NCBI RefSeq assembly: GCF_031882575.1
Contig: NZ_CP134772.1
Span: forward strand, 6,421,001 to 6,485,000
Source: Pseudomonas sp. VD-NE ins
Lineage (GTDB): Bacteria; Pseudomonadota; Gammaproteobacteria; Pseudomonadales; Pseudomonadaceae
Reading direction: 5' to 3'
Length of the DNA stretch: 64,000 bases
Shown: positions 1 through 64,000 of the stretch, piece by piece
How positions within the stretch are numbered: the first letter of the stretch is position 1
Layout of the letters: every line of letters begins with the position of its first letter
Translations under genes and position numbers: made by a program
The notes under the pieces: model-generated
Seen by the model: only the letters and a program-made list of their open reading frames with translations
Databases searched by the model: none
What the model was told of the DNA's origin: nothing

Positions 1-1
1 C

Positions 2-244
2 AGCCGCCCACAGGGCAGCTTCATGTTGTGGGTGGAATTACCGGAAGGTTTCGACACGCTGAAACTGAATCGTGCGCTGCTCGACCAAGGCGTACAGATT
101 GCCGTCGGCAGCATCTTTTCCGCCTCAGGCAAATACCGCAATTGCCTGCGGATGAACTACGCTGCCAAACCGACAGCGCAGATCGAAGAGGCAGTGCGCA
201 AGGTCGGCGCGACGGCAATCAGATTATTGGCCGAAGCCGACTGA
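2..244 (+). CDS. MocR/PdxR-type PLP-dependent regulator, C-terminal fragment
   Basis: Only the last 80 residues are present; the gene begins before the window. The frame is open from base 2, reads RPQGSFMLWVELPEG and ends at a TGA at 242-244. RPxGGxxLWVELP and the following GVxIxPGxxF-like stretch (here VQIAVGSIFSASGKYRNCLRM) are typical of the C-terminal small domain of fold-type I aminotransferases, as fused to GntR DNA-binding domains in MocR regulators. The N-terminal winged helix cannot be seen, so a plain aminotransferase is not excluded. The fold assignment is firm; the regulator assignment is inferred from family resemblance. Confidence 0.7.
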   Translation, partial: SRPQGSFMLWVELPEGFDTLKLNRALLDQGVQIAVGSIFSASGKYRNCLRMNYAAKPTAQIEEAVRKVGATAIRLLAEAD

Positions 245-304
245 CTTTTTTCCAGAGAACCGCGTCCATATGCCGACCCTTGCCGCCAACCGGAATGATC
301 CTAC

Positions 305-1873
305 GTGAGCTTCAGACAGCCCCTACTCGCTTTGCTGTTACTCGCCTCATTCCTGAGCGGCTGTGCCAGTCTCGATGTTCCGCGTGAGCCCAGTCAGGCG
401 CTGCCAGCATCCGATTCCAGCTTCGGCCGTTCGATTCAGGCGCAAGCGGCGCCCTATCAAGGCCGCTCGGGTTTTCGCCTGCTGTCCAACAGCAGCGAGG
501 CATTCACCGCTCGCGCCGAACTGATCCGCAACGCCCAGACCAGTCTCGATCTGCAGTACTACATCGTCCACGACGGCATCAGCACGCGGATGCTGGTGGA
601 GGAACTGCTCAAGGCTGCCGACCGTGGCGTGCGTGTGCGCATCCTGCTCGATGACACCACCAGCGATGGCCTCGACCAGATCATCGCGACACTGGCGGCG
701 CATCCGCAAATTCAGATCCGTCTGTTCAACCCGCTGCATCTGGGCCGCAGCACTGGCATCACCCGCGCGGCGGGGCGCTTGTTCAATCTGTCGCTGCAGC
801 ACCGGCGCATGCACAACAAGCTGTGGCTGGCGGATAACAGCGTGGCCATCGTCGGCGGACGCAACTTGGGCGATGAGTATTTCGACGCCGAGCCGAACCT
901 GAATTTCACCGACATCGACATGCTCAGCGTCGGGCCGGTGGCCGAGCAACTCGGGCACAGTTTCGATCAGTACTGGAACAGCGCCCTGAGCAAGCCGATC
1001 GACGAATTCCTCTCCAGCCAACCGACCGCCAAGGACCTGGAGAACACTCGCACACGTCTGGAAGAATCACTGGAAGACACCCGCAAACAGAATCACGCGC
1101 TGTACCAGCAGTTGATGACATTCAAGACCGCGCCGCGCATGGACATCTGGCGCAAAGAGCTGATCTGGGCGTGGAATCAGGCGCTGTGGGATGCGCCGAG
1201 CAAAGTGCTGGCCAAGGGCGAGCCGGATCCGCAATTGCTGCTGACCACGCAACTGGCACCCGAGCTCAGAGGCGTGAGCAAAGAGTTGATCATGATTTCG
1301 GCGTACTTCGTGCCCGGCCAACCGGGGCTGGTGTACTTGACCGGGCGCGCCGATGCAGGGGTTGCGGTGAGCCTGCTGACCAACGCGCTGGAAGCCACCG
1401 ACGTGCCGGCGGTGCACGGCGGCTATGCGCCGTATCGCAAAGCGTTGCTCGAGCATGGCGTGAAGCTGTATGAACTGCGCCGCCAGCCTGGGGATAACTA
1501 TGGCAGCGGCCCGCATGTGTTTTACAGCAAGTCGTTTCGCGGTTCCGATTCAAGCCTGCACAGCAAGGCGATGATCTTTGATCGGCAGAAGTCGTTTATC
1601 GGCTCGTTCAACTTCGACCCGCGCTCGGTTTTGTGGAACACCGAAGTCGGGGTCTTGGTGGACAGCCCCGAGCTGGCCGAACATGTTCGCGAACTGGCCT
1701 TGCAAGGCATGGCGCCGGCGCTGAGTTACCAGGCGAAATTGCAGGATGGCCAGATCGTTTGGGTCACCGAAGACAACGGGCAGATGCATACGCTGAGCAA
1801 AGAGCCGGGGAGTTGGTGGCGGCGGTTCAATGCGTGGTTCAGCACCACTGTCGGCCTTGAACGAATGCTTTGA
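305..1873 (+). CDS. Phospholipase D-family lipoprotein
   Basis: Predicted envelope lipoprotein of 522 aa with two HKD phosphodiesterase motifs. It starts at GTG 305, followed by a short hydrophobic signal with lipobox LSGC (Cys near residue 20). The first catalytic motif, HNKLWLAD, lies around residue 170 and is followed by GGRNLGDEYFD. The second, HSKAMIFD, lies around residue 420 and is followed by SFNFDPRS. Spacing and length fit the cardiolipin-synthase-like or phospholipase D-like proteins of proteobacteria. The substrate could be phospholipid; this cannot be decided from sequence. The gene stands alone, with a REP pair between it and the convergent transporter gene that probably also ends transcription. 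Confidence 0.88.
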   Translation: MSFRQPLLALLLLASFLSGCASLDVPREPSQALPASDSSFGRSIQAQAAPYQGRSGFRLLSNSSEAFTARAELIRNAQTSLDLQYYIVHDGISTRMLVEELLKAADRGVRVRILLDDTTSDGLDQIIATLAAHPQIQIRLFNPLHLGRSTGITRAAGRLFNLSLQHRRMHNKLWLADNSVAIVGGRNLGDEYFDAEPNLNFTDIDMLSVGPVAEQLGHSFDQYWNSALSKPIDEFLSSQPTAKDLENTRTRLEESLEDTRKQNHALYQQLMTFKTAPRMDIWRKELIWAWNQALWDAPSKVLAKGEPDPQLLLTTQLAPELRGVSKELIMISAYFVPGQPGLVYLTGRADAGVAVSLLTNALEATDVPAVHGGYAPYRKALLEHGVKLYELRRQPGDNYGSGPHVFYSKSFRGSDSSLHSKAMIFDRQKSFIGSFNFDPRSVLWNTEVGVLVDSPELAEHVRELALQGMAPALSYQAKLQDGQIVWVTEDNGQMHTLSKEPGSWWRRFNAWFSTTVGLERML

Positions 1874-1878
1874 AAAGC

Positions 1879-1956
1879 AAAAGATCGCAGCCTTCGGCAG
1901 CTCCTACAGTTGAAATGCATTCCTCCTGTAGGAGCTGCCGAAGGCTGCGATCTTTT
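1879..1956. repeat. REPIN, class A (inverted REP pair)
   Basis: Two 31-nt arms at 1879-1909 and 1926-1956 are exact reverse complements around a 16-nt spacer. Each arm contains the core GTAGGAGCTGCCGAAGGCTG or its complement. The same element recurs at 10665, 13296 and 14705, with a single copy at 33511. It fills the gap between two convergent genes and may act as a transcription stop. Confidence 0.9.
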
Positions 1957-1960
1957 GATG

Positions 1961-3106
1961 TTAGGCAGGCACGGTCACTGGGCCAAACGCACCCTGACGC
2001 AAAAGAAGCAGAACCAACCCAAACGCCCCAATCGCCATCAACAACGGCAACGCATGCCCACTGATCCACTGGCTGCCCGCCCCGGCCGCGAGCGGCCCGA
2101 CCAGACATCCCACGCCCCACAGCTGCGCAATATGCGCATTCGCCCGCACCAGTGCATCGTCACGATAACGCTCGCCAATCAGGATCAATGACAGGGTGAA
2201 AAGTCCGCCGGCACTCGCCCCGAACAACACCCAAAGCGGCCAGATCAGCAGCGTATCGAGCAGCAGCGGAATCGCCAGGCTCGACAGCATCAACACCAGC
2301 GCACAACCGGCGAACAACGTACGCCGCGACAGGTAATCAGCCAACGCGCCGATCGGCAATTGCAGCAGCGCATCGCCCACCACCACCGTGCTGACCATCG
2401 CCAGTGCAATCTCGGCGGTAAAACCCTGCTGCAGGCAATACACCGGCAGCAGCGTCAGGATCATCGCCTCGAACGCGGCGAACAATGAAACTGCCCAGGC
2501 AATCGCTGGCAGCTCACGAGCGAATCCCCACAGGTCACGGAACGTTACGCTGCTCGCTTCGCTGCTTGGTGCACCGCTGCGGCCCAGCAGCAACAAGGGC
2601 GAAACCAGCAGCAGGCCGACACCGACCCAAAAGCCGTAATCATGCTCGGTACCCAGCGCACCCAGCAGTAACGGGCCTGAGAGCTGGCTCAACGCATAGC
2701 TGCTGCCATACAGCGCCACCAATCGTCCGCGCCAGTTCTCGACCACCAGTTGATTGATCCAGCTCTCGCCGAGGATGAACACGATGGTCAGGATCACACC
2801 GATCATCAGCCGCAATACCAGCCAGATCGGATAGCTCGGCAGCAACGCCAACAAGCCAATCGACAGCGCTCCAGCCCACAGACACAGGCGCATCAGGTTG
2901 GCCGTGCCGAAGCGCGCGGCCAGATGACTGGAAATCTTCGCGCCCAACAACACGCCAATCGCTGGCATCGCCGCCATCACGCCAATGGCGAAGGAGCCAT
3001 AACCCCAACCCTCCAGACGCAACGACACCAACGGCATGCTGACCCCCAGGGCCAGACCGACACTCAAGACAGACGCCAACACGGCGAAATACGTCGCCCA
3101 CCGCAT
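1961..3106 (-). CDS. Major facilitator superfamily transporter
   Basis: Inner-membrane permease of 381 aa with about twelve hydrophobic segments. The loop between segments 2 and 3 reads KISSHLAARFGTANLMRLC, a degenerate form of the MFS signature. The MxMPLVSLRLEGWGYGSFAIG start resembles the YcaD-like subgroup. The substrate is unknown. ATG 3106 is the likely start. It converges with the phospholipase-like gene and has a REPIN upstream. Confidence 0.85.
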   Translation of the reverse strand: MRWATYFAVLASVLSVGLALGVSMPLVSLRLEGWGYGSFAIGVMAAMPAIGVLLGAKISSHLAARFGTANLMRLCLWAGALSIGLLALLPSYPIWLVLRLMIGVILTIVFILGESWINQLVVENWRGRLVALYGSSYALSQLSGPLLLGALGTEHDYGFWVGVGLLLVSPLLLLGRSGAPSSEASSVTFRDLWGFARELPAIAWAVSLFAAFEAMILTLLPVYCLQQGFTAEIALAMVSTVVVGDALLQLPIGALADYLSRRTLFAGCALVLMLSSLAIPLLLDTLLIWPLWVLFGASAGGLFTLSLILIGERYRDDALVRANAHIAQLWGVGCLVGPLAAGAGSQWISGHALPLLMAIGAFGLVLLLLRQGAFGPVTVPA

Positions 3107-3154
3107 ATTCCACGCTCCTGTGGATAATTATTTTTAGAAGCCACATCAAACAAA

Positions 3155-3244
3155 TGTGGGAGCGAGCCTGCTCGCGAAAGCGGTTTCACATTCAGCACAG
3201 GGGCTGACTGATACACCGCTTTCGCGAGCAAGCTCGCTCCCACA
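3155..3244. repeat. REPIN, class B
   Basis: Inverted pair with arms at 3155-3183 and 3216-3244, core GGGAGCGAGCCTGCTCGCG, one mismatch between the arms. Other copies lie at 8059 and 24686, with a half copy at 32785. It sits between the divergently placed MFS gene start and the dehydrogenase stop. Confidence 0.88.
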
Positions 3245-3298
3245 GGGGATCTGCTTCGTCTGGAGGATCTGCTCTCGCGAACAGCCCCTCCTAACGGC

Positions 3299-4792
3299 TT
3301 ACAGCTTGATCCACGTCGCCTTCAGCTCGGTGTACTTGTCGAACGCGTGCAGCGACTTGTCACGGCCGTTGCCCGATTGCTTGAAGCCGCCAAACGGTGC
3401 GGTCATGTCACCACCATCGTATTGGTTGACCCACACGCTGCCGGCACGCAGGGCCTTGGCGGTCAGATGCGCCTTGGAGATGTCTTGCGTCCAGACTGCT
3501 GCGGCCAGGCCGTACGGCGTGTCGTTGGCGATCTGGATCGCTTCCTCAGCGGTATCGAAAGCGATGACCGACAGCACCGGGCCGAAGATCTCTTCCTGAG
3601 CGATCTTCATCGCGTTGCTCACGCCGTCGAAAATCGTCGGTTCAACATAGGTGCCGCCGGTTTCCTGCAGAATGCGTTTGCCGCCGGCGACCAGTTTGGC
3701 GCCATCGCTGTGGCCGGACTCGATGTACGACAGCACAGTGTTCATCTGCTGCGTATCGACCAGTGCACCAACGTTGGTGGCCGGATCCAGCGGGTTGCCC
3801 GGCTTCCAGGCTTTCAACGCCTCGATCACCATCGGCAGGAATGTGTCCTTGATCGAACGCTCGACCAGCAGACGCGAACCGGCGGTGCACACTTCGCCCT
3901 GGTTGAAGGCGATGGCGCTGGCCGCTGATTCGGCAGCGGCTTGCAAGTCCGGCGCATCGGCAAAGACGATGTTCGGGCTCTTGCCGCCGGCTTCGAGCCA
4001 GACGCGTTTCATGTTCGATTCGCCGGAGTAGATCATCAGTTGCTTGGCGATCTTGGTCGAACCGGTGAACACCAGCGTGTCGACATCGTTGTGCAGGGCC
4101 AGCGCCTTGCCAACGGTGTGGCCGTAGCCCGGCAGCACGTTGAGCACGCCTTTCGGGATACCGGCTTCAACGGCCAGCGCAGCGATGCGGATGGCGGTCA
4201 GCGGGGATTTTTCCGATGGTTTGAGGATCACCGAGTTACCGGTCGACAGCGCCGGGCCGAGTTTCCAGCAAGCCATCATCAACGGGAAGTTCCACGGCAC
4301 GATGGCGCCGACCACACCGACTGGCTCGCGGGTAACCAGACCCAATTGATCGTGCGGCGTAGCGGCCACTTCGTCGTAGATCTTGTCGATCGCTTCACCG
4401 CTCCAGCTCAGCGCTTGCGCCGCGCCCGGGACGTCGATATACAGCGAATCGCTGATCGGCTTGCCCATGTCGAGGGTTTCGAGCAGGGCCAGTTCTTCGG
4501 CGTGCTGCTTGAGCAGGCCGGCAAAACGGATCATGGTGGCTTTGCGTTTGGTCGGCGCCAGGCGCGACCAGACGCCGGAATTGAACGTGGCGCGGGCATT
4601 TTCCACGGCGCGCTGGGCGTCAGCGGCGTCACAGCTGGCGATCTTGCCGAGCAGACGGCCATCGACCGGGCTGATGCACTCGAAGGTCTCGCCGGAGACC
4701 GCGTCGGTGTATTCGCCATTGAGGTAGGCGCGGCCTTCGATTTTCAGGTCGCGGGCGCGTTGTTCCCAGTCGGCACGAGTCAGGGTGGTCAT
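3299..4792 (-). CDS. kauB: Aldehyde dehydrogenase, guanidinobutyraldehyde / gamma-Glu-GABA-aldehyde type
   Basis: NAD(P)-dependent aldehyde dehydrogenase of 497 aa, probably oxidising the aldehydes formed from agmatine, putrescine or 2-ketoarginine. Visible are the cofactor region PWNFPLMMACWKLGPAL, the general base in WLEAGGKSPN and the catalytic cysteine in FNQGEVCTAGSRL (near residue 300). ATG 4792 is chosen because GGAGG precedes it and because MTTLTRADWEQRA matches known KauB/PuuC N-termini; an in-frame ATG at 4897 lacks such support. In P. aeruginosa, kauB also lies near rpmG (from memory). The substrate is inferred from family resemblance. Confidence 0.85.
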   Translation of the reverse strand: MTTLTRADWEQRARDLKIEGRAYLNGEYTDAVSGETFECISPVDGRLLGKIASCDAADAQRAVENARATFNSGVWSRLAPTKRKATMIRFAGLLKQHAEELALLETLDMGKPISDSLYIDVPGAAQALSWSGEAIDKIYDEVAATPHDQLGLVTREPVGVVGAIVPWNFPLMMACWKLGPALSTGNSVILKPSEKSPLTAIRIAALAVEAGIPKGVLNVLPGYGHTVGKALALHNDVDTLVFTGSTKIAKQLMIYSGESNMKRVWLEAGGKSPNIVFADAPDLQAAAESAASAIAFNQGEVCTAGSRLLVERSIKDTFLPMVIEALKAWKPGNPLDPATNVGALVDTQQMNTVLSYIESGHSDGAKLVAGGKRILQETGGTYVEPTIFDGVSNAMKIAQEEIFGPVLSVIAFDTAEEAIQIANDTPYGLAAAVWTQDISKAHLTAKALRAGSVWVNQYDGGDMTAPFGGFKQSGNGRDKSLHAFDKYTELKATWIKL

Positions 4793-4962
4793 TTCGAGTG
4801 TCCTCCGCTTGTTGAATACGAGCGCCGCGCGATCTTCGCCAGCGTCCTCAAGAATTCTGCCCGGCCAGCCGGTTTTTCGGCCAGAGGCACCCGCCACCCT
4901 AAACCAGCGGCCGGGGTTGTTTCAATATATTTGACATAAGGTGGTCTTACGGCCTTGCGGTG

Positions 4963-4976
4963 TTGATTTTAATCAA
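4963..4976. promoter_or_regulatory. Anr/FNR-type operator (TTGAT-N4-ATCAA)
   Basis: TTGATTTTAATCAA is an exact match to the FNR/Anr consensus, with perfect half sites and a 4-nt centre. Its centre is about 62 nt upstream of the cupin ATG at 5032. It lies in the divergent region between kauB and the cupin gene, so it could act on either. No convincing -10 box sits at the ideal distance, so the activation position is uncertain. Confidence 0.6.
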
Positions 4977-5031
4977 CATAGACTTTGGCCCTTTCCAGCC
5001 AATCGCGCCGTATTCACGGGGGATAACAACA

Positions 5032-5394
5032 ATGAACATCCAGAACGTCGTCGACATCAGCCTGACCAGCAGCGAAGCCGAACGCTATCGTCCGGACCCG
5101 GCCAAAGTGCTTAAGGGTGATCCTGAACAAGCGGTGTTCCATCAATACGACAGCCCGTGTGGGCAGATGGGCGTTGGCGTTTGGGAAGGTGCGGTGGGGC
5201 AATGGACGGTGAACTACACCGAGCATGAGTACTGCGAGATCTTGCAGGGCGTTTCGGTGCTGCGTGACAGCGATGGTAACGCCAAGACGTTGCGTGTGGG
5301 CGACCGGTTTGTGATTCCGGCGGGTTTCCGCGGCACCTGGGAAGTACTGGAGGCTTGCCGCAAGGTCTATGTGATCTTCGAACAGAAGGCTTGA
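5032..5394 (+). CDS. Cupin-domain protein
   Basis: Small cytoplasmic cupin of 120 aa. The two cupin motifs are recognisable: TVNYTEHEYCEILQGVSVL and TLRVGDRFVIPAGFRGTWEVLE. The first resembles the EutQ/DUF861 subgroup, in which Glu, rather than the full His set, is retained. ATG 5032 follows GGGGGATAACAAC, a good ribosome site; an earlier ATG at 4960 would put coding sequence across the Anr-type box. The ligand is unknown. The gene is divergent from kauB, and in P. aeruginosa a similar small gene lies between kauB and rpmG (from memory). Confidence 0.8.
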   Translation: MNIQNVVDISLTSSEAERYRPDPAKVLKGDPEQAVFHQYDSPCGQMGVGVWEGAVGQWTVNYTEHEYCEILQGVSVLRDSDGNAKTLRVGDRFVIPAGFRGTWEVLEACRKVYVIFEQKA

Positions 5395-5414
5395 GGATCT
5401 TTGCTGGCTGATCC

Positions 5415-5516
5415 GGCCCTATCGCTGGCAAGCCAGCTCCCACAGGGGTAATTGGTGTTCACAAAATTGTGTTCAACACAAAAACCTGTGGGAGCTGGCT
5501 TGCCAGCGATGAGGCC
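5415..5516. repeat. REPIN, class C
   Basis: Inverted pair with arms at 5415-5446 and 5485-5516, core GGGAGCTGGCTTGCCAGCG, nearly exact. A second copy lies at 27989-28083 after tonB. It is placed between the cupin stop and the rpmG terminator. Confidence 0.88.
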
Positions 5517-5546
5517 AGACCAGACACCGCACAAATCAGAGGCAAC

Positions 5547-5581
5547 AAAAAAGGCCCGTATCGTGAGATACGGGCCTTTTT
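5547..5581. terminator. Bidirectional rho-independent terminator
   Basis: Stem GGCCCGTATC / GATACGGGCC with a GTGA-type loop, flanked by A6 on one side and T5 on the other. It lies just beyond the rpmG stop (minus strand) and also downstream of the cupin gene (plus strand). Confidence 0.92.
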
Positions 5582-5601
5582 CGTAAGTCGGGAAAAATCA
5601 A

Positions 5602-5757
5602 TTACTTGATTTTGCCTTCCTTGTAGATCACGTGCTTGCGAACAACCGGATCATATTTCTTGATCTCGATTTTGTCCGGGGTAGTACGCTTGTTCTTGTC
5701 GGTAGTGTAGAAGTGACCAGTACCGGCGCTCGAGATCAAACGAATCAATTCACGCAT
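5602..5757 (-). CDS. rpmG: 50S ribosomal protein L33
   Basis: The 51-aa product begins [19 protein letters not shown] and ends YKEGKIK, a standard L33 of the type without zinc-binding cysteines. It is the second gene of the rpmB-rpmG operon, 11 nt downstream of rpmB, and is followed by a strong terminator. Start ATG is at 5755-5757. Confidence 0.97.
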
Positions 5758-5768
5758 GATTAGCTCCC

Positions 5769-6002
5769 TTAAATCTTGCCATCGCGGCGAAGTTCGGCGA
5801 GCACGACAGTGATGCCACGCTTGTCGATGATACGCATGCCTTTGGCAGATACGCGCAGACGCACAAAACGTTTCTCTTCTTCAACCCAGAAGCGGTGATG
5901 CTGCAGGTTCGGCAGGAAACGACGACGGGTTTTGTTGTTTGCGTGGGAAATGTTATTCCCAGTCACCGGACCCTTACCGGTAACTTGACATACTCTCGAC
6001 AT
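5769..6002 (-). CDS. rpmB: 50S ribosomal protein L28
   Basis: L28 of 77 aa, starting [20 protein letters not shown] and ending in ELRRDGKI, the full family length. It is the first gene of the rpmB-rpmG operon. A likely sigma-70 promoter and a leader of about 140 nt lie upstream. Confidence 0.97.
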
Positions 6003-6450
6003 GCCTCAGCCCTCTAAAACCACATGCCCAACCCGGCATGGGTTGGCCGCTTAATCTCTCAGTCATTTGGCGCCAGGCGCCGCGTTTCTTTAGAGGTCTT
6101 ACCGGCTACACCTACAGTGAAGGAACCGGGCCCCTAGAAAAGAGCGCTGCTTTATACCAGAAAGACCGGGGTGCAACAACATTCGGTGTGCAATCAATCG
6201 GTAAAAAGGCGTTTTTTTGGCCTGCGGACGCTTTGGATAAAGGCTGGCATCGATTTTTACCACTCGTCGCAGAAAACCGCTCTTGCAGACGATCCAGACT
6301 TTTTGCCGCGCACCGCGGTCTGAAAAACGGCCATCACTGTGCCCCGAAAATGCAAAAAGGGGATAGTCATTTGTAATCCAGACCACTAGGGTAGGCCTTT
6401 TCCAGACTGCACTTGCAGATGGGCCTTCGATCTGTAAAAGGAAACCGACC
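6003..6450. promoter_or_regulatory. rpmBG promoter and structured leader; otherwise no gene
   Basis: This 448-base gap lies between divergent genes. On the minus strand, -35 TTGTTG (6174-6179) and -10 TATAAA (6151-6156) are 17 nt apart, a good sigma-70 promoter for rpmB. The resulting leader of about 140 nt contains two palindromes, CCAACCC/GGGTTGG at 6028-6046 and GGCGCC-A-GGCGCC at 6069-6081. The rest (about 6180-6440) should hold the promoter of the dipeptide-binding protein, but I see no convincing boxes there. Confidence 0.55.
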
Positions 6451-8037
6451 ATGCGCCTCGCTGCCCTACCCCTGTTGCTCGCCCCGCTCCTGCTGAGCCC
6501 TCTGGCCCAGGCCGCCGCGCTGAGCGTCTGCACCGAGGCCAGCCCTGAAGGGTTCGACGTGGTGCAATACAACTCGCTGACCACCACCAACGCCTCGGCC
6601 GACGTGCTGATGAACCGTCTGGTGGATTTCGACACCGCCAGCGGCAAAGTCGTGCCAAGCCTGGCCGAAAGCTGGGAAGTCAGCACCGATGGCCTGACGT
6701 ACGTCTTCAAGCTACACCCACAGGTGAAGTTTCATACGACTGATTACTTCAAGCCGAGCCGCGAGCTGACTGCTGAAGACGTCAAATTCAGCTTCGACCG
6801 CATGCTCGACCCGGCCAACCCGTGGCACAAGGTTGCTCAAAGCGGCTTCCCCCATGCGCAATCAATGCAGTTGCCAGCGCTGATCAAGAAGATCGACGCC
6901 CTCGATCCGCTGACCGTGCGTTTCACCCTTGATCACCCGGATTCGACCTTCCTGGCGACTCTGAGCATGGGCTTCGCTTCGATCTACTCCGCCGAATACG
7001 CCGACAAACTGATGAAGGCCGGCGCGACGGACAAGCTCAACAGCCAGCCGATCGGTACCGGCCCGTTCGTGTTCAACCGTTTCCAGAAAGACGCAGCGAT
7101 TCGTTACAAGGCCAACCCGGATTACTTCGGTGGCAAACCTGCGGTGGATCCGTTGATCTTCGCCATCACCCCGGACGCCAACGTGCGCCTGCAAAAGCTG
7201 CGACGCAATGAATGCCAGATCGCCCTGTCGCCGAAACCACTCGACGTACAGGCTGCGCTGAAAGAGCCGACGCTGAAAGTCGAAAAGACTGACGCCTTCA
7301 TGACCGCTTTCGTTGGCATCAACAGCCAGCATCCGCCACTGGACAAGCCGGAAGTACGTCAGGCGATCAACCTGGCCTTCGACAAGGCCAACTACGTCAA
7401 GGCCGTGTTCGAAGACACTGCAGAAGCCGCCAACGGCCCTTACCCGCCGAACACCTGGAGCTACGCGAAGAGCCTGCCGGGTTACCCGCACGATGTCGCC
7501 AAAGCCAAGGCGCTGCTGGCCAAGGCCGGATTGAAGGACGGCTTCCAGACCACGATCTGGACACGCCCGTCGGGCAGCCTGCTTAACCCGAATCCAAGTC
7601 TTGGTGCACAAATGCTGCAATCGGATCTGGCGGAAATCGGCATTCAGGCGGAAATCCGTGTGATCGAGTGGGGTGAATTGATTCGTCGCGCCAAGGCCGG
7701 AGAACATGACCTGTTGTTCATGGGCTGGGCGGGTGACAACGGCGACCCGGATAACTTCCTCACGCCGCAGTTCTCCTGCGCGGCAGTCAAGTCAGGGACC
7801 AACTTCGCCCGTTATTGCAACGCCGACCTGGACAAGCTGATCAGCGCCGGCAAGACCACCAGCGAACAAGGCGTGCGCACCAAGCTGTATGAACAGGCGC
7901 AGGCGCAGATTCAGCAGCAGGCGTTGTGGTTGCCGCTGGCGCATCCGACGGCCTACGCACTGACGCGTAAAGACGTGCAGGGTTACTTGGTAAGCCCGTT
8001 TGGCCGGCAGGACTATTCCAAGGTCAACCTCAAATAA
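6451..8037 (+). CDS. Dipeptide/oligopeptide ABC transporter substrate-binding protein
   Basis: Periplasmic solute-binding protein of 528 aa, family SBP_bac_5 (DppA/OppA-like). A signal peptide ends at LAQA around residue 22. Family landmarks include the early cluster region LVDFDTASGKVVPSLAESW and the binding-lobe stretch RQAINLAFDKANYVKAVF. It lies alone, with no permease or ATPase genes next to it, so it must share a transporter encoded elsewhere. A REPIN follows. P. aeruginosa has an equivalent binding protein at this position (from memory). The peptide class bound is not determinable. Confidence 0.88.
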   Translation: MRLAALPLLLAPLLLSPLAQAAALSVCTEASPEGFDVVQYNSLTTTNASADVLMNRLVDFDTASGKVVPSLAESWEVSTDGLTYVFKLHPQVKFHTTDYFKPSRELTAEDVKFSFDRMLDPANPWHKVAQSGFPHAQSMQLPALIKKIDALDPLTVRFTLDHPDSTFLATLSMGFASIYSAEYADKLMKAGATDKLNSQPIGTGPFVFNRFQKDAAIRYKANPDYFGGKPAVDPLIFAITPDANVRLQKLRRNECQIALSPKPLDVQAALKEPTLKVEKTDAFMTAFVGINSQHPPLDKPEVRQAINLAFDKANYVKAVFEDTAEAANGPYPPNTWSYAKSLPGYPHDVAKAKALLAKAGLKDGFQTTIWTRPSGSLLNPNPSLGAQMLQSDLAEIGIQAEIRVIEWGELIRRAKAGEHDLLFMGWAGDNGDPDNFLTPQFSCAAVKSGTNFARYCNADLDKLISAGKTTSEQGVRTKLYEQAQAQIQQQALWLPLAHPTAYALTRKDVQGYLVSPFGRQDYSKVNLK

Positions 8038-8058
8038 CCTTGCTTGCATAGTTCCCAA

Positions 8059-8147
8059 TGTGGGAGCGAGCCTGCTCGCGAAAGCGGTCCGTCAGTAACA
8101 AAAATGCTGACTGGCACACCGCCTTCGCGAGCAGGCTCGCTCCCACA
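8059..8147. repeat. REPIN, class B
   Basis: Inverted pair, arms 8059-8087 and 8119-8147, the same core as at 3155. It lies between convergent genes (binding protein and radC). Confidence 0.88.
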
Positions 8148-8172
8148 GGGGTTTAGCGTTTGTCCCTGAGAA

Positions 8173-8847
8173 CTACATCCAGCCACACTCCGCCATCGAT
8201 AGCGGCTCTCCGTCACCGACGATGAAGTGATCCAGCACTCGCACATCAATCAGCTCCAGCGCCTTTTGCAGGCGCTTGGTCAGCAGCCGATCTGCCTGAC
8301 TTGGGTCAGTGTTCCCTGATGGATGGTTGTGACACAGGATCAACGCTGCCGCATTATTGGCCAAACATCGCTTCACAACCTCGCGCGGATGCACGCTGGT
8401 GTTGTCGATGGAACCGCGAAACAGTATCTCGAAATTCAGTACTTGATGTTTGGAGTCGAGAAACAGGCAACCAAACACCTCATGCGGTTCGTGACGCAGC
8501 ATCGACTTCAGATAATCGCGAACGACCTGAGGGTTTTCCAGGGCTGGTTTCTGCCGTGATTTCTCAGCCAGATGCCGCCTGTTCATTTCCTGAGCAGCTT
8601 GCAGTTGCGCAAACTTCGCCGGCCCAAGCCCCAATTGTTTGCTGAATGCGTCCTGATCGGCCTCAAGCAGCAAACGCAGGCTGCCGAATTGAGTCAACAG
8701 GTTGCGCGCCAAGTCCACAGCACTGAGTCCGGGCAAGCCAGTACGAAGAAAAATCGCCAATAACTCAGCGTCCGAAAGGCTCGCTGCCCCGTGCTCCAAT
8801 AACCTTTCCCGCGGCCGTTCCGCCGCAGGCCAATCACGAATACTCAT
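8173..8847 (-). CDS. radC: RadC family JAB/MPN protein
   Basis: Protein of 224 aa with an N-terminal helix-hairpin-helix-like region ([15 protein letters not shown]) and a C-terminal JAMM metalloprotease fold with the metal motif [14 protein letters not shown]. Despite the name, a DNA-repair role is not established for the family. ATG 8847 ([16 protein letters not shown]) fits relatives better than ATG 8853. It is divergent from coaBC, as in other pseudomonads. Confidence 0.92.
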
Positions 8848-8982
8848 ACACATTCCCTGTCTGTGAGCGCCGCTGTTCCGTAGCGGTCGCTGTGATATCT
8901 TAGCCCATCTTTTTTGCGGGCGAATTCACCCTGGGGAGGGGGTTTCGCCACGTATGTCACCCACGAAATGAAAGGCAGACCT

Positions 8983-10191
8983 ATGCAGCGGCTGTATCGG
9001 AAACGCATCGTTCTGGGCGTCGGCGGCGGCATCGCGGCCTACAAGAGCGCTGATCTGGTTCGTCGCCTGATCGACCAGGGCGCCGAAGTGCGCGTGGTAA
9101 TGACCCATGGCGGCGCCGAGTTCATCACCCCGCTGACCATGCAGGCCCTGTCCGGCCACCCTGTGCACCTCGACCTGCTCGACCCGGCCGCCGAAGCCGC
9201 GATGGGCCACATCGAGCTGGCCAAGTGGGCCGATCTGGTGCTGATCGCCCCGGCCACCGCCGACCTGCTCGCGCGCCTGGCGCAAGGCATCGCCAACGAT
9301 TTGCTGACCACCCTGGTGCTGGCCACCGACGCTGTTGTGGCTGTCGCTCCGGCAATGAATCAGGCGATGTGGCGTGATCCGGCGACCCAGGCCAACCTGC
9401 AACTCCTGGAAAGCCGTGGCCTGAAGACCTTCGGCCCGGCGTCTGGCAGTCAGGCCTGCGGCGACGTCGGCATGGGGCGGATGATGGAAGCCACCGATCT
9501 GGCGCAATGTGCGGCCGACTGCTTTCAGCGTCAGGCACTGACCGGCAAGCACGTGGTCATCACCGCCGGCCCGACCCAGGAAAACATCGACCCGGTGCGC
9601 TACATCACCAACCACAGCTCCGGCAAAATGGGCTTCGCCCTCGCTGAAGCCGCGGTGGAGGCCGGCGCCCGTGTCACCCTGATCAGCGGCCCGGTGCACC
9701 TGCCGACGCCGGATCGCGTCACACGCATCGACGTGGTCAGCGCCCGCGACATGCTCGCGGCCTGTGAATCGGCGATCCCGTGCGACGTGTTCATCGCCTC
9801 GGCAGCCGTTGCGGACTACCGCCCGGAAGTCGTCGCCCCGCAAAAACTCAAGAAAGATCCTACGAGCGGCGACGGCTTCGTCCTGCAAATGGTGCGCAAT
9901 CCAGACATTCTGGCCACCATCGCGACCCGTCCCGACCGTCCGTTCAGTGTCGGCTTCGCCGCCGAGACCGAACACCTGCTCGACTACGCTGCACGCAAGC
10001 TGAAGGACAAGAATCTCGATTTGATCGTCGCCAATGACGTCGCCAACCCGAGCATCGGTTTCAACAGCGAAGAAAACGCCTGCAGCGTGATTGACCGTGC
10101 GCTGCACGCCACGGTTTTCGCCCAGACCAGCAAGAGCAAGATCGCTCGCCAACTGGTCACTTTTATCGCCGAACGTCTGAACCAGGTTTAA
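8983..10191 (+). CDS. coaBC: Phosphopantothenoylcysteine decarboxylase / phosphopantothenate-cysteine ligase
   Basis: Bifunctional coenzyme A biosynthesis enzyme of 402 aa. The N-terminal CoaC flavoprotein half begins [19 protein letters not shown] and contains the active-site region [15 protein letters not shown]. The C-terminal CoaB half includes [25 protein letters not shown] and the KLKKDP loop. ATG 8983 is selected because [16 protein letters not shown] matches relatives and AAAGGCAGACCT precedes it; in-frame codons upstream of 8983 are not conserved. dut follows after 5 nt. Confidence 0.96.
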
Positions 10192-10196
10192 TTTAC

Positions 10197-10652
10197 ATGC
10201 ACGCTTTGCAAGCCAAGATCCTCGACCCACGCATCGGCAGCGAATTCCCGCTGCCGCAATACGCCACCCCGGGCTCCGCCGGCCTCGACCTGCGCGCCAT
10301 GCTGGAACAGGACATCGTGATCAAACCGGGTGAAACCGTGCTGATCCCTACCGGCCTGTCGGTTTACATCGGCGACCCGAACCTCGCCGCGCTGATCCTG
10401 CCGCGTTCGGGCATGGGCCATAAGCACGGCATCGTGCTGGGCAACCTCGTCGGCCTGATCGACTCCGATTACCAAGGCCCACTGATGGTTTCGTGCTGGA
10501 ACCGTGGCCAGAGCGATTTCACCATGACCGTCGGCGAACGTCTGGCGCAACTGGTGCTGGTGCCAGTGGTGCAGGCGCACTTCGAAATGGTTGAAGAGTT
10601 CGTCGAAACCGAACGCGGCACCGGTGGGTTTGGCCATACCGGCACCAAATAA
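10197..10652 (+). CDS. dut: dUTP diphosphatase
   Basis: Homotrimeric dUTPase of 151 aa that hydrolyses dUTP to dUMP. All five motifs are visible: [43 protein letters not shown] and GTGGFGHTG near the C-terminus. It is translationally close to coaBC (5-nt gap). Confidence 0.97.
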
Positions 10653-10664
10653 CCGGATGAATAT

Positions 10665-10753
10665 CCTGTAGGAGCTGCCGCAAGCTGCGATCTTTTGATC
10701 TCGATCTTAAAAAACAAAGTCAAAAGATCGCAGCCTTCGGCAGCTCCTACAGG
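10665..10753. repeat. REPIN, class A
   Basis: Arms 10665-10698 and 10720-10753, 34 nt each with a single mismatch. It lies between dut and algC. Confidence 0.9.
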
Positions 10754-10955
10754 GGAAATTTGTGCAGTTTCCGCGACAGGTTTTAACACCGTAAATCAAG
10801 GTTTTGCCGGCCGAAAGCCACGCCAGCCGAGGCGTCATGGCCCTTTCATACCACGAACTCTCTGTGGAAAACGCCGTCATACCCTTCAGTTTGAGCCTGC
10901 CGTCGAACGATTCGTCGGTCTGTCCCGCCACTTTCGAGATGGAGCATTTCCGTAG

Positions 10956-12353
10956 ATGAGCACCCCAGCCAAGATTGCCCCGAAGCTGCCTGACAGCATT
11001 TTCCGCGCCTATGACATTCGCGGCACCGTGCCGGAATTCCTCAATGCCGAGACCGCTTACTGGATCGGCCGCGCCATCGGTTCGCAGAGCCTCGCCCAAG
11101 GCGAGCCGAATGTGTCCGTCGGTCGCGACGGTCGCCTGTCCGGCCCGGAGCTGGTGGCCGAGCTGATTCGCGGTATCGCCGAAAGCGGTTGCCATGTCAG
11201 CGACGTTGGCCTGGTGCCGACGCCGGCGCTGTACTACGCCGCCAACGTGCTGGCCGGCAAGTCGGGCGTGATGCTCACCGGCAGCCACAACCCGTCGAAC
11301 TACAACGGCTTCAAGATCGTCATCGCTGGCGACACCCTGGCCAACGAACAGATCCAGGCCCTGCACGAGCGCCTCAAGACCAACAACTTGAGCAGCGGTA
11401 CCGGCAGCGTCACTCAGGTCGAGATCCTCGACCGCTACAACACCGAAATCGTCCAGGACATCAAACTGGCGCGGCGCATGAAGGTTGTGGTCGACTGCGG
11501 CAACGGCGCGGCCGGCGTGATCGCCCCGCAACTGATCGAAGCGCTGAACTGCGAAGTCATCCCGCTGTTCTGCGAAGTCGACGGCAACTTCCCGAACCAT
11601 CACCCGGATCCGGGCAAGCCTGAAAACCTCGTCGACCTGATCGCCAAAGTCAAAGAAACCAACGCCGACATCGGCCTGGCTTTCGACGGCGACGGCGACC
11701 GTGTCGGCGTGGTGACCAACACCGGTAGCATCGTTTACCCCGATCGTCTGCTGATGCTGTTCGCCCGCGACGTCGTGGCGCGTAACCCGGACGCGGAAAT
11801 CATCTTCGACGTCAAATGCACCCGCCGCCTCGTGCCGCTGATCAAGGAATACGGTGGTCGGCCGCTAATGTGGAAGACCGGTCATTCGTTGATCAAAAAG
11901 AAAATGAAACAATCCGGTGCGCTACTGGCCGGTGAAATGAGCGGGCACATCTTCTTCAAGGAGCGCTGGTTCGGTTTCGATGACGGCATCTACAGCGCCG
12001 CACGGCTGCTGGAAATCCTCAGCAAGGAAAAATCCACCGCGGAAGAGCTGTTTGCGACCTTCCCGAACGATATTTCTACGCCCGAAATCAATATCCATGT
12101 GACCGAAGAGAGCAAATTCAGCATCATTGATGCACTGCACGACGCACAGTGGGGCGCAGGCGCTGACCTGACCACCATTGACGGCGTGCGAGTCGATTAC
12201 GCCAAAGGCTGGGGCCTGGTGCGCGCATCCAACACCACACCGGTGCTGGTGCTGCGCTTCGAGGCCGATGACGAGGCAGAACTTGCGCGTATCAAGGACG
12301 TATTCCACGCCCAACTGAAACGTGTTGCACCTGATCTCCAACTACCGTTCTGA
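10956..12353 (+). CDS. algC: Phosphomannomutase / phosphoglucomutase
   Basis: Alpha-D-phosphohexomutase of 465 aa that interconverts mannose-6-P/mannose-1-P and glucose-6-P/glucose-1-P for alginate, LPS and rhamnolipid precursors. The active-site phosphoserine lies in GVMLTGSHNPSNYNG (near residue 110), the metal loop is DGDGDRVG, and the sugar-binding loop is GEMSGHIFF. Length fits the classical enzyme. ATG 10956 follows GGAG. The preceding 200 nt hold a weak AlgR-like sequence (ACGATTCGTC at 10907-10916), which I do not rely on. Confidence 0.96.
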   Translation: MSTPAKIAPKLPDSIFRAYDIRGTVPEFLNAETAYWIGRAIGSQSLAQGEPNVSVGRDGRLSGPELVAELIRGIAESGCHVSDVGLVPTPALYYAANVLAGKSGVMLTGSHNPSNYNGFKIVIAGDTLANEQIQALHERLKTNNLSSGTGSVTQVEILDRYNTEIVQDIKLARRMKVVVDCGNGAAGVIAPQLIEALNCEVIPLFCEVDGNFPNHHPDPGKPENLVDLIAKVKETNADIGLAFDGDGDRVGVVTNTGSIVYPDRLLMLFARDVVARNPDAEIIFDVKCTRRLVPLIKEYGGRPLMWKTGHSLIKKKMKQSGALLAGEMSGHIFFKERWFGFDDGIYSAARLLEILSKEKSTAEELFATFPNDISTPEINIHVTEESKFSIIDALHDAQWGAGADLTTIDGVRVDYAKGWGLVRASNTTPVLVLRFEADDEAELARIKDVFHAQLKRVAPDLQLPF

Positions 12354-12370
12354 TCCACCCGGAGCCCTGA

Positions 12371-13276
<906 letters not shown>

Positions 13277-13295
13277 TCGGTAATCGCTGAAAAGC

Positions 13296-13380
13296 AAAAG
13301 ATCGCAGCCTGCGGCAGCTCCTACAGAAACGTGGTTTTGTACGACGCCCCTGTAGGAACTGACGAAGTCTGCGATCTTTT
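13296..13380. repeat. Degenerate REPIN, class A
   Basis: Arm 13296-13326 matches the class A core. The opposite arm at 13350-13380 carries several mismatches (GGAACTGACGAAGTCTG), so it is a decayed pair after argB. Confidence 0.8.
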
Positions 13381-13482
13381 TTATGCGCGCAAGAAACATC
13401 CGATACAACTCAGCGAAACGTCCGACATTCCCTCCGAACAAATCTCCCTAGGATCTTCCCTTAATCCACCGGAGATTTACCC

Positions 13483-13734
13483 ATGCAAAAAAACTACGTC
13501 CCTTACGGCAGCGATGTTTCCCCAGGCACTTACGAGTGCGTCGATTGCGGCCATCAGTATTCCAACCAAGCCAAAACCTCGATGCCGCCGTGCCCGCAAT
13601 TTCGCAAAACGGCGCATGCGTTGAATGGCTGGAAGATCCTCACCGGCCAGGGTGATGCGATCAAAGACCCTTATCCAGAAAAGCCTGCCGACATCAAAAG
13701 CGCCAAGGTCATCACGCCCTCGAACAAAAAATAA
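13483..13734 (+). CDS. Small zinc-ribbon-like protein
   Basis: The 83-aa product begins MQKNYVPYGSDVSPGTYECVDC. It has one CxxC pair (around residues 23-26) and a later PPCP. A standard zinc ribbon would have a second CxxC, but here the fourth position reads CPQF, so only three cysteines remain; a histidine could substitute. Function unknown. It heads a three-gene unit and is followed 18 nt later by the next gene. GGAG precedes ATG 13483. Confidence 0.72.
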   Translation: MQKNYVPYGSDVSPGTYECVDCGHQYSNQAKTSMPPCPQFRKTAHALNGWKILTGQGDAIKDPYPEKPADIKSAKVITPSNKK

Positions 13735-13752
13735 CTCCGGAGCGCCTGAACC

Positions 13753-14325
13753 ATGCAGATCTCGTTCACGATCGACGCCGCTGCTTTCGAGCTGGAACAA
13801 AAGGAACCGGTCAAGAAAACCTTGCGCATTGGCGACGCTGAAATCACCCACGCCTTGCAGCGCATTGCCAAGGCCAGCCTGACCGAATACCTGAAAATGC
13901 TGGTCGAAGGCGGCATGCCCAGCCGGGCTGACGAGGCCAAACAGGATCGTCTGCTCTACCTGATTCAGAGCTACTTCGGGCAAACATTGCCGACCGAGTC
14001 GCAGATCTCGACGATCTTCCAGCTGACCCAGAGTCAAAGCAAAACCCTGCTGAAAAACACCGTGTCACGCTTTCGCAATCAACTCGATGACATTCTGCAA
14101 CACAGCATGCGTACGGTGATCGAGACGGCCGAACACGCGCAAACCGTGTTTTTGGTGGTCATCAGTTCGGATGTGATTCGCGATGAGCTGAACATGCTGA
14201 TCACCCAGAACGAGCCGACATTCAAACCCATCACCAAGCGTAAGGGCAGCGCCGGGCAGTTCGAGATCAGCGAGGACAGCCACGCCTTACTCTGCACGAC
14301 GTTGGGGCTCAATGCCGTTCAGTGA
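13753..14325 (+). CDS. Hypothetical cytoplasmic protein
   Basis: A 190-aa soluble protein, mostly helical, with no family I can name. The C-terminal part (from about residue 115) contains RTVIETAEHAQTVFLVVISS and DVIRDELNMLI. It is preceded by CCGGAG. Its 3' end overlaps the next gene by 14 nt, pointing to coupled translation with the membrane protein. Confidence 0.75.
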   Translation: MQISFTIDAAAFELEQKEPVKKTLRIGDAEITHALQRIAKASLTEYLKMLVEGGMPSRADEAKQDRLLYLIQSYFGQTLPTESQISTIFQLTQSQSKTLLKNTVSRFRNQLDDILQHSMRTVIETAEHAQTVFLVVISSDVIRDELNMLITQNEPTFKPITKRKGSAGQFEISEDSHALLCTTLGLNAVQ

Positions 14326-14695
14326 CATCGTCGCGGTCAGTGGTTTGCTGCTGACCCTGACCACGTTCATGTTCAATCTGGCGTGGCCGACGCTCAGTGA
14401 GGCGTTGGCGCTGGATGAATACCAGTCGGGGCCGCTGAACCGAAAACGCAGTCGAGAGAAAGTACGGACGGCGTTTTATTCGCGGGCGCTGCCGCTGACG
14501 TGCGCGTTTGTGGCGTTGTTTTACGTCAATCTACCGGCCGCTGCAGGCATTGTCCGCAGCAGCAAACTGGATCTGTGGGATTTTGATGTGGATCGGACGT
14601 TGTACGTGATGGTGGTGCTGGCGCTGCTGGCATTTGCGCTGATCAATGCGGGATTAACCGTGAAACTGATCAGAAAATGGCGAAACCTGCGTTAA
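14312..14695 (+). CDS. Hypothetical membrane protein
   Basis: A 127-aa protein with three hydrophobic segments, roughly residues 5-25, 55-78 and 95-118, ending in a basic tail VKLIRKWRNLR. ATG 14312 follows GGGGCTC and lies inside the end of the upstream gene. No known family is recognised. The overlap suggests a pair with the soluble protein before it. Confidence 0.72.
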   Translation: MPFSDIVAVSGLLLTLTTFMFNLAWPTLSEALALDEYQSGPLNRKRSREKVRTAFYSRALPLTCAFVALFYVNLPAAAGIVRSSKLDLWDFDVDRTLYVMVVLALLAFALINAGLTVKLIRKWRNLR

Positions 14696-14704
14696 ATCGA
14701 GTCG

Positions 14705-14782
14705 CCTGTAGGAGCTGCCGAAGGCTGCGATCTTTTGATTTTTTTAGATCAAAAGATCGCAGCCTTCGGCAGCTCCTACAGG
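14705..14782. repeat. REPIN, class A (near-perfect)
   Basis: Arms of 35 nt at 14705-14739 and 14748-14782 are exact reverse complements, with a T-rich 8-nt loop. It is the tightest copy in the window and lies between convergent genes, where it could terminate both transcripts. Confidence 0.92.
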
Positions 14783-14805
14783 GGAAGTGCGACAGACCAG
14801 TGTTA

Positions 14806-15450
14806 TTACACGCCGAACCGGGCGCGGTATGCTTCGACGGCTGGCAGGTGTTGCTTGAGCTGCGGATCATCGGCAAGGAATTCCAGCACCTGATTCAGCG
14901 AAACAATGCTGATCACCGGGATACCGAAGTCACGCTCTACTTCCTGGATCGCCGACAACTCACCGTTGCCACGCTCCTGACGGTTCAGCGCAATCAGCAC
15001 GCCGGCTGCCTTGGCGCCGTCCTGGGAAGCGATGATCTGCATCACTTCGCGGATCGCGGTGCCGGCGGTGATCACGTCATCAATGATCAGCACGTCACCG
15101 GTCAACGGCGCGCCGACCAGGCTGCCGCCCTCGCCGTGAGCCTTGGCTTCCTTGCGGTTGAAGCACCATGGCAGGTCACGGTCGTGATGCTCGGCCAGCG
15201 CGACGGCAGTGGTTGCCGCCAGCGGAATGCCTTTGTAGGCCGGGCCGAACAGAACGTCGAAGGGAATGCCGCTTTCGGCGATGGCTGCCGCGTAGAAACG
15301 CCCCAGCTGCGCGAGGGCCGAACCCGAGTTGAACAGGCCGGCGTTGAAGAAGTAAGGACTGGTGCGCCCGGACTTCAGGGTGAACTCACCGAAGCGCAAA
15401 ACGCCGCGATCGATGGCAAAACGAATGAAATCGCGCTGATACGCTTGCAT
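14806..15450 (-). CDS. pyrE: Orotate phosphoribosyltransferase
   Basis: Pyrimidine biosynthesis enzyme, 214 aa, converting orotate and PRPP to OMP. The PRPP-binding loop reads [16 protein letters not shown], and the flexible catalytic loop is [16 protein letters not shown] 15450 ([13 protein letters not shown]) matches relatives; the in-frame codons before it are not conserved. It is divergent from crc. Confidence 0.96.
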
Positions 15451-15477
15451 GAAAAAAACCCCAAATACCACGGATTT

Positions 15478-15509
15478 AGCTAATTAGCTTGACGCCGTGT
15501 ATCATACAC
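15478..15509. promoter_or_regulatory. pyrE/crc divergent promoter region with two palindromes
   Basis: Two perfect palindromes lie in the 82-nt gap: AGCTAATTAGCT at 15478-15489 and GTGTATCATACAC at 15497-15509. The second can be read as a -10 box in both directions (TATCAT toward crc, TATGAT toward pyrE). No operator is known to me for either palindrome. Confidence 0.4.
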
Positions 15510-15532
15510 GCACGCGATTTTTGGGGCCATTT

Positions 15533-16312
15533 ATGCGGATCATCAGTGTGAACGTCAATGGTATTCAGGCTGCAGTCGAGCGTGGTTTGCTCAGTTGGCT
15601 GCAAGCACAGAATGCCGACGTCATCTGCCTGCAGGACACCCGTGCCTCCGCCTTTGAACTGGATGACCCAGCCTTCCAACTGGATGGCTACTTCCTTTAT
15701 GCCTGCGATGCTGAAGTCCCTGCCCAAGGCGGCGTGGCTTTGTATTCGCGGTTGCAACCGAAGGCTGTCATCAGCGGTCTCGGTTTCGAGACGGCCGACC
15801 GCTACGGGCGCTACCTGCAAGCAGATTTCGACAAAGTCAGTATTGCCACCTTGCTGCTCCCTTCGGGGATGAACGGCGATGAGGACTTGAACCAGAAGTT
15901 CAAGCTCATGGACGATTTCGGCAAGTACCTGGACAAACAGCGACGCAAACGTCGCGAGTACATTTATTGTGGCTCGCTGTACGTGGCGCAGCAGAAGCTC
16001 GACATCAAAAACTGGCGCGACAGCCAGCAATCCCCGGGCTTCCTGGCGCCAGAGCGCGCCTGGATGGACGAGATTGTCGGCAACATGGGCTACGTCGATG
16101 CCCTGCGCGAAGTCAGCCGCGAAGGCGATCAGTACAGCTGGTGGCCGGACAACGAACAGGCCGAGATGCTCAATCTGGGCTGGCGCTTCGACTACCAGAT
16201 CCTGACCCCGGGCCTGCGGCGCTTTGTGCGCAGCGCACGCCTGCCACGTCAGCCAAGGTTCTCGCAACATGCGCCACTGATTGTCGACTACGACTGGACG
16301 CTGACCATCTAA
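15533..16312 (+). CDS. crc: Catabolite repression control protein
   Basis: Crc, 259 aa, acts with Hfq on A-rich leader motifs to block translation of catabolic mRNAs. It has the exonuclease III-like fold but lacks nuclease activity in studied pseudomonads. The sequence is collinear with known Crc throughout, from MRIISVNVNGIQAAVERGLL to APLIVDYDWTLTI. ATG 15533 is the family start. A terminator follows directly. Confidence 0.97.
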   Translation: MRIISVNVNGIQAAVERGLLSWLQAQNADVICLQDTRASAFELDDPAFQLDGYFLYACDAEVPAQGGVALYSRLQPKAVISGLGFETADRYGRYLQADFDKVSIATLLLPSGMNGDEDLNQKFKLMDDFGKYLDKQRRKRREYIYCGSLYVAQQKLDIKNWRDSQQSPGFLAPERAWMDEIVGNMGYVDALREVSREGDQYSWWPDNEQAEMLNLGWRFDYQILTPGLRRFVRSARLPRQPRFSQHAPLIVDYDWTLTI

Positions 16313-16327
16313 GCGTCGTTTCGCAGT

Positions 16328-16363
16328 AAAAAATGCCCGTATCGCAAGATACGGGCATTTTTT
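16328..16363. terminator. Rho-independent terminator after crc
   Basis: Stem ATGCCCGTATC / GATACGGGCAT with a GCAA-type loop, A-rich before and T6 after. It can serve both crc (plus) and gltS (minus). The stem core is the same as in the rpmG terminator. Confidence 0.92.
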
Positions 16364-16390
16364 ATGCCTGCGCTCAGGGCGGAATCGAAC

Positions 16391-17599
16391 TCAGACGGCG
16401 GCGAAGAACGGCAACATCAAGTACAGCTTGATCACGACGACATTGATAATGTCGATGAAGAACGCTCCGACCATCGGCACTACCAGAAACGCGATCTGCG
16501 AGGGACCGTAGCGCTGCGTCACGGCCTGCATGTTGGCAATGGCAGTCGGCGTGGCACCCAGGCCAAAACCGCAATGCCCCGCCGCCAGCACGGCGGCATC
16601 GTAGTTGCTGCCCATCACCCGGAACGTCACGAAAATCGCGAACAGCGCCATGACCAGCGCCTGCACAGCCAGAATGATGAAGATCGGCAACGCCAGTGCG
16701 GCCAGATCCCACAACTTTAGCGACATCAGGGCGATCGCCAGAAACAACGACAGGCTGACATTGCCCAGCACCGAGACTTCACGCTCAAACACCTGATACA
16801 AGCCCAACGCGGAAAGACCGTTGCGCAGCACCACGCCTACAAACAGAACACACACGAACGTCGGCAACTCGAATGCGCTCCCGTGCAGGAGGCCATTCAA
16901 TAGATTGCCGACCAGCAGGCTCACTGCAATCAACGCGAGGGTTTCGACAAACGAGAATGGCGTGATCGAGCGCTCCTTGTTCGGCTGCTCAAAACCTTTT
17001 GGCAATCGTGGCGCATCCAGTTGCTGGCCGCCGGGCGCCTTCACTCGCTTGATGAGCAAACGCGCGACCGGCCCGCCGATCAAACCACCCAGTACCAAAC
17101 CAAACGTCGCAGAGGCCATCGCCAGTTCGGACGCAGAGGCCAGACCATACTTCTCACTGAATACAGTGCCCCACGCAGCACCGGTACCGTGACCGCCCGC
17201 CAGGGTGATCGAGCCGGTCAGCAGCCCCATCAATGGATCGAGCCCGAGCATTTTTGCCAGCCCGATCCCCATCGCATTCTGCACCACCAACAGCCCCGTG
17301 ACCGCCAGGAGAAATATCCCCACTATCCGGCCACCTTTCTTCAAGCTGGCAAAGTCTGCGCTAAGACCAATGGTGGCAAAAAAGGCCAGCATCAAAGGTG
17401 TCTGCAGAGAAGTATCGAAACGAATTTCAATATCGAACGTTCGTAGCAGCAACAACAGCAAGGCAACTACCAGACCACCCGCTACAGGCTCAGGGATATT
17501 GTAACTTCGCATAAAACCAACACGCGTAACGAGCCCGCGCCCTAGCAGAAGTACTAAGGACGCGGCCACAAGTGTTCCGTAAAAATCGAGCTGAATCAT
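16391..17599 (-). CDS. gltS: Sodium/glutamate symporter
   Basis: Inner-membrane Na+/glutamate symporter of 402 aa with about ten to twelve hydrophobic segments. The family landmarks are an N-terminal YNIPEPVAGGLVVALLL, TGSITLAGGHGTGAAWG around residue 130, and GHCGFGLGATPTAIANMQ in the C-terminal half. From memory, crc and the DUF4870 gene are closer together in P. aeruginosa, so gltS appears to be an insertion in this lineage. Confidence 0.95.
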   Translation of the reverse strand: MIQLDFYGTLVAASLVLLLGRGLVTRVGFMRSYNIPEPVAGGLVVALLLLLLRTFDIEIRFDTSLQTPLMLAFFATIGLSADFASLKKGGRIVGIFLLAVTGLLVVQNAMGIGLAKMLGLDPLMGLLTGSITLAGGHGTGAAWGTVFSEKYGLASASELAMASATFGLVLGGLIGGPVARLLIKRVKAPGGQQLDAPRLPKGFEQPNKERSITPFSFVETLALIAVSLLVGNLLNGLLHGSAFELPTFVCVLFVGVVLRNGLSALGLYQVFEREVSVLGNVSLSLFLAIALMSLKLWDLAALALPIFIILAVQALVMALFAIFVTFRVMGSNYDAAVLAAGHCGFGLGATPTAIANMQAVTQRYGPSQIAFLVVPMVGAFFIDIINVVVIKLYLMLPFFAAV

Positions 17600-17963
17600 T
17601 GGGATTATTCTTGGCTATATATTCAGAGGCGCGTTTTTTACCTGCACCCGCCTCATGAACCGGCTGATTGTCTCAACACTGATTACTGTGGAATTCAAGA
17701 GCCTTCGTTGGCTTGAATATATCTTAATATTTCAGAAGAAATATTAGCCCGGCAACTTTAACAATCGCCATCTGTGATTCCAAGGCTATGAACCAGAACC
17801 AAGCCACTACAGTTGTGACCAAAAGTGTAATTACGCCATTGATATAAAATGTTACTTGCCACTCATCGCAACAAGATTATTCCTACATACCGAAGAGATA
17901 ACTTTAGTTGCGCAAATAAAAATGCCCTGACATCTCAGGGCATTTTTTAAACTTGGCGAGCTT
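17600..17963. other. AT-rich gap upstream of gltS with one terminator
   Basis: This 364-base stretch is lower in GC than its flanks and has no open frame worth calling. It should hold the gltS promoter, but no clear -35/-10 pair stands out. The only firm element is the terminator at 17918-17948. Confidence 0.5.
17918..17948. terminator. Rho-independent terminator after the DUF4870 gene
   Basis: Stem AAAAATGCCCTGA / TCAGGGCATTTTT with a 4-nt loop, 15 nt beyond the stop of the minus-strand DUF4870 gene. Confidence 0.9.
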
Positions 17964-18332
17964 TTATTTGATCAACCGCCAGGTAAACGGATATCGGTAC
18001 GGGAAGCCTTCATTAGCCTTCACCCCCGCAATGATCGTCAAAACCAGTGCGCCGATAGCCAGTATTCCCAGCAGAAAGAACCCGATGATCAGCACCATCA
18101 GGAGGAAGCAGATCAACGATGCGATGGCGACGGTGATCTGAAAATTCAGCGCCTCTTTACCTTGAGCATCGATGAACGGGTCCGTTTCGCGCTTCATCTG
18201 CCAGAGGATCAACGGTCCGATCAGATTGCCGAACGGAATCCAGATCCCCAGCAAGGCGGACAAGTGACAAAACATCGCCCATTGGCGAACCTCCTGGCTC
18301 GGCTTGGGCAGTAATTCTTGCTCGTCACTCAT
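17964..18332 (-). CDS. DUF4870 membrane protein
   Basis: Small inner-membrane protein of 122 aa with the DUF4870 layout: RQWAMFCHLSALLGIWIPFGNLIGPLILW, then DAQGKEALNFQITV, two strongly hydrophobic helices, and the end NEGFPYRYPFTWRLIK. Function unknown. It is located 28 nt after rph on the same strand, as in P. aeruginosa (from memory). Confidence 0.9.
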   Translation of the reverse strand: MSDEQELLPKPSQEVRQWAMFCHLSALLGIWIPFGNLIGPLILWQMKRETDPFIDAQGKEALNFQITVAIASLICFLLMVLIIGFFLLGILAIGALVLTIIAGVKANEGFPYRYPFTWRLIK

Positions 18333-18360
18333 CGCGTCCTCCTTGCGGTTATGAACCTGC

Positions 18361-19083
18361 TCAGTCGGCCAGTGCAGCCTTTTGCAGTTCGAAGATTTCG
18401 TTCATGCCTTGCTTGGCCAGTTCCAGCATCGCGTTCAAGTCTTCAGGCTGGAACGGCGCGCCTTCAGCGGTGCCCTGCACTTCGATGAAACCACCGGTGC
18501 TGGTCATCACTACGTTGAGGTCCGTCTCGGCGGCGGAATCCTCAAGATAGTCCAGATCCAGCACGGCCTCGCCCTGATACATGCCGACCGATACAGCGCC
18601 GATCATTTGCTTGAGCGGATCGCCGCCCTTCAGGCCGCCACGCTTCTTGATCACTTTCAGCGCATCAACCAGTGCAACCATAGCGCCGGTGATCGAAGCG
18701 GTGCGGGTGCCACCATCAGCCTGGATCACGTCGCAATCGACGTACAGGGTCACGTCGCCCAGCTTGGACATGTCCAGCGCAGCGCGCAGGGAACGCCCGA
18801 TCAGACGCTGGATTTCCAGGGTGCGGCCGCCCTGCTTGCCACGGCTCGCTTCGCGCTGGTTACGCTCGCCAGTGGCGCGCGGCAGCATGCCGTACTCGGC
18901 AGTCAACCAGCCTTGGCCCTGGCCTTTGAGGAAGCGCGGCACGCCATTTTCGACGCTGACGGTGCAGATGACTTTGGTATCACCGAATTCGACCAGTACA
19001 GATCCCTCGGCGTGTTTGGTGTAGTTGCGGGTAATGCGGATCGAGCGGAGCTGATCGGCAGCGCGACCACTTGGACGTTTCAT
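18361..19083 (-). CDS. rph: Ribonuclease PH
   Basis: Phosphorolytic 3'-5' exoribonuclease, 240 aa, trimming tRNA 3' ends. It starts [21 protein letters not shown] and contains the phosphate-binding [20 protein letters not shown] and the conserved [22 protein letters not shown] 19083 is the family start; the upstream in-frame extension is not conserved. Confidence 0.96.
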
Positions 19084-19352
19084 AGGGAATACCTGTACTG
19101 GGGACGGAAAACTGCCGAGCATTATAGAGCGCTGCACCGCGCCTGGGCACTCGTTAAAAAATCCAGGCGACGACCGAAGGCCCTGAAACACCCGTTACCG
19201 ACGGGCTGCAGCCCTTTGTCACACCGTGTGTTTGGGCGCATTCGCCGCACTGCGCTACAATCCTGCGCCTTTGCTGCCAGTCGGCTTAAATTCATTGATA
19301 TCGAGCCTGCGGAACATCCTGCTGCGCCGATCTGCATTGCGAGGTCACCGCC

Positions 19353-20216
19353 ATGGTACACAGCATGACCGCCTTCGCCCGCGTCGAAAAAGCCGGCGCA
19401 CAGGGCACCCTGAGCTGGGAACTGCGCTCGGTCAACAGCCGCTACCTTGAACCCCATCTGCGCCTGCCGGAGTCATTTCGCGACCTCGAGGGCGCAGTGC
19501 GTGAAGCGCTGCGTCAAGGCCTGTCGCGGGGCAAACTCGAATGCACCCTGCGCTTCACCGAAGAAAGCACCGGCAAAACCCTGCAAGTCGATCGCGAGCG
19601 CGCCGCGCAACTGGTCGCTGCGGCCGAGACCATTGCCGGCCTGATCAAGAATCCTGCCGCACTGAATCCGCTGGAAGTGCTGGCCTGGCCCGGAGTGCTG
19701 GTAGGCGATGCGACTGACCCGCAGGCATTGAACGCCGACGCGCTGGCCTTGTTCAATCAAGGCCTGAAAGAGCTGAAGGCTGGCCGCGAGCGCGAAGGCG
19801 CGGAGCTGGCACGCCTGATCAACGAGCGCCTGACCTCCATTGAAGGAGACGTGGTGACCCTGCGTGAACTGGTGCCGCAGATGCTCGCCACCCAGCGCCA
19901 GAAAGTCCTCGACCGCTTCGCCGACATGAAGGCCGAGCTGGATCCGCAGCGTCTCGAACAGGAAATGGTCATCCTCGCGCAAAAGAGCGACGTGGCCGAA
20001 GAACTGGATCGCCTGAGCACACACATCATTGAAGTGCGCCGGGTGCTCAAATCCGGTGGTGCCGCCGGTCGGCGCCTGGACTTCCTGATGCAGGAACTCA
20101 ACCGCGAAGCCAACACACTGGGCTCCAAGGCCTTCGACCCGCGCAGCACCCAGGCCGCCGTCAACCTCAAGGTGTTGATCGAGCAGATGCGTGAACAAGT
20201 GCAGAATATTGAGTAA
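19353..20216 (+). CDS. yicC: YicC family endoribonuclease-like protein
   Basis: 287 aa. The N-terminal signature is MTAFARVEKAGAQGTLSWELRSVNSRYLE and the C-terminal one GRRLDFLMQELNREANTLGSKA, both characteristic of YicC. Members have been linked to RNA decay and stationary-phase stress. The ATG at 19353 opens MVHSMTAFARV. It is upstream of gmk by 12 nt, divergent from rph. Confidence 0.95.
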   Translation: MVHSMTAFARVEKAGAQGTLSWELRSVNSRYLEPHLRLPESFRDLEGAVREALRQGLSRGKLECTLRFTEESTGKTLQVDRERAAQLVAAAETIAGLIKNPAALNPLEVLAWPGVLVGDATDPQALNADALALFNQGLKELKAGREREGAELARLINERLTSIEGDVVTLRELVPQMLATQRQKVLDRFADMKAELDPQRLEQEMVILAQKSDVAEELDRLSTHIIEVRRVLKSGGAAGRRLDFLMQELNREANTLGSKAFDPRSTQAAVNLKVLIEQMREQVQNIE

Positions 20217-20849
<633 letters not shown>

Positions 20850-20916
20850 TCAGCACTTCCCAAAACCGCTGCAAGCGCTTTACATTGGTACTTGCAGCGC
20901 GTCGAAGGGTCTGGTC

Positions 20917-20955
20917 AAAAAATCAGCGCTTCCCTAATCGCTGGTGATTTTTTAA
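20917..20955 (+). terminator. Terminator-like hairpin after gmk
   Basis: AAAAAATCAGCG pairs with CGCTGGTGATTTTTT across a short loop, ending in a T run. It separates gmk from rpoZ, so rpoZ-spoT probably has its own promoter. Confidence 0.7.
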
Positions 20956-21016
20956 ACTGCTCAGTCCGCTCGCCCACCCGGGCAGCGCGCATATTGCATT
21001 CGCTCCGAGGAATACC

Positions 21017-21280
21017 ATGGCCCGCGTAACCGTTGAAGACTGCCTGAACCACGTGGAAAACCGTTTTGAACTGGTCATGCTGTCCACCAAGCGTGCCCGT
21101 CAACTGGCCACCGGCGGCAAAGAGCCACTGGTCCAGTGGGAAAACGACAAGCCTACCGTTGTAGCGCTGCGTGAAATCGCTGAAGGCCTGATGAGCTACG
21201 AGTTCATCGCCGAGCAGGAAATCGTCCACGATGAGCCGCTGTTCGCAGCGTTCGAGGACGAGTCCAACGAGGCCGTCTAA
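21017..21280 (+). CDS. rpoZ: RNA polymerase omega subunit
   Basis: 87 aa. It reads [20 protein letters not shown] with the core [10 protein letters not shown], the normal length for gamma-proteobacterial omega. Omega forms part of a ppGpp site on RNA polymerase; it is encoded directly before spoT, 57 nt apart. Confidence 0.97.
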
Positions 21281-21337
21281 GCCTATGCCTGGTCGACGTA
21301 GCACGGCGCGGGATCACAGCTTACGGCAGGAGTCATC

Positions 21338-23443
21338 ATGCCGAGCATAGACGCCCTCGCCGATCGCTTATCGACCTACCTCGGCAATGACCAGGTCAAC
21401 CTGGTCCGCCGAGCGTATTTCTACGCCGAACAAGCCCATGACGGTCAACGCCGTCGCAGCGGCGAGGCGTACGTCACCCACCCTCTTGCGGTGGCAAACA
21501 TTCTTGCCGACATGCACATGGACCATCAGAGCCTGATGGCCGCGATGCTGCATGACGTGATCGAAGACACCGGTATCGCCAAAGAAGCGCTGCAAGCGCA
21601 GTTCGGTGAAACCGTGGCCGAACTGGTCGACGGGGTCAGCAAACTGACCCAGATGAATTTCGAGACCAAGGCCGAAGCCCAGGCGGAAAACTTCCAGAAA
21701 ATGGCCATGGCCATGGCGCGCGATATTCGCGTGATCCTGGTCAAACTCGCTGACCGTCTGCACAACATGCGCACGCTTGAAGTGCTGTCCGGGGAAAAAC
21801 GCCGGCGCATTGCCAAGGAAACCCTCGAAATCTACGCGCCCATCGCCAACCGGCTGGGCATGCATGCGATCCGCATCGAATTCGAAGACCTCGGCTTCAA
21901 GGCGATGCACCCAATGCGTTCCGCGCGGATCTACCAGGCGGTCAAACGCGCCCGGGGCAACCGCAAGGAAATCGTCAACAAGATCGAAGAATCCCTTGGC
22001 CATTGCCTCGCCATCGACGGCATCCAGGGCGAAGTCAGCGGTCGCCAGAAACACCTCTACGGCATCTACAAGAAAATGCGCGGCAAGCGTCGGGCCTTCA
22101 ACGAGATCATGGACGTCTATGCGTTCCGGATCATCGTCGACAAGGTCGATACCTGCTACCGCGTGCTCGGTGCTGTACATAATTTGTACAAACCGTTGCC
22201 GGGGCGCTTCAAGGATTACATCGCGATCCCCAAGGCCAACGGCTATCAGTCGCTGCACACCACATTGTTTGGCATGCACGGCGTACCGATCGAGATCCAG
22301 ATCCGCACCCGCGAAATGGAAGAGATGGCCAACAACGGCATCGCCGCCCATTGGCTGTACAAGTCCAGCGGTGACGAGCAGCCGAAAGGCACTCACGCCC
22401 GCGCCCGCCAGTGGGTCAAAGGCGTGCTGGAAATGCAGCAGCGTGCCGGCAACTCGCTGGAATTCATCGAGAGCGTGAAGATCGACCTGTTCCCGGACGA
22501 GGTTTACGTCTTCACGCCGAAAGGCCGGATCATGGAGCTGCCGAAAGGCTCCACGGCGGTCGATTTTGCCTACGCGGTCCACACCGACGTCGGCAACAGT
22601 TGCATCGCCTGCCGGATCAACCGTCGTCTCGCACCGCTGTCCGAACCGCTGCAAAGCGGCTCCACGGTCGAGATCGTCAGCGCACCCGGCGCACGGCCGA
22701 ACCCGGCGTGGCTCAACTTCGTGGTCACCGGCAAGGCGCGCACGCACATCCGCCACGCGCTGAAATTGCAGCGGCGCTCCGAGTCCATCAGCCTCGGCGA
22801 ACGCCTGCTGAACAAGGTACTCAACGGCTTCGACAGTTCGCTTGAGAAGATCCCGGCCGAACGCGTCAAGGCGATGCTCACCGAGTACCGCCTCGAATTG
22901 ATCGAAGATTTGCTTGAAGATATCGGCCTGGGCAATCGCATGGCCTATGTGGTCGCCCGCCGCCTGCTGGGCGAAGGCGAACAGTTGCCAAGCCCGGAAG
23001 GGCCGCTGGCGATTCGCGGCACCGAAGGCCTGGTGCTCAGCTACGCCAAATGCTGCACGCCGATCCCGGGCGACCCGATTGTCGGGCACCTGTCGGCGGG
23101 CAAAGGCATGGTCGTGCACCTGGACAACTGCCGCAACATCAGCGAAATCCGGCACAACCCGGAAAAATGCATCCAGCTCTCGTGGGCCAAGGATGTCACC
23201 GGCGAATTCAACGTCGAGCTGCGTGTCGAGCTGGAGCATCAGCGCGGCCTGATCGCCCTGCTGGCCAGCAGCGTCAACGCCGCCGACGGCAATATCGAGA
23301 AAATCAGCATGGACGAACGCGATGGTCGCATCAGCGTTGTCCAGTTGGTGGTCAGCGTTCACGACCGTGTGCACCTGGCCCGCGTGATCAAGAAGCTGCG
23401 CGCCCTGACCGGGGTGATCCGCATCACCCGCATGCGTGCATAA
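21338..23443 (+). CDS. spoT: Bifunctional (p)ppGpp synthetase/hydrolase
   Basis: 701 aa RSH enzyme. Domains in order: HD hydrolase (AMLHDVIEDTG near residue 70), synthetase (KANGYQSLHTTLFG near residue 310), TGS (VYVFTPKGRIMELPKG near 390), a conserved-cysteine region (YAKCCTPIPGDPIVGH near 570) and a C-terminal ACT domain. The HD pocket is intact, so this is SpoT rather than RelA. Confidence 0.97.
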   Translation: MPSIDALADRLSTYLGNDQVNLVRRAYFYAEQAHDGQRRRSGEAYVTHPLAVANILADMHMDHQSLMAAMLHDVIEDTGIAKEALQAQFGETVAELVDGVSKLTQMNFETKAEAQAENFQKMAMAMARDIRVILVKLADRLHNMRTLEVLSGEKRRRIAKETLEIYAPIANRLGMHAIRIEFEDLGFKAMHPMRSARIYQAVKRARGNRKEIVNKIEESLGHCLAIDGIQGEVSGRQKHLYGIYKKMRGKRRAFNEIMDVYAFRIIVDKVDTCYRVLGAVHNLYKPLPGRFKDYIAIPKANGYQSLHTTLFGMHGVPIEIQIRTREMEEMANNGIAAHWLYKSSGDEQPKGTHARARQWVKGVLEMQQRAGNSLEFIESVKIDLFPDEVYVFTPKGRIMELPKGSTAVDFAYAVHTDVGNSCIACRINRRLAPLSEPLQSGSTVEIVSAPGARPNPAWLNFVVTGKARTHIRHALKLQRRSESISLGERLLNKVLNGFDSSLEKIPAERVKAMLTEYRLELIEDLLEDIGLGNRMAYVVARRLLGEGEQLPSPEGPLAIRGTEGLVLSYAKCCTPIPGDPIVGHLSAGKGMVVHLDNCRNISEIRHNPEKCIQLSWAKDVTGEFNVELRVELEHQRGLIALLASSVNAADGNIEKISMDERDGRISVVQLVVSVHDRVHLARVIKKLRALTGVIRITRMRA

Positions 23444-23467
23444 CTCAACCATTACAAGGAGTCATAC

Positions 23468-23848
23468 ATGACCAAGACTGTTATCACCAGCGACAAGGCC
23501 CCGGCCGCCATCGGCACTTACTCCCAGGCGATCAAGGCTGGCAACACCGTTTACATGTCGGGCCAGATTCCTCTGGACCCAAAAACCATGGAACTGGTTG
23601 AAGGCTTCGAAGCCCAGACCGTCCAGGTGTTCGAGAACCTGAAGGCCGTGGCCGAAGCTGCTGGCGGTTCGTTCAAGGACATCGTCAAACTGAACATCTT
23701 CCTCACCGACCTGAGCCACTTCGCCAAGGTCAACGAGATCATGGGCAAGTACTTCGACCAGCCGTACCCGGCTCGCGCCGCCATTGGCGTGGCTGCCCTG
23801 CCAAAGGGTTCGCAGGTTGAAATGGATGCCATTCTGGTCATCGAGTGA
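23468..23848 (+). CDS. ridA: RidA family enamine/imine deaminase
   Basis: 126 aa. It shows [27 protein letters not shown] with the conserved Arg in [15 protein letters not shown] and terminal Glu region. It removes reactive 2-aminoacrylate produced by PLP enzymes. It lies 24 nt downstream of spoT with AAGGAG before the ATG. Confidence 0.96.
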
Positions 23849-23916
23849 TGCGCACGGCGCGGCCTTCAAAGCCGCGCCGACTGCTCTGCAAGAAAAGGTT
23901 TTGAAAGGACTCCACC

Positions 23917-24657
23917 ATGCGCAAAGCGCTAGCCCTCCCGCTGCTCGCCATTTTCCTCGGCGGCTGCGCCAGCAACCCTGCCGACCGTGACATCAGCGGC
24001 ACCTGGATCAATCAGGTGGCGATCGATGCCGCAGCCAAGGGCGGCCCCCTGCGCGAAGCGCTTCAGGCTTACGGCCCGAACCTGGAATGGGACGTCAACA
24101 CCAAGGCCAGTCAGGCACGCTACACCAACGGTTTTGAGAACGTCGAAGGACGGCTGCTGGGTGAAAAATCCGGCGCCTGGAAAGTCGACTTCTATGGCAG
24201 CTCCGCCAGCGAGCTGAAACGCGACGGCGGACAACTGCAGCAAGCCGCCAGCGAGAACGAACCCGAGCAGGTGTTCGACCGTGCACAGATTCCGGTGCCG
24301 GAAGGCGCACCGATTGGCGCCAGTTTCGAACGCGCGCTGTATTCCGCCTACATGGGCGGCAACTGGACAATCGCCAGCGGTCAGGGCGAAGGCGGCACCG
24401 TGCAGTTCCAGGCTGATGGCCAGGTTTCCGGTTTACCGGGGGCCGACCGTTATGCCCTGTGCCTGGCGGGCGATTGCGCGTCGATGAGCAGCACCAACGA
24501 CAACATGTGGTTGCAGCTCAACGGTCAGGGCAATGCCTACATCTTTGCGCGCAAGGGCAAGGAACTGGAGATTTTCCAGGCCGTGAACACGGCGCAGGCG
24601 GATGAGATGCCGCAGTACACGCCGGGCGAGCGCAAGTGGTTGCTGGAGAAGCAGTAA
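23917..24657 (+). CDS. Hypothetical lipoprotein
   Basis: 246 aa with a clear lipobox (LGGC at residue 18), followed by ASNPADRDISGTWINQVAIDAAA. The rest looks soluble and beta-rich, with an N-terminal half around GRLLGEKSGAWKVDF and a C-terminal half with GNWTIASGQGEGGTVQFQADG, possibly a duplicated lipocalin-like unit. No named family is recognised. It is downstream of ridA, with AAAGGACT before ATG 23917. Confidence 0.8.
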   Translation: MRKALALPLLAIFLGGCASNPADRDISGTWINQVAIDAAAKGGPLREALQAYGPNLEWDVNTKASQARYTNGFENVEGRLLGEKSGAWKVDFYGSSASELKRDGGQLQQAASENEPEQVFDRAQIPVPEGAPIGASFERALYSAYMGGNWTIASGQGEGGTVQFQADGQVSGLPGADRYALCLAGDCASMSSTNDNMWLQLNGQGNAYIFARKGKELEIFQAVNTAQADEMPQYTPGERKWLLEKQ

Positions 24658-24685
24658 CCCGCTTCTGAAACCGCTGAAGATCAAA

Positions 24686-24774
24686 TGTGGGAGCGAGCCT
24701 GCTCGCGAAAGCAGCGTGTCAGTCAAAGCAATGTTGCCTGACCCACCGCATTCGCGAGCAGGCTCGCTCCCACA
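24686..24774. repeat. REPIN, class B
   Basis: Inverted pair with the class B core at both ends, between convergent genes. Confidence 0.87.
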
Positions 24775-24796
24775 GTTGTTTTGCGTTGTCAGGAAG

Positions 24797-25654
24797 TCAG
24801 CATTTACCTTCGAGGATCGCGGCGTAGCCTTCGCGGTAACTTGGGTACGTTGGCGTCCAGCCCAACGCTTTCGCCCGGCCATTGCTGCAGCGCTTGCTGC
24901 CGGTGCGCCGCACACTGGCATCTTCAGACCATTCGGTAACGCCCAGATACTCACGCAACCAGCCTACGACTTCCGCTAACGGCGCGGGCGCATCGTCGAC
25001 ACCGATGTAGAAATCCTCCAGCTTCACGCCCTGCCGATCTTTCTCCAACAGGAACGCCAGCAATCCTGCCGCGTCGTCAGCATGAATCCGATTGCCATAC
25101 AGCGGCGGATCAACCGCCACGCGATAACCGCGACGTACCTGGGTCAGCAGCCATTCGCGGCCCGGCCCGTAGATCCCGGTCAAACGCAGAATGCTCGCAG
25201 GAATGCCACTGTTCAGCGCCACTTGCTCCGCTTCGAGCATCAACCGCCCGGAATAACCCGCAGCGACCGTCGCCGATGTCTCGTCAACCCACTCACCCTC
25301 CTGCTGCCCATAAACACTGCTGCTGGATACAAACAACAGCCGCTCAGGCACCTGCCCATAGTCATCCAGCCAGCTCAGCACATTCTGCAAACCCTGCACA
25401 TAAGCCGCGCGATAACCGGCCTCATCGTGATCGGTCGCAGCGGCGCAATACACCAGATAGTCCACGGCACCCACCGGCCAGGTCGCCGGGCAGTCTTCGT
25501 TGAACAGGTCGCCGGCAACGCCAATCACCCCAGCAGGCAGCTTTGAAACATCCCGGCGCAGGCCATGAACTTCCCAGCCAGCCGCCAGCAATTGCTTGGC
25601 CAGACGACTGCCGACATCACCACAACCGGCAATCAAAACAGAAGGCGCGGACAT
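24797..25654 (-). CDS. NAD(P)-binding SDR-type epimerase/dehydratase (YeeZ-like)
   Basis: 285 aa with an N-terminal Rossmann motif VLIAGCGDVGSRLAKQLL and an active-site-like YCAAATDHDEAGYR followed by FVSSSSVYGQQEGEWVDE, as in the extended SDR subgroup exemplified by YeeZ. Substrate unknown. Two adjacent ATGs (25657, 25654) are possible; MSAPSVLIAG is preferred. Confidence 0.85.
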   Translation of the reverse strand: MSAPSVLIAGCGDVGSRLAKQLLAAGWEVHGLRRDVSKLPAGVIGVAGDLFNEDCPATWPVGAVDYLVYCAAATDHDEAGYRAAYVQGLQNVLSWLDDYGQVPERLLFVSSSSVYGQQEGEWVDETSATVAAGYSGRLMLEAEQVALNSGIPASILRLTGIYGPGREWLLTQVRRGYRVAVDPPLYGNRIHADDAAGLLAFLLEKDRQGVKLEDFYIGVDDAPAPLAEVVGWLREYLGVTEWSEDASVRRTGSKRCSNGRAKALGWTPTYPSYREGYAAILEGKC

Positions 25655-25842
25655 CAAAAAACTCCTATCGGAAAGACACAGACTAGCCTCGGGACAGGAC
25701 GAGCGGCTAGCAATGCAGGAAAAAAAGATACTCTATTACTTTTGTTAACAAGAATTACTTGCAATAATGCACGCCACTTTTGTTCTCGGCCTCACGAGGC
25801 CTGGAAGAGCATCAACGTTTTTCTATCTCAGGTCCGGCCAGC

Positions 25843-26796
25843 ATGACACGTAATCAAATCCCCGCTTCGCCAACCAATCGACCTCGCGCCTGGAGCGCAG
25901 TGGTGGCTCTGCTGCTCAGCTTGATGCTGGCGCCGACTGCCGCTTTCGCCGACGCCCAGACACCTGCAACGCCAGCCGCCACCGAACAAAGCACACCAGC
26001 CGCCGCTCCGGCTGCCCCGGCCGCTGCCGATCCAGTGCAAGCAGTTGACGCTGCCGACGTTCCTGAAGTTCTCGAAGCCGACAACAGCCTGGGCATGGCC
26101 CACGACCTGTCGCCGTGGGGCATGTACCAGAACGCCGACATCATCGTGAAAATCGTGATGATCGGTCTGGCCATCGCTTCCATCATCACCTGGACCATCT
26201 GGATCGCCAAAGGCTTCGAGCTGATGGGCGCCAAGCGTCGTCTGCGTGGCGAAATCGCTGCTCTGAAAAAAGCCACCACCCTTAAAGAAGCCAGCGCCAC
26301 CGCCGGCAAGGAAGGCACCCTCGCCAATCTGCTGGTGCACGACGCGCTCGAGGAGATGCGCCTGTCGGTCAACAGCCGCGAGAAAGAAGGCATCAAGGAA
26401 CGCGTCAGCTTCCGTCTCGAGCGTCTGGTAGCAGCCTGCGGTCGCAACATGAGCAGCGGCACCGGCGTCCTCGCCACAATCGGTTCCACCGCGCCGTTCG
26501 TGGGCCTGTTCGGCACCGTGTGGGGCATCATGAATTCCTTCATCGGCATCGCCAAAACCCAGACCACCAACCTTGCTGTCGTCGCGCCCGGTATTGCTGA
26601 AGCGCTGCTGGCCACTGCATTGGGTCTGGTTGCGGCGATTCCTGCGGTAGTGATCTACAACGTCTTTGCCCGCTCCATCGCCGGTTACAAGGCGCAGGTT
26701 TCCGATGCCTCGGCAGAAGTGCTGCTGCTGGTCAGCCGTGACCTCGATCACCAGCCTGAGCGCAGCTCGCAGCCGCACATGGTCAAAGTGGGGTAA
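25843..26796 (+). CDS. exbB: TonB-system energy transducer ExbB
   Basis: 317 aa inner-membrane proton-channel subunit. It has an N-terminal signal-like hydrophobic stretch and an Ala/Pro-rich periplasmic extension (residues about 37-75) typical of pseudomonad ExbB. The MotA/TolQ/ExbB core carries ATIGSTAPFVGLFGTVWGIM and LLATALGLVAAIPAVVIYN. ATG 25843 is chosen. First gene of exbB-exbD-tonB. Control by Fur would be expected for this operon, but I could not find a convincing Fur box upstream. Confidence 0.95.
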   Translation: MTRNQIPASPTNRPRAWSAVVALLLSLMLAPTAAFADAQTPATPAATEQSTPAAAPAAPAAADPVQAVDAADVPEVLEADNSLGMAHDLSPWGMYQNADIIVKIVMIGLAIASIITWTIWIAKGFELMGAKRRLRGEIAALKKATTLKEASATAGKEGTLANLLVHDALEEMRLSVNSREKEGIKERVSFRLERLVAACGRNMSSGTGVLATIGSTAPFVGLFGTVWGIMNSFIGIAKTQTTNLAVVAPGIAEALLATALGLVAAIPAVVIYNVFARSIAGYKAQVSDASAEVLLLVSRDLDHQPERSSQPHMVKVG

Positions 26797-26802
26797 TCGG
26801 CC

Positions 26803-27231
26803 ATGGGCCTGCATTTGAAAGAAGGCGCAGACGACGATCTGGCCGAGAACCACGAAATCAACGTCACGCCGTTCATCGACGTGATGCTGGTGCTGTTGAT
26901 CATCTTCATGGTGGCCGCTCCATTGGCCACCGTAGACATCAAAGTCGACCTGCCTGCCTCGACCGCCAAACCGGCGCCGCGGCCAGAGAAACCGGTGTTC
27001 CTCAGCGTCAAGGCTGACCAGCGCCTGTACATCGGCGATGATGAAGTCAAAGCCGAAACCCTTGGCGCCGTGCTCGACGCCAAGACTCAGGGCAAGAAAG
27101 ACACCACCATCTTCTTCCAGGCCGACAAAGGCGTGGATTACGGCGACCTCATGAGCGTGATGGACAAGCTGCGCTCTGCCGGTTACCTGAAGGTCGGTCT
27201 GGTCGGACTTGAGACGGCAGCCAAGAAATGA
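26803..27231 (+). CDS. exbD: TonB-system energy transducer ExbD
   Basis: 142 aa; one transmembrane helix following NVTPFIDVMLVLLIIFMV, whose Asp is the proton-carrying residue of the family. Periplasmic domain with FFQADKGVDYGDLMSVMDKLR. It follows exbB by 6 nt and overlaps tonB by 4 nt. Confidence 0.96.
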   Translation: MGLHLKEGADDDLAENHEINVTPFIDVMLVLLIIFMVAAPLATVDIKVDLPASTAKPAPRPEKPVFLSVKADQRLYIGDDEVKAETLGAVLDAKTQGKKDTTIFFQADKGVDYGDLMSVMDKLRSAGYLKVGLVGLETAAKK

Positions 27232-27974
27232 TCACGACGCGCCATAAGCTGACGCGTTACAGCGGTAGCCTGGCCGTGGTGCTGGGCGTGCATGCGCTGG
27301 CCATCGCGCTGGCACTGAACTGGACCGCCCGCCCGCCCATCGAATTGCCCCCACAGGCAATGATGGTCGAGCTGGCCCCGGTTCCGGCCCCGCCACCGCC
27401 TGCTCCGCCGAAAGTCGTCACACCGCCGCAGCCACCGGCTCCGGTGGAAGAGTTGCCGATTCCGAAGCTGGCCGAAGCACCGAAAGCCGAAATCGCGGTG
27501 CAGAAACCCAAGCCAAAGCCCAAGCCTAAACCGCCGAAGCCGGTCGAGAAGAAGCTGCCTGATCCGCCGAAGGAAAAACCTTCCGAGGAAAAACCGGCCG
27601 ACACCCAACCGACTCAGGCACCGACGGAGAAATCCGCCCAGCCTGCACCGGGTCCGTCGCCGGCTCAGATGGCTGCCAAGGCCAGTTGGCAAGGCACCCT
27701 GCTCGCGCATTTGGCCAAGTACAAAAAGTACCCGGCCAGTGCTCAGGCACGCGGCAAGGAAGGCTTGAACCGTCTGCGCTTTGTGGTGGATGGCGAAGGT
27801 AACGTATTGTCGTTCGAACTGGTGGGCCGCTCCGGCAACGCTGATCTGGACCGGGCAACCCTGGAAATGATCCGCCGCGCACAACCGCTGCCCAAGCCAC
27901 CGGCCGACATGCTGAACAATGGCTCGATCGAAATTGTTGCGCCGTTTGTTTATTCCCTGGAACGCCGCCGCTAA
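27228..27974 (+). CDS. tonB: TonB
   Basis: 248 aa. N-terminal membrane anchor (GSLAVVLGVHALAIALALNW), a long Pro/Lys-rich spacer (roughly residues 40-140, including KPKPKPKPPKPVEKK), and the C-terminal TonB domain ending YPASAQARGKEGLNRLRFVVDGEG...LGRATLEMI-like (here SGNADLDRATLEMIRRAQPLP). Energises uptake of siderophores and vitamin B12 through outer-membrane receptors. Confidence 0.95.
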   Translation: MITTRHKLTRYSGSLAVVLGVHALAIALALNWTARPPIELPPQAMMVELAPVPAPPPPAPPKVVTPPQPPAPVEELPIPKLAEAPKAEIAVQKPKPKPKPKPPKPVEKKLPDPPKEKPSEEKPADTQPTQAPTEKSAQPAPGPSPAQMAAKASWQGTLLAHLAKYKKYPASAQARGKEGLNRLRFVVDGEGNVLSFELVGRSGNADLDRATLEMIRRAQPLPKPPADMLNNGSIEIVAPFVYSLERRR

Positions 27975-27988
27975 GCAACACCGCAATA

Positions 27989-28083
27989 CCCTGTGGGAGC
28001 TGGCTTGCCAGCGATTGCAGCGTGTCAGAGTAGGATTTATTGACTGACCCACCGCTATCGCTGGCAAGCCAGCTCCCACAAGG
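27989..28083. repeat. REPIN, class C
   Basis: Inverted pair with the same core as at 5415: the first arm at about 27990-28015 and the second at about 28057-28082. Confidence 0.87.
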
Positions 28084-28112
28084 TTCTCCGCCAGCCAAGA
28101 GAACCCAGTCAG

Positions 28113-28134
28113 AAGGCACCGAAAGGTGCCTTTT
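28113..28134 (+). terminator. Rho-independent terminator after tonB
   Basis: AAGGCACC-GAAA-GGTGCCTTTT, a short GNRA-type loop hairpin followed by T4. Confidence 0.85.
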
Positions 28135-28252
28135 GCGTATCTGCGAGCGGCAAACCTACATTGCCCGGTGTCGCACTCCCCACTCAGTCTGATAACGTGC
28201 GTCTATCGATTGCAGCCGGTATGCTTGGCCCGCATCTTCATGGACGCTTGCT

Positions 28253-29182
28253 ATGACCCTCACAGAATTACGCTACATCGTTACCCTCGCCCAAGAGCAG
28301 CATTTCGGCCACGCCGCCGAACGTTGCCACGTCAGCCAGCCGACCCTGTCGGTGGGCGTGAAAAAGCTTGAAGACGAACTCGGTGTGCTGATTTTCGAGC
28401 GCAGCAAAAGCGCCGTGCGCCTGACCCCGGTCGGCGAAGGTATCGTCGCCCAGGCGCAGAAAGTCCTCGAGCAAGCGCAAGGCATTCGCGAACTGGCCCA
28501 GGCCGGCAAGAACCAGCTGACCGCGCCGTTGAAAGTCGGCGCGATCTACACCGTCGGCCCGTACCTGTTCCCGCACCTGATTCCACAACTGCATCGGGTC
28601 GCCCCGCAGATGCCGTTGTACATCGAAGAAAACTTCACCCACGTGCTGCGCGACAAACTGCGCAACGGTGAGCTCGACGCGATCATCATCGCCCTGCCGT
28701 TCAACGAAGCCGACGTGCTGACCCTTCCGCTGTACGACGAGCCGTTCTACGTCTTGATGCCGGCGCAGCACCCGTGGACGCAAAAAGAAACCATCGACGC
28801 CGGCCTGCTCAACGACAAGAGCCTGCTGCTGCTCGGCGAAGGCCACTGCTTCCGCGATCAGGTCCTCGAAGCCTGCCCGACCCTGACCAAGGGCAATGAC
28901 GGCGCCAAGCACACCACGGTCGAATCCAGCTCGCTGGAAACCATCCGGCACATGGTCGCGTCCGGTCTGGGCATTTCGATCCTGCCGTTGTCGGCGGTCG
29001 ACAGCCATCACTACGCCCCGGGCGTGATCGAAGTGCGTCCGCTGTCGCCGCCGGTGCCGTTCCGCACCGTGGCCATTGCCTGGCGCGCGAGCTTCCCGCG
29101 GCCGAAAGCCATCGAGATCCTCGCCGATTCCATTCGCCTGTGTTCGGTGGCCAAGCCAGCGGCACCGGTTACAGCCGGTTAA
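28253..29182 (+). CDS. oxyR: Hydrogen peroxide sensor OxyR
   Basis: LysR-type regulator of 309 aa. Winged helix-turn-helix at residues 1-60 (QEQHFGHAAERCHVSQPTLS). The two redox cysteines are in place at Cys199 and Cys208 (GEGHCFRDQVLEACP), forming a disulfide on peroxide exposure to activate katA/ahp genes. It is upstream of recG by 9 nt, the same order as in P. aeruginosa (from memory). Confidence 0.97.
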   Translation: MTLTELRYIVTLAQEQHFGHAAERCHVSQPTLSVGVKKLEDELGVLIFERSKSAVRLTPVGEGIVAQAQKVLEQAQGIRELAQAGKNQLTAPLKVGAIYTVGPYLFPHLIPQLHRVAPQMPLYIEENFTHVLRDKLRNGELDAIIIALPFNEADVLTLPLYDEPFYVLMPAQHPWTQKETIDAGLLNDKSLLLLGEGHCFRDQVLEACPTLTKGNDGAKHTTVESSSLETIRHMVASGLGISILPLSAVDSHHYAPGVIEVRPLSPPVPFRTVAIAWRASFPRPKAIEILADSIRLCSVAKPAAPVTAG

Positions 29183-29191
29183 GCGAGCGTC

Positions 29192-31267
29192 ATGACTGAG
29201 CTGTCGCAAGTGTCGGTGACGGCACTCAAGGGTGTCGGCGAAGCCATGGCCGAGAAACTGGCCAAGGTCGGCCTGGAGAATCTGCAGGACGTGCTGTTCC
29301 ACCTGCCGCTGCGTTATCAGGATCGCACCCGTGTGGTGCCGATCGGCGCGCTGCGACCGGGACAGGACGCCGTGGTCGAAGGCACCGTCAGCGGCGCCGA
29401 TGTGGTCATGGGCCGACGCCGCAGCCTTGTCGTACGCTTGCAGGACGGCACCGGCGGTCTCAGTCTGCGCTTCTACCATTTCAGCAACGCACAGAAAGAA
29501 GGCCTCAAGCGCGGCACGCGGGTGCGCTGCTACGGCGAAGCCCGGCCCGGCGCGTCAGGACTGGAAATCTACCACCCGGAATACCGCGCCATTACCGGTG
29601 ACGAACCGCCGCCAGTCGATGAAACCCTGACCCCGGTCTACCCGCTCACCGAAGGCCTGACCCAAGCGCGTCTGCGTCAGTTGTGCATGCAGACGTTGAC
29701 CATGCTCAAGCCAGACACCCTGCCCGACTGGCTGCCGACCGAACTGGCGCGCGACTATCAATTGGCGCCGCTGGCCGACGCGATCCGCTACCTGCACAAC
29801 CCGCCCGCCGATGCCGACGTCGACGAACTCGCCCTCGGTCATCACTGGGCGCAGCATCGTCTGGCCTTCGAAGAGTTGCTGACGCACCAACTGTCACAGC
29901 AACGTCTGCGAGAAAGCATGCGTTCTTTGCGCGCGCCGGCGATGCCGAAAGCGAAAAAGCTGCCGCCGAAATATCTGGCGAATCTTGGCTTCAACCCGAC
30001 CGGCGCCCAGCAGCGCGTCGGCAACGAAATCGCCTACGACCTCAGCCAGCACGAACCGATGCTGCGGCTGATTCAGGGTGACGTCGGCGCGGGTAAAACC
30101 GTGGTCGCCGCCCTTGCGGCACTGCAAGCGCTGGAGGCCGGTTATCAGGTTGCGCTGATGGCGCCAACCGAGATCCTCGCCGAACAGCACTTCATCACCT
30201 TCAAGCGCTGGCTCGAACCGCTGGGCATTGACGTCGCTTGGCTGGCCGGCAAGCTCAAAGGCAAGAACCGCGTCGCCGCGCTGGAACAAATCGCCAGCGG
30301 TACGCCCATGGTGGTCGGCACCCACGCGCTGTTCCAGGACGAAGTGCAATTCAAGAACCTCGCGCTGGTAATCATCGACGAACAGCACCGCTTCGGCGTG
30401 CAACAGCGTCTGGCGCTGCGGCAGAAAGGCGTCGGCGGGCGCATGTGCCCGCATCAACTGATCATGACCGCCACACCGATTCCGCGCACATTGGCGATGA
30501 GCGCCTACGCCGACCTCGACACCTCGATCCTCGACGAACTGCCGCCCGGTCGAACCCCGGTCAATACCGTGCTGGTCACCGACACCCGCCGCGTCGAAGT
30601 CATCGAACGCGTGCGCGGTGCCTGCGCCGAAGGGCGTCAGGCCTATTGGGTGTGCACGCTGATTGAAGAATCCGAAGAGCTGACCTGTCAGGCCGCCGAA
30701 ACCACCTTCGAAGACCTCACCCTCGCCCTCGGCGAACTGAAAGTCGGGCTGATCCACGGGCGCATGAAACCCGTCGAGAAAGCCGCCGTCATGGCCGAAT
30801 TCAAGGCCGGCAACCTGCAACTGCTGGTCGCCACCACGGTGATTGAAGTCGGTGTCGACGTGCCCAACGCCAGCCTGATGATCATCGAAAACCCCGAGCG
30901 CCTCGGCCTCGCGCAACTGCACCAGTTGCGCGGCCGTGTCGGCCGGGGCAGCGCCGCCAGCCATTGCGTGCTGCTTTACCATCCACCGCTGTCGCAGATC
31001 GGTCGCCAGCGCCTGGGCATCATGCGCGAGACCAACGACGGCTTCGTCATCGCCGAAAAAGACCTCGAACTGCGCGGCCCCGGGGAAATGCTCGGCACCC
31101 GCCAGACCGGCCTTCTGCAATTCAAAGTCGCCGACCTGATGCGCGACGCCGACCTGCTGCCCGCCGTCCGCGACGCGGCCCAAGCCCTGCTGGAACGCTG
31201 GCCAACCCACGTCAGCCCATTACTCGATCGCTGGTTGCGCCACGGGCAGCAATACGGCCAAGTGTGA
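29192..31267 (+). CDS. recG: ATP-dependent DNA helicase RecG
   Basis: 691 aa. N-terminal OB wedge domain, then Walker A GDVGAGKTVVAALAAL, the DEQH-type Walker B IIDEQHRFGVQQR, motif III MTATPIPRTL, and motif VI QLHQLRGRVGRG. It remodels stalled forks and branched DNA. Likely translated from the oxyR transcript. Confidence 0.97.
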   Translation: MTELSQVSVTALKGVGEAMAEKLAKVGLENLQDVLFHLPLRYQDRTRVVPIGALRPGQDAVVEGTVSGADVVMGRRRSLVVRLQDGTGGLSLRFYHFSNAQKEGLKRGTRVRCYGEARPGASGLEIYHPEYRAITGDEPPPVDETLTPVYPLTEGLTQARLRQLCMQTLTMLKPDTLPDWLPTELARDYQLAPLADAIRYLHNPPADADVDELALGHHWAQHRLAFEELLTHQLSQQRLRESMRSLRAPAMPKAKKLPPKYLANLGFNPTGAQQRVGNEIAYDLSQHEPMLRLIQGDVGAGKTVVAALAALQALEAGYQVALMAPTEILAEQHFITFKRWLEPLGIDVAWLAGKLKGKNRVAALEQIASGTPMVVGTHALFQDEVQFKNLALVIIDEQHRFGVQQRLALRQKGVGGRMCPHQLIMTATPIPRTLAMSAYADLDTSILDELPPGRTPVNTVLVTDTRRVEVIERVRGACAEGRQAYWVCTLIEESEELTCQAAETTFEDLTLALGELKVGLIHGRMKPVEKAAVMAEFKAGNLQLLVATTVIEVGVDVPNASLMIIENPERLGLAQLHQLRGRVGRGSAASHCVLLYHPPLSQIGRQRLGIMRETNDGFVIAEKDLELRGPGEMLGTRQTGLLQFKVADLMRDADLLPAVRDAAQALLERWPTHVSPLLDRWLRHGQQYGQV

Positions 31268-31346
31268 GCACCGTCGCAGTTTCTGACAGATCGTTCTGAC
31301 CAAGCTGGTTATACTCCTGCCATTGTTTCAAAAACGGATACAGATC

Positions 31347-32747
31347 ATGACCGAAGCCGCTCTCGCCCCCGAATCCCCGCACGCGCCGTCTGTCATTCGG
31401 CTGCTGCTAGGCAAACTGGGCATCGCCTACGAAGAAGTGCTCGACCACCACGGCCTCAATGCATCGCGCAAGGTACAAGCCGTGTTGCTGGACGACGCCG
31501 TCGGCGCGCTGATGGTGCTGTTTCCGCAGAGCCAATTGCTCGACCTCAACCGCCTCGCCGAACTGACGGGCCGTCGTCTCACCGCCGTCTCCACCGAGCG
31601 CCTGGAAAAAATGCTCGGCAAACATAGCCTGAGCCTGCTCCCAGGCCTGCCAGCGCTGACCAGTTCGCCGTGCCTCTACGAAGAAAGCCTGCTGCGTGAG
31701 CCGAAGTTGCTGATCAACTCCGGCGAACCGGGCCTGCTGCTGGAAATCGCCAGCGAAGACTTCAAGACCATGCTGACCAAGGCCAGCGCCGCCAACTTCG
31801 GCGAAGCCCTGAGCAGCATCCGCCCGAACCTCGACCGCCCGGACGATGACCGCGAGGAAATCACCCAAGCCGTGCAAGCGTTCACCGCGCGGCGCATTCA
31901 GCAGCGTCTGGAAGCGACCATCGAAATTCCGCCGCTGGCCGAAACCGCACAAAAAATCATCAAGCTGCGTGTTGACCCCAACGCTACCATCGACGACATC
32001 ACCGGCGTCGTTGAAACGGACCCGGCGCTGGCCGCGCAAGTGGTGAGCTGGGCGGCGTCGCCGTACTACGCCTCGCCGGGCAAGATTCGTTCGGTTGAAG
32101 ACGCGATCGTCCGCGTGCTCGGCTTCGATCTGGTGATCAACCTCGCACTGGGCCTGGCCCTCGGCAAGACTCTGAGCCTGCCGAAAGACCACCCGCAACA
32201 CACCACGCCGTACTGGCAGCAGTCGATCTACACCGCCGCCGTCATCGAAGGCCTGACCCGCGCCATGCCGCGCGCCCAGCGCCCGGAAGCCGGCCTGACG
32301 TATCTGGCCGGTCTGCTGCACAACTTCGGCTACCTGCTGCTGGCCCACGTGTTCCCGCCGCACTTCTCGCTGATCTGCCGCCACCTGGAGGTCAACCCGC
32401 ACCTGTGCCACAGCTACATCGAGCAACACCTGCTCGGTATCAGCCGTGAACAGATCGGCTCGTGGCTGATGCGCTACTGGGACATGCCGGATGAGCTGGC
32501 CACCGCCCTGCGCTTCCAGCACGACCCAAGCTACGACGGCGCCTACGCCGAATACCCGAACCTCGTCTGCCTGGCCGTGCGCCTGTTGCGTAGCCGCGGG
32601 ATTGGCTCGGGGCCCGACGAAGACATCCCCGACGCGCTGCTCGAACGCGTCGGCCTGACTCGCGAAAAAGCCAACGACGTGGTCAGCAAAGTCCTAGAAG
32701 CCGAAGTGCTGCTACGCGAACTGGCCTCGCAGTTCAGCCAGGCCTAA
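31347..32747 (+). CDS. YbaK-like domain fused to HDOD domain
   Basis: 466 aa. Residues about 10-150 resemble the aminoacyl-tRNA deacylase (YbaK/EbsC) fold (GIAYEEVLDHHGL, AVLLDDAVGALMVLFP). Residues about 190-400 form an HDOD signalling domain (ETAQKIIKLRVDPNATIDDITGVVETDPALAAQVVSWA, with a modified HD region LTYLAGLLHNFGYLLLAHVF). HDOD proteins mostly act as protein scaffolds in signalling. ATG 31347 gives MTEAALAPE; the upstream ribosome site is weak. Confidence 0.85.
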   Translation: MTEAALAPESPHAPSVIRLLLGKLGIAYEEVLDHHGLNASRKVQAVLLDDAVGALMVLFPQSQLLDLNRLAELTGRRLTAVSTERLEKMLGKHSLSLLPGLPALTSSPCLYEESLLREPKLLINSGEPGLLLEIASEDFKTMLTKASAANFGEALSSIRPNLDRPDDDREEITQAVQAFTARRIQQRLEATIEIPPLAETAQKIIKLRVDPNATIDDITGVVETDPALAAQVVSWAASPYYASPGKIRSVEDAIVRVLGFDLVINLALGLALGKTLSLPKDHPQHTTPYWQQSIYTAAVIEGLTRAMPRAQRPEAGLTYLAGLLHNFGYLLLAHVFPPHFSLICRHLEVNPHLCHSYIEQHLLGISREQIGSWLMRYWDMPDELATALRFQHDPSYDGAYAEYPNLVCLAVRLLRSRGIGSGPDEDIPDALLERVGLTREKANDVVSKVLEAEVLLRELASQFSQA

Positions 32748-32784
32748 ACAAAACAGGCCCGCTCCCCCAAGGATCACCAAAATC

Positions 32785-32810
32785 CCTGTGGGAGCGAGCC
32801 TGCTCGCGAA
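32785..32810 (+). repeat. Single class B REP half
   Basis: One arm of the class B element without its partner. Confidence 0.75.
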
Positions 32811-32840
32811 GAATCCAACTCGGTCTCCCTGACCGCCCCT

Positions 32841-32891
32841 GATCGTTCCCACGCTCCGCGTGGGAATGCATCCCGTGACGCTCCGCGTCAC
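32841..32891. repeat. Double-hairpin palindromic repeat, class D (copy 1)
   Basis: Two short perfect hairpins in tandem: TTCCCACGC-TCC-GCGTGGGAA (32846-32866) and GTGACGC-TCC-GCGTCAC (32875-32891). A near copy lies at 33425-33477, on the other side of the SCP2-like gene. Confidence 0.85.
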
Positions 32892-32898
32892 CAAAGGC

Positions 32899-33282
32899 TC
32901 AAGCCTTAGGCTTAGCCTTCCTCGGCACCAAATACTTCATCAACCCCTGAAACCACATCACCAGCGCCGGATTGCCCTTGAGCTGGATCGACTTGTCCTG
33001 AATCCCCTGCATAAACGCCAACTGCTTGTTCTTCGCCTGCATCGTGGCAAAGCCATAACCGGCATCTTTAAACGCAATCGCAAACGCCGGCTCAGCCACC
33101 ACGCCAGACTTGCTGGTGATGCGCTGATCCTTGACCACGAAATGCCGCGCCACTTTCCCATCCAGCGTCTGCAGCTGAAACACCAGATCCTTGTCACCCA
33201 ACTGCTGCTGGAACGCAGGATTTGTCCGGCTGGCCTTACCCATCAACAAACCCATCATCCACAGAAGAAAACGAAATTTCAT
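32899..33282 (-). CDS. Small SCP2-like protein
   Basis: 127 aa. It starts MKFRFLLWMMGLLMGKASRTN, a hydrophobic N-terminus, then a beta-rich core (VFQLQTLDGKVARHFVVKDQRI and FAIAFKDAGYGFATMQ), and ends MWFQGLMKYLVPRKAKPKA. The overall pattern resembles the SCP2 lipid-binding fold. ATG 33282 is favoured over 33357. Flanked on both sides by class D repeats. Confidence 0.7.
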   Translation of the reverse strand: MKFRFLLWMMGLLMGKASRTNPAFQQQLGDKDLVFQLQTLDGKVARHFVVKDQRITSKSGVVAEPAFAIAFKDAGYGFATMQAKNKQLAFMQGIQDKSIQLKGNPALVMWFQGLMKYLVPRKAKPKA

Positions 33283-33424
33283 GCGCACAGCCTCAAAAGG
33301 GAAATGAACGGCCGGGGCAGTGTAGGGGATTCGCACAATAACGCCACTATCTGCCACTGTTGGAAGAGGATGCGGTCCAATCCCCGCACGATGACCACCA
33401 AGTCACGATTCAACGTTCCCCCCT

Positions 33425-33477
33425 GATCGTTCCCCCGCTCCGCGTGGGAATGCATCCCGAAACGCTCCGCGTCTCAC
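33425..33477. repeat. Double-hairpin palindromic repeat, class D (copy 2)
   Basis: Same layout and orientation as the copy at 32841-32891, with a few changes in each arm (TCCCCC in the first, AAACGC/GCGTCT in the second). Confidence 0.8.
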
Positions 33478-33510
33478 CACTCACCTTTCCTACACCTGTT
33501 GAAACACATC

Positions 33511-33546
33511 CCTGTAGGAGCCGGCGAAGCCTGCGATCTTTTGATC
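33511..33546 (+). repeat. Single class A REP, diverged
   Basis: Matches the class A core except GGAGCCGGCGAAGCCTGCG, with no partner arm within 200 nt. Confidence 0.7.
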
Positions 33547-33639
33547 TTCCGGCCCGCGAATCTATGGGAAATTTCCTGCAAAGTGCGGTGCTGTCCATGA
33601 ACTAGGCGAGTTGGTGCGGTGGGGATAGGCTCTGTGGGT

Positions 33640-33867
33640 CGCCGCAAAATCGGTGACTCGGACGTGCAAGTCCGGTTCAGGTGCACAATCGTTAGTGGCG
33701 TTTCGCCGAGCGTTTTCCTATGCTCCCGATCGTTATGGCGGCTGTGCGTCGGAGACCTTCGGGTCTGCCGGGTTCCTGAACCGGTCTTGCACACCAACGC
33801 ACAGCTGCCACCTATTCGAAGTGCAAAGCGAATTGGTGTCGGCCTCATAACTTCAGGAAGCTGCACC
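33640..33867 (+). ncRNA. Structured 5' leader of the DUF6124-type gene (candidate regulatory RNA)
   Basis: Several pairings can be drawn. A 13-bp helix joins 33737-33749 (GGCGGCTGTGCGT) to 33797-33809 (ACGCACAGCTGCC) with one G-U pair. It encloses AGACC-TTCG-GGTCT (33753-33766), which has a cUUCGg tetraloop, and GGTTC-CT-GAACC (33771-33782). Upstream are CGGAC/GTCCG (33659-33674) and GGCG-TTT-CGCC (33697-33707); downstream is ATTCG/CGAAT (33814-33833). Two competing long-range pairings exist: CCGGTTCAGG (33672-33681) with 33775-33784, exact over 10 bp, and 33664-33675 with 33781-33792, 11 of 12. The limits of the transcript are unknown. I recall similar leaders before related genes in other Pseudomonas genomes, but cannot verify this. 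Confidence 0.55.
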
Positions 33868-34239
33868 ATGATCAAACCAACACCCAATCCCCCCGAAAAC
33901 CCAGACGTTTCGCCCTACGAAACCCTGGAATCAAAGAAATTCCACGAAGCCGCCGAGCGCGCCCTCGACCACCATTTCAAACCAGCCGTCGAACCGCATC
34001 CCAAACGTGAGAACGGCCTCTTCAAACTCTCCCCCGGCACCGACGCCGAAGCCCTCATGGCCAACGCCTCCGAAGACCTCCTGTCCATCAGCGTCATCGC
34101 CTGCGACCTCGCCGACGACCTCCACGGCTCACGCCGCTCGGTGGCACTGGCCCTGAGCAGAATGGCGGACGGCGTGCGACTGATGGTGGAAGGGACGCTC
34201 GACCAGATTGAAGTGCGAAGCGTGGCGGCCAAGCCGTAG
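33868..34239 (+). CDS. DUF6124 (DUF3077-like) family protein
   Basis: 123 aa cytoplasmic protein. It begins MIKPTPNPPENPDVSPYETLESKKFHEAAERALDHHF; the C-terminal half is helical and reads ANASEDLLSISVIACDLADDL...SRRSVALALSRMADGVRLMVEG. ATG 33868 is chosen because AGGAAG (33855-33860) lies 7 nt before it. The frame stays open upstream to 33619, but that part is the structured leader. The family is multi-copy in pseudomonads and of unknown function (from memory). A terminator follows. Confidence 0.8.
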   Translation: MIKPTPNPPENPDVSPYETLESKKFHEAAERALDHHFKPAVEPHPKRENGLFKLSPGTDAEALMANASEDLLSISVIACDLADDLHGSRRSVALALSRMADGVRLMVEGTLDQIEVRSVAAKP

Positions 34240-34254
34240 CGAGATTTGTGGATG

Positions 34255-34281
34255 AAAAAAGGGGACATTAAGTCCCCTTTC
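34255..34281 (+). terminator. Rho-independent terminator after the DUF6124-type gene
   Basis: A6 then GGGGAC-ATTAA-GTCCCC and a T run. Confidence 0.88.
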
Positions 34282-34308
34282 TGCAACTACCTGTAAAAAC
34301 CCAGACAC

Positions 34309-34338
34309 AAAAAAGCTGCCAATCACGGCAGCTTTTTT
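34309..34338. terminator. Bidirectional terminator
   Basis: AAAAAAGCTGCC-AATCAC-GGCAGCTTTTTT. It serves the small minus-strand gene whose stop is 16 nt away, and backs up the plus-strand terminator before it. Confidence 0.88.
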
Positions 34339-34354
34339 GAGAATCCGAAAACCT

Positions 34355-34516
34355 TCAACCAGCCAGTCGACCGACTGGCTCAAAATCAGAACCTTTGGCC
34401 AACGCAACATCCAGAAAGCGGCTGCGCTTACCAGAGCGCTTGGCCAAAACTTCACGAGCTTCAGCCTGGAACCGGGCAGCCATCATCGGCTTTGGTTCAT
34501 GTTTGGACTTTTTCAT
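34355..34516 (-). CDS. Small basic hypothetical protein
   Basis: 53 aa, MKKSKHEPKPMMAARFQAEA with the C-terminal part EVLAKRSGKRSRFLDVALAKG. The strong terminator placed directly after its stop and a Pseudomonas-like codon pattern support it as a gene; the ribosome site (GCAGGGTCTCT) is weak. Function unknown; the basic, helix-rich composition would allow nucleic-acid binding. Confidence 0.5.
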   Translation of the reverse strand: MKKSKHEPKPMMAARFQAEAREVLAKRSGKRSRFLDVALAKGSDFEPVGRLAG

Positions 34517-34662
34517 AGAGACCCTGCGGGTATCGCGATTTGAGCGGATATTAGAGGCGCGGCTCCCCCAATAACAAGTCAACTACAAGGGAATATTGAG
34601 TCCTCTTCTGTCAGCGGACAGGTAAACAAAACGCAGGAAAGGCTTTTAAACCAATCATTGCA

Positions 34663-35263
34663 TCAACGATTCATAGGCAACTGAAAACGCATACGAACAA
34701 TGCAATAAGCAAAGTCTTCACGAAACAGCCGACCAGCCATTTCGCAGTGCCCATCAGCGTATTGTTTCCAAAGCGGATCGTCGAAGGCGGCTCCACCCAA
34801 TCGCTCCATCGAAGTCGCCAGACCTTTTTCCCGGTCCTGCCCCAGCCATGGCCGTGGCGGCTTTGTAAAAACCGTCCAGCGGTAAACCGGTTTGCAGAGC
34901 AATCAACTCTCCCAAACGTGCGTTGGTTGTTTGCACCAGACACCCAAGCCTATCAATCGGCGCTTCAGCACCCGGGAACGTACCTTGATAGATCTCCTCG
35001 CAAAATCCTTCTTTGAAACGCACCCATTTCTTCTGCACTTCTTTGAGTTGCATCTTTTCCGCAGACGACAAACTAACCAGCGCTTTCTTATATTGCTCAT
35101 TCAAGACTGCATCGACTTTCTCGAATGTCTGCTGACCGCAGATGATCAAATCGCGATTGGTAAAGCTGTCGTGATTGCAGGCTTCCTGCGCATGTGCTGG
35201 AACCAGCGAAGCAGCCAAAAAAACACCCGCGATCAGCTCAAAGAACGTCTTGAGTTTGATCAT
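34663..35263 (-). pseudogene. LprI-like exported protein gene with a frameshift
   Basis: The reading starts at ATG 35263: signal peptide ending AHAQ (residue 26), then an LprI-like domain with CNHDSFTNRDLIICGQ, LNEQYKKALVSLS and VQKKWVRFKEGFCEEIY. After KAATAMAG the frame diverges into unrelated sequence. The expected continuation GQDREKGLATSMERLGGAAF to RMRFQLPMNR lies in the next frame down to 34663. One extra base in the CCCC run at 34840-34843 explains it. It may be a true disruption or a base-calling error. The ATG overlaps the preceding gene by 4 nt. Confidence 0.75.
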
Positions 35264-36333
35264 GATCCGGATCCACTAACACTGCGCTCAGTTACCCGCG
35301 CAGGAATCTTCGACGCCTTTCCCGCTTCCGACATACGCGATGCGTATTGCTTGTACGCCGGCACCGCTCGTTCTTTATCGTTCATAGCCCAATAGCTATC
35401 TGCGAGATTCAGGTAAGCCACCGTCCGCTCTGGGTTGTGTGCAATTACCGCATTCAACAGTTCAATGGACTCTACGTAGTAACCCGCTTCGCCGAGTAAA
35501 AAACCAAGGTCGTTGGACCAGCCAGGATGCTGTCGGAAGTAGTACTTTCCGGTGATATAACTCTCCGGAGAGCACGCGCCATGTGAGTCATCCCCCATCA
35601 GTGCCTCACTCATCACTCTTTTGAAAGAGCTGCTGTCACCCTTCCGATACGCCGCCAGCGCCGTATCCAGCAGGTCCGCCGAATAGACAGTCATGAGTTT
35701 TTTATAACCGCCCTGAGGTCCGCTAATGTTCGCAGCCCGCAGCTTTTGAAGAGCCTCGAACCCATCGAAGGACGCCAGAGTGATAGAGCCCAATGTCCGC
35801 ACCGGCAACTCCGCCACGCTGATGAGCGAGCGATCGCAATACTCGTTGTTAACCAACTGCAATATATGCTTTAGCTCAAACTGCTTTGAACTTCTATTGA
35901 AGGCGAACAACAGGTTGAAGTTGTAAACCGCGTTATCTTCTTCGCTGGTTACCAGCGCGATGTAATCCCCAGCCTCAACGAACGGCTGCTTGACGACAGC
36001 TTCCTCAGCCTGCGGATCAATGACTGTCATGACGCCAGGGCGACCTTTGAGTACATGGACGCTGAATACACCCTGAAGCGCAGACGAGTACTGACTCTTG
36101 ATCAGAGGTAGCGCCTTCGACGTATCGAGCAAGATGTCCTCATTACGTGCCTGCACCGGCGCAATCAACAACCGGTTGGAGGCCTCGTCCGCATCTCCTG
36201 CCAGAACAAATACGTTTTGCCGTGATGCATCACCCAGCAAGCTAGCCGGGATTTCCTGGAGGACCTGTGGAGCAGCAAATGCGTATGAAGTGGTGAGCAG
36301 CCCAAGGCTCAACACGATAAAGCGGAAGAACAT
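35260..36333 (-). CDS. Exported TPR-type protein, family member 1
   Basis: 357 aa with a signal peptide ending YAFA. The N-terminal two thirds has no named fold. The C-terminus carries a TPR-like helical repeat: YYVESIELLNAVIAHNPERTVAYLNLADSYWAMNDKERAVPAYKQY, ending SKIPARVTERS. That ending is shared with the genes at 36336-37184 and 44647-45576. ATG 36333 is preferred; GTG 36339, overlapping the upstream stop, is the alternative. Six genes in a row here overlap or nearly touch, so they look like one operon. Confidence 0.8.
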   Translation of the reverse strand: MFFRFIVLSLGLLTTSYAFAAPQVLQEIPASLLGDASRQNVFVLAGDADEASNRLLIAPVQARNEDILLDTSKALPLIKSQYSSALQGVFSVHVLKGRPGVMTVIDPQAEEAVVKQPFVEAGDYIALVTSEEDNAVYNFNLLFAFNRSSKQFELKHILQLVNNEYCDRSLISVAELPVRTLGSITLASFDGFEALQKLRAANISGPQGGYKKLMTVYSADLLDTALAAYRKGDSSSFKRVMSEALMGDDSHGACSPESYITGKYYFRQHPGWSNDLGFLLGEAGYYVESIELLNAVIAHNPERTVAYLNLADSYWAMNDKERAVPAYKQYASRMSEAGKASKIPARVTERSVSGSGS

Positions 36334-36335
36334 AT

Positions 36336-37184
36336 TCACTGTTTCAGTCCCTGAATTTCAGATCGCTCAACGACGCGTTGCGGAATCTTCTGCGCTTTAC
36401 CGGCGGCACTCATCGCGTCGCGGTACTCGCGGTAATAACGCTGCGCTTCCTCTTGGCGATCAAGTCGCCATAGCGAATCAGCCATGTTCAGCATCAGCAC
36501 TGTGCGTTTGCCGACAGCTTCAACGCCTCGATAAAACTTCAGCGCCAACTCATCGTTGCCGCCCTCGGCCAAGTAGAAACCGAGGTCGTTGTAAGTCTGA
36601 ACATTTTGCGCCGGGGGATGACACGCCATGTAGGATTCCGGGCTTAAAAAGCTCAGGCTCCATTCGATGGACTCCGCTCGGGACTGCGCAGGCTGGATAC
36701 TCGAAGCATTTTTCAGCAGGTCCTTGGGTGACTTAGTCTCCAAGACAGGATTGAGCACCCCGCCCTCTTCGGAAACCCATTGCTTGCCTACCCATTTTCC
36801 CTCACAAAACCGCTCGTAACTCTCAGCAAGCACGCAACCGGTTTCCATCGAGATCACATCGCAATGCCCTTGTGATGTCGCTATTTCCTCACCGTTCTCA
36901 CCTATGACTACGCCGTATTCCACCGCGGTCGCCAGTAGAAATTTTTTGTCAGGGCTGAGCCAATCAGGATAAGCCTGGCCACCAATGCCGGCATGAAACA
37001 ACGGGAACGTTTTTCCATTCGCGGTGAACCAGGCAGTGGTAGATTCCACGACGGGTGATGTCCATTTTTTTGCCTGGAACGTCACTGTGTTTCCGGCGGC
37101 TCCCACTATTGGCGGGTCAACGGCAAAGACATTGGTAGCGCTGAACAAGCTGCCGATCATCAACACCCACTTAAGGCTGGCCAT
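36336..37184 (-). CDS. Exported TPR-type protein, family member 2
   Basis: 282 aa; signal peptide ending VFAV (about residue 22). The middle includes WLSPDKKFLLATAVEYGVVI and GHCDVISMETGCVL, a pattern of a periplasmic beta-rich domain. The C-terminus VLMLNMADSLWRLDRQEEAQRYYREYRDAMSAAGKAQKIPQRVVERSE matches the neighbour's tail. AGAGGA precedes ATG 37184. Confidence 0.8.
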   Translation of the reverse strand: MASLKWVLMIGSLFSATNVFAVDPPIVGAAGNTVTFQAKKWTSPVVESTTAWFTANGKTFPLFHAGIGGQAYPDWLSPDKKFLLATAVEYGVVIGENGEEIATSQGHCDVISMETGCVLAESYERFCEGKWVGKQWVSEEGGVLNPVLETKSPKDLLKNASSIQPAQSRAESIEWSLSFLSPESYMACHPPAQNVQTYNDLGFYLAEGGNDELALKFYRGVEAVGKRTVLMLNMADSLWRLDRQEEAQRYYREYRDAMSAAGKAQKIPQRVVERSEIQGLKQ

Positions 37185-37716
37185 AGACGATCCTCTTCAC
37201 CGCCGGACTTTCTGACATTAACTGTCTCTTCGTAACGCCATAGGCCTTGATCAACTCTTCCCGAGATCCCTTCGAGCCAAATGAGCGCTGGTTATTATCA
37301 AAGCTGTATTGCTCCAATCGCCCTGTTGTCGAGTAATAGCCGTGCCACTCCCCGCATGCACCACAACCGCCATAGCCGCCTATCGAAACAAGGCTGCCCT
37401 TGGTGCCTTCCACACAATCCATTGCCACAACCACATTGCTCAGCATCTTCGTCTTCGCACCGTCGGAAGTGAGCTGCGAAACTTTGCTGATATCGCGTCG
37501 AAGCACCTTGCTACCGATATTGATGGTCTGGTCGGAGCAGACCGGGATGACGTGGGTTTCCGTGTCCCGCACTGTCACGGATCGGCAGGACGAAACCAAC
37601 ACCACTTCAACACCGCCACACTGCATGACATCGCGTTGGGTAAAGGCGTCCGAAGGCGCGGCGAGAGCTGGCAGAGAGAGCAGGAGCGAAATACTGCCCG
37701 CGAGAAGACGGTTCAT
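37171..37716 (-). CDS. Exported hypothetical protein, cysteine-rich
   Basis: 181 aa with a signal peptide ending PALAA. It has six or more cysteines, including CGGVEVVLVSSC and YGGCGACGEW, and ends KQLMSESPAVKRIVYGQP-like (here RQLMSESPAVKRIVYGQ). GAGGAG before ATG 37716 supports this start over ATG 37731. No family is recognised. It overlaps the next gene's start by 14 nt. Confidence 0.75.
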   Translation of the reverse strand: MNRLLAGSISLLLSLPALAAPSDAFTQRDVMQCGGVEVVLVSSCRSVTVRDTETHVIPVCSDQTINIGSKVLRRDISKVSQLTSDGAKTKMLSNVVVAMDCVEGTKGSLVSIGGYGGCGACGEWHGYYSTTGRLEQYSFDNNQRSFGSKGSREELIKAYGVTKRQLMSESPAVKRIVYGQP

Positions 37717-37720
37717 CCAC

Positions 37721-38227
37721 TCACTCCTCATCCATCGGCGGCGATTCCACGTCGGTCATGCTCAGCAGCCGAAACTCATTGTTCACAAACTCGTAGTAAC
37801 GATCCCGGTTGCCGCTTTCCAAAGTATTCCCCTGGGCGTCCTCTTCGCCGTCGAGCGTGATGCCGGAAACGATGATCATGCGGCTGTCGGGCTGATAGGC
37901 CATGCCGAAGGTGCTGCCGTCGTAAGCATTCGGCAGACCGCCAACAACCTCACCAGTCTGAGCATCCAGCACTTCGCCGCAAATGGCGCTGCCGCCACAG
38001 TCGAGCCTGTGCAGGATGTAATGGCCGGCGAAGTTGACCTTGCCTTTCAGGGCTTGCACCCGTGCCTGATCCATCATTGGGCTGCTGTTTTCTTGCAGCA
38101 CCAGCTTATGGTTGGGGCCGGTGAAAACTGGCGTGACGGTGTAATCCTTGAAGGTTGGATCGGCAGCGAATGCCATAGACGCGGCAGCCAATATCAAGCT
38201 GCCGAGAACAATCGAAAATCCTTTCAC
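37721..38227 (-). CDS. Exported hypothetical protein
   Basis: 168 aa; signal peptide ending AFAA (residue 22). The core NFAGHYILHRLDCGGSAICGEVLDAQTGEVVGGLP recurs, to my memory, in many small periplasmic proteins of proteobacteria with no assigned role. It lies 35 nt after the preceding stop. Confidence 0.75.
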   Translation of the reverse strand: MKGFSIVLGSLILAAASMAFAADPTFKDYTVTPVFTGPNHKLVLQENSSPMMDQARVQALKGKVNFAGHYILHRLDCGGSAICGEVLDAQTGEVVGGLPNAYDGSTFGMAYQPDSRMIIVSGITLDGEEDAQGNTLESGNRDRYYEFVNNEFRLLSMTDVESPPMDEE

Positions 38228-38262
38228 GTAGTAACTCCGTAAATGCAGTGCGGACCGTCGGC

Positions 38263-38772
38263 TTACTCAGCCTGCCCTTCGTAACGCTGTGTCTGCGGGT
38301 CGAATTGCCACAGATGGGGTCGGGTCATGGCCTTTTCACCCTTGTAGCGAATCCGCCCGCGCCTGTCCCTGATGTAGGAGTAGATCTCGATGTCCTTGAA
38401 CTCACCTCCCCCCTTGGGTGGGCCGTCCAGAACTTTGACCCCGGCGAAGTAATCGCCGCCCGAATACCTCAAATAACCACGGCACTGGATCAGGAAGGCA
38501 AATGTGCTATCCATTGATGAGCCAATGCCGACGCGGGAATTGAAGATGAAGTCTTCGATGCCATCGCCATTTAGATCGCCGCGAAAAACCACGTGGCCCG
38601 GATCGATAGAAAATTCTTTTCCATCGAGACTGGAAAGTATGTCTTCCGGATGTTCACTGCTCTGCGACCATTGCGATAAGAAATATTTTGAGTCAGCTTC
38701 CTGATTGCAAACATCTGCCGCCATAACCGCTATCGGCAACCAGCTCACACATAACACCAGCAATCGTTTCAC
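38263..38772 (-). CDS. Exported protein with a D-x-N-x-D-G calcium-loop-like motif
   Basis: 169 aa beginning with GTG 38772, which overlaps the stop of the upstream fusion gene (GTGA). Signal peptide ends VMAA. The central RGDLNGDGIEDFIFNS is the FG-GAP/VCBS-type loop; the C-terminus WQFDPQTQRYEGQ is a frequent ending in such periplasmic proteins. Function unknown. Confidence 0.75.
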   Translation of the reverse strand: MKRLLVLCVSWLPIAVMAADVCNQEADSKYFLSQWSQSSEHPEDILSSLDGKEFSIDPGHVVFRGDLNGDGIEDFIFNSRVGIGSSMDSTFAFLIQCRGYLRYSGGDYFAGVKVLDGPPKGGGEFKDIEIYSYIRDRRGRIRYKGEKAMTRPHLWQFDPQTQRYEGQAE

Positions 38773-41219
38773 TTCGTATCCTTCGAATTAATCAATTGCA
38801 ACTCGCCATCCCGATACAACACCTCACACCCCATCCACGCCGGATCAACCTGCGGCATCACCGCCGAAGGCTTACGCAACTCGCGCAACAACGTCGAGCC
38901 ATGCGACAAGCGCCCACCCATCCGCGCAATCACCGCCCGCGCCGCTTGATAGTGCGCGTGTCGCCCCGGATCGAGGGTGTCTTCGAGCAGAATGTCGGTG
39001 CCGAGGATGCCTTGCACCTGCCCCGGATAAATCATGAACCCGGTGGCCTGTTCCGCACCTTCGCGACCGTCCTGCCAGAAGCTGCCGTCGCGGGTGCGCA
39101 CATCGGGGTGCGGTGCAAACCAGTGCTCGCGATCCGCCAGCGGCATGGCGTGGTGCAGGCGGAAGAAGATGCGCATGAGGTTGTCGCGATACCACTCGCG
39201 CACTTGCAGGTAGTAGCCACGCAAGCCCGGCAGGCCGCTCGAATGGGCGAGGCGGATCAGCCCTGACCATTGCGGGAATGGCTGTAGCGGCAGTTCGCTC
39301 GATGCGGGTCGAGGTGTAGCCGGATCGGTTTCCCACGGCAATCGATGCGGACTGTTTTCAAGGTTGTCGTAAGCGGTCGGCGGGCGACCCAGCCAATCAC
39401 CGCCACTGCTGGCCAGCGCCGTGGCAATGCACAGATTGCCTTGCACCACGAACACGTAAAACCGGGTGAACCAGTCCGCGAGTTGTTGGCCATCGGCACC
39501 TTGGGCGACAAGTTCGGCCAGCTCCCGTTCGAAGCGCTGCAAACCATTTTCAAGGTTCAGCAAATGCCCGCGAGCCTTGCGTTGCATACGCAAAAACAGC
39601 GGCAACGAACGCAGCATCTTCAGCGGTTGCCACGGCAGATGCGGAGTCGCCCCGCCAACTTCACCGGCGTAGTTGCTGGCGCTGATGCCCCAGTCGGCCA
39701 ACCGGGCGAGGAACAGATCATTGTTGATGTAGGACGCGCCGCCGAACACTGCGGTGAACGGCTCGTTGTCCTGCAACACCCGCGCATCCCAACGCGCCAT
39801 GATCGCCGGGATACTCACTGCCGCGCGGCGCTGAGCGTATTCCACAAATACGCTCGGCTGCGGTGGCAAGATCTCGGCGATATTGGCGGCAGTCAGGTGC
39901 CGGCGCCAGCCGTAGTCGCTGATCGGCCGGTATTGCAGCAACCACAATTGCGCGCCATCCCAGGCCCATTCGACGTCGCCGGGCACGTAGTGGAACACGC
40001 GCAGCACGTCTTGCAGAAAGCGCCAGAGCAGGTCTTCGGTCAAACCGTGGGACGGCGTGAACGTGCCGCTGCGCCACGCATCGCCGAGCCGCGAAAGCGT
40101 TGCCCGTGAGGGGCTGACGTGACCGTCGGCCAGCGATTCGAGATGCCCTTCAACCCACTCCAGTTCTACCGAGAGATGGCGCACGAACGCGATCCCGGAA
40201 ACTAGCGGCGTGATGAAGCGCTGCACCACCACTTCCTCGACGCCTCCGGCCGTCAGTTCGGCGATGCGTTTCGGCACATTGGCGGACGGCTCGCGCAGAT
40301 AGGTGGTGCTCAAACCGGCATTCGCCGAATCGGCCTGATCCTCGCCATAACTGGAGGAGCGCACCGCCCAGGTCACATCAGGTTGGGCGGCGAGAAATGC
40401 CGGCAGACGCGGATCGGCACAATCGTTGAGCGTCAGCGCCGCCGGCACCGCTTGCCGCGCCAGTTCAGCCAGGCGCAAACGCCCACCCTTGGTGTGCGCA
40501 ACAAATCCGCGCTCGCCGGACTCCAGCCACTGCGCGAACTGCGCGGGCGAGTCGATCCACGGGTAATGACCCCAACCGGGTTTGAGGCTGATGGTCAGAT
40601 CAGCACGGGCGAGAATCGCCGACCACGCCGCCGCTTGCTCGATGCCGAGCACCGCGTCCTGATCGCCCCAAACCAGCTCGACCGGATCGGTGATCCACTC
40701 CAGCAGTGGCAACGCGGTATCGGCGCGAATCAGATCCCAGTGCGGCACAAACGCACGGCAGCGCGCATAGCCGGCGCCCATGCGCTGGTACTGCGCGGGC
40801 GTCCAGGTCTGGTTGGAAAACTTGCGCGCGAACAGCGTGGGTTTGTTCGACAGCAGCCAGTGGATGGTCTTGCGGATCGGCAGCGGCGACATCAATGCCG
40901 GCAAGCGACGCTGCCACAAAAATGCCCCAACCGGCGCCAACAGAACACTGCGCGAAAAGTGCCCGGGCCGACGCTGCAACGCGTGCAGCACCAGCAACGC
41001 ATTGACCCCGACTGCCATGATCGCGCTGCCCTTCTGCGTCATCGCCAACAAGGTCTGCGCGTAGTCCGCCAGATCCTCGCAGGGTGGCAGCGGATTGGCG
41101 CCGAAGCCCGGCAACTCCAGCGGCACCACGTCGTAGCGCTGAAAGTGCGGCAGCGCGTCATCCCACCAATCGGCAGCGCTGCCGTTGCCGGCCAGCAGAT
41201 ACATCAACGGCTTGCTCAT
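38769..41219 (-). CDS. Alpha/beta-hydrolase-like domain fused to a PEP-synthase/rifampin-phosphotransferase-like enzyme
   Basis: 816 aa. Residues 1-235 look like an alpha/beta hydrolase, but the nucleophile elbow reads G71-V-N-A-L instead of G-x-S-x-G; the acid (Asp186/188, WGDQD) and His218 (GWGHYP) remain. Residues about 280-445 resemble the ATP-grasp domain of PEP synthase (WAVRSSSYGEDQADSANAG, LWLLQYRPIS). The middle has no named fold. The C-terminal swivel domain has the phospho-His motif GGRLSHGSTLLRELRKP (His773). I infer a His-mediated phosphotransferase with a non-hydrolytic hydrolase fold. ATG 41219 or GTG 41228 may be the start. Confidence 0.75.
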   Translation of the reverse strand: MSKPLMYLLAGNGSAADWWDDALPHFQRYDVVPLELPGFGANPLPPCEDLADYAQTLLAMTQKGSAIMAVGVNALLVLHALQRRPGHFSRSVLLAPVGAFLWQRRLPALMSPLPIRKTIHWLLSNKPTLFARKFSNQTWTPAQYQRMGAGYARCRAFVPHWDLIRADTALPLLEWITDPVELVWGDQDAVLGIEQAAAWSAILARADLTISLKPGWGHYPWIDSPAQFAQWLESGERGFVAHTKGGRLRLAELARQAVPAALTLNDCADPRLPAFLAAQPDVTWAVRSSSYGEDQADSANAGLSTTYLREPSANVPKRIAELTAGGVEEVVVQRFITPLVSGIAFVRHLSVELEWVEGHLESLADGHVSPSRATLSRLGDAWRSGTFTPSHGLTEDLLWRFLQDVLRVFHYVPGDVEWAWDGAQLWLLQYRPISDYGWRRHLTAANIAEILPPQPSVFVEYAQRRAAVSIPAIMARWDARVLQDNEPFTAVFGGASYINNDLFLARLADWGISASNYAGEVGGATPHLPWQPLKMLRSLPLFLRMQRKARGHLLNLENGLQRFERELAELVAQGADGQQLADWFTRFYVFVVQGNLCIATALASSGGDWLGRPPTAYDNLENSPHRLPWETDPATPRPASSELPLQPFPQWSGLIRLAHSSGLPGLRGYYLQVREWYRDNLMRIFFRLHHAMPLADREHWFAPHPDVRTRDGSFWQDGREGAEQATGFMIYPGQVQGILGTDILLEDTLDPGRHAHYQAARAVIARMGGRLSHGSTLLRELRKPSAVMPQVDPAWMGCEVLYRDGELQLINSKDTK

Positions 41220-41228
41220 GAGCGGCAC

Positions 41229-42623
41229 TCAGGTCAGATCGCGCAGAGCGGCGTCGAGGGTTGGATAGCGGAACGTGTAGCCAGCCTCGGTCAAACGCTG
41301 CGGCACCACGCGCTGACCGTCGAAGAACAGCTGCGCCATCTCCCCCGCCATTGCACGCACTGGCGCGGCGGGAATGTGCAACCACACCGGACGCTTGAGG
41401 ACCTTGCCGGCCTGCTCGGCGAACGCGGCCTGACTGACCGTTTCCGGCGCGACCATGTTGTAGGTCCCGCGCAGAGTGTCGTCGTTGAACGCCCGCGCGA
41501 TCACCTGAAGCACATCATCGCGATGCACCCAGCTCATGATTTGCCGACCGTCACCCATCCGCCCGCCGAAACCCAGGCGGAACGGCATCAGCAACGGCGT
41601 CAACGCACCGCCGGGGCCGAAGACCACGCCAAGACGCAGCACCACCTGACGCACGCCAAATTCCGTGGCTGGTTGCGCGGCGGCTTCCCAGCGCGCACAG
41701 AGTTCGGCCATGAAGCCGTCGCCCTTGCTGGCGTGTTCGTCGAGGCTTTCGCTGGCATCGCGCACGCCGTAGAAACCGATGGCCGAGGCTTGAATCCACA
41801 GCGTTGGTTTGTGCTTGGTGTTCTTCAGCCAGGTCATCAACGCTTCGGTGGTGCCGACTCGGCTGGCGAGCAGTTGCGCCTGACGTTTGGGAGTCCAGCG
41901 TAGGCCGGCGACGGGTGCTCCGGCGAGATTGATCACTACGTCGAAGGCTTCGTCGTGGCTGAGTTCGCTGAGCGAATGCACGCAGTGGACGCGGCCGTTG
42001 AATAGATTGGCCGCGCTCAACGGATCGCGCGTCAGTACGCTAACCGAATGGCCCGCGTCGAGTAATTGATTGACCAAGGCTTTACCGATGAACCCGGTGC
42101 CGCCGGTGATCAGCACGCGCTTGAAAGCGCTGTCGGCAAACGGGTTGGATTGGCTCGGAGTCTTTACTGCAGGAGACTTTCGGCGGTCATGCCGATAAAG
42201 CCAGAACAACGGCGGCAACAACACCAGCAATGCAAAGCCGTCGAGCCACAGGTGCGACCAGACCTGTTGTTGCGCTGAGAGCCACATGTCCTGCGGCGCC
42301 CATAACAGGATGCCGGCGCTCAACCAGCCCCACACTGCCGGGGCTTTCAAGCGATTGCCTAGGTGCACCAACGCGAGCATGTACAGCGAATAACTTTGCA
42401 GCGTCGCGCCGAACAGCGCGAGCCACCAGACTTGTTGTTCGTGGCCGGCGGCGGGTACCGCATCGGCACCCCAGAATGCGAGTTCGAGATTGTGCAGGTA
42501 GCCGTCGAGTAATCCGGAATGACCGGCCCAGGTCAGGGTGAGTCCGGCGAGAATGTGCACGACTGCGGCGGCGTATAGCCAGAGCACTAACGCTGGGCGA
42601 AGGGAGTTCGAGGGGGCTGGCAT
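41229..42623 (-). CDS. TIGR01777-type SDR oxidoreductase with N-terminal membrane domain
   Basis: 464 aa. Residues about 1-145 form four hydrophobic segments (VLWLYAAAVVHILAGLTL to LLVLLPPLFWLYRH). The rest is an SDR39U1/YfcH-like Rossmann protein: VLITGGTGFIGKALVNQLL, NLAGAPVAG, ASAIGFYG and SWVHRDDVLQVI. ATG 42623 follows AGGACACGGA; ATG 42641 has its ribosome site too close. It is 9 nt upstream of the fusion gene, so the two are probably one transcription unit. Confidence 0.85.
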   Translation of the reverse strand: MPAPSNSLRPALVLWLYAAAVVHILAGLTLTWAGHSGLLDGYLHNLELAFWGADAVPAAGHEQQVWWLALFGATLQSYSLYMLALVHLGNRLKAPAVWGWLSAGILLWAPQDMWLSAQQQVWSHLWLDGFALLVLLPPLFWLYRHDRRKSPAVKTPSQSNPFADSAFKRVLITGGTGFIGKALVNQLLDAGHSVSVLTRDPLSAANLFNGRVHCVHSLSELSHDEAFDVVINLAGAPVAGLRWTPKRQAQLLASRVGTTEALMTWLKNTKHKPTLWIQASAIGFYGVRDASESLDEHASKGDGFMAELCARWEAAAQPATEFGVRQVVLRLGVVFGPGGALTPLLMPFRLGFGGRMGDGRQIMSWVHRDDVLQVIARAFNDDTLRGTYNMVAPETVSQAAFAEQAGKVLKRPVWLHIPAAPVRAMAGEMAQLFFDGQRVVPQRLTEAGYTFRYPTLDAALRDLT

Positions 42624-42761
42624 TCCGTGTCCTGAGCGCATTCCTTGGGGGCTGGGAGTTTAAAGGAAAATCGCAGTCGTCAGATGCTCAAAAACTAAAC
42701 GTTTTACCGGACGGATTCAGACCCAACGACTGCGAAAACGCATCAGACATGACCCAGCATT

Positions 42762-44126
42762 TCAGATGCAGTGACTGGCCTTGATCGGTTCAGCGCCCTG
42801 CGATCCCAATCGCCCCACGTTGAAGATGCCCAACTGATTACCTTTGTCAGCCGCCATTTGATAACAGGCTAACGCCCGGGACATATCCTTCGTTCCAAAC
42901 TCACCACCTTCAAAGGTCGAGGCCAGATAATTCATCGCATCAGCGGAGCCCATGGAAATAGCACGAATAACCTGCTCTTTTGCCTGCTCGGGATGGAGGC
43001 AAGGGCCGTTATAGTCAGTGGAGTTTCCTGAACAAAGAAACGTGGCATAGGCCAACGCGCCACTCGGTATTTTCGAGGCCGCTTTGAACAGCGCCTCAAC
43101 CTTCGGGGTTTCCAACTGAGACGCCATCTGCGAAAGGCTTAGGCTTGCCGCCGACAGGCTCGCCTGTGCATCACCTGACTCTGCAGCACACACGAAATTT
43201 TCCAGGGACGCTTCAATCAACTCCACAGTCAGCGGGTATTGCTCAAGAAACCCCAGCCCACCAAGCGCTTCGGCACGCTGATAACAGAAGTTCTCGGCGC
43301 GGCTCATTCCCGGGTTATCTGTTGCGACAAGATCCTTCTCACTGATCGACCAATCCTCAATCCCCTCAAGCACCCAGCACGCCTGACGAGAGAAGTTGAA
43401 GATTTTGACATTGCTGTTGCCTGCTCTTTTATCCACCACGTTGACGTGACTGTCGTCGACCTCTTGGATTTCAACTCCAGGTGTCTTGCCGGGTGTGATT
43501 GCAGCCATCAGCGGGTAGGTGAACGTAGTTCCACTGACACCCGAAGTCGAAGGCTCAAAGGTACTTCGATCCTTTCCTGCTATCGGTTTCAACACCAGCG
43601 ATTTGACCGTCATCGCAGTGAGACGGCGTTGTGATTCGCTGTTGGCGGAAAACGCTGTCAGGAAAGGCGCGAACTCCTCCGAGGGGCAAGCGTCGCTGGT
43701 GGGAGCCGTCGAAGCGCTCTTATCGGATGCAAGCGCAGGGACAATCTTGTCCAGATACGCCGAGCGCTCGCGACTCATTCTGGCGATGCACGAGTTAACG
43801 GCGACCACATGCGCCGGCATCCCAGTCTCGATTTCGAATGCTTCCAAAGGGCAGTTCGCATCGCGCAACTTCAACCACGCACGTTGCGACTCCTTGACCT
43901 TCGCCGCGTACTCCGCGCCCAACGCCGGATCTGTTCGATAGTCAGACTCAAGCCGCGTCATCAACTGCTTGTAGCTGACGTTCAATTGCGCATCGGCAGC
44001 CTTCTTCGCCGCCTCCGAGCAGGGCACCATTTCCAGACTTGAGGTGACATTGCTGCAGTCGTCCTGCGCATAGGCAGCTGAAGCCGGCAGTAGCACGGCC
44101 AGCAGGGTAAAAACAAAACGTTTCAC
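42762..44126 (-). CDS. Exported LprI-like protein with Sel1-type repeats
   Basis: 454 aa; signal peptide KRFVFTLLAVLLPASAAYA. GTG 44126 follows AAGGA at a good distance; ATG 44135 is the alternative but has AGG directly against it. An LprI-like domain covers about residues 20-130 (LNVSYKQLMTRL, QRAWLKLRDANCP). A beta-rich middle follows, then a C-terminal Sel1-like repeat (ALACYQMAADKGNQLGIFNVGRLGSQG). Mycobacterial LprI inhibits lysozyme; this protein's activity is not known. Confidence 0.8.
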   Translation of the reverse strand: MKRFVFTLLAVLLPASAAYAQDDCSNVTSSLEMVPCSEAAKKAADAQLNVSYKQLMTRLESDYRTDPALGAEYAAKVKESQRAWLKLRDANCPLEAFEIETGMPAHVVAVNSCIARMSRERSAYLDKIVPALASDKSASTAPTSDACPSEEFAPFLTAFSANSESQRRLTAMTVKSLVLKPIAGKDRSTFEPSTSGVSGTTFTYPLMAAITPGKTPGVEIQEVDDSHVNVVDKRAGNSNVKIFNFSRQACWVLEGIEDWSISEKDLVATDNPGMSRAENFCYQRAEALGGLGFLEQYPLTVELIEASLENFVCAAESGDAQASLSAASLSLSQMASQLETPKVEALFKAASKIPSGALAYATFLCSGNSTDYNGPCLHPEQAKEQVIRAISMGSADAMNYLASTFEGGEFGTKDMSRALACYQMAADKGNQLGIFNVGRLGSQGAEPIKASHCI

Positions 44127-44146
44127 GGTGTTCATCCTTGAGTCAT

Positions 44147-44608
44147 TCAGGTTTTGCGTTTGGTGAATCGGGTGATGCATTGCTTGGGTATGTTCATTTC
44201 CCAGTAGGTGCTGAGCAACGCTTTACGCTTTTTGTCGACGCGCAGGTTAACGAAGCCATCGCCGCAGTCCGGCTGTAACTCTTCGAAGGCGCCGGTTTTG
44301 ACTTGGTAAATGAACACCCGGTAGTAGTGGTAAGTGCCCATGCCGTCATCGAGCTGCCAGATCGCGAAATCCTTGGCGCCGTCGAAATTGAAATCGTCGA
44401 ACTGCATGTGGAGTTCGTTTTCGGCTTCAAAATCGATTGTTCGCGACTCGCTGTGCGTTTCGCTTTTAACCGCGATGTTCAGCTTGGAGCCTTCGAGAAT
44501 CAGCGTCGCGTCGACGTCTTTGGTTGGACTGAACGTGGTGGTTTCGGCCAACGCCGAGATTGTCCACATCAGGCCGAGCAGAGATACCGCTAGAGTTTTG
44601 AATTGCAT
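44147..44608 (-). CDS. Exported XAC2610-like protein
   Basis: 153 aa; signal peptide ending ALAE. The loop FDDFNFDGAKDFAIW, followed by YYRVFIYQ, is the pattern of XAC2610-like periplasmic proteins, whose fold is related to lysozyme inhibitors (from memory). It ends 20 nt upstream of the LprI-like gene start, so the two are likely co-expressed. Confidence 0.72.
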   Translation of the reverse strand: MQFKTLAVSLLGLMWTISALAETTTFSPTKDVDATLILEGSKLNIAVKSETHSESRTIDFEAENELHMQFDDFNFDGAKDFAIWQLDDGMGTYHYYRVFIYQVKTGAFEELQPDCGDGFVNLRVDKKRKALLSTYWEMNIPKQCITRFTKRKT

Positions 44609-44646
44609 GTGCTCGCCCTACTCCTCCCCGTGAAACGCGGCTCGTC

Positions 44647-45576
44647 TCAATTGCAGTTTTCTCGAGATTTCGCTGCCTGCGGAATACGTTCACCCTTTCC
44701 GTTCATTGTCATTTTAGCGATGTATTCCTTATAAAGCGGACATGCGTCGGACTTCATTCCGATATCCCAATAAGCATCTGCCAAATTCAATGTTGCAACG
44801 ACTCTCTCCGGAAACTTTTTATGAATTCCCCTCAAAAGCAAAGCAGCTAAAACATTGTTTTTGCTACGATACAAATAATAAGCATAGTCATTTAGAGGCC
44901 CGACATTATCATTGGAAATTATCAAAATTAGCTCATACACCAGCTCTTGAGGAATACTCCTCCTTACCTTGTTACCGCTATCATCGAGCCCATAAAATAA
45001 TTCTCCTTTTTCGCCCTGAGGAAGCTTACCAAGAATATATTTGAAGTCTTTCCTGATTTCTGCAAGCTGATCCTCATTACTCAAATAGCTAAAATCGGGC
45101 CCATTTTCGGAGAACTGAGAAAACAGGGTGCAACACGCCACACGCTGGACATTAAACTTCTGCGGAAATAGTGCTTCAACTGGTACCCTCTCACCACCCA
45201 GGGTATATTTTTCATCTCTACTAGGTTCCGCCCAAGTAGATTTTTTATAGAGAACCCAGTCTTTCCGCGCAGATTCCCATTTAAAACTATACTGCTTAAG
45301 ATCAGTATTACGAGTATAAAAATCCAGCAACAACGAAAACTCACCTGGTAGATAACCTACAGATAACCCACCGTCTCCAAGTTCAAAAACCCCCGAAACT
45401 GACTTGTTACCCCCACCAACATCTATAGTAATTAGCGAAATCGTACCGTCATCCTCAAGTGGGCTAACACCATACGAATCGCAGATTCCATCCCCATTCA
45501 GGTCAGCCTCGCAGCTAGAACTCGCATTGACCACTGACGCCATGAGCGCGAAAACTAAAAAAGCTACCACCCTCAT
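44647..45576 (-). CDS. Exported TPR-type protein, family member 3
   Basis: 309 aa. Signal peptide ends NASS, followed by CEADLNGDGICDSYGV, another D-x-N-x-D-G loop. The C-terminus ERVVATLNLADAYWDIGMKSDACPLYKEYIAKM, with GERIPQAAKSRENC, is the same repeat as in the proteins at 35260 and 36336. The coding DNA is clearly more AT-rich than those two copies, so it may have arrived separately. Confidence 0.78.
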   Translation of the reverse strand: MRVVAFLVFALMASVVNASSSCEADLNGDGICDSYGVSPLEDDGTISLITIDVGGGNKSVSGVFELGDGGLSVGYLPGEFSLLLDFYTRNTDLKQYSFKWESARKDWVLYKKSTWAEPSRDEKYTLGGERVPVEALFPQKFNVQRVACCTLFSQFSENGPDFSYLSNEDQLAEIRKDFKYILGKLPQGEKGELFYGLDDSGNKVRRSIPQELVYELILIISNDNVGPLNDYAYYLYRSKNNVLAALLLRGIHKKFPERVVATLNLADAYWDIGMKSDACPLYKEYIAKMTMNGKGERIPQAAKSRENCN

Positions 45577-45870
45577 TCTAAGGTCCCCTCAAGTGCAACT
45601 ATGCGCGGTTCGGCGTATTGTTTAGCCGCTGAAAATAAAAATGGACAACAAAGGGGACAGATTTATTTGGGCTCAACGATAAAACAAACAGATAAATAAA
45701 TCCGCCCCCTTTACCACCTGACTTAAATTGCCAATGTGGTGACGTATGCGCTGGATCATCTGGAAGACTAGATGGCGGTGAAGCAGGAAGTAACACCGCA
45801 AGAGGATACACGGGACGGACTCAGCTAAAAATGAACCGCCCCGTTTTCTCTATTGCCGCGCACACAACTT
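45577..45870. other. Gene-free AT-rich spacer with a palindrome
   Basis: No credible gene in either strand. The stretch contains the inverted repeat listed at 45649-45713; otherwise nothing recognisable. Confidence 0.5.
45649..45713. repeat. Inverted repeat with GGGGACAGA boundary
   Basis: AAAGGGGACAGATTTATTT on the left pairs with AAATAAATCCGCCCCCTTT on the right with two mismatches, around about 27 nt. This motif is common as a dispersed palindrome in Pseudomonas. Confidence 0.72.
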
Positions 45871-46458
45871 TTAATGCTTTTTGTCCTGCAAGCTAAAGTA
45901 ATTTTTAATGCTCGCCGCATCTTTATAAGCACAGACCACTTTATTTCCCATTACCAGATCTGCCCCCTCCATACAATTATCTAGAGCTGGGTCAGGCAAA
46001 TCGCCACTAAAATGAAGCAAGGATACACTTCCACCATCTCTCCTTATTGGGAACTCCATTACCGAATAAGCAAAACCGTCAAATGCCGAGTTCGACAATT
46101 TTCTTTTTGTCAACACAAACATAGACTTTCCGGCTCTCGCAGGGGACTTCCACTCGTAGAAAAATACAGAAGCGATCTGATCCCCCTCAACCTTCCAAAC
46201 ATAGTTTAGAGAGGGTTTACCGGAGTTCAATGATGAGTAATATATCTCAGCATCGGCAACATGCTCTTCTTTAGCTATCGCCTTCAGACTATTTTTCAAA
46301 AAAAATACAGCGATCTTTTCTTCGCCCAAAGAGGCTACCACCGTAGGATGGAATTCACCTATTGTGGGTGCGGCATCCGCAAACACATTGGACGCTACGA
46401 AGCCAAAAGCTACAAACGGAATAAAATGCCGATTAAATAGAGTTAAATATTTTTTCAA
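45871..46458 (-). CDS. Exported hypothetical protein, TTG start
   Basis: 195 aa. TTG 46458 is chosen: AAGGA lies 7 nt before it and it opens a signal peptide (LKKYLTLFNRHFIPFVAFGFVASNVFA). The first ATG in frame, 46545, falls in a palindrome and has no ribosome site. The mature part includes FFYEWKSPARAGKSMFVLTKRKLS and ends with two cysteines (MEGADLVMGNKVVCAY). Low GC. Placed between two palindromes; could be an orphan immunity gene, but nothing in it proves that. Confidence 0.68.
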   Translation of the reverse strand: MKKYLTLFNRHFIPFVAFGFVASNVFADAAPTIGEFHPTVVASLGEEKIAVFFLKNSLKAIAKEEHVADAEIYYSSLNSGKPSLNYVWKVEGDQIASVFFYEWKSPARAGKSMFVLTKRKLSNSAFDGFAYSVMEFPIRRDGGSVSLLHFSGDLPDPALDNCMEGADLVMGNKVVCAYKDAASIKNYFSLQDKKH

Positions 46459-46482
46459 CTTTATATCCTTTTGAGGAAAGAA

Positions 46483-46532
46483 TGGAACAGACCACGTTTT
46501 TCGGGTAATTACTAAAACCGTGGTCTGTCCCC
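46483..46532. repeat. Inverted repeat with GGGGACAGACC boundary
   Basis: GGAACAGACCACGTTTT (46484-46500) pairs with AAAACCGTGGTCTGTCCCC (46514-46532) with minor mismatches. Confidence 0.72.
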
Positions 46533-46549
46533 ATTTCACCCTCATCGCT

Positions 46550-46700
46550 TTTGATCGGAAACGCGAACAATATATCCAACATCAGCTTCCTTCAGTGCCA
46601 AGAGTTGGACTGAAAGTGATTAGCTCAGCTTGGGCCAAAGCCGCCCATAACAGCCCAAGTAAGAATCCAGTTCCAACTTTAATCGCATGCGCACGTCCGA
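46550..46700 (-). pseudogene. Gene remnant: membrane-segment fragment
   Basis: On the minus strand one frame reads VKVGRAHAIKVGTGFLLGLL then WAALAQAELITFSP before a stop. The next frame supplies a tail LLALKEADVGYIVRVSDQKR and a TGA. A stop also precedes the first fragment. Together they look like the 3' end of a lost gene with a frameshift. The origin is not recognised. Confidence 0.35.
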
Positions 46701-46780
46701 CTTTTACCTACCATCTAAAAAGGCCAGATCCATCTCTAGCTCAGCTAATAAATGAATCTGACCGTTTCATATCTTTACCA

Positions 46781-47284
46781 CTACTTGAAATCTTCAGCAC
46801 TTTTCGGAAGCGCCTCGATACCTTTCAAGGCGTTCCAATTAATGAACGCGTAGCCACCTTCCTCGCACGACCTTCTAAGAATAAGCTCACCATCTTTTAG
46901 CACGGTCAAATAACTCGTAAACGCTTGCGCAACAAAATAAGTATATCGCCCACTATAAAACTTAATTGTATTTAAATTTGCGCTACCCTCAGAGGCATTT
47001 ACTACATAGAAACGCCCCGCTGGAGGTAACTTACTCTTTGGATACACCAGTTCTAGCTTGCCAGGTACACCATATCTATATTGAACATACCCTGAATTTG
47101 GGTCATGGTTTTTTAGAGCGCAGACCGAGACTATTTTCCCGCCCGTGACTGGACAACTAAAGTAAACATCTTCCTGCGACTCGCAAAGCGTAATCTCACC
47201 TTCTTCCCCTGCGATAGCTGAAGACGTAAAAAAACTTAAAATCAAAACTACAACTAAAGCCCTGAGACTGCTTGCGTTAAACAT
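46781..47284 (-). CDS. Candidate periplasmic immunity protein of the adjacent T6SS effector
   Basis: 167 aa. ATG 47284 follows AAGGATGTGAT; signal peptide ends SSAIAG. Two conserved-looking cysteines follow (ITLCESQEDVYFSCP, SVCALK). It starts 20 nt after the stop of the GH19 effector gene and is co-directional. The arrangement, effector followed by an exported small protein, is the usual form of a T6SS effector/immunity pair. Not recognised by family; role inferred from position. Confidence 0.7.
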   Translation of the reverse strand: MFNASSLRALVVVLILSFFTSSAIAGEEGEITLCESQEDVYFSCPVTGGKIVSVCALKNHDPNSGYVQYRYGVPGKLELVYPKSKLPPAGRFYVVNASEGSANLNTIKFYSGRYTYFVAQAFTSYLTVLKDGELILRRSCEEGGYAFINWNALKGIEALPKSAEDFK

Positions 47285-47304
47285 ATCACATCCTTTATAC
47301 ACAC

Positions 47305-49989
47305 TCACTTAAAGTATTCTCCCTGCCATATTTTCTGAAAATTATCCTTTCTTGCTTGCCGACTATTCGTATTCATATTCACAATATTTGTAATTAAATC
47401 AACTACTGCATCTGTCGGTCCATTATCCGCTCTTAAATGCAACTCGCGACCTACCCAAAAATAGCATGCCGAGCGGACAGCATATTTCATCTGCAACAAT
47501 AAATCAGGCGATTCCACGAAATCTTTATCATCGCCTGGCCATCTGCTTAAATTATTTCTATACCAGATAGTAAATTTACTATAGTTATCCCTACCCGTTA
47601 GCTGTTTTAGCCCTCGACCACGAAACTTCCATCCGTCGCCAGTTGCATAATCGCCATTCCCCAAATCATCCCGACCACCATATGCCCGATTAGCGACCTC
47701 TCTATAATCTGCCGCCGTCACCGCGGTTCCATCAGCCTTTATCGGCTTTGTAGTTTGATAGCCTAAAGCATGAGCCGCACTTGGATTATTCGTGAAATAC
47801 GAGAATGTCGCTATCAGAGAGGTAGCCTTCCACAAAAAACTTTCCTCCACACTAAGTGACGGCCCTGTCTCTTGCATTACCTGTGCAAAAAAATGACTCC
47901 TGCGCAGTGGTGTATCAAGCTTAAAGAAATCAATATTAGCGTTGAGTTCATCAGCTATCGCCTGAAGATCTACATATTTCGACGGGCCAAGTCCGGGGTA
48001 GATCTTTTTCATCATATCCAAAGTAAACTCAAACTTTGGCTTCACCTTGATATATTCAATAAACCCTATCGGATGAAAATGCCAAACAAGTCCATCAGCA
48101 GGAACCTCTGCCTTACCAGACAGTTCACTCCAGAACACCAATTTATCGATACGTGTCTTCTCATGGGCGAGCGTCTTTGGTGAGCCTTCCAAAATCTGCG
48201 GCAATCTACCCCACTTCGCCTCGCCGGACGTGTCCTTCCACTCAGTTGGATGATAGGCAATAAGCTTTGACCAATGAGACCTAAGCTCAGCATTTTGCAA
48301 TGCCTTAGGAAAATCCTCTGGTGTAACTTTCCCGTCTGCGTTTCCAAGCCTATCTAGGTCACTGTATAGGCCTTTAAAAAATTCTGGCATATCATCTGGA
48401 TCAAGGAAGCCATCTGCGACAGCACTCGACTCCTTTACAATCCGAAAGCCAAGCTTTTCCCAATCGTGCTGAGAGATTATCTCCGCTTCGCCTTTTGCGA
48501 TTAGGCCTGTTTTACTTTGGCCATCCTCTTCAACCTTTGGCTCATACCATTCATCTGGATTTTTGAATATTGGAACTTTACTCAGTTCAATGGCATGGTC
48601 CGAAACCAACTCCACAACTCCCGTCTGGGGAGGCTTTTTTAACAAAGTTTTATTAGCGGACAATCGCAAAAATTTCTTCCCAGTGGCCAACCCAGCTGGA
48701 TTTTTTAAAAACTCTTCCAATTTTTGATCTGTTGTGAAGACCTCGATATGAACCTGGTGCTTGCGAGTTGCCTCACCGCTCTCATCAAGAAGATTTTCCA
48801 TCAGGCCTAAGTAACCAATAGGATTTCCTGCCTTGATACCGATACTAGTAATGACGACTTTCTCAAAAGCCTCATCAACGGGAGTCACTGTATCCCAGCG
48901 CATCGCTGGCGATGGAAGCTCATTTTCGACGCAAGCCCAAAACGTTGGCGGCACCGCTCCGCCCCCTCCGGGGCCGCCGCTAATTAGCGTGCATTCGGCC
49001 ATGCGCCTAGTCTCTCCAGCGATATTCAGGTTGACAACTTTCTCGCTGTCGAAAGTAACAACACTTGTAGCTACCAATGCTATAGAGCCAACTGGTGGCC
49101 CCGCATTTTGCCCGTTGGCTTGTATTGCCGGAGCGCTGTATATCGGTAAAGGTTGTGGCCCTACTGTCGCCTTTACTTTGCCGTGCCAATAATTCGGTTT
49201 TTCTCGCTGCGGAGGTAAAACTTCGAACCAACTTGGTCCTGCAATGGCGCCACCAGTTGTTGTTCGAGGATATACCTCACCATTTTTTTTGTAGGCAAAC
49301 CAAGCCTCCTGACCCACAGAGCGGCCTGCCACACTTCCCTTAAGAATTTTGCCCTTGGCATAAACCTCAACTGTTCCCTTTTTTTCGAGAATCTCAAACT
49401 CTGTGCCTGCAGCGATTGCTCCATAAGTATGGCAACCAGGTTCACCCTTAGCGTCGCTACGCGCAGTAAAACCACCGGCGATCATTTTGATTCTTTGATT
49501 AGGCGCTTCTTCAGGTGACAATGGATACCGATCAAACGGTAATAAATGCATGTACAAGCTGTAAAATGTCAGCTTGTTCTGTTTACCTTTATTCGCGCCT
49601 TCTTCGGTATTTGGTGGTGAATGATATTCGTGACGCACCAAACAGAAAGAATTAGTATACCTCAGAGACTTAGAGCCCTCGCCCTCACCGAAGGTTGATG
49701 TCAAGTAATCCTTGCTCAAGCGATAAGCGACAACTTCACCATCAGCAATACAGCGCACAGGTTCCTGCAGTACACATTGAGGCGCACTTAGGTCACTAAT
49801 ATGGATTCCACCATGCCAGAATTTGTTATTTCCCAGTAAATAGTGCCCTGACGTCTCAGTTCCGATAGCCTGATAAATCTCTTCGGCATCTTTAAACTGC
49901 TTCCCATCGGACTTTCTTATGGGAAACTCAAACTTAATCGTCGGAACGATTATTTCCGGAGTTGTGCTTTGGGTCGAGGAGTCAGTCAT
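47305..49989 (-). CDS. T6SS effector: M23-like N-terminus and GH19 glycoside hydrolase C-terminus
   Basis: 894 aa without signal peptide. The N-terminal part (about 45-155) resembles an M23/LytM fold (FWHGGIHISD, VRCIADGEVVAYR, YSLYMHLLP), but the Asp of HxxxD is His63, so metal binding may be altered. The C-terminal domain (about 692-894) resembles phage-type GH19 lysozymes: FFAQVMQETGPSLSVEES holds the candidate catalytic Glu707 and Glu715/716, then FRGRGLKQLTGRDNY. A Ca-loop-like NADGKVTPEDF lies before it. It is likely loaded on the VgrG upstream and would attack peptidoglycan of rivals. AGGA precedes ATG 49989. Confidence 0.82.
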   Translation of the reverse strand: MTDSSTQSTTPEIIVPTIKFEFPIRKSDGKQFKDAEEIYQAIGTETSGHYLLGNNKFWHGGIHISDLSAPQCVLQEPVRCIADGEVVAYRLSKDYLTSTFGEGEGSKSLRYTNSFCLVRHEYHSPPNTEEGANKGKQNKLTFYSLYMHLLPFDRYPLSPEEAPNQRIKMIAGGFTARSDAKGEPGCHTYGAIAAGTEFEILEKKGTVEVYAKGKILKGSVAGRSVGQEAWFAYKKNGEVYPRTTTGGAIAGPSWFEVLPPQREKPNYWHGKVKATVGPQPLPIYSAPAIQANGQNAGPPVGSIALVATSVVTFDSEKVVNLNIAGETRRMAECTLISGGPGGGGAVPPTFWACVENELPSPAMRWDTVTPVDEAFEKVVITSIGIKAGNPIGYLGLMENLLDESGEATRKHQVHIEVFTTDQKLEEFLKNPAGLATGKKFLRLSANKTLLKKPPQTGVVELVSDHAIELSKVPIFKNPDEWYEPKVEEDGQSKTGLIAKGEAEIISQHDWEKLGFRIVKESSAVADGFLDPDDMPEFFKGLYSDLDRLGNADGKVTPEDFPKALQNAELRSHWSKLIAYHPTEWKDTSGEAKWGRLPQILEGSPKTLAHEKTRIDKLVFWSELSGKAEVPADGLVWHFHPIGFIEYIKVKPKFEFTLDMMKKIYPGLGPSKYVDLQAIADELNANIDFFKLDTPLRRSHFFAQVMQETGPSLSVEESFLWKATSLIATFSYFTNNPSAAHALGYQTTKPIKADGTAVTAADYREVANRAYGGRDDLGNGDYATGDGWKFRGRGLKQLTGRDNYSKFTIWYRNNLSRWPGDDKDFVESPDLLLQMKYAVRSACYFWVGRELHLRADNGPTDAVVDLITNIVNMNTNSRQARKDNFQKIWQGEYFK

Positions 49990-50182
49990 TCTTTGCTTCC
50001 TGCAAGCTTACAGTCGAGCTCTTTGACTCAACCCATTCCTGTTTGGCGACCATCGGACTTGATGACTTCGCAGTTAAAGTTGTCATTTTCAATCGCACTT
50101 TAGCTCGACCAAAAAACATGCTAACCGGGACAGATGCAGTTGGCATTCCTATAATCAATTTTTTCTCAAAAGCACGATTCAT
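49982..50182 (-). CDS. 66-aa protein between vgrG and effector
   Basis: MNRAFEKKLIIGMPTASVPV then SMFFGRAKVRLK, ending SLQEAKND. It begins 5 nt after the vgrG stop and overlaps the effector start by 8 nt, so all three would be translated together. It is not a PAAR protein and matches no T6SS adaptor I know. Its fixed position suggests a small chaperone or adaptor. Confidence 0.55.
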   Translation of the reverse strand: MNRAFEKKLIIGMPTASVPVSMFFGRAKVRLKMTTLTAKSSSPMVAKQEWVESKSSTVSLQEAKND

Positions 50183-50187
50183 GTCTT

Positions 50188-52236
50188 TTACTCAGAAAAC
50201 ACAAAAAAAGCCTTCGGCTTAACCTTCTCAGGCGGCGAATTCGCCAACGCCTGATCCATCAAACTCCCCGCCTTATCCTTATCCGCCGCCCCCGGCAGCA
50301 CCGGCGGTTTAATCCCGATCCCGGTGCCGGAACCAGCCGAGCCACCGGCGTTGATCTTGATCACCGGCCCAACCACCGTCACCCCACCGCCATCGAGCTT
50401 GATAAAGCTCCCACCCCCAAGAATGGTCAGCTCTGTCCCCGCCTCAATAACAATCTTGTCCCCAGCCTTGAGGTGAATTTCTTTCCCCACGCTGGTCAGT
50501 TGCGCAGTCCCCAGCTTCACATGCTGGTTCTGCCCAATCGTGAGGTGATCATCCAGCTTCGCTTCAATCTTGCGATCGGAAATCGTGGTGCGGTGTTCCT
50601 CGGCTTTCAGCTCGGTGTAGGTGTTCTTCACCACTGTGTCGTGACGTTCATTACCGACCCGAATCTTCTGGTCATGCTCAACGTTTTCATCCCAATCCCG
50701 CTGGGCATGAATGTAGATCTGCTCCGCACCTTTCTTGTCTTCGATGCGCAGTTCGTTGTACCCACCGCCACCCGGTGAGCTGAGCGTTTTGAACACGCTG
50801 CGAGTCTTGTTCGCCGGCAAGGCATACGGCACCGGGTTTTCCTTGTGGTACAGGCAGCCGGTGACGAGGGGCTGGTCGGGGTCGCCTTCGAGGAAGGTGA
50901 CGAGGACTTCCATGCCGATGCGCGGGATGCTGATGGCGCCGTAGCGGTCGCCGGCCCAGGAGCTGGAGACGCGCAGCCAGCAGCTGGTTTTGTCGTCGGC
51001 GAGGCCTTCGCGGTCCCAGTGGAATTGCACTTTGATGCGGCCGTACTGGTCGCAGTGGATTTCTTCGCCTTTGGGGCCGGTGACCATGGCGGTCTGGCTG
51101 CCGAGGACGCGTGGTTTCGGGTGTTCGAGGGCGGGGCGGTAGAACACGTCCCACGGGGTGGCGAGGAAGGTGTTGCGGTAGCCTTGGTGAAAGTCGTCCT
51201 TGTTGTCGGTGGTGTCGCTGGTTACGCCTTCTTCGAGGACTTGCGGCTGCTTGCCTTCGTGAAAGATTTCGGTGAGCAGCCACAGGTCGTTCCACTCGCT
51301 GCGCGGGTGGTCGGACATCGCCATGAAGTGGCCGCTGACCAGTTTGGTCTGGTCGCCGCGACCTTCGGCCTGGCGGTAGTCGGCGCGGTGGCGTTCGAGG
51401 GCGCGCTGGCTGAGGAACTTGCCGCGCGCGCGGTCGATGAAGCGGCCGGGGTAGTCGTAGTCTTCGAGATCTGGTTCGGCGTCTTTGCTATCGAGAGCGC
51501 CTTCGGGTTTGTAGGCGGCTTCCATTTGCAGGCGCGGTTTTTCGAAGTCGTAATCGCGGCGCGTGGTACGGCTGGTGCGGGTTTCCAGGCGCAGTTTGAA
51601 GCCTTTGATCACCGTTTCTTCGGCGACCATGCCGCTGCCTTGTACGTACGCGGTTGGCTGGCCGAGGTCGGGGAACACGGTCTGGTCGTCGCCGAACACC
51701 AGCAGGTGGGCTTTTTCGCTGTGCTGGAAGTGGTAGTGAATGCCTTCCTCTTCGCACAGGCGCTGGACGAAGTGCAGGTCGGTTTCGTCGTATTGCACGC
51801 AGTAGTCGCGATCCGGGCACGGCTGGCTGAGCTGGAAGCTGTAGGCGTTGCCCTTGATGCCGTGTTCTTCGAGGATCAGCGCGATGATTTTCGGCGCTGA
51901 CATCTGCTGGTAGATGCGCTGGTTGGTGCGGTGATGCAGGTATTGCAGTTGCGGCACCATCGACACTTTGTAGCGGGTCAGGCGCTTGCCGGCATCGCCT
52001 TGGGCGACGCGGTAGATCTGCCCGTGGATGCCGGAGCCTTGCGGATCGAACGCCAGAAACGCCTGCTTGTGCAGCAGTTGTTCGAGGTCCAGATCAGGGT
52101 TTTCGCTGACCAGTTCGAGGTCGAAACGAAACGGCTGGCTGATGCCTTCGGTGCCGGTGAACGACAGCACTTGCAGGTCGCCGACGTAGTCTTCGACCTT
52201 GAGGCTGAAGTGGGTTTCGTTAGCTGGGTTGAACAT
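50188..52236 (-). CDS. tssI: Type VI secretion spike protein VgrG
   Basis: 682 aa: gp27-like base, gp5 OB domain (KVQFHWDREGLADDKTSCWLRVSSSWAGDRYGAISIPRIGMEVLV) and the C-terminal beta-helix needle with DUF2345-like end (AGDKIVIEAGTELTILGGGSFIKLDGGGVTVVGP). There is no extra effector domain after the needle, only a 45-residue tail with SGTGIGIKPPVLPG. Good ribosome site before ATG 52236, 28 nt after the kinase gene. Confidence 0.95.
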   Translation of the reverse strand: MFNPANETHFSLKVEDYVGDLQVLSFTGTEGISQPFRFDLELVSENPDLDLEQLLHKQAFLAFDPQGSGIHGQIYRVAQGDAGKRLTRYKVSMVPQLQYLHHRTNQRIYQQMSAPKIIALILEEHGIKGNAYSFQLSQPCPDRDYCVQYDETDLHFVQRLCEEEGIHYHFQHSEKAHLLVFGDDQTVFPDLGQPTAYVQGSGMVAEETVIKGFKLRLETRTSRTTRRDYDFEKPRLQMEAAYKPEGALDSKDAEPDLEDYDYPGRFIDRARGKFLSQRALERHRADYRQAEGRGDQTKLVSGHFMAMSDHPRSEWNDLWLLTEIFHEGKQPQVLEEGVTSDTTDNKDDFHQGYRNTFLATPWDVFYRPALEHPKPRVLGSQTAMVTGPKGEEIHCDQYGRIKVQFHWDREGLADDKTSCWLRVSSSWAGDRYGAISIPRIGMEVLVTFLEGDPDQPLVTGCLYHKENPVPYALPANKTRSVFKTLSSPGGGGYNELRIEDKKGAEQIYIHAQRDWDENVEHDQKIRVGNERHDTVVKNTYTELKAEEHRTTISDRKIEAKLDDHLTIGQNQHVKLGTAQLTSVGKEIHLKAGDKIVIEAGTELTILGGGSFIKLDGGGVTVVGPVIKINAGGSAGSGTGIGIKPPVLPGAADKDKAGSLMDQALANSPPEKVKPKAFFVFSE

Positions 52237-52264
52237 AAAGTGCTCCCTGTTCGAATGTCATCCG

Positions 52265-53266
52265 TTACGCCCGAAGTCGCAGACGTTGCAGCCAGGACGA
52301 AGTGGCGCCCAAGGCGTCACGCAATTGTTGGGCAGTGATGCTGCGTGCTGCCGGGTCGAAGCTCAGCGCGGTTCGCAGCGCTGGCCAGCCGTTTTTCGGT
52401 AAATTCGCCGGTGCTTGCAGTTCGCGCTCCAGGTGCTCGTCGCGGGCCTGAGTCGAGGGCAAGCGGCGAAACGGGTGTTTACCGCCCGCCAGTTCGTAGA
52501 TCACGCAGGCCACGCCGTACACGTCCGCGCTGGCCGACAACGGTTGGCCCTCAAGCAGTTCGGGGGCGGCGTAGCCCGGGGTCCAGGCGTTGAAGCGTTC
52601 GCGGCTCAGGTGTGGCAGGCCGGGCAAGATGCCCTCCTCTGCCTGACCGAGGCCGAAGTCGAACAGGCGCAGGCCGTCTTCGCTGAGCATAACGTTGCTC
52701 GGTTTCAGGTCACCGTGCAGCACGCCGCGACCGTGGGCGTAGGCCAGCGTGTCGAGCAGCGGCAGGACGATGTCGCGCAGTTCGTGCCACGGCAGGCCGA
52801 GGGGCCGCTCGCAGAGCAATTTGTCCAGGGTCAGGCCACGCATGTATTCCATGGTGATGAAGGCCCGCTGGCAGTCGGTGTCGACTTCAAAGGTGTGTGC
52901 ACGCACGACGTTGTCGTGGCGCAGGCGTCGGGTCAGAGCGAACTCGCTGTAGAGCAAGGCACTGGCGTCCGGCGATTCGGCAAATTCTTCGCTGAGGATT
53001 TTCAGCGCAATGTAAGGATCGGGATCACCGAACTGTTCGTGCAGCAGATCCCGCGCCCGGTAAACGGCGCCCATGCCACCGGCCCCGAGCAGTCGCTCGA
53101 GGTGGTAGCGACCGGCGAGTACATCCGGCAGTGCACCGATGCTGGCCTTGGTTGGCGCCAGCAAAGGTTCTGCCTTGTTCTCCTTGGCGAAGGCGAAGTA
53201 GGTCAGGTTGTTGGCCTGTTCTTCGCTCATCAGCAAGTCATCGACTGAGGATTCGATTTCAGTCAT
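52265..53266 (-). CDS. stk1: T6SS-associated Ser/Thr protein kinase (Stk1-like)
   Basis: 333 aa. Glycine loop LLGAGGMGAVYRARD, lysine in YIALKIL, catalytic loop HGDLKPSNVML (HGD rather than HRD), DFG in LFDFGLG and GYAAPELLEG. No membrane segment is seen, unlike PpkA. It overlaps the phosphatase gene by 4 nt. Corresponds to the last gene of H2-T6SS clusters. Confidence 0.9.
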   Translation of the reverse strand: MTEIESSVDDLLMSEEQANNLTYFAFAKENKAEPLLAPTKASIGALPDVLAGRYHLERLLGAGGMGAVYRARDLLHEQFGDPDPYIALKILSEEFAESPDASALLYSEFALTRRLRHDNVVRAHTFEVDTDCQRAFITMEYMRGLTLDKLLCERPLGLPWHELRDIVLPLLDTLAYAHGRGVLHGDLKPSNVMLSEDGLRLFDFGLGQAEEGILPGLPHLSRERFNAWTPGYAAPELLEGQPLSASADVYGVACVIYELAGGKHPFRRLPSTQARDEHLERELQAPANLPKNGWPALRTALSFDPAARSITAQQLRDALGATSSWLQRLRLRA

Positions 53267-53991
53267 TGGCGGATCACCACGGCTGTCAGGTTGTCGCGCG
53301 CGGCGCCACGCAGGGCGCCGTCGAACAAACGTTCCAGCGCCACGTGCGGCGCGCTGAGGCTGAGGGCGTTGCCGAGGGCATCGCTGCTCAGGCCCTGATA
53401 CAAACCATCGCTGCAGAGCAAAAACGCATCGCCCGGATAAACCTCAAGTTCGAGGACATCCAGGGTCAGTGTTTCGGCGGCGCCGACGGCTCGGGTCAAC
53501 GCCTGAGCCGCCGGGTGCGCTGCCGCTTGTTCGACGCTCATTTGCTGCTCGTCGATCAATTGCTGTTGCAGCGAATGGTCCTTGGACAGCTGATACAGCC
53601 GCTGCCCACGCCACATGTAACAACGGCTATCACCGGCCCAGATGCAGGCCGCGCGATTGCCTTCCACCAGCAGCGCCACGACGGTGCTGCCCATGATGCT
53701 GTCGTGACGTCCGGCGGTGACCGTCAACTCCTGCCCCAAACGCCGGTTCAGCCAGTGCAGGCACTGGCGGATGGCTTTGAGGCGTTCGTCGAAGTCCTCG
53801 TGTTGCGGCAGTTCAGCCAGGCTGGCGACGATCAACTGGCTGGCAATGTCGCCACCCTGATGACCGCCCATGCCGTCCGCGACCACCCACAGCCCCTGCT
53901 GTGGCGAGTCGAGGAAGGCATCTTCGTTGCGCGCCCGCACCTTGCCCGGGTCGGTACGCGCCGCGCTGCGCCAGGCACTGGCCACCAGCAT
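53263..53991 (-). CDS. stp1: T6SS-associated PP2C phosphatase (Stp1-like)
   Basis: 242 aa. Metal motifs: RARNEDAFLD, ADGMGGHQGGDIAS, IWAGDSRCYM and LLCSDGLYQGL. It reverses phosphorylation by the neighbouring kinase. ATG 53991 overlaps the tssM stop by one base (TGATG); the in-frame extension to 54171 is not conserved and lies inside tssM. Confidence 0.92.
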   Translation of the reverse strand: MLVASAWRSAARTDPGKVRARNEDAFLDSPQQGLWVVADGMGGHQGGDIASQLIVASLAELPQHEDFDERLKAIRQCLHWLNRRLGQELTVTAGRHDSIMGSTVVALLVEGNRAACIWAGDSRCYMWRGQRLYQLSKDHSLQQQLIDEQQMSVEQAAAHPAAQALTRAVGAAETLTLDVLELEVYPGDAFLLCSDGLYQGLSSDALGNALSLSAPHVALERLFDGALRGAARDNLTAVVIRQ

Positions 53992-56900
53992 CAGAGCTGC
54001 ACCGGCATACGGAAGGTGCGCAGTACGCCCATGTCGAACGGGTTCGGCGTGCGCTGGCTGGTCAGCAGGTAGTTGGCGCGCAGGCCACCTACATCGGCTT
54101 TCAGCACCAGCACGTCGCGACCGCTCAGGTACTCGGTCTGCATCAGGTCGAACAGACGGAACAGCGACCACGGGCCGGAGTTCTTCTCGATGCCGATCGG
54201 ACGCCCGGCCATTTTGTCCATGACCAGACTGGTGCGACCGTCTTCAGCATCGGTCGGCCACTTGAACGACATTGGCAGGATCGGACCGTGGCGATATTCC
54301 ATGGTCTTGTCGCCGAACTTGAACTCGGAACGGCTGACCGCCGGATCGAGGGTGTACGGCTCCAGTTTGAACTGCACGGTCGGCTCGGCCGGGTTGATCG
54401 AGAAGAAGCTCTGACGAATCGTCAGCGCCGCCGCCATCTGGTCCAGATACATTTTCGACACCGGCAGGCTGTGACCGTCGACGCTGCGCATGCGGTAGTT
54501 GCCCGGATCGCCGCTGACGAACGGACGCAGGTAGCTGTCGAAGAAGCGGTCGACGGTGCCTTGCGCGCGGAAGAACTCGCGGAAATCGCTGATCGCCACG
54601 TCGCTGGTGCTGCTGGCGCTGAACGGATAACGCTTGCTGATGGTTTTGCCATACACGCTGTACAGCTCGTTTTGATAACGGCCGTTCAGGTATTGGTAAG
54701 CATCGTTAAGCACCAGACGCCACGAGTCTTCGGCCAGCACGTTGAACCACACGCTGAGCGGACGCGGCAGACGGCTAGACGCATTGCGCAGGTTGGTCAG
54801 CGCATCACGCTGGCCGCTCATGCGGGTTTTCGCCATTTCGAACGCGGCTTGTTCTGGTGTGCTGGAACGGGCCAGACCGGCCAGTTGCAGTTGCAGGTCG
54901 TTGAGCGCGCTCAGCGCAGGCGTCAGGTCCGCCGCCGGGCCGTTGTTGTCATCGAGCAAACGATGCAGCGGTTCGAAGCGGCGTTGCAGCGACTTCTTCG
55001 CGGTGTCCGGCAGGGTCTTCGCCACGTTCAGGGCCGAAGCCTTGTCCGCCACGGCAGACGCCAGTTTGCCGACTTTACCCAGTTTGCCTTTCTGCCCGGC
55101 CAGCGCATCAGCAGCGTCGCCAGCTTCTTCGACAGGATCTGCAGCCGCCTGGAAGCGCGTGTTCTCGCGCACTTCGGTGAGCAATGCGAGCACCGGCGAG
55201 TTGGCCGAGGTCAGGCCCGCCAGTTGTTCGGCGCCTTCACCGGCGTCGCTGATCGGCGGCAGGGCAACCTGGCCAACCGCTTCGCTCCAGTAGTTGGCGT
55301 AGTCGCGGAAGTACAACTGCTCCAGCTCGACCATCAGGCGACGCAAGTCCATGTCGCTGATGCCCGCACCTTCGCCGAGCACCCAGTTGTCACGCAGGAT
55401 ATCGGTGACCAGCGCCGAACCCTGTACCGAGAAATACTGCTGATAACCGGTTTGCGTGTAGAAGCCCGGGATCACGTATTCGGTGCCGATAAACAGCGAG
55501 CCTTGTGGGCCGAGGTGTTGGCTGAAGCGGTAGTCCGGCAGGTTGCGCGCCTGCTCGCGGAGCATGCGGTAAACCACGGTGGCCAGCGATTCGCTGCGCA
55601 AGACCTGACGCGCCTGAGTGACCAGTTGGTCGTTCAGCGGGTAGATAAACGGCTGCTTCAGCAAACGCTCCAGATGCGCGCTCAAACCGTTCTGCACCGC
55701 GGTGTTGCCGGTGTAGCGCGTCGACCAGTCAGTGGCGACCCAGTCCTTGAGCCACGCGGCATCGCGACGATCCTTCATGTTCAACATCAGGTACGCGCGC
55801 AGGCTGTTGAGCAGACGGTCGCGGTCCTTCATGTTGGCGCGGATCTGCCCTTCGAGCATGGTCGCAACCCGTGGCAGCAGTTGCTTTTCAAGCTCGCGCT
55901 CGTAAGCCTCTTTGACCACTGGATTGACGTCTTCGCCCTGATACAGACCACCACGTTCGTGGTACGAAACGTCGCCCTTCTTCGGGAACACCTGCGTCGC
56001 GGCGTAGCTGGTGTCGAGGGTTTTCAGCACGCCCATGGCGTCATCACGCGGCGACAATGCCGTGCGCTGCTGCGTCCAGTTCTGCGCCAGATTGCGCAGG
56101 TTTTCCAGACGCTCGTAGTTGGCCGAGAAACCGCCCGCCCAGAGCATGCCGAACAGTGCCAGGGCCGCCAGTGCGCCGACGTACAACGCACGTTGGCCCC
56201 AATGAATACGGCTTCGTTCGCGCTTGTCCAGACCGGCCAAATCGGATTCCGGGAAAATCACTTGGCTGAACAAGTGATGGATAAACCGCGAACGACCGCT
56301 GCGCAGGGTCGGCAGCACACCGGCATTCAAGCCGAGGCTGGCACCGATGCCGGCGGTGGTCGAGTCCATCTCTTGAGTCAGGTGCGGTGCGCTGGTCAGG
56401 TAGAAACCACGCAGTTGCGTGGCACGCTGATAACGGTTGCCGGTGAACGCCATGTCGACGAACAGGCACAGACGCTCGCCGATCTGCCCCAGTTGATGCG
56501 GGAAGTCGAGGATGCGGCCACGGCGCTGGGTATCGCGCTCGGAGTGCATGCGCATGATCACTTGGCTGTTGAGGCGACGCAGCAGTTCTTCGAACTCGTT
56601 GCGCAGCACAGCGACGTCGGTGCCGACCTGATCCTTGCGGAAACTGGTGCCGAGCACTTGATCGCTTTCTTCGCGGGTCAGTTGATCGAAGAACTCGTCG
56701 AAGCCGAGCAGCTTGTCAGCCTTGCTCAGGACCAGATACACCGGCACGTCGACGTGCAGTTTCTGATGCACGTCTTGCAGACGGCCGCGAATCTGGCGCG
56801 CAAGGGTGTCGATGTCCTGCTCACTGCCGCCGAGCAGGGTTTCCACCGGAATGGTCACCAGCACGCCGTTCAACGGACGCCCGCGACGACGCTTGCGCAG

Positions 56901-57530
56901 CAACTCCAGCAACGTCGTCCAGGCACCGCCGTCGACTTCGACATCCGGTTGCGTGGTGTAACGCCCGGCGGTGTCGATCAGCACACCGTGGTCGGCGAAG
57001 TACCAGTCGCAATGACGGGTGCCGAGGGTGTCGCGGGTCAGCTTGCGGTCGATCTTGTTGATCGGGAATTCCAGACCGGAGAAGTCCAGCAGGCTGGTCT
57101 TGCCGGAAGCCTGCGGACCGATCAGCAGGTACCACGGCAAGTCACTGCGCCAGCGCTCGCTGCGGCCGCGATACAGGCTCGAGGTCTTGAGGGTTTTCAG
57201 CGCGTCTTTGAAGCGCGCCTTCAACTCCTTCTGCTCTTCGTCGATCAGCTCTTCGCGGCGAATGCGGTCCTGGCCGTCCTCGCTTTCTTCTTCGGCTTTC
57301 TTGCGGATACCGCTGCGCCAGCTGACGAAGACCATGGTCAGGCCCCAGATCAGGAACAGCACAGCGATGGTCAGCAAGCGCGCGGTCGCACTCTCCCAGA
57401 ACTTGTAGTCATCAACCGCCAACAACGGGCCGACGAACCACACCAGCAGCGCCACGAACAGCACCAGCAGCAAGGTCCAGACCCAGGTCTGGCGCAGGAA
57501 GGCGCCGACTTTCTTGAAAAACTTTTTCAT
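53991..57530 (-). CDS. tssM: T6SS membrane-complex subunit TssM (IcmF)
   Basis: 1179 aa. Two N-terminal membrane segments (residues about 15-60), a cytoplasmic NTPase-like region with Walker A IGPQASGKTSLLDFSG, a third helix around 450 (ALYVGALAALALFGMLW), and a long periplasmic part. ATG 57530 follows AGGGACGTGTG; the upstream ATG 57581 is inside tssL. Confidence 0.95.
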   Translation of the reverse strand: MKKFFKKVGAFLRQTWVWTLLLVLFVALLVWFVGPLLAVDDYKFWESATARLLTIAVLFLIWGLTMVFVSWRSGIRKKAEEESEDGQDRIRREELIDEEQKELKARFKDALKTLKTSSLYRGRSERWRSDLPWYLLIGPQASGKTSLLDFSGLEFPINKIDRKLTRDTLGTRHCDWYFADHGVLIDTAGRYTTQPDVEVDGGAWTTLLELLRKRRRGRPLNGVLVTIPVETLLGGSEQDIDTLARQIRGRLQDVHQKLHVDVPVYLVLSKADKLLGFDEFFDQLTREESDQVLGTSFRKDQVGTDVAVLRNEFEELLRRLNSQVIMRMHSERDTQRRGRILDFPHQLGQIGERLCLFVDMAFTGNRYQRATQLRGFYLTSAPHLTQEMDSTTAGIGASLGLNAGVLPTLRSGRSRFIHHLFSQVIFPESDLAGLDKRERSRIHWGQRALYVGALAALALFGMLWAGGFSANYERLENLRNLAQNWTQQRTALSPRDDAMGVLKTLDTSYAATQVFPKKGDVSYHERGGLYQGEDVNPVVKEAYERELEKQLLPRVATMLEGQIRANMKDRDRLLNSLRAYLMLNMKDRRDAAWLKDWVATDWSTRYTGNTAVQNGLSAHLERLLKQPFIYPLNDQLVTQARQVLRSESLATVVYRMLREQARNLPDYRFSQHLGPQGSLFIGTEYVIPGFYTQTGYQQYFSVQGSALVTDILRDNWVLGEGAGISDMDLRRLMVELEQLYFRDYANYWSEAVGQVALPPISDAGEGAEQLAGLTSANSPVLALLTEVRENTRFQAAADPVEEAGDAADALAGQKGKLGKVGKLASAVADKASALNVAKTLPDTAKKSLQRRFEPLHRLLDDNNGPAADLTPALSALNDLQLQLAGLARSSTPEQAAFEMAKTRMSGQRDALTNLRNASSRLPRPLSVWFNVLAEDSWRLVLNDAYQYLNGRYQNELYSVYGKTISKRYPFSASSTSDVAISDFREFFRAQGTVDRFFDSYLRPFVSGDPGNYRMRSVDGHSLPVSKMYLDQMAAALTIRQSFFSINPAEPTVQFKLEPYTLDPAVSRSEFKFGDKTMEYRHGPILPMSFKWPTDAEDGRTSLVMDKMAGRPIGIEKNSGPWSLFRLFDLMQTEYLSGRDVLVLKADVGGLRANYLLTSQRTPNPFDMGVLRTFRMPVQL

Positions 57531-57543
57531 CACACGTCCCTGT

Positions 57544-58419
57544 TTACGGCTGCGACTGCGGTTGCACCGCGGCCGGATCAAGCGGCTGATAAGGTTGCAG
57601 AACGGTGTCGCGCTGCTCGCCCAAGACCCAGGCGAAGCCCGAATACATCACCACCAGACAGACGAAAGTGAACAACACCACCATCCACGCCGGCACGATG
57701 CGCACCAGGTTGCGACGCTGATCGTTGAGGCCTTCCCAGTGCGGCGACAACTCGCGCGGCACGTCGCCACGCAATTGACGGATCTGCCGGTACAAGGCGT
57801 CACGGATGCCTTCAAGTTCGAGCATGCCGCGTGCCTGTACGCGGTACTTGCCCTCGAAACCGAGGGACAGGCACAGGTACATCAGCTCGAGCATCGGCAG
57901 GTGCTTGACCGGGTTCTTCGACAGTCGATCGAGCAACTGGAAGAACTTCTCGCCACCGAAGGTTTCGTTGTGGAAGCTGCTCAGCAGGCTCATCTGCGAC
58001 CATTCGCTTTCGTTGCCCCACGGTGTGGTCACGACAGCTTCGTCGACCACGGTGCAAAGCACGTAACGCGCGGCCATCACCTGGCTGCTTTCGGCGCCGT
58101 TGTGCAGGGCGCGTACTTCAAACAGTTTCAGCCCGGCAGTCAGACGCTCGTTGAGTGCGTACAAGTCTTCGCGGGTTTCGCTGTGCTTGAGGCGCACCAC
58201 TTCCGAAAGCAGCTCGGACGAGGCCGCCACCAGCGAATTGAGGCTGATGTTGAACGCTTCTGCCGGGCGCAGGCGCGCGGCGTAGATCATGCGTTCTTCC
58301 AGTTGCTCGAAACGCGGCGGCGCGGCGAAGTCGGTCAGCGGACTCGTTGCCGGTCCGTGGCCCTGACGATCGAGCAGGACGGTTTTGTCGTCCTGGTTGT
58401 AATCCGTTTCCTTGATCAT
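57544..58419 (-). CDS. tssL: T6SS membrane-complex subunit TssL (DotU/IcmH)
   Basis: 291 aa. Cytoplasmic hook domain (ERMIYAARLRPAEAFNISLN, CTVVDEAVVTTPWG, LLSSFHNETFGGEKFFQLL) and a single C-terminal helix VLFTFVCLVVMYSGFAWVL. No peptidoglycan-binding domain at the end, so another protein would have to anchor the complex. Confidence 0.95.
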   Translation of the reverse strand: MIKETDYNQDDKTVLLDRQGHGPATSPLTDFAAPPRFEQLEERMIYAARLRPAEAFNISLNSLVAASSELLSEVVRLKHSETREDLYALNERLTAGLKLFEVRALHNGAESSQVMAARYVLCTVVDEAVVTTPWGNESEWSQMSLLSSFHNETFGGEKFFQLLDRLSKNPVKHLPMLELMYLCLSLGFEGKYRVQARGMLELEGIRDALYRQIRQLRGDVPRELSPHWEGLNDQRRNLVRIVPAWMVVLFTFVCLVVMYSGFAWVLGEQRDTVLQPYQPLDPAAVQPQSQP

Positions 58420-58424
58420 GTCGG

Positions 58425-59756
58425 TCAGTTCCTGATGGCCCAGAATTTCAGTTCAAGCTCGGCAAATTCGCCGGACACGTGGAACGCGAAACCGCCGGAG
58501 CGCTCGAGTTGTGCCAGGTCTTCGGAACTGAGTTCGAGGATGAAATAGGTTTTGTTCGAGTGGAACGCGATCTGCCGCGGGGCCACCGGCAACGGTTTGA
58601 CCTTGATCCCCGGCAAGTGCAGGTTGACCAGTTGGCGGATGCGCTCCACCGGGCCGACCTTGAGGTGCGCCGGCAAGCGGTGGCGCAGTTCTTCGGAGTC
58701 GCAGTTGGCACTGGCTGCCAGCACGAACGACGCCGAGCCAAGCAGTTTGTGGTCGTGCAACGGCGAGACGATGATGCCGTACTGACGCGCTTGCAGGATC
58801 AGTTCGATGGCGTGCTGTTCGAGCACCATCGACAGCACCTGACGAATCGCTTCCATCAGCTTGCGGAAGCTGCCGCCCTGGTCAGCGTGGGAGTAGCGGC
58901 TGTCCAGACGCGGGCGTTTGCTTTCGCCGGAGAAGGTCGCCAGATCGCCGAGCATGGTCAGCAGCGTGCGGTACAACTCTTCCGGGTGCACTTGCTCCAG
59001 ACCGAGGTAGTGACGCAGCAGCAGTTCGGTGCGGTTGATCAGTTGCAGCATCATGAAGTCGCCGACTTCGGCACCGCCGACCTTGCCGTTGGAGCGGATG
59101 CGCTCGGCAATCGTGTCGCCACGGTGGTTAAGCATGCTGATGACTTCTTTCAGACACGACAGCAAGTAGCTGGAGGCGTGGGCCTGAATGTAGGTCGGCA
59201 CGAAATCCGGGTCGAGGCTGATCACGCCGTCGGGCGTGGTGTCGAGCACGTCGCAGATCTTCAGCTTCACGTAGGCCTGATCGCTCTGTTGCTCGCCGAG
59301 CAACAGTTTGAAGTCCGGGCGCCCGCAGCTGACCTGGCTGGCGGAATCGTCGCCGGCATTGGAGTCGGCCACTTCGGCGTCGTACGCGGTGTAACGCGCG
59401 AGCACGTCGGATTGCTCCGGACGGCGCGACTCGATGTGGTTACCGGTGACCAGCGGCAGCGCCAGATAGATCGGCGTGTTGCCGGTGTTCGGCGGCACGT
59501 CCAGCGCCAGCGGCTCAGTGTTGCCACCGAGTTCGAACAGGCTGCCGTCCGGCAGAATCCCCGAGGCTTCACTGATCACCAGTTTGCCCATGTTGAGGAA
59601 CTGCAAGTCGATCTCCAGATTGAGGAAACCCCAGGTGTAGCCACCCAGCAATTGCGTACGGGTTTTCATCTGGTGATCGTAATAACGATCGTTGTGCTGG
59701 AAGTGTTGCGGACGCAGCAGCATGCCTTCCTGCCAAATGACTTTATGGGTATTCAT
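58425..59756 (-). CDS. tssK: T6SS baseplate subunit TssK
   Basis: 443 aa, starting with the family hallmark VIWQEGMLLRPQHFQHNDRY and ending in HVSGEFAELELKFWAIRN. It links the baseplate to the membrane complex. Spacing of 5 nt from tssL on the transcript. Confidence 0.96.
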   Translation of the reverse strand: MNTHKVIWQEGMLLRPQHFQHNDRYYDHQMKTRTQLLGGYTWGFLNLEIDLQFLNMGKLVISEASGILPDGSLFELGGNTEPLALDVPPNTGNTPIYLALPLVTGNHIESRRPEQSDVLARYTAYDAEVADSNAGDDSASQVSCGRPDFKLLLGEQQSDQAYVKLKICDVLDTTPDGVISLDPDFVPTYIQAHASSYLLSCLKEVISMLNHRGDTIAERIRSNGKVGGAEVGDFMMLQLINRTELLLRHYLGLEQVHPEELYRTLLTMLGDLATFSGESKRPRLDSRYSHADQGGSFRKLMEAIRQVLSMVLEQHAIELILQARQYGIIVSPLHDHKLLGSASFVLAASANCDSEELRHRLPAHLKVGPVERIRQLVNLHLPGIKVKPLPVAPRQIAFHSNKTYFILELSSEDLAQLERSGGFAFHVSGEFAELELKFWAIRN

Positions 59757-59758
59757 GA

Positions 59759-60259
59759 TCAGTCATCCGCCTTGGCGAGCACTTGATTGGTGTTACGGAT
59801 GCCGGTCTGGTCCAGAGTCAGATCGACTTCGGTGACTTCCAGCGGAGTGATCTGAACGGTGTGGCGCCATTGGGTGTCCGGCAAGTCGCGGTAAGCGGCG
59901 AGAACGCCCACATAAAGGCTGCCCTCTTCCACCTTGAGCTTCATCTCCACGGTTTCGCCCGGACGCAGCTCGAGTTCTTCGCTGGCCACCAGATCCGGGT
60001 TGAGCGATTCCTTGGCGCGTTCGTAAAGGCTGAAGAAGTCAGCGTTTTCGAAGGTCACCGGGTGCTTGAGTTCGAACAGGCGCACGACGATCGGCGACGG
60101 CCGACCGTTGAGGTCCGGGTTGAGCTGATCGCTGCCGGTCAGCTTCAGGTTTATCTTGGTCACTTTCGAGTACGGCGACAGCGACGAGCAACCGGCGAGC
60201 AGCACCAGCACGGTGAGCGCAGTCAGCGTCTTGAAAAAAGCGGTCGAGCGGCGAGACAT
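59759..60259 (-). CDS. tssJ: T6SS outer-membrane lipoprotein TssJ
   Basis: 166 aa with lipobox LLAGC and a transthyretin-like domain (VVRLFELKHPVTFENADFFSLY). ATG 60259 has AAGG 9 nt before it; ATGs at 60268 and 60265 are too close to that site. Confidence 0.94.
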   Translation of the reverse strand: MSRRSTAFFKTLTALTVLVLLAGCSSLSPYSKVTKINLKLTGSDQLNPDLNGRPSPIVVRLFELKHPVTFENADFFSLYERAKESLNPDLVASEELELRPGETVEMKLKVEEGSLYVGVLAAYRDLPDTQWRHTVQITPLEVTEVDLTLDQTGIRNTNQVLAKADD

Positions 60260-60264
60260 GCGCA

Positions 60265-61461
60265 TCATCCTTGGTGGTCGGTGTGGAGGGTGGAGATCAG
60301 GCGAATCTGTTCTTCGTAGGCCTGGGCAAAGTCGCGGGCCAGCAGACGCTCGCTCCAGTCATCGTCCTGACGCAGGGCCTGGTGATAGCGACCGAACGCT
60401 CGCCAGCGTCCGCCCGAGGTGGCGATCAACGGCTTGTTGTCGCGCTCGAAACGCAGGGTCAGTTGCTCTGGCGAGAAATGCTCCAGCGTGCCGCGTACGG
60501 CGGCGCGGCTGGCGGTCAGCAAGGCCACCTGATGCGCCTGTAGATCGCGGAACGCGCGGGAAATCGCTTGCTCCGCCGGCAGATGGCCGGGCTTGCTTGG
60601 CTGCAACAGAATCTGCAGGGCTTCGCTCGGATCGACGGCGAATTTCAGCGGATTCTTGTTGGTGCCTTGCACGGTGGTCTGGGCCAGACGCAGTTCGTTT
60701 TTCAACTCGGAACGGGTGCGCAGGCTCTGCTGCAAACCGCCGATGCTTTGGCGCAGCAAACGCGCGGCGTTCAGCGCCAAAGCTTCACGTTCGTCGTGGC
60801 TGAGACCTTTGACGTCGACACCCAGCGCCGCACCGAAATGATCCCAGAAACCTTCGCTTTGACGCTCAACGGCTTTCGGTGCCGGAGCAGGCTCAGGTTC
60901 GACAGGGGCGGCGATCAGCTCCGGCACCATCAGGCTTTCCATGTCGATGCGCGCGTAGTCGGCACGCTGACGGGAATCCTCAGGCTTGGTGTTCGGCGCC
61001 AGCAGCTCGTCAATTTCCGAATACACACGCTCTTGCTGCTCAAGGGCATTGAGCGGATCGAGATCGAGGAACGCGTCGTCCGGGATGATGCTGCCAGCAG
61101 CGCGCGGGCGCCCGACTTCACCGTCGAAGGTCGCCGGGTCGCGCACCAGCCGCGCGCGGATCTCGAAGTCACCCAGCACGTAGGTGCTGCCGTGCTCGAT
61201 ACGCACCGGTTCGCCTTTGTGCAGACGTGCGCCGCTCTCGCCGTCCTGAACACCGTTGCTGCTGGTGTCGGTGAGGAAGAACGTGCCCTCGCGGTAGCTG
61301 ACAATCGCGTGGTGGTTGGACAGGTGACGCTTGCGGTCAGGGATGATCCAGTCGCAGTCCTCGCCCCGCCCGATCACGCCGCCGGCCTGTTTGAAGGTCT
61401 TCTGGCACAACTCGGTGGGCACGAACTGCTTGGTGTTCAGCATTTCGAAAACCAATTCCAT
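60265..61461 (-). CDS. fha2: T6SS-associated FHA-domain protein TagH/Fha2
   Basis: 398 aa. N-terminal FHA domain: GGVIGRGEDCDWIIPD, HLSNHHAIVSY, TDTSSNGV. The C-terminal half is the VI_FHA domain (FWDHFGAALGV, LLRQSIGGLQQSLRTRSELKNELR). It reads the phosphothreonine mark made by the kinase. AAGGAG precedes ATG 61461. Confidence 0.94.
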   Translation of the reverse strand: MELVFEMLNTKQFVPTELCQKTFKQAGGVIGRGEDCDWIIPDRKRHLSNHHAIVSYREGTFFLTDTSSNGVQDGESGARLHKGEPVRIEHGSTYVLGDFEIRARLVRDPATFDGEVGRPRAAGSIIPDDAFLDLDPLNALEQQERVYSEIDELLAPNTKPEDSRQRADYARIDMESLMVPELIAAPVEPEPAPAPKAVERQSEGFWDHFGAALGVDVKGLSHDEREALALNAARLLRQSIGGLQQSLRTRSELKNELRLAQTTVQGTNKNPLKFAVDPSEALQILLQPSKPGHLPAEQAISRAFRDLQAHQVALLTASRAAVRGTLEHFSPEQLTLRFERDNKPLIATSGGRWRAFGRYHQALRQDDDWSERLLARDFAQAYEEQIRLISTLHTDHQG

Positions 61462-61479
61462 GTTTGATGCTCCTTGCGG

Positions 61480-61620
61480 TCACTTGCCGCGATTGACCGC
61501 TTGCGGATCACCCAACGGGCGATAGTCGTTGTCGTTGAATTTGTAATTGCCGCTACAGCCGCCAAGGCCGCATAGAACGACGAGGGTCAGCAGGGCAGCT
61601 TGCCAGTGACGAACAGACAT
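61480..61620 (-). CDS. OrfX-like tiny lipoprotein
   Basis: 46 aa: MSVRHWQAALLTLVVLCGLG then the lipobox GC, followed by SGNYKFNDNDYRPLGDPQAV. The lipobox cysteine is residue 22. It fills the gap between the activator and fha2 in the place of orfX in the P. aeruginosa H2 cluster (from memory). Function unknown; too short for most gene finders. Confidence 0.75.
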   Translation of the reverse strand: MSVRHWQAALLTLVVLCGLGGCSGNYKFNDNDYRPLGDPQAVNRGK

Positions 61621-61713
61621 CAGAGGGTCTCCAGGTGTAGACAAAGCACAAAGCGCCGACCCTTGCGGGCGGCGCTGAAATTGGTTTTTGCGAGGATTTC
61701 GATGACGTTTTGC

Positions 61714-63234
61714 CTACCCATCGAAATCTCCCAGATTGATGTTCAGACGGCCGAGCCGATACAGCAGCGTGCGCCGTGGCAGACCCAGTTCGCGGGCGGC
61801 GAGGGTCTGGTTGCCGTCGTTTTTGCGCAGGCAATCGAGCAATAAAGTGCGTTCGACCTGCTCCAGACGTTCGCGCAAATTCAGGTGGCTGTTGTCTTCC
61901 GGCATTGCCTCCATGCGCAGGGAGAAATGCTCGGCGAGCAACTCGCCGCCTTCGCACAACAGCACCGCGCGCTCAACGAGTGCCTTGAGTTCACGCACGT
62001 TGCCGGGGAAGTTGTAGCCGGACAGATGTTCCAGCGCCGCACTCGACCAGCGCACCGGATCGCGCTGCAAGTACGTGCAGGTCTTCTCGGCAAAGTGCTG
62101 GGCCAGTTCGAGGATGTCGCCTTCGCGCTGACGCAGCGCCGGCAGTTCGATCGGGAATTGCGCGAGGCGGTAATACAAGTCCTCGCGGAATTTGCCTTCG
62201 CTGACCAGCGTCGACAGATCGCGGTGGGTCGCGGCGATGATGCGTACGTCGATCTTGTGGGTGTCGTTGGAACCCAGCGGACGAATCTCGCCTTCCTGCA
62301 ACACGCGCAGAATCTTCGCTTGCAACGACAGCGGCATGTCGCCGATCTCGTCGAGCAGCAGCGTGCCGCCATTGGCCGCATCAAACAGACCCGCACGGTC
62401 GCGGTCGGCGCCGGTGAACGCGCCTTTGCGATAGCCGAACAGCTCGCTTTCCAGCAGGTTTTCCGGGACCGCCGCGCAGTTCTGCACGATGAACGCCTGG
62501 GAACGGCGTGGGCCGCAATCGTGAATCGCTCGCGCAACGACTTCCTTGCCGGTGCCGGTTTCGCCGCGCAACAACACGGTGTACGGGCTGTGCAGGACTT
62601 TGCTGATCAGCGAATGGGTCTGGCGCATCGCCGCGCTTTTACCGATCAAGCCATAGCCACTGATGCTCGGCACGCTGCGCGCAACCGTTGCCGACTCTGC
62701 CAACGGCTGACGCAAGCGCTGCAACAAATGCAACTGGCCCAGCACGAACGAGCCGAGCTGGCCGAGAGAATCGGCGAAGCCTTGCAGGTGGGTACGACGA
62801 CGGCTGGCGCACAGCAGCAGACCTTCAACAGCCTTGTGCTGATTGACCAGCGGCACGCACAACAGCGACTGCCACGGCGAGGTCGCCGCCGGCAGAAAAC
62901 TGGTTTCGTGCAGGCTGCCGCTCAAGTCGTCGAGGCACACCACGCGGTTCTGGCACAGGGCGAATTGCAGCAGTTGCTCACCGTTGTAATCCGCCGGCAG
63001 GCTCGCCGCTTCACGCGGTTGCAAGGCGCCGTCGAGGCATTCGGCGTTCATCCCCAGGCACGTGTGGGTAGCGTCGAGCAGATACAGCTGCGTCAATTCG
63101 CAACCGCTCAGCTCGGCCAGACCACGCACGAAGTCACCCAGCAACGCAGCACCGTCCGCCGCCCGCGACAGACTGGCGAACTGCGCCAGCAACGCTTCGG
63201 CATAGACCAGTGGCTGCGGCACCTGAGTGAACAT
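61714..63234 (-). CDS. sfa2: RpoN-dependent T6SS activator (Sfa2-like)
   Basis: 506 aa. N-terminal GAF-like region, AAA+ domain with Walker A GETGTGKE, the sigma-54 contact GAFTGAD, Walker [13 protein letters not shown], and a C-terminal Fis-type helix-turn-helix ([20 protein letters not shown]). ATG 63234 follows GAGGTG; GTG 63243 is possible. It suggests RpoN control of part of the T6SS. Confidence 0.93.
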
Positions 63235-63244
63235 CACACCCACC

Positions 63245-64000
63245 TCAGGCGAACTCGCACGTCACGCTGGCTTCACCGTCGAGCGTGGCATGCACACGCT
63301 TGAGGCTTTCACCGGTGGCCATGGCGTCGAGCAAACGATCTGCCACCAGCGGCAGCACGTGCTGATCGAGCAGATGGTCGATCAGGCGCGCGCCGCTGTC
63401 GCTTTGCGTGCAACGCTCGGACAGGTGATCGACGAGGTTCTGGCACCAGCTGAAATCCAGCTGACGACGATTCAAGCGCTCGCCGAGACGACCGAGTTTG
63501 ATCTCGATCAGCTCGCGCAGCACCGGGCCGCCAACCGGGTAATACGGCACCACTTTCATCCGCGCCAGCAGCGCCGGTTTGAAGTGTTTGCTCAGCACTG
63601 GGCGAATGGTTTCTTCGAGGACTTCGGCAGTCGGGCGTGCGCCGTTTTCGCAGAGGTCGCTGATCTTGTCGCTACCGAGGTTCGAGGTCATCAGGATCAA
63701 CGTATTGCGGAAGTCGATCTCGCGACCTTCGCCGTCGTTGGCCACGCCTTTGTCGAAGATTTGGTAGAACAGGTTAAGCACGTCCGGATCAGCCTTTTCG
63801 ACTTCATCGAGCAGCACTACCGAGTACGGTTTCTGCCGCACGGCTTCGGTGAGCATGCCGCCCTCGCCATAACCGACGTAGCCCGGTGGTGCACCGATCA
63901 GACGGGAGACGGTGTGCTTCTCCTGGAATTCGGACATGTTGATGGTGGTGATGAAACGGTCGCCGCCGTAAAGCAGATCGGCGAGGGCCAGGGCGGTTTC
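63245..64000 (-). CDS. tssH: T6SS ATPase ClpV, C-terminal part
   Basis: Only the last 251 residues are inside the window; translation continues without stop to base 64000. Second AAA+ module: YGGDRFITTINMSEFQEKHT, RLIGAPPGYVGYGEGG, VLLDEVEKADPDVLNLFYQIFD and the sensor LILMTSNLGS. It recycles contracted sheath. The stop lies 10 nt before the activator start. Confidence 0.95.
   Translation of the reverse strand, partial: ETALALADLLYGGDRFITTINMSEFQEKHTVSRLIGAPPGYVGYGEGGMLTEAVRQKPYSVVLLDEVEKADPDVLNLFYQIFDKGVANDGEGREIDFRNTLILMTSNLGSDKISDLCENGARPTAEVLEETIRPVLSKHFKPALLARMKVVPYYPVGGPVLRELIEIKLGRLGERLNRRQLDFSWCQNLVDHLSERCTQSDSGARLIDHLLDQHVLPLVADRLLDAMATGESLKRVHATLDGEASVTCEFA

Follow-up and report, generated by a model that had tools for sequence, protein, structure and literature searches.

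A C4 antisense RNA in the leader of a chromosomal DUF6124 gene of Pseudomonas sp. VD-NE ins, one of many related copies

What kind of RNA precedes the DUF6124 gene of Pseudomonas sp. VD-NE ins, and what could it do there? The leader at positions 33640-33867 of the window (the whole stretch of 64,000 nt analyzed here, to which all window coordinates refer) had been regarded in a preliminary description as an undescribed structured RNA. Comparison with Rfam corrected this: the C4 antisense RNA family RF01695 matches at 33731-33815 on the plus strand, over model positions 1-87 and with 69 bits against a cut-off of 45, and is the sole match above threshold in a scan of the full window. A sensitive scan of 33500-34300 further revealed a full-length match to the c4-a1b1 element RF03163 at 33625-33678 (41.1 bits, E 7.1e-9), which lies below the cut-off of 46.7, and a weak match to isrK (RF01394) at 33638-33717 (23.2 bits, E 0.01, under the cut-off of 50). 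Judged by these models, what had been noticed as a structured leader contains C4 antisense RNA, with a putative a1/b1 element 5' of it. C4 is a gene-silencing antisense RNA first known from phage P1 and also found in P7, and the window displays the order a1/b1, C4, a2/b2, and start codon, with DUF6124 in the place of P1 icd.

The helices reported earlier are present. A 13-bp helix (33737-33749 with 33797-33809; GGCGGCTGTGCGT/ACGCACAGCTGCC) encloses two hairpins, one with a UUCG loop at 33753-33766 and a second at 33767-33785. The leader 33640-33867 folds with -94.2 kcal/mol compared to -77.45 +/- 4.49 for shuffled sequences (z -3.73; 0/200 as good). Our alignment comprised 27 full-length orthologs (25 distinct) out of the 30 best loci from a search matching 209 of 249 Pseudomonas genomes; L088, L090, and L093, which have no C4, were left out. 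In this alignment, 99.0% of the cells of the C4 stems were paired, none of 500 shuffles reached the stem measures, and sliding one strand by 1-3 columns lowered pairing to 31-40%; a fifth measure, which counts further pair types, was no better for the stems than for shuffles (166/500). The 13-bp helix and the other C4 stems are kept by compensatory changes, with both sides changed in 6 of 25 stem pairs (20 cells), located in helices 1 and 2 and none in helix 3. The possibility had also been raised that this region is translated. Since 25 of the 27 orthologs have an in-frame stop within the 83 codons 5' of the gene, the leader can be ruled out as a conserved coding extension.

At the 5' end, a -10-like TAGGCT (33626-33631, plus strand as all features below) suggests a putative transcription start at about 33638. 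A simple scan for a sigma-70 consensus promoter found none in 33560-34360; a GATA..CT block is conserved in the ortholog alignment, and TANNNT lies 6 or 7 bases 5' of the a1/b1 hairpin in about half of the copies in the own genome, as counted by eye, the scripted pattern being loose and picking up unrelated sites too. REP-like palindromic repeats were seen by eye 5' of the putative promoter (33420-33560). The c4-a1b1 element (33625-33678) includes a hairpin at 33638-33657 and is followed into its 3' part by a1 (GTGCAA, 33664-33669), complementary to a' and comparable to the annotated a1 of P1, and by b1 (GGTTCAGG, 33674-33681), complementary to 33775-33782. When 20 of the 42 own-genome loci were tested, all had a1b1 directly 5' of C4 (E<=0.05; 9/20 above cut-off). 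Between b1 and C4, a hairpin GAGC...GCTC is predicted at 33708-33725; one is predicted at this position in the 42 own-genome copies, a count made without a shuffle control, and its tail has at least three T in 47 of 122 loci including the window locus, likewise without control. As an intrinsic terminator, the hairpin at 33708-33725 is unconvincing, its tail CCGATCGTTA having no T run.

C4 itself (33731-33815), defined by RF01695 and stem covariation, has an expected mature form of 33737-33812, which would be 76 nt long compared to 77 in P1. Its ends carry putative RNase P signals, namely U-1/GG on the 5' and GCC-ACC on the 3' side; by eye, U-1 precedes GG in 40 of the 42 own-genome copies, and the stem is followed by ACC in 37 and TCC in 5 of them. 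The loop of the P3 hairpin (stem 33767-33771/33781-33785) holds b' (TTCCTGAA, 33773-33780), the exact complement of b2 (TTCAGGAA, 33852-33859), so that all 8 bases form Watson-Crick pairs with a stretch containing the Shine-Dalgarno AGGA. Next to the loop, a' (TTGCAC, 33787-33792) is complementary to both a1 and a2 (GTGCAA, 33821-33826), the latter comparable to a2 of P1 right after C4. The end of b2 lies 8 nt 5' of the ATG at 33868, which stands 56 nt after C4 and opens the proposed target, the DUF6124 gene (33868-34239, 123 aa; PF19619, 75.1 bits, cut-off 27). Two terminator-like hairpins 3' of the gene (34260-34279 and 34311-34336) were noticed by eye; a simple scan of 33560-34360 called no terminator, at these two hairpins or elsewhere.

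Very probably, in our view, the leader represents a C4 antisense module of the chromosome, in which freed C4 blocks translation of its own gene by means of a copy-specific code. One transcript would start at about 33638 and run through a1/b1, C4, and the DUF6124 gene, and a cut by RNase P, expected from the signals between U33736 and G33737, would free C4. Acting in trans, free C4 could then pair with the leader twice, a' with a2 and b' with b2; with C4 over the Shine-Dalgarno, DUF6124 would stay untranslated, a repression for which phage P1 is the model. The a1/b1 stretch would represent a second copy of the target, which in the uncut precursor may pair with a'/b' and hide C4, and which as a separate RNA could serve as a sponge. 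To judge by the fit of the sequences, the copy-specific b'/b2/b1 code would make each module mainly silence its own gene.

The preliminary description had recognized a switch in two long-range pairings, 33672-33681 with 33775-33784 and 33664-33675 with 33781-33792. Read from the sequence, both are real, they are contained in the minimum-energy fold of 33640-33867, and they essentially correspond to b1:b' (the 10-bp pairing) and a1:a' (11/12). To call them mutually exclusive was fair as well, the long-range fold of 33638-33885 (-100.6 kcal/mol) and the forced C4 shape (-98.2) being nearly equal. The leader might accordingly be pictured as a cis-acting switch or attenuator that alternates between the a1b1:a'b' and C4 structures and frees no small RNA, for which the difference of 2.4 kcal/mol between the folds would be suitable and a parallel exists in the isrK-orf45-anrP mRNA of Gifsy-1, reported with inactive and active structures (PMC4825925). 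We regard this as highly improbable, however, in view of the conserved RNase P-type ends, the C4 processing reported for P1/P7 and apparent in Acinetobacter baumannii (PMC5320573), and the fit of b' to b1 as well as b2, which a molecule reaching both should show. Of the cis-regulatory RNA proposed earlier, the structured leader stands; the self-contained switch is better replaced by an antisense RNA within the leader that would be cut out as in P1, and the supposed switch partners are the a1/b1 target copies.

The orthologs of the window locus bear directly on this pairing. Among the 27, 14 distinct loops were found, whose match to their own b2 reached 6.64 compared to 4.09 for b2 of other species (own strictly best in 6, best or tied in 11; 0/20000 permutations), and to their own b1 5.86 compared to 4.05 (strictly best in 4, best or tied in 8; 0/20000). 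The pairing of b' with b2 is shown by this co-variation, in which b1 takes part. Between the members of 13 disjoint ortholog pairs, chosen by fourfold-site similarity, which favors pairs with a gene more alike than the leader, we counted differences at 69/121 loop, 53/101 b2, and 54/105 b1 sites, compared to 109/707 fourfold sites, 70/572 sites in the leader spacer, and 54/676 in the C4 stems. The share of differing sites amounts to 51-57% for b', b2, and b1 and to 15% for silent sites, with complementarity kept, the loops differing at 0 or 1 site in 3 and at >=3 sites in 10 of the 13 pairs, two of which share only 43% and 51% protein identity, suggesting a shifted frame in one member. The a' columns 33786-33794 showed 0/117 differences. 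As neither the spacer nor the stems of this leader show such an increase, the contrast is local to the code, and the b'/b2/b1 sequence most likely constitutes a fast-changing code that diverges faster than silent sites at this locus.

The window locus is not alone in its chromosome. On the single contig of 6.70 Mb, we detected 42 C4 matches (41 above cut-off), 43 DUF6124 matches (42 above cut-off), and 5 DUF3077 matches; the first gene after C4 encodes DUF6124 in 33 of 42 cases, DUF3077 in 2, and Bro-N in 1, which bears out the earlier suggestion of a conserved structured leader common to a multi-copy gene family. Several PHROG antirepressor families match one of the 42 first genes, which is presumably that for Bro-N. 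Together with the best listed C4 from each of 80 other Pseudomonas genomes, these copies make up 122 loci, in which the start codon, sought 36-66 nt after C4, was found after 38-61 nt (mean 50.4) and is ATG in 121 and GTG in 1. Two further DUF6124 copies of the own genome (4238275-4238460 and 888338-888517) were seen by eye to have no upstream C4; with their start sites, the C4 loops of this genome match over at most 6 bases.

With so many copies in one cell, the question arises how far each loop is tuned to its own target. In the own genome, the longest Watson-Crick run between P3 loop and own start site averaged 7.2 bases compared to 3.9 for the 1722 cross pairs (0/20000 permutations), and the own start site was best or tied in 34 of 42 and uniquely best in 29; for 8 copies another copy's start site fits the loop better, and 13 own sites are not the unique best. 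Similar values were obtained for 76 distinct of the 80 loci from other Pseudomonas genomes (7.86 vs 4.52; 0/20000), with runs of <=5 in 13 loci and the own site best or tied in 48 and strictly best in 19, and for 20 loci outside Pseudomonas (7.55 vs 4.00; 0/20000), of which L058 and L060 have loops that do not fit the next start site (runs of 3 and 4 bases). Mean duplex energies, which also count conserved stem arms, pointed in the same direction: -16.5 for own and -11.8 for cross pairs of b' and start site and -13.9 vs -11.9 for a' and a2 (0/20000 each), and with the upstream stretch -22.3 vs -18.0 for a' (0/20000) and -21.9 vs -20.5 for b' (4/20000). The own partner ranked first by energy in 7/42 for b' with the start site, 5/42 for a' with a2, 8/42 for a' with upstream, and 4/42 for b' with upstream. 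Given that the own target comes first in just 7 (b') and 5 (a') of 42, cross-talk is possible and a' is not private. A preference for the own start site is evident from these comparisons; full insulation is not.

No two of the 42 own-genome copies have identical loops. In 25 paralogous pairs with >=80% protein identity, the genes are 88%, C4 outside the loop 83%, and the loops 57% identical, the loops of all pairs being 53% identical. Identical loops occur in none of the paralogous pairs compared to 2-22% of orthologous pairs, depending on the gene-identity bin; an extra avoidance of shared codes within the genome was not found, orthologous and paralogous loops having diverged to the same extent when the remainder of C4 was equally similar. 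Four clustered C4-DUF6124 modules (L029, L036, L008, and L009; own-genome positions 1820921-1827285) encode proteins that are 95-98% identical, and all of their loops are different.

Across the genus, C4 was present in 138 of 149 Pseudomonas genomes, the own included, at E<=0.001 (137 over cut-off), and among the matches listed, 33 genomes have at least 27 copies. C4 and DUF6124 counts among the listed matches correlate over the 149 genomes (Spearman 0.87); DUF6124 without C4 was observed in 0 of 118 genomes, and C4 without DUF6124 in 20 of the 149. Of 274 genomes sampled from the class, 18 including the own one have C4, the other 17 carrying 1 to 6 copies and 12 of them only one. The genes behind C4 vary: in the 80 other Pseudomonas loci, the first gene encodes DUF6124 in 19, DUF3077 in 11, and Bro-N in 8, and among 10 proteins scanned from loci outside Pseudomonas, AntA, Rha, and Bro-N were each found once and ORF6C once below cut-off, while 6 had no match. 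The first ORF is shorter than 80 aa in 41 of the 122 Pseudomonas loci, 37 of which continue with a second ORF, in 31 cases with a 4-base overlap (ATGA). For seven first or second genes, NCBIfam gave no match, and the one PADLOC match, a weak one (E 0.029), concerned the Bro-N protein. Within the first ~10 codons, 52 of the 81 first genes of >=80 aa carry a proline motif P[ND]PP, in the window at 33868-33897, which we take to be a possible ribosome-stalling site.

The DUF6124 protein revealed little about its role. Its AlphaFold2 model is a helical hairpin (helices 60-82 and 87-120; block pLDDT 95-98 for residues 61-110; pTM 0.52), for which a fold search of the PDB gave no match at E<=0.001, and a profile search of PDB sequences gave a single match at E 0.68. 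In the literature, of which few subscription papers were covered, we found no link of DUF6124 or DUF3077 to C4, and the mention found gives no function. A small protein present in many copies, with an antisense RNA over its start site, might be the toxin of a type I toxin-antitoxin system, in which C4 would be the antitoxin and differing codes would separate the copies; P1 Icd, whose gene occupies this place, reportedly acts on FtsZ (PMC11897509). DUF6124 and Icd gave no BLASTP alignment at E<=100, so that homology between them was rejected, and PADLOC has no match for the window protein. Moreover, in the 80 named DUF6124 loci (best of 252), a pattern search and reading by eye rather than a covariance scan found a C4-like pattern upstream of 68, while 11 retain the a1/b1 stretch and have lost C4 and one more, L227, is too short to tell. 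Since these 11 keep a1/b1 and the gene without C4, C4 is not indispensable. An open frame of 120 aa with a changed N-terminus is found in all eight of the loci without C4 that were inspected, perhaps partly from the same strains. These open frames weigh against strict DUF6124 toxicity, and on balance we find the toxin-antitoxin explanation unlikely. In 14 alleles without C4 (L201, L202, L203, L205, L207, L088, L090, and L093, which are the eight just mentioned, and L210, L215, L216, L222, L232, and L256), the a1/b1 stretch joins the DUF6124 start site directly.

Another explanation is a chromosomal immunity, by which host C4 would silence antirepressor genes of the same code in incoming phages, just as P1 and P7 are kept apart. 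Three Pseudomonas phage records contain a nearly full-length, window-like C4 that is followed after 54-57 nt by a short ORF, genes of phage type (Bro-N, AntA, Rha) stand behind C4 at other loci, and a fast change of the code suits an arms race. The loop of the own copy L001 fits the start site of the P. aeruginosa phage vB_Pae_U10 (L262) in 9/9 bases, so L001 might silence this phage. However, only this one of 42 own loops fits a phage start site over 9 bases and three more match 8 bases within phage leader or target stretches, counts that refer to three phages and have no chance control, and the first ORF of L001 itself resembles phage ORFs by eye. DUF6124 in turn is nearly absent from mobile elements, with 1 match in 50,697 phage records (at 55-405 of a 22,689-base record), 0 in 72,556 plasmids, and no confirmed match among viral contigs searched with a narrow pattern, by which a phage- or plasmid-borne DUF6124 was rejected. 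We regard such a chromosomal immunity as rather doubtful. Somewhat broader, and put forward here only tentatively as a possible synthesis, is the idea of domesticated phage-immunity modules throughout the genus, up to dozens per chromosome, which would mainly silence themselves and form a heteroimmunity or incompatibility set; their code would be under diversifying selection and outpace silent sites, DUF6124 and DUF3077 would be antirepressor-like effectors, and a1b1 or isrK would act as the releasing sponge.

Regarding known systems, the C4 and a1/b1 motifs are both listed in Weinberg et al. 2010 (PMC2864571). The RNA family is therefore a known one; its chromosomal multi-copy setting with DUF6124 appears new, and we found no description of it. 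A link to isrK emerged outside Pseudomonas, where isrK lies directly 5' of C4 on the same strand in 18 of 20 loci from 17 genomes (L044-L063; E<=0.01; 5 over cut-off), compared to 5 of 20 tested own-genome loci, none over cut-off, so that the two RNAs resemble halves of a single module. In a table on a Xylella genome, isrK is listed beside one of two C4 (PMC12189769). The isrK of the Salmonella prophage Gifsy-1 has been described as an sRNA/mRNA with alternative structures, which in trans raises anrP translation 139-fold and whose mutations at 159 and 162 strongly raise basal translation (PMC4825925); the main text of this paper does not contain the term "c4 rna". With isrK about 95 nt before C4, as in L062, positions 159 and 162 would fall in or beside a'; a similarity search from another C4 locus did not hit the Gifsy-1 locus. 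Were isrK to be the leader part of C4 loci, the mutants described for it might instead have affected C4 and a C4 sponge.

A regulator RNA of phage immunity is frequent in Pseudomonas chromosomes, attached to protein families with no assigned function. With 42 paralogous antisense/target pairs, each having its own short code, a single cell allows one to ask how many antisense specificities can coexist without cross-talk and what drives a code to outpace silent sites. Many C4 RNAs per chromosome were also reported for A. baumannii, with 21 C4-like "Group 1" sRNAs for which expression and apparent cleavage at the RNase P site are described (PMC5320573); in the portion of that report considered here, their targets are left open, whereas a matching start site adjoins most Pseudomonas copies. 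The closest comparison is the immI region of P1 and P7. The annotated P1 record shows a1, b1, c4 with 77 nt, a2 from the fourth base after c4, b2, and icd 51 nt after c4, and its a' and b' are complementary to the annotated sites over 7-8 bases. Both systems share the covariance model, the three stems, a2/b2 at the ribosome site, an upstream a1/b1 (in the window a putative one, below its cut-off), and similar spacings, b2 ending 10 nt before icd in P1 and 8 nt before the ATG in the window, with 51 and 56 nt from C4 to the start. The overlap of P1 icd and ant1 is resembled by the short first ORFs at other Pseudomonas C4 loci (the 31 with ATGA), whereas the window gene with its 123 aa is not of this short kind and DUF6124 has no similarity to Icd. 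In contrast to immI, the modules of the own genome are chromosomal, number 42, have DUF6124 instead of icd-ant as the proposed target, and carry a different b' loop in every copy.
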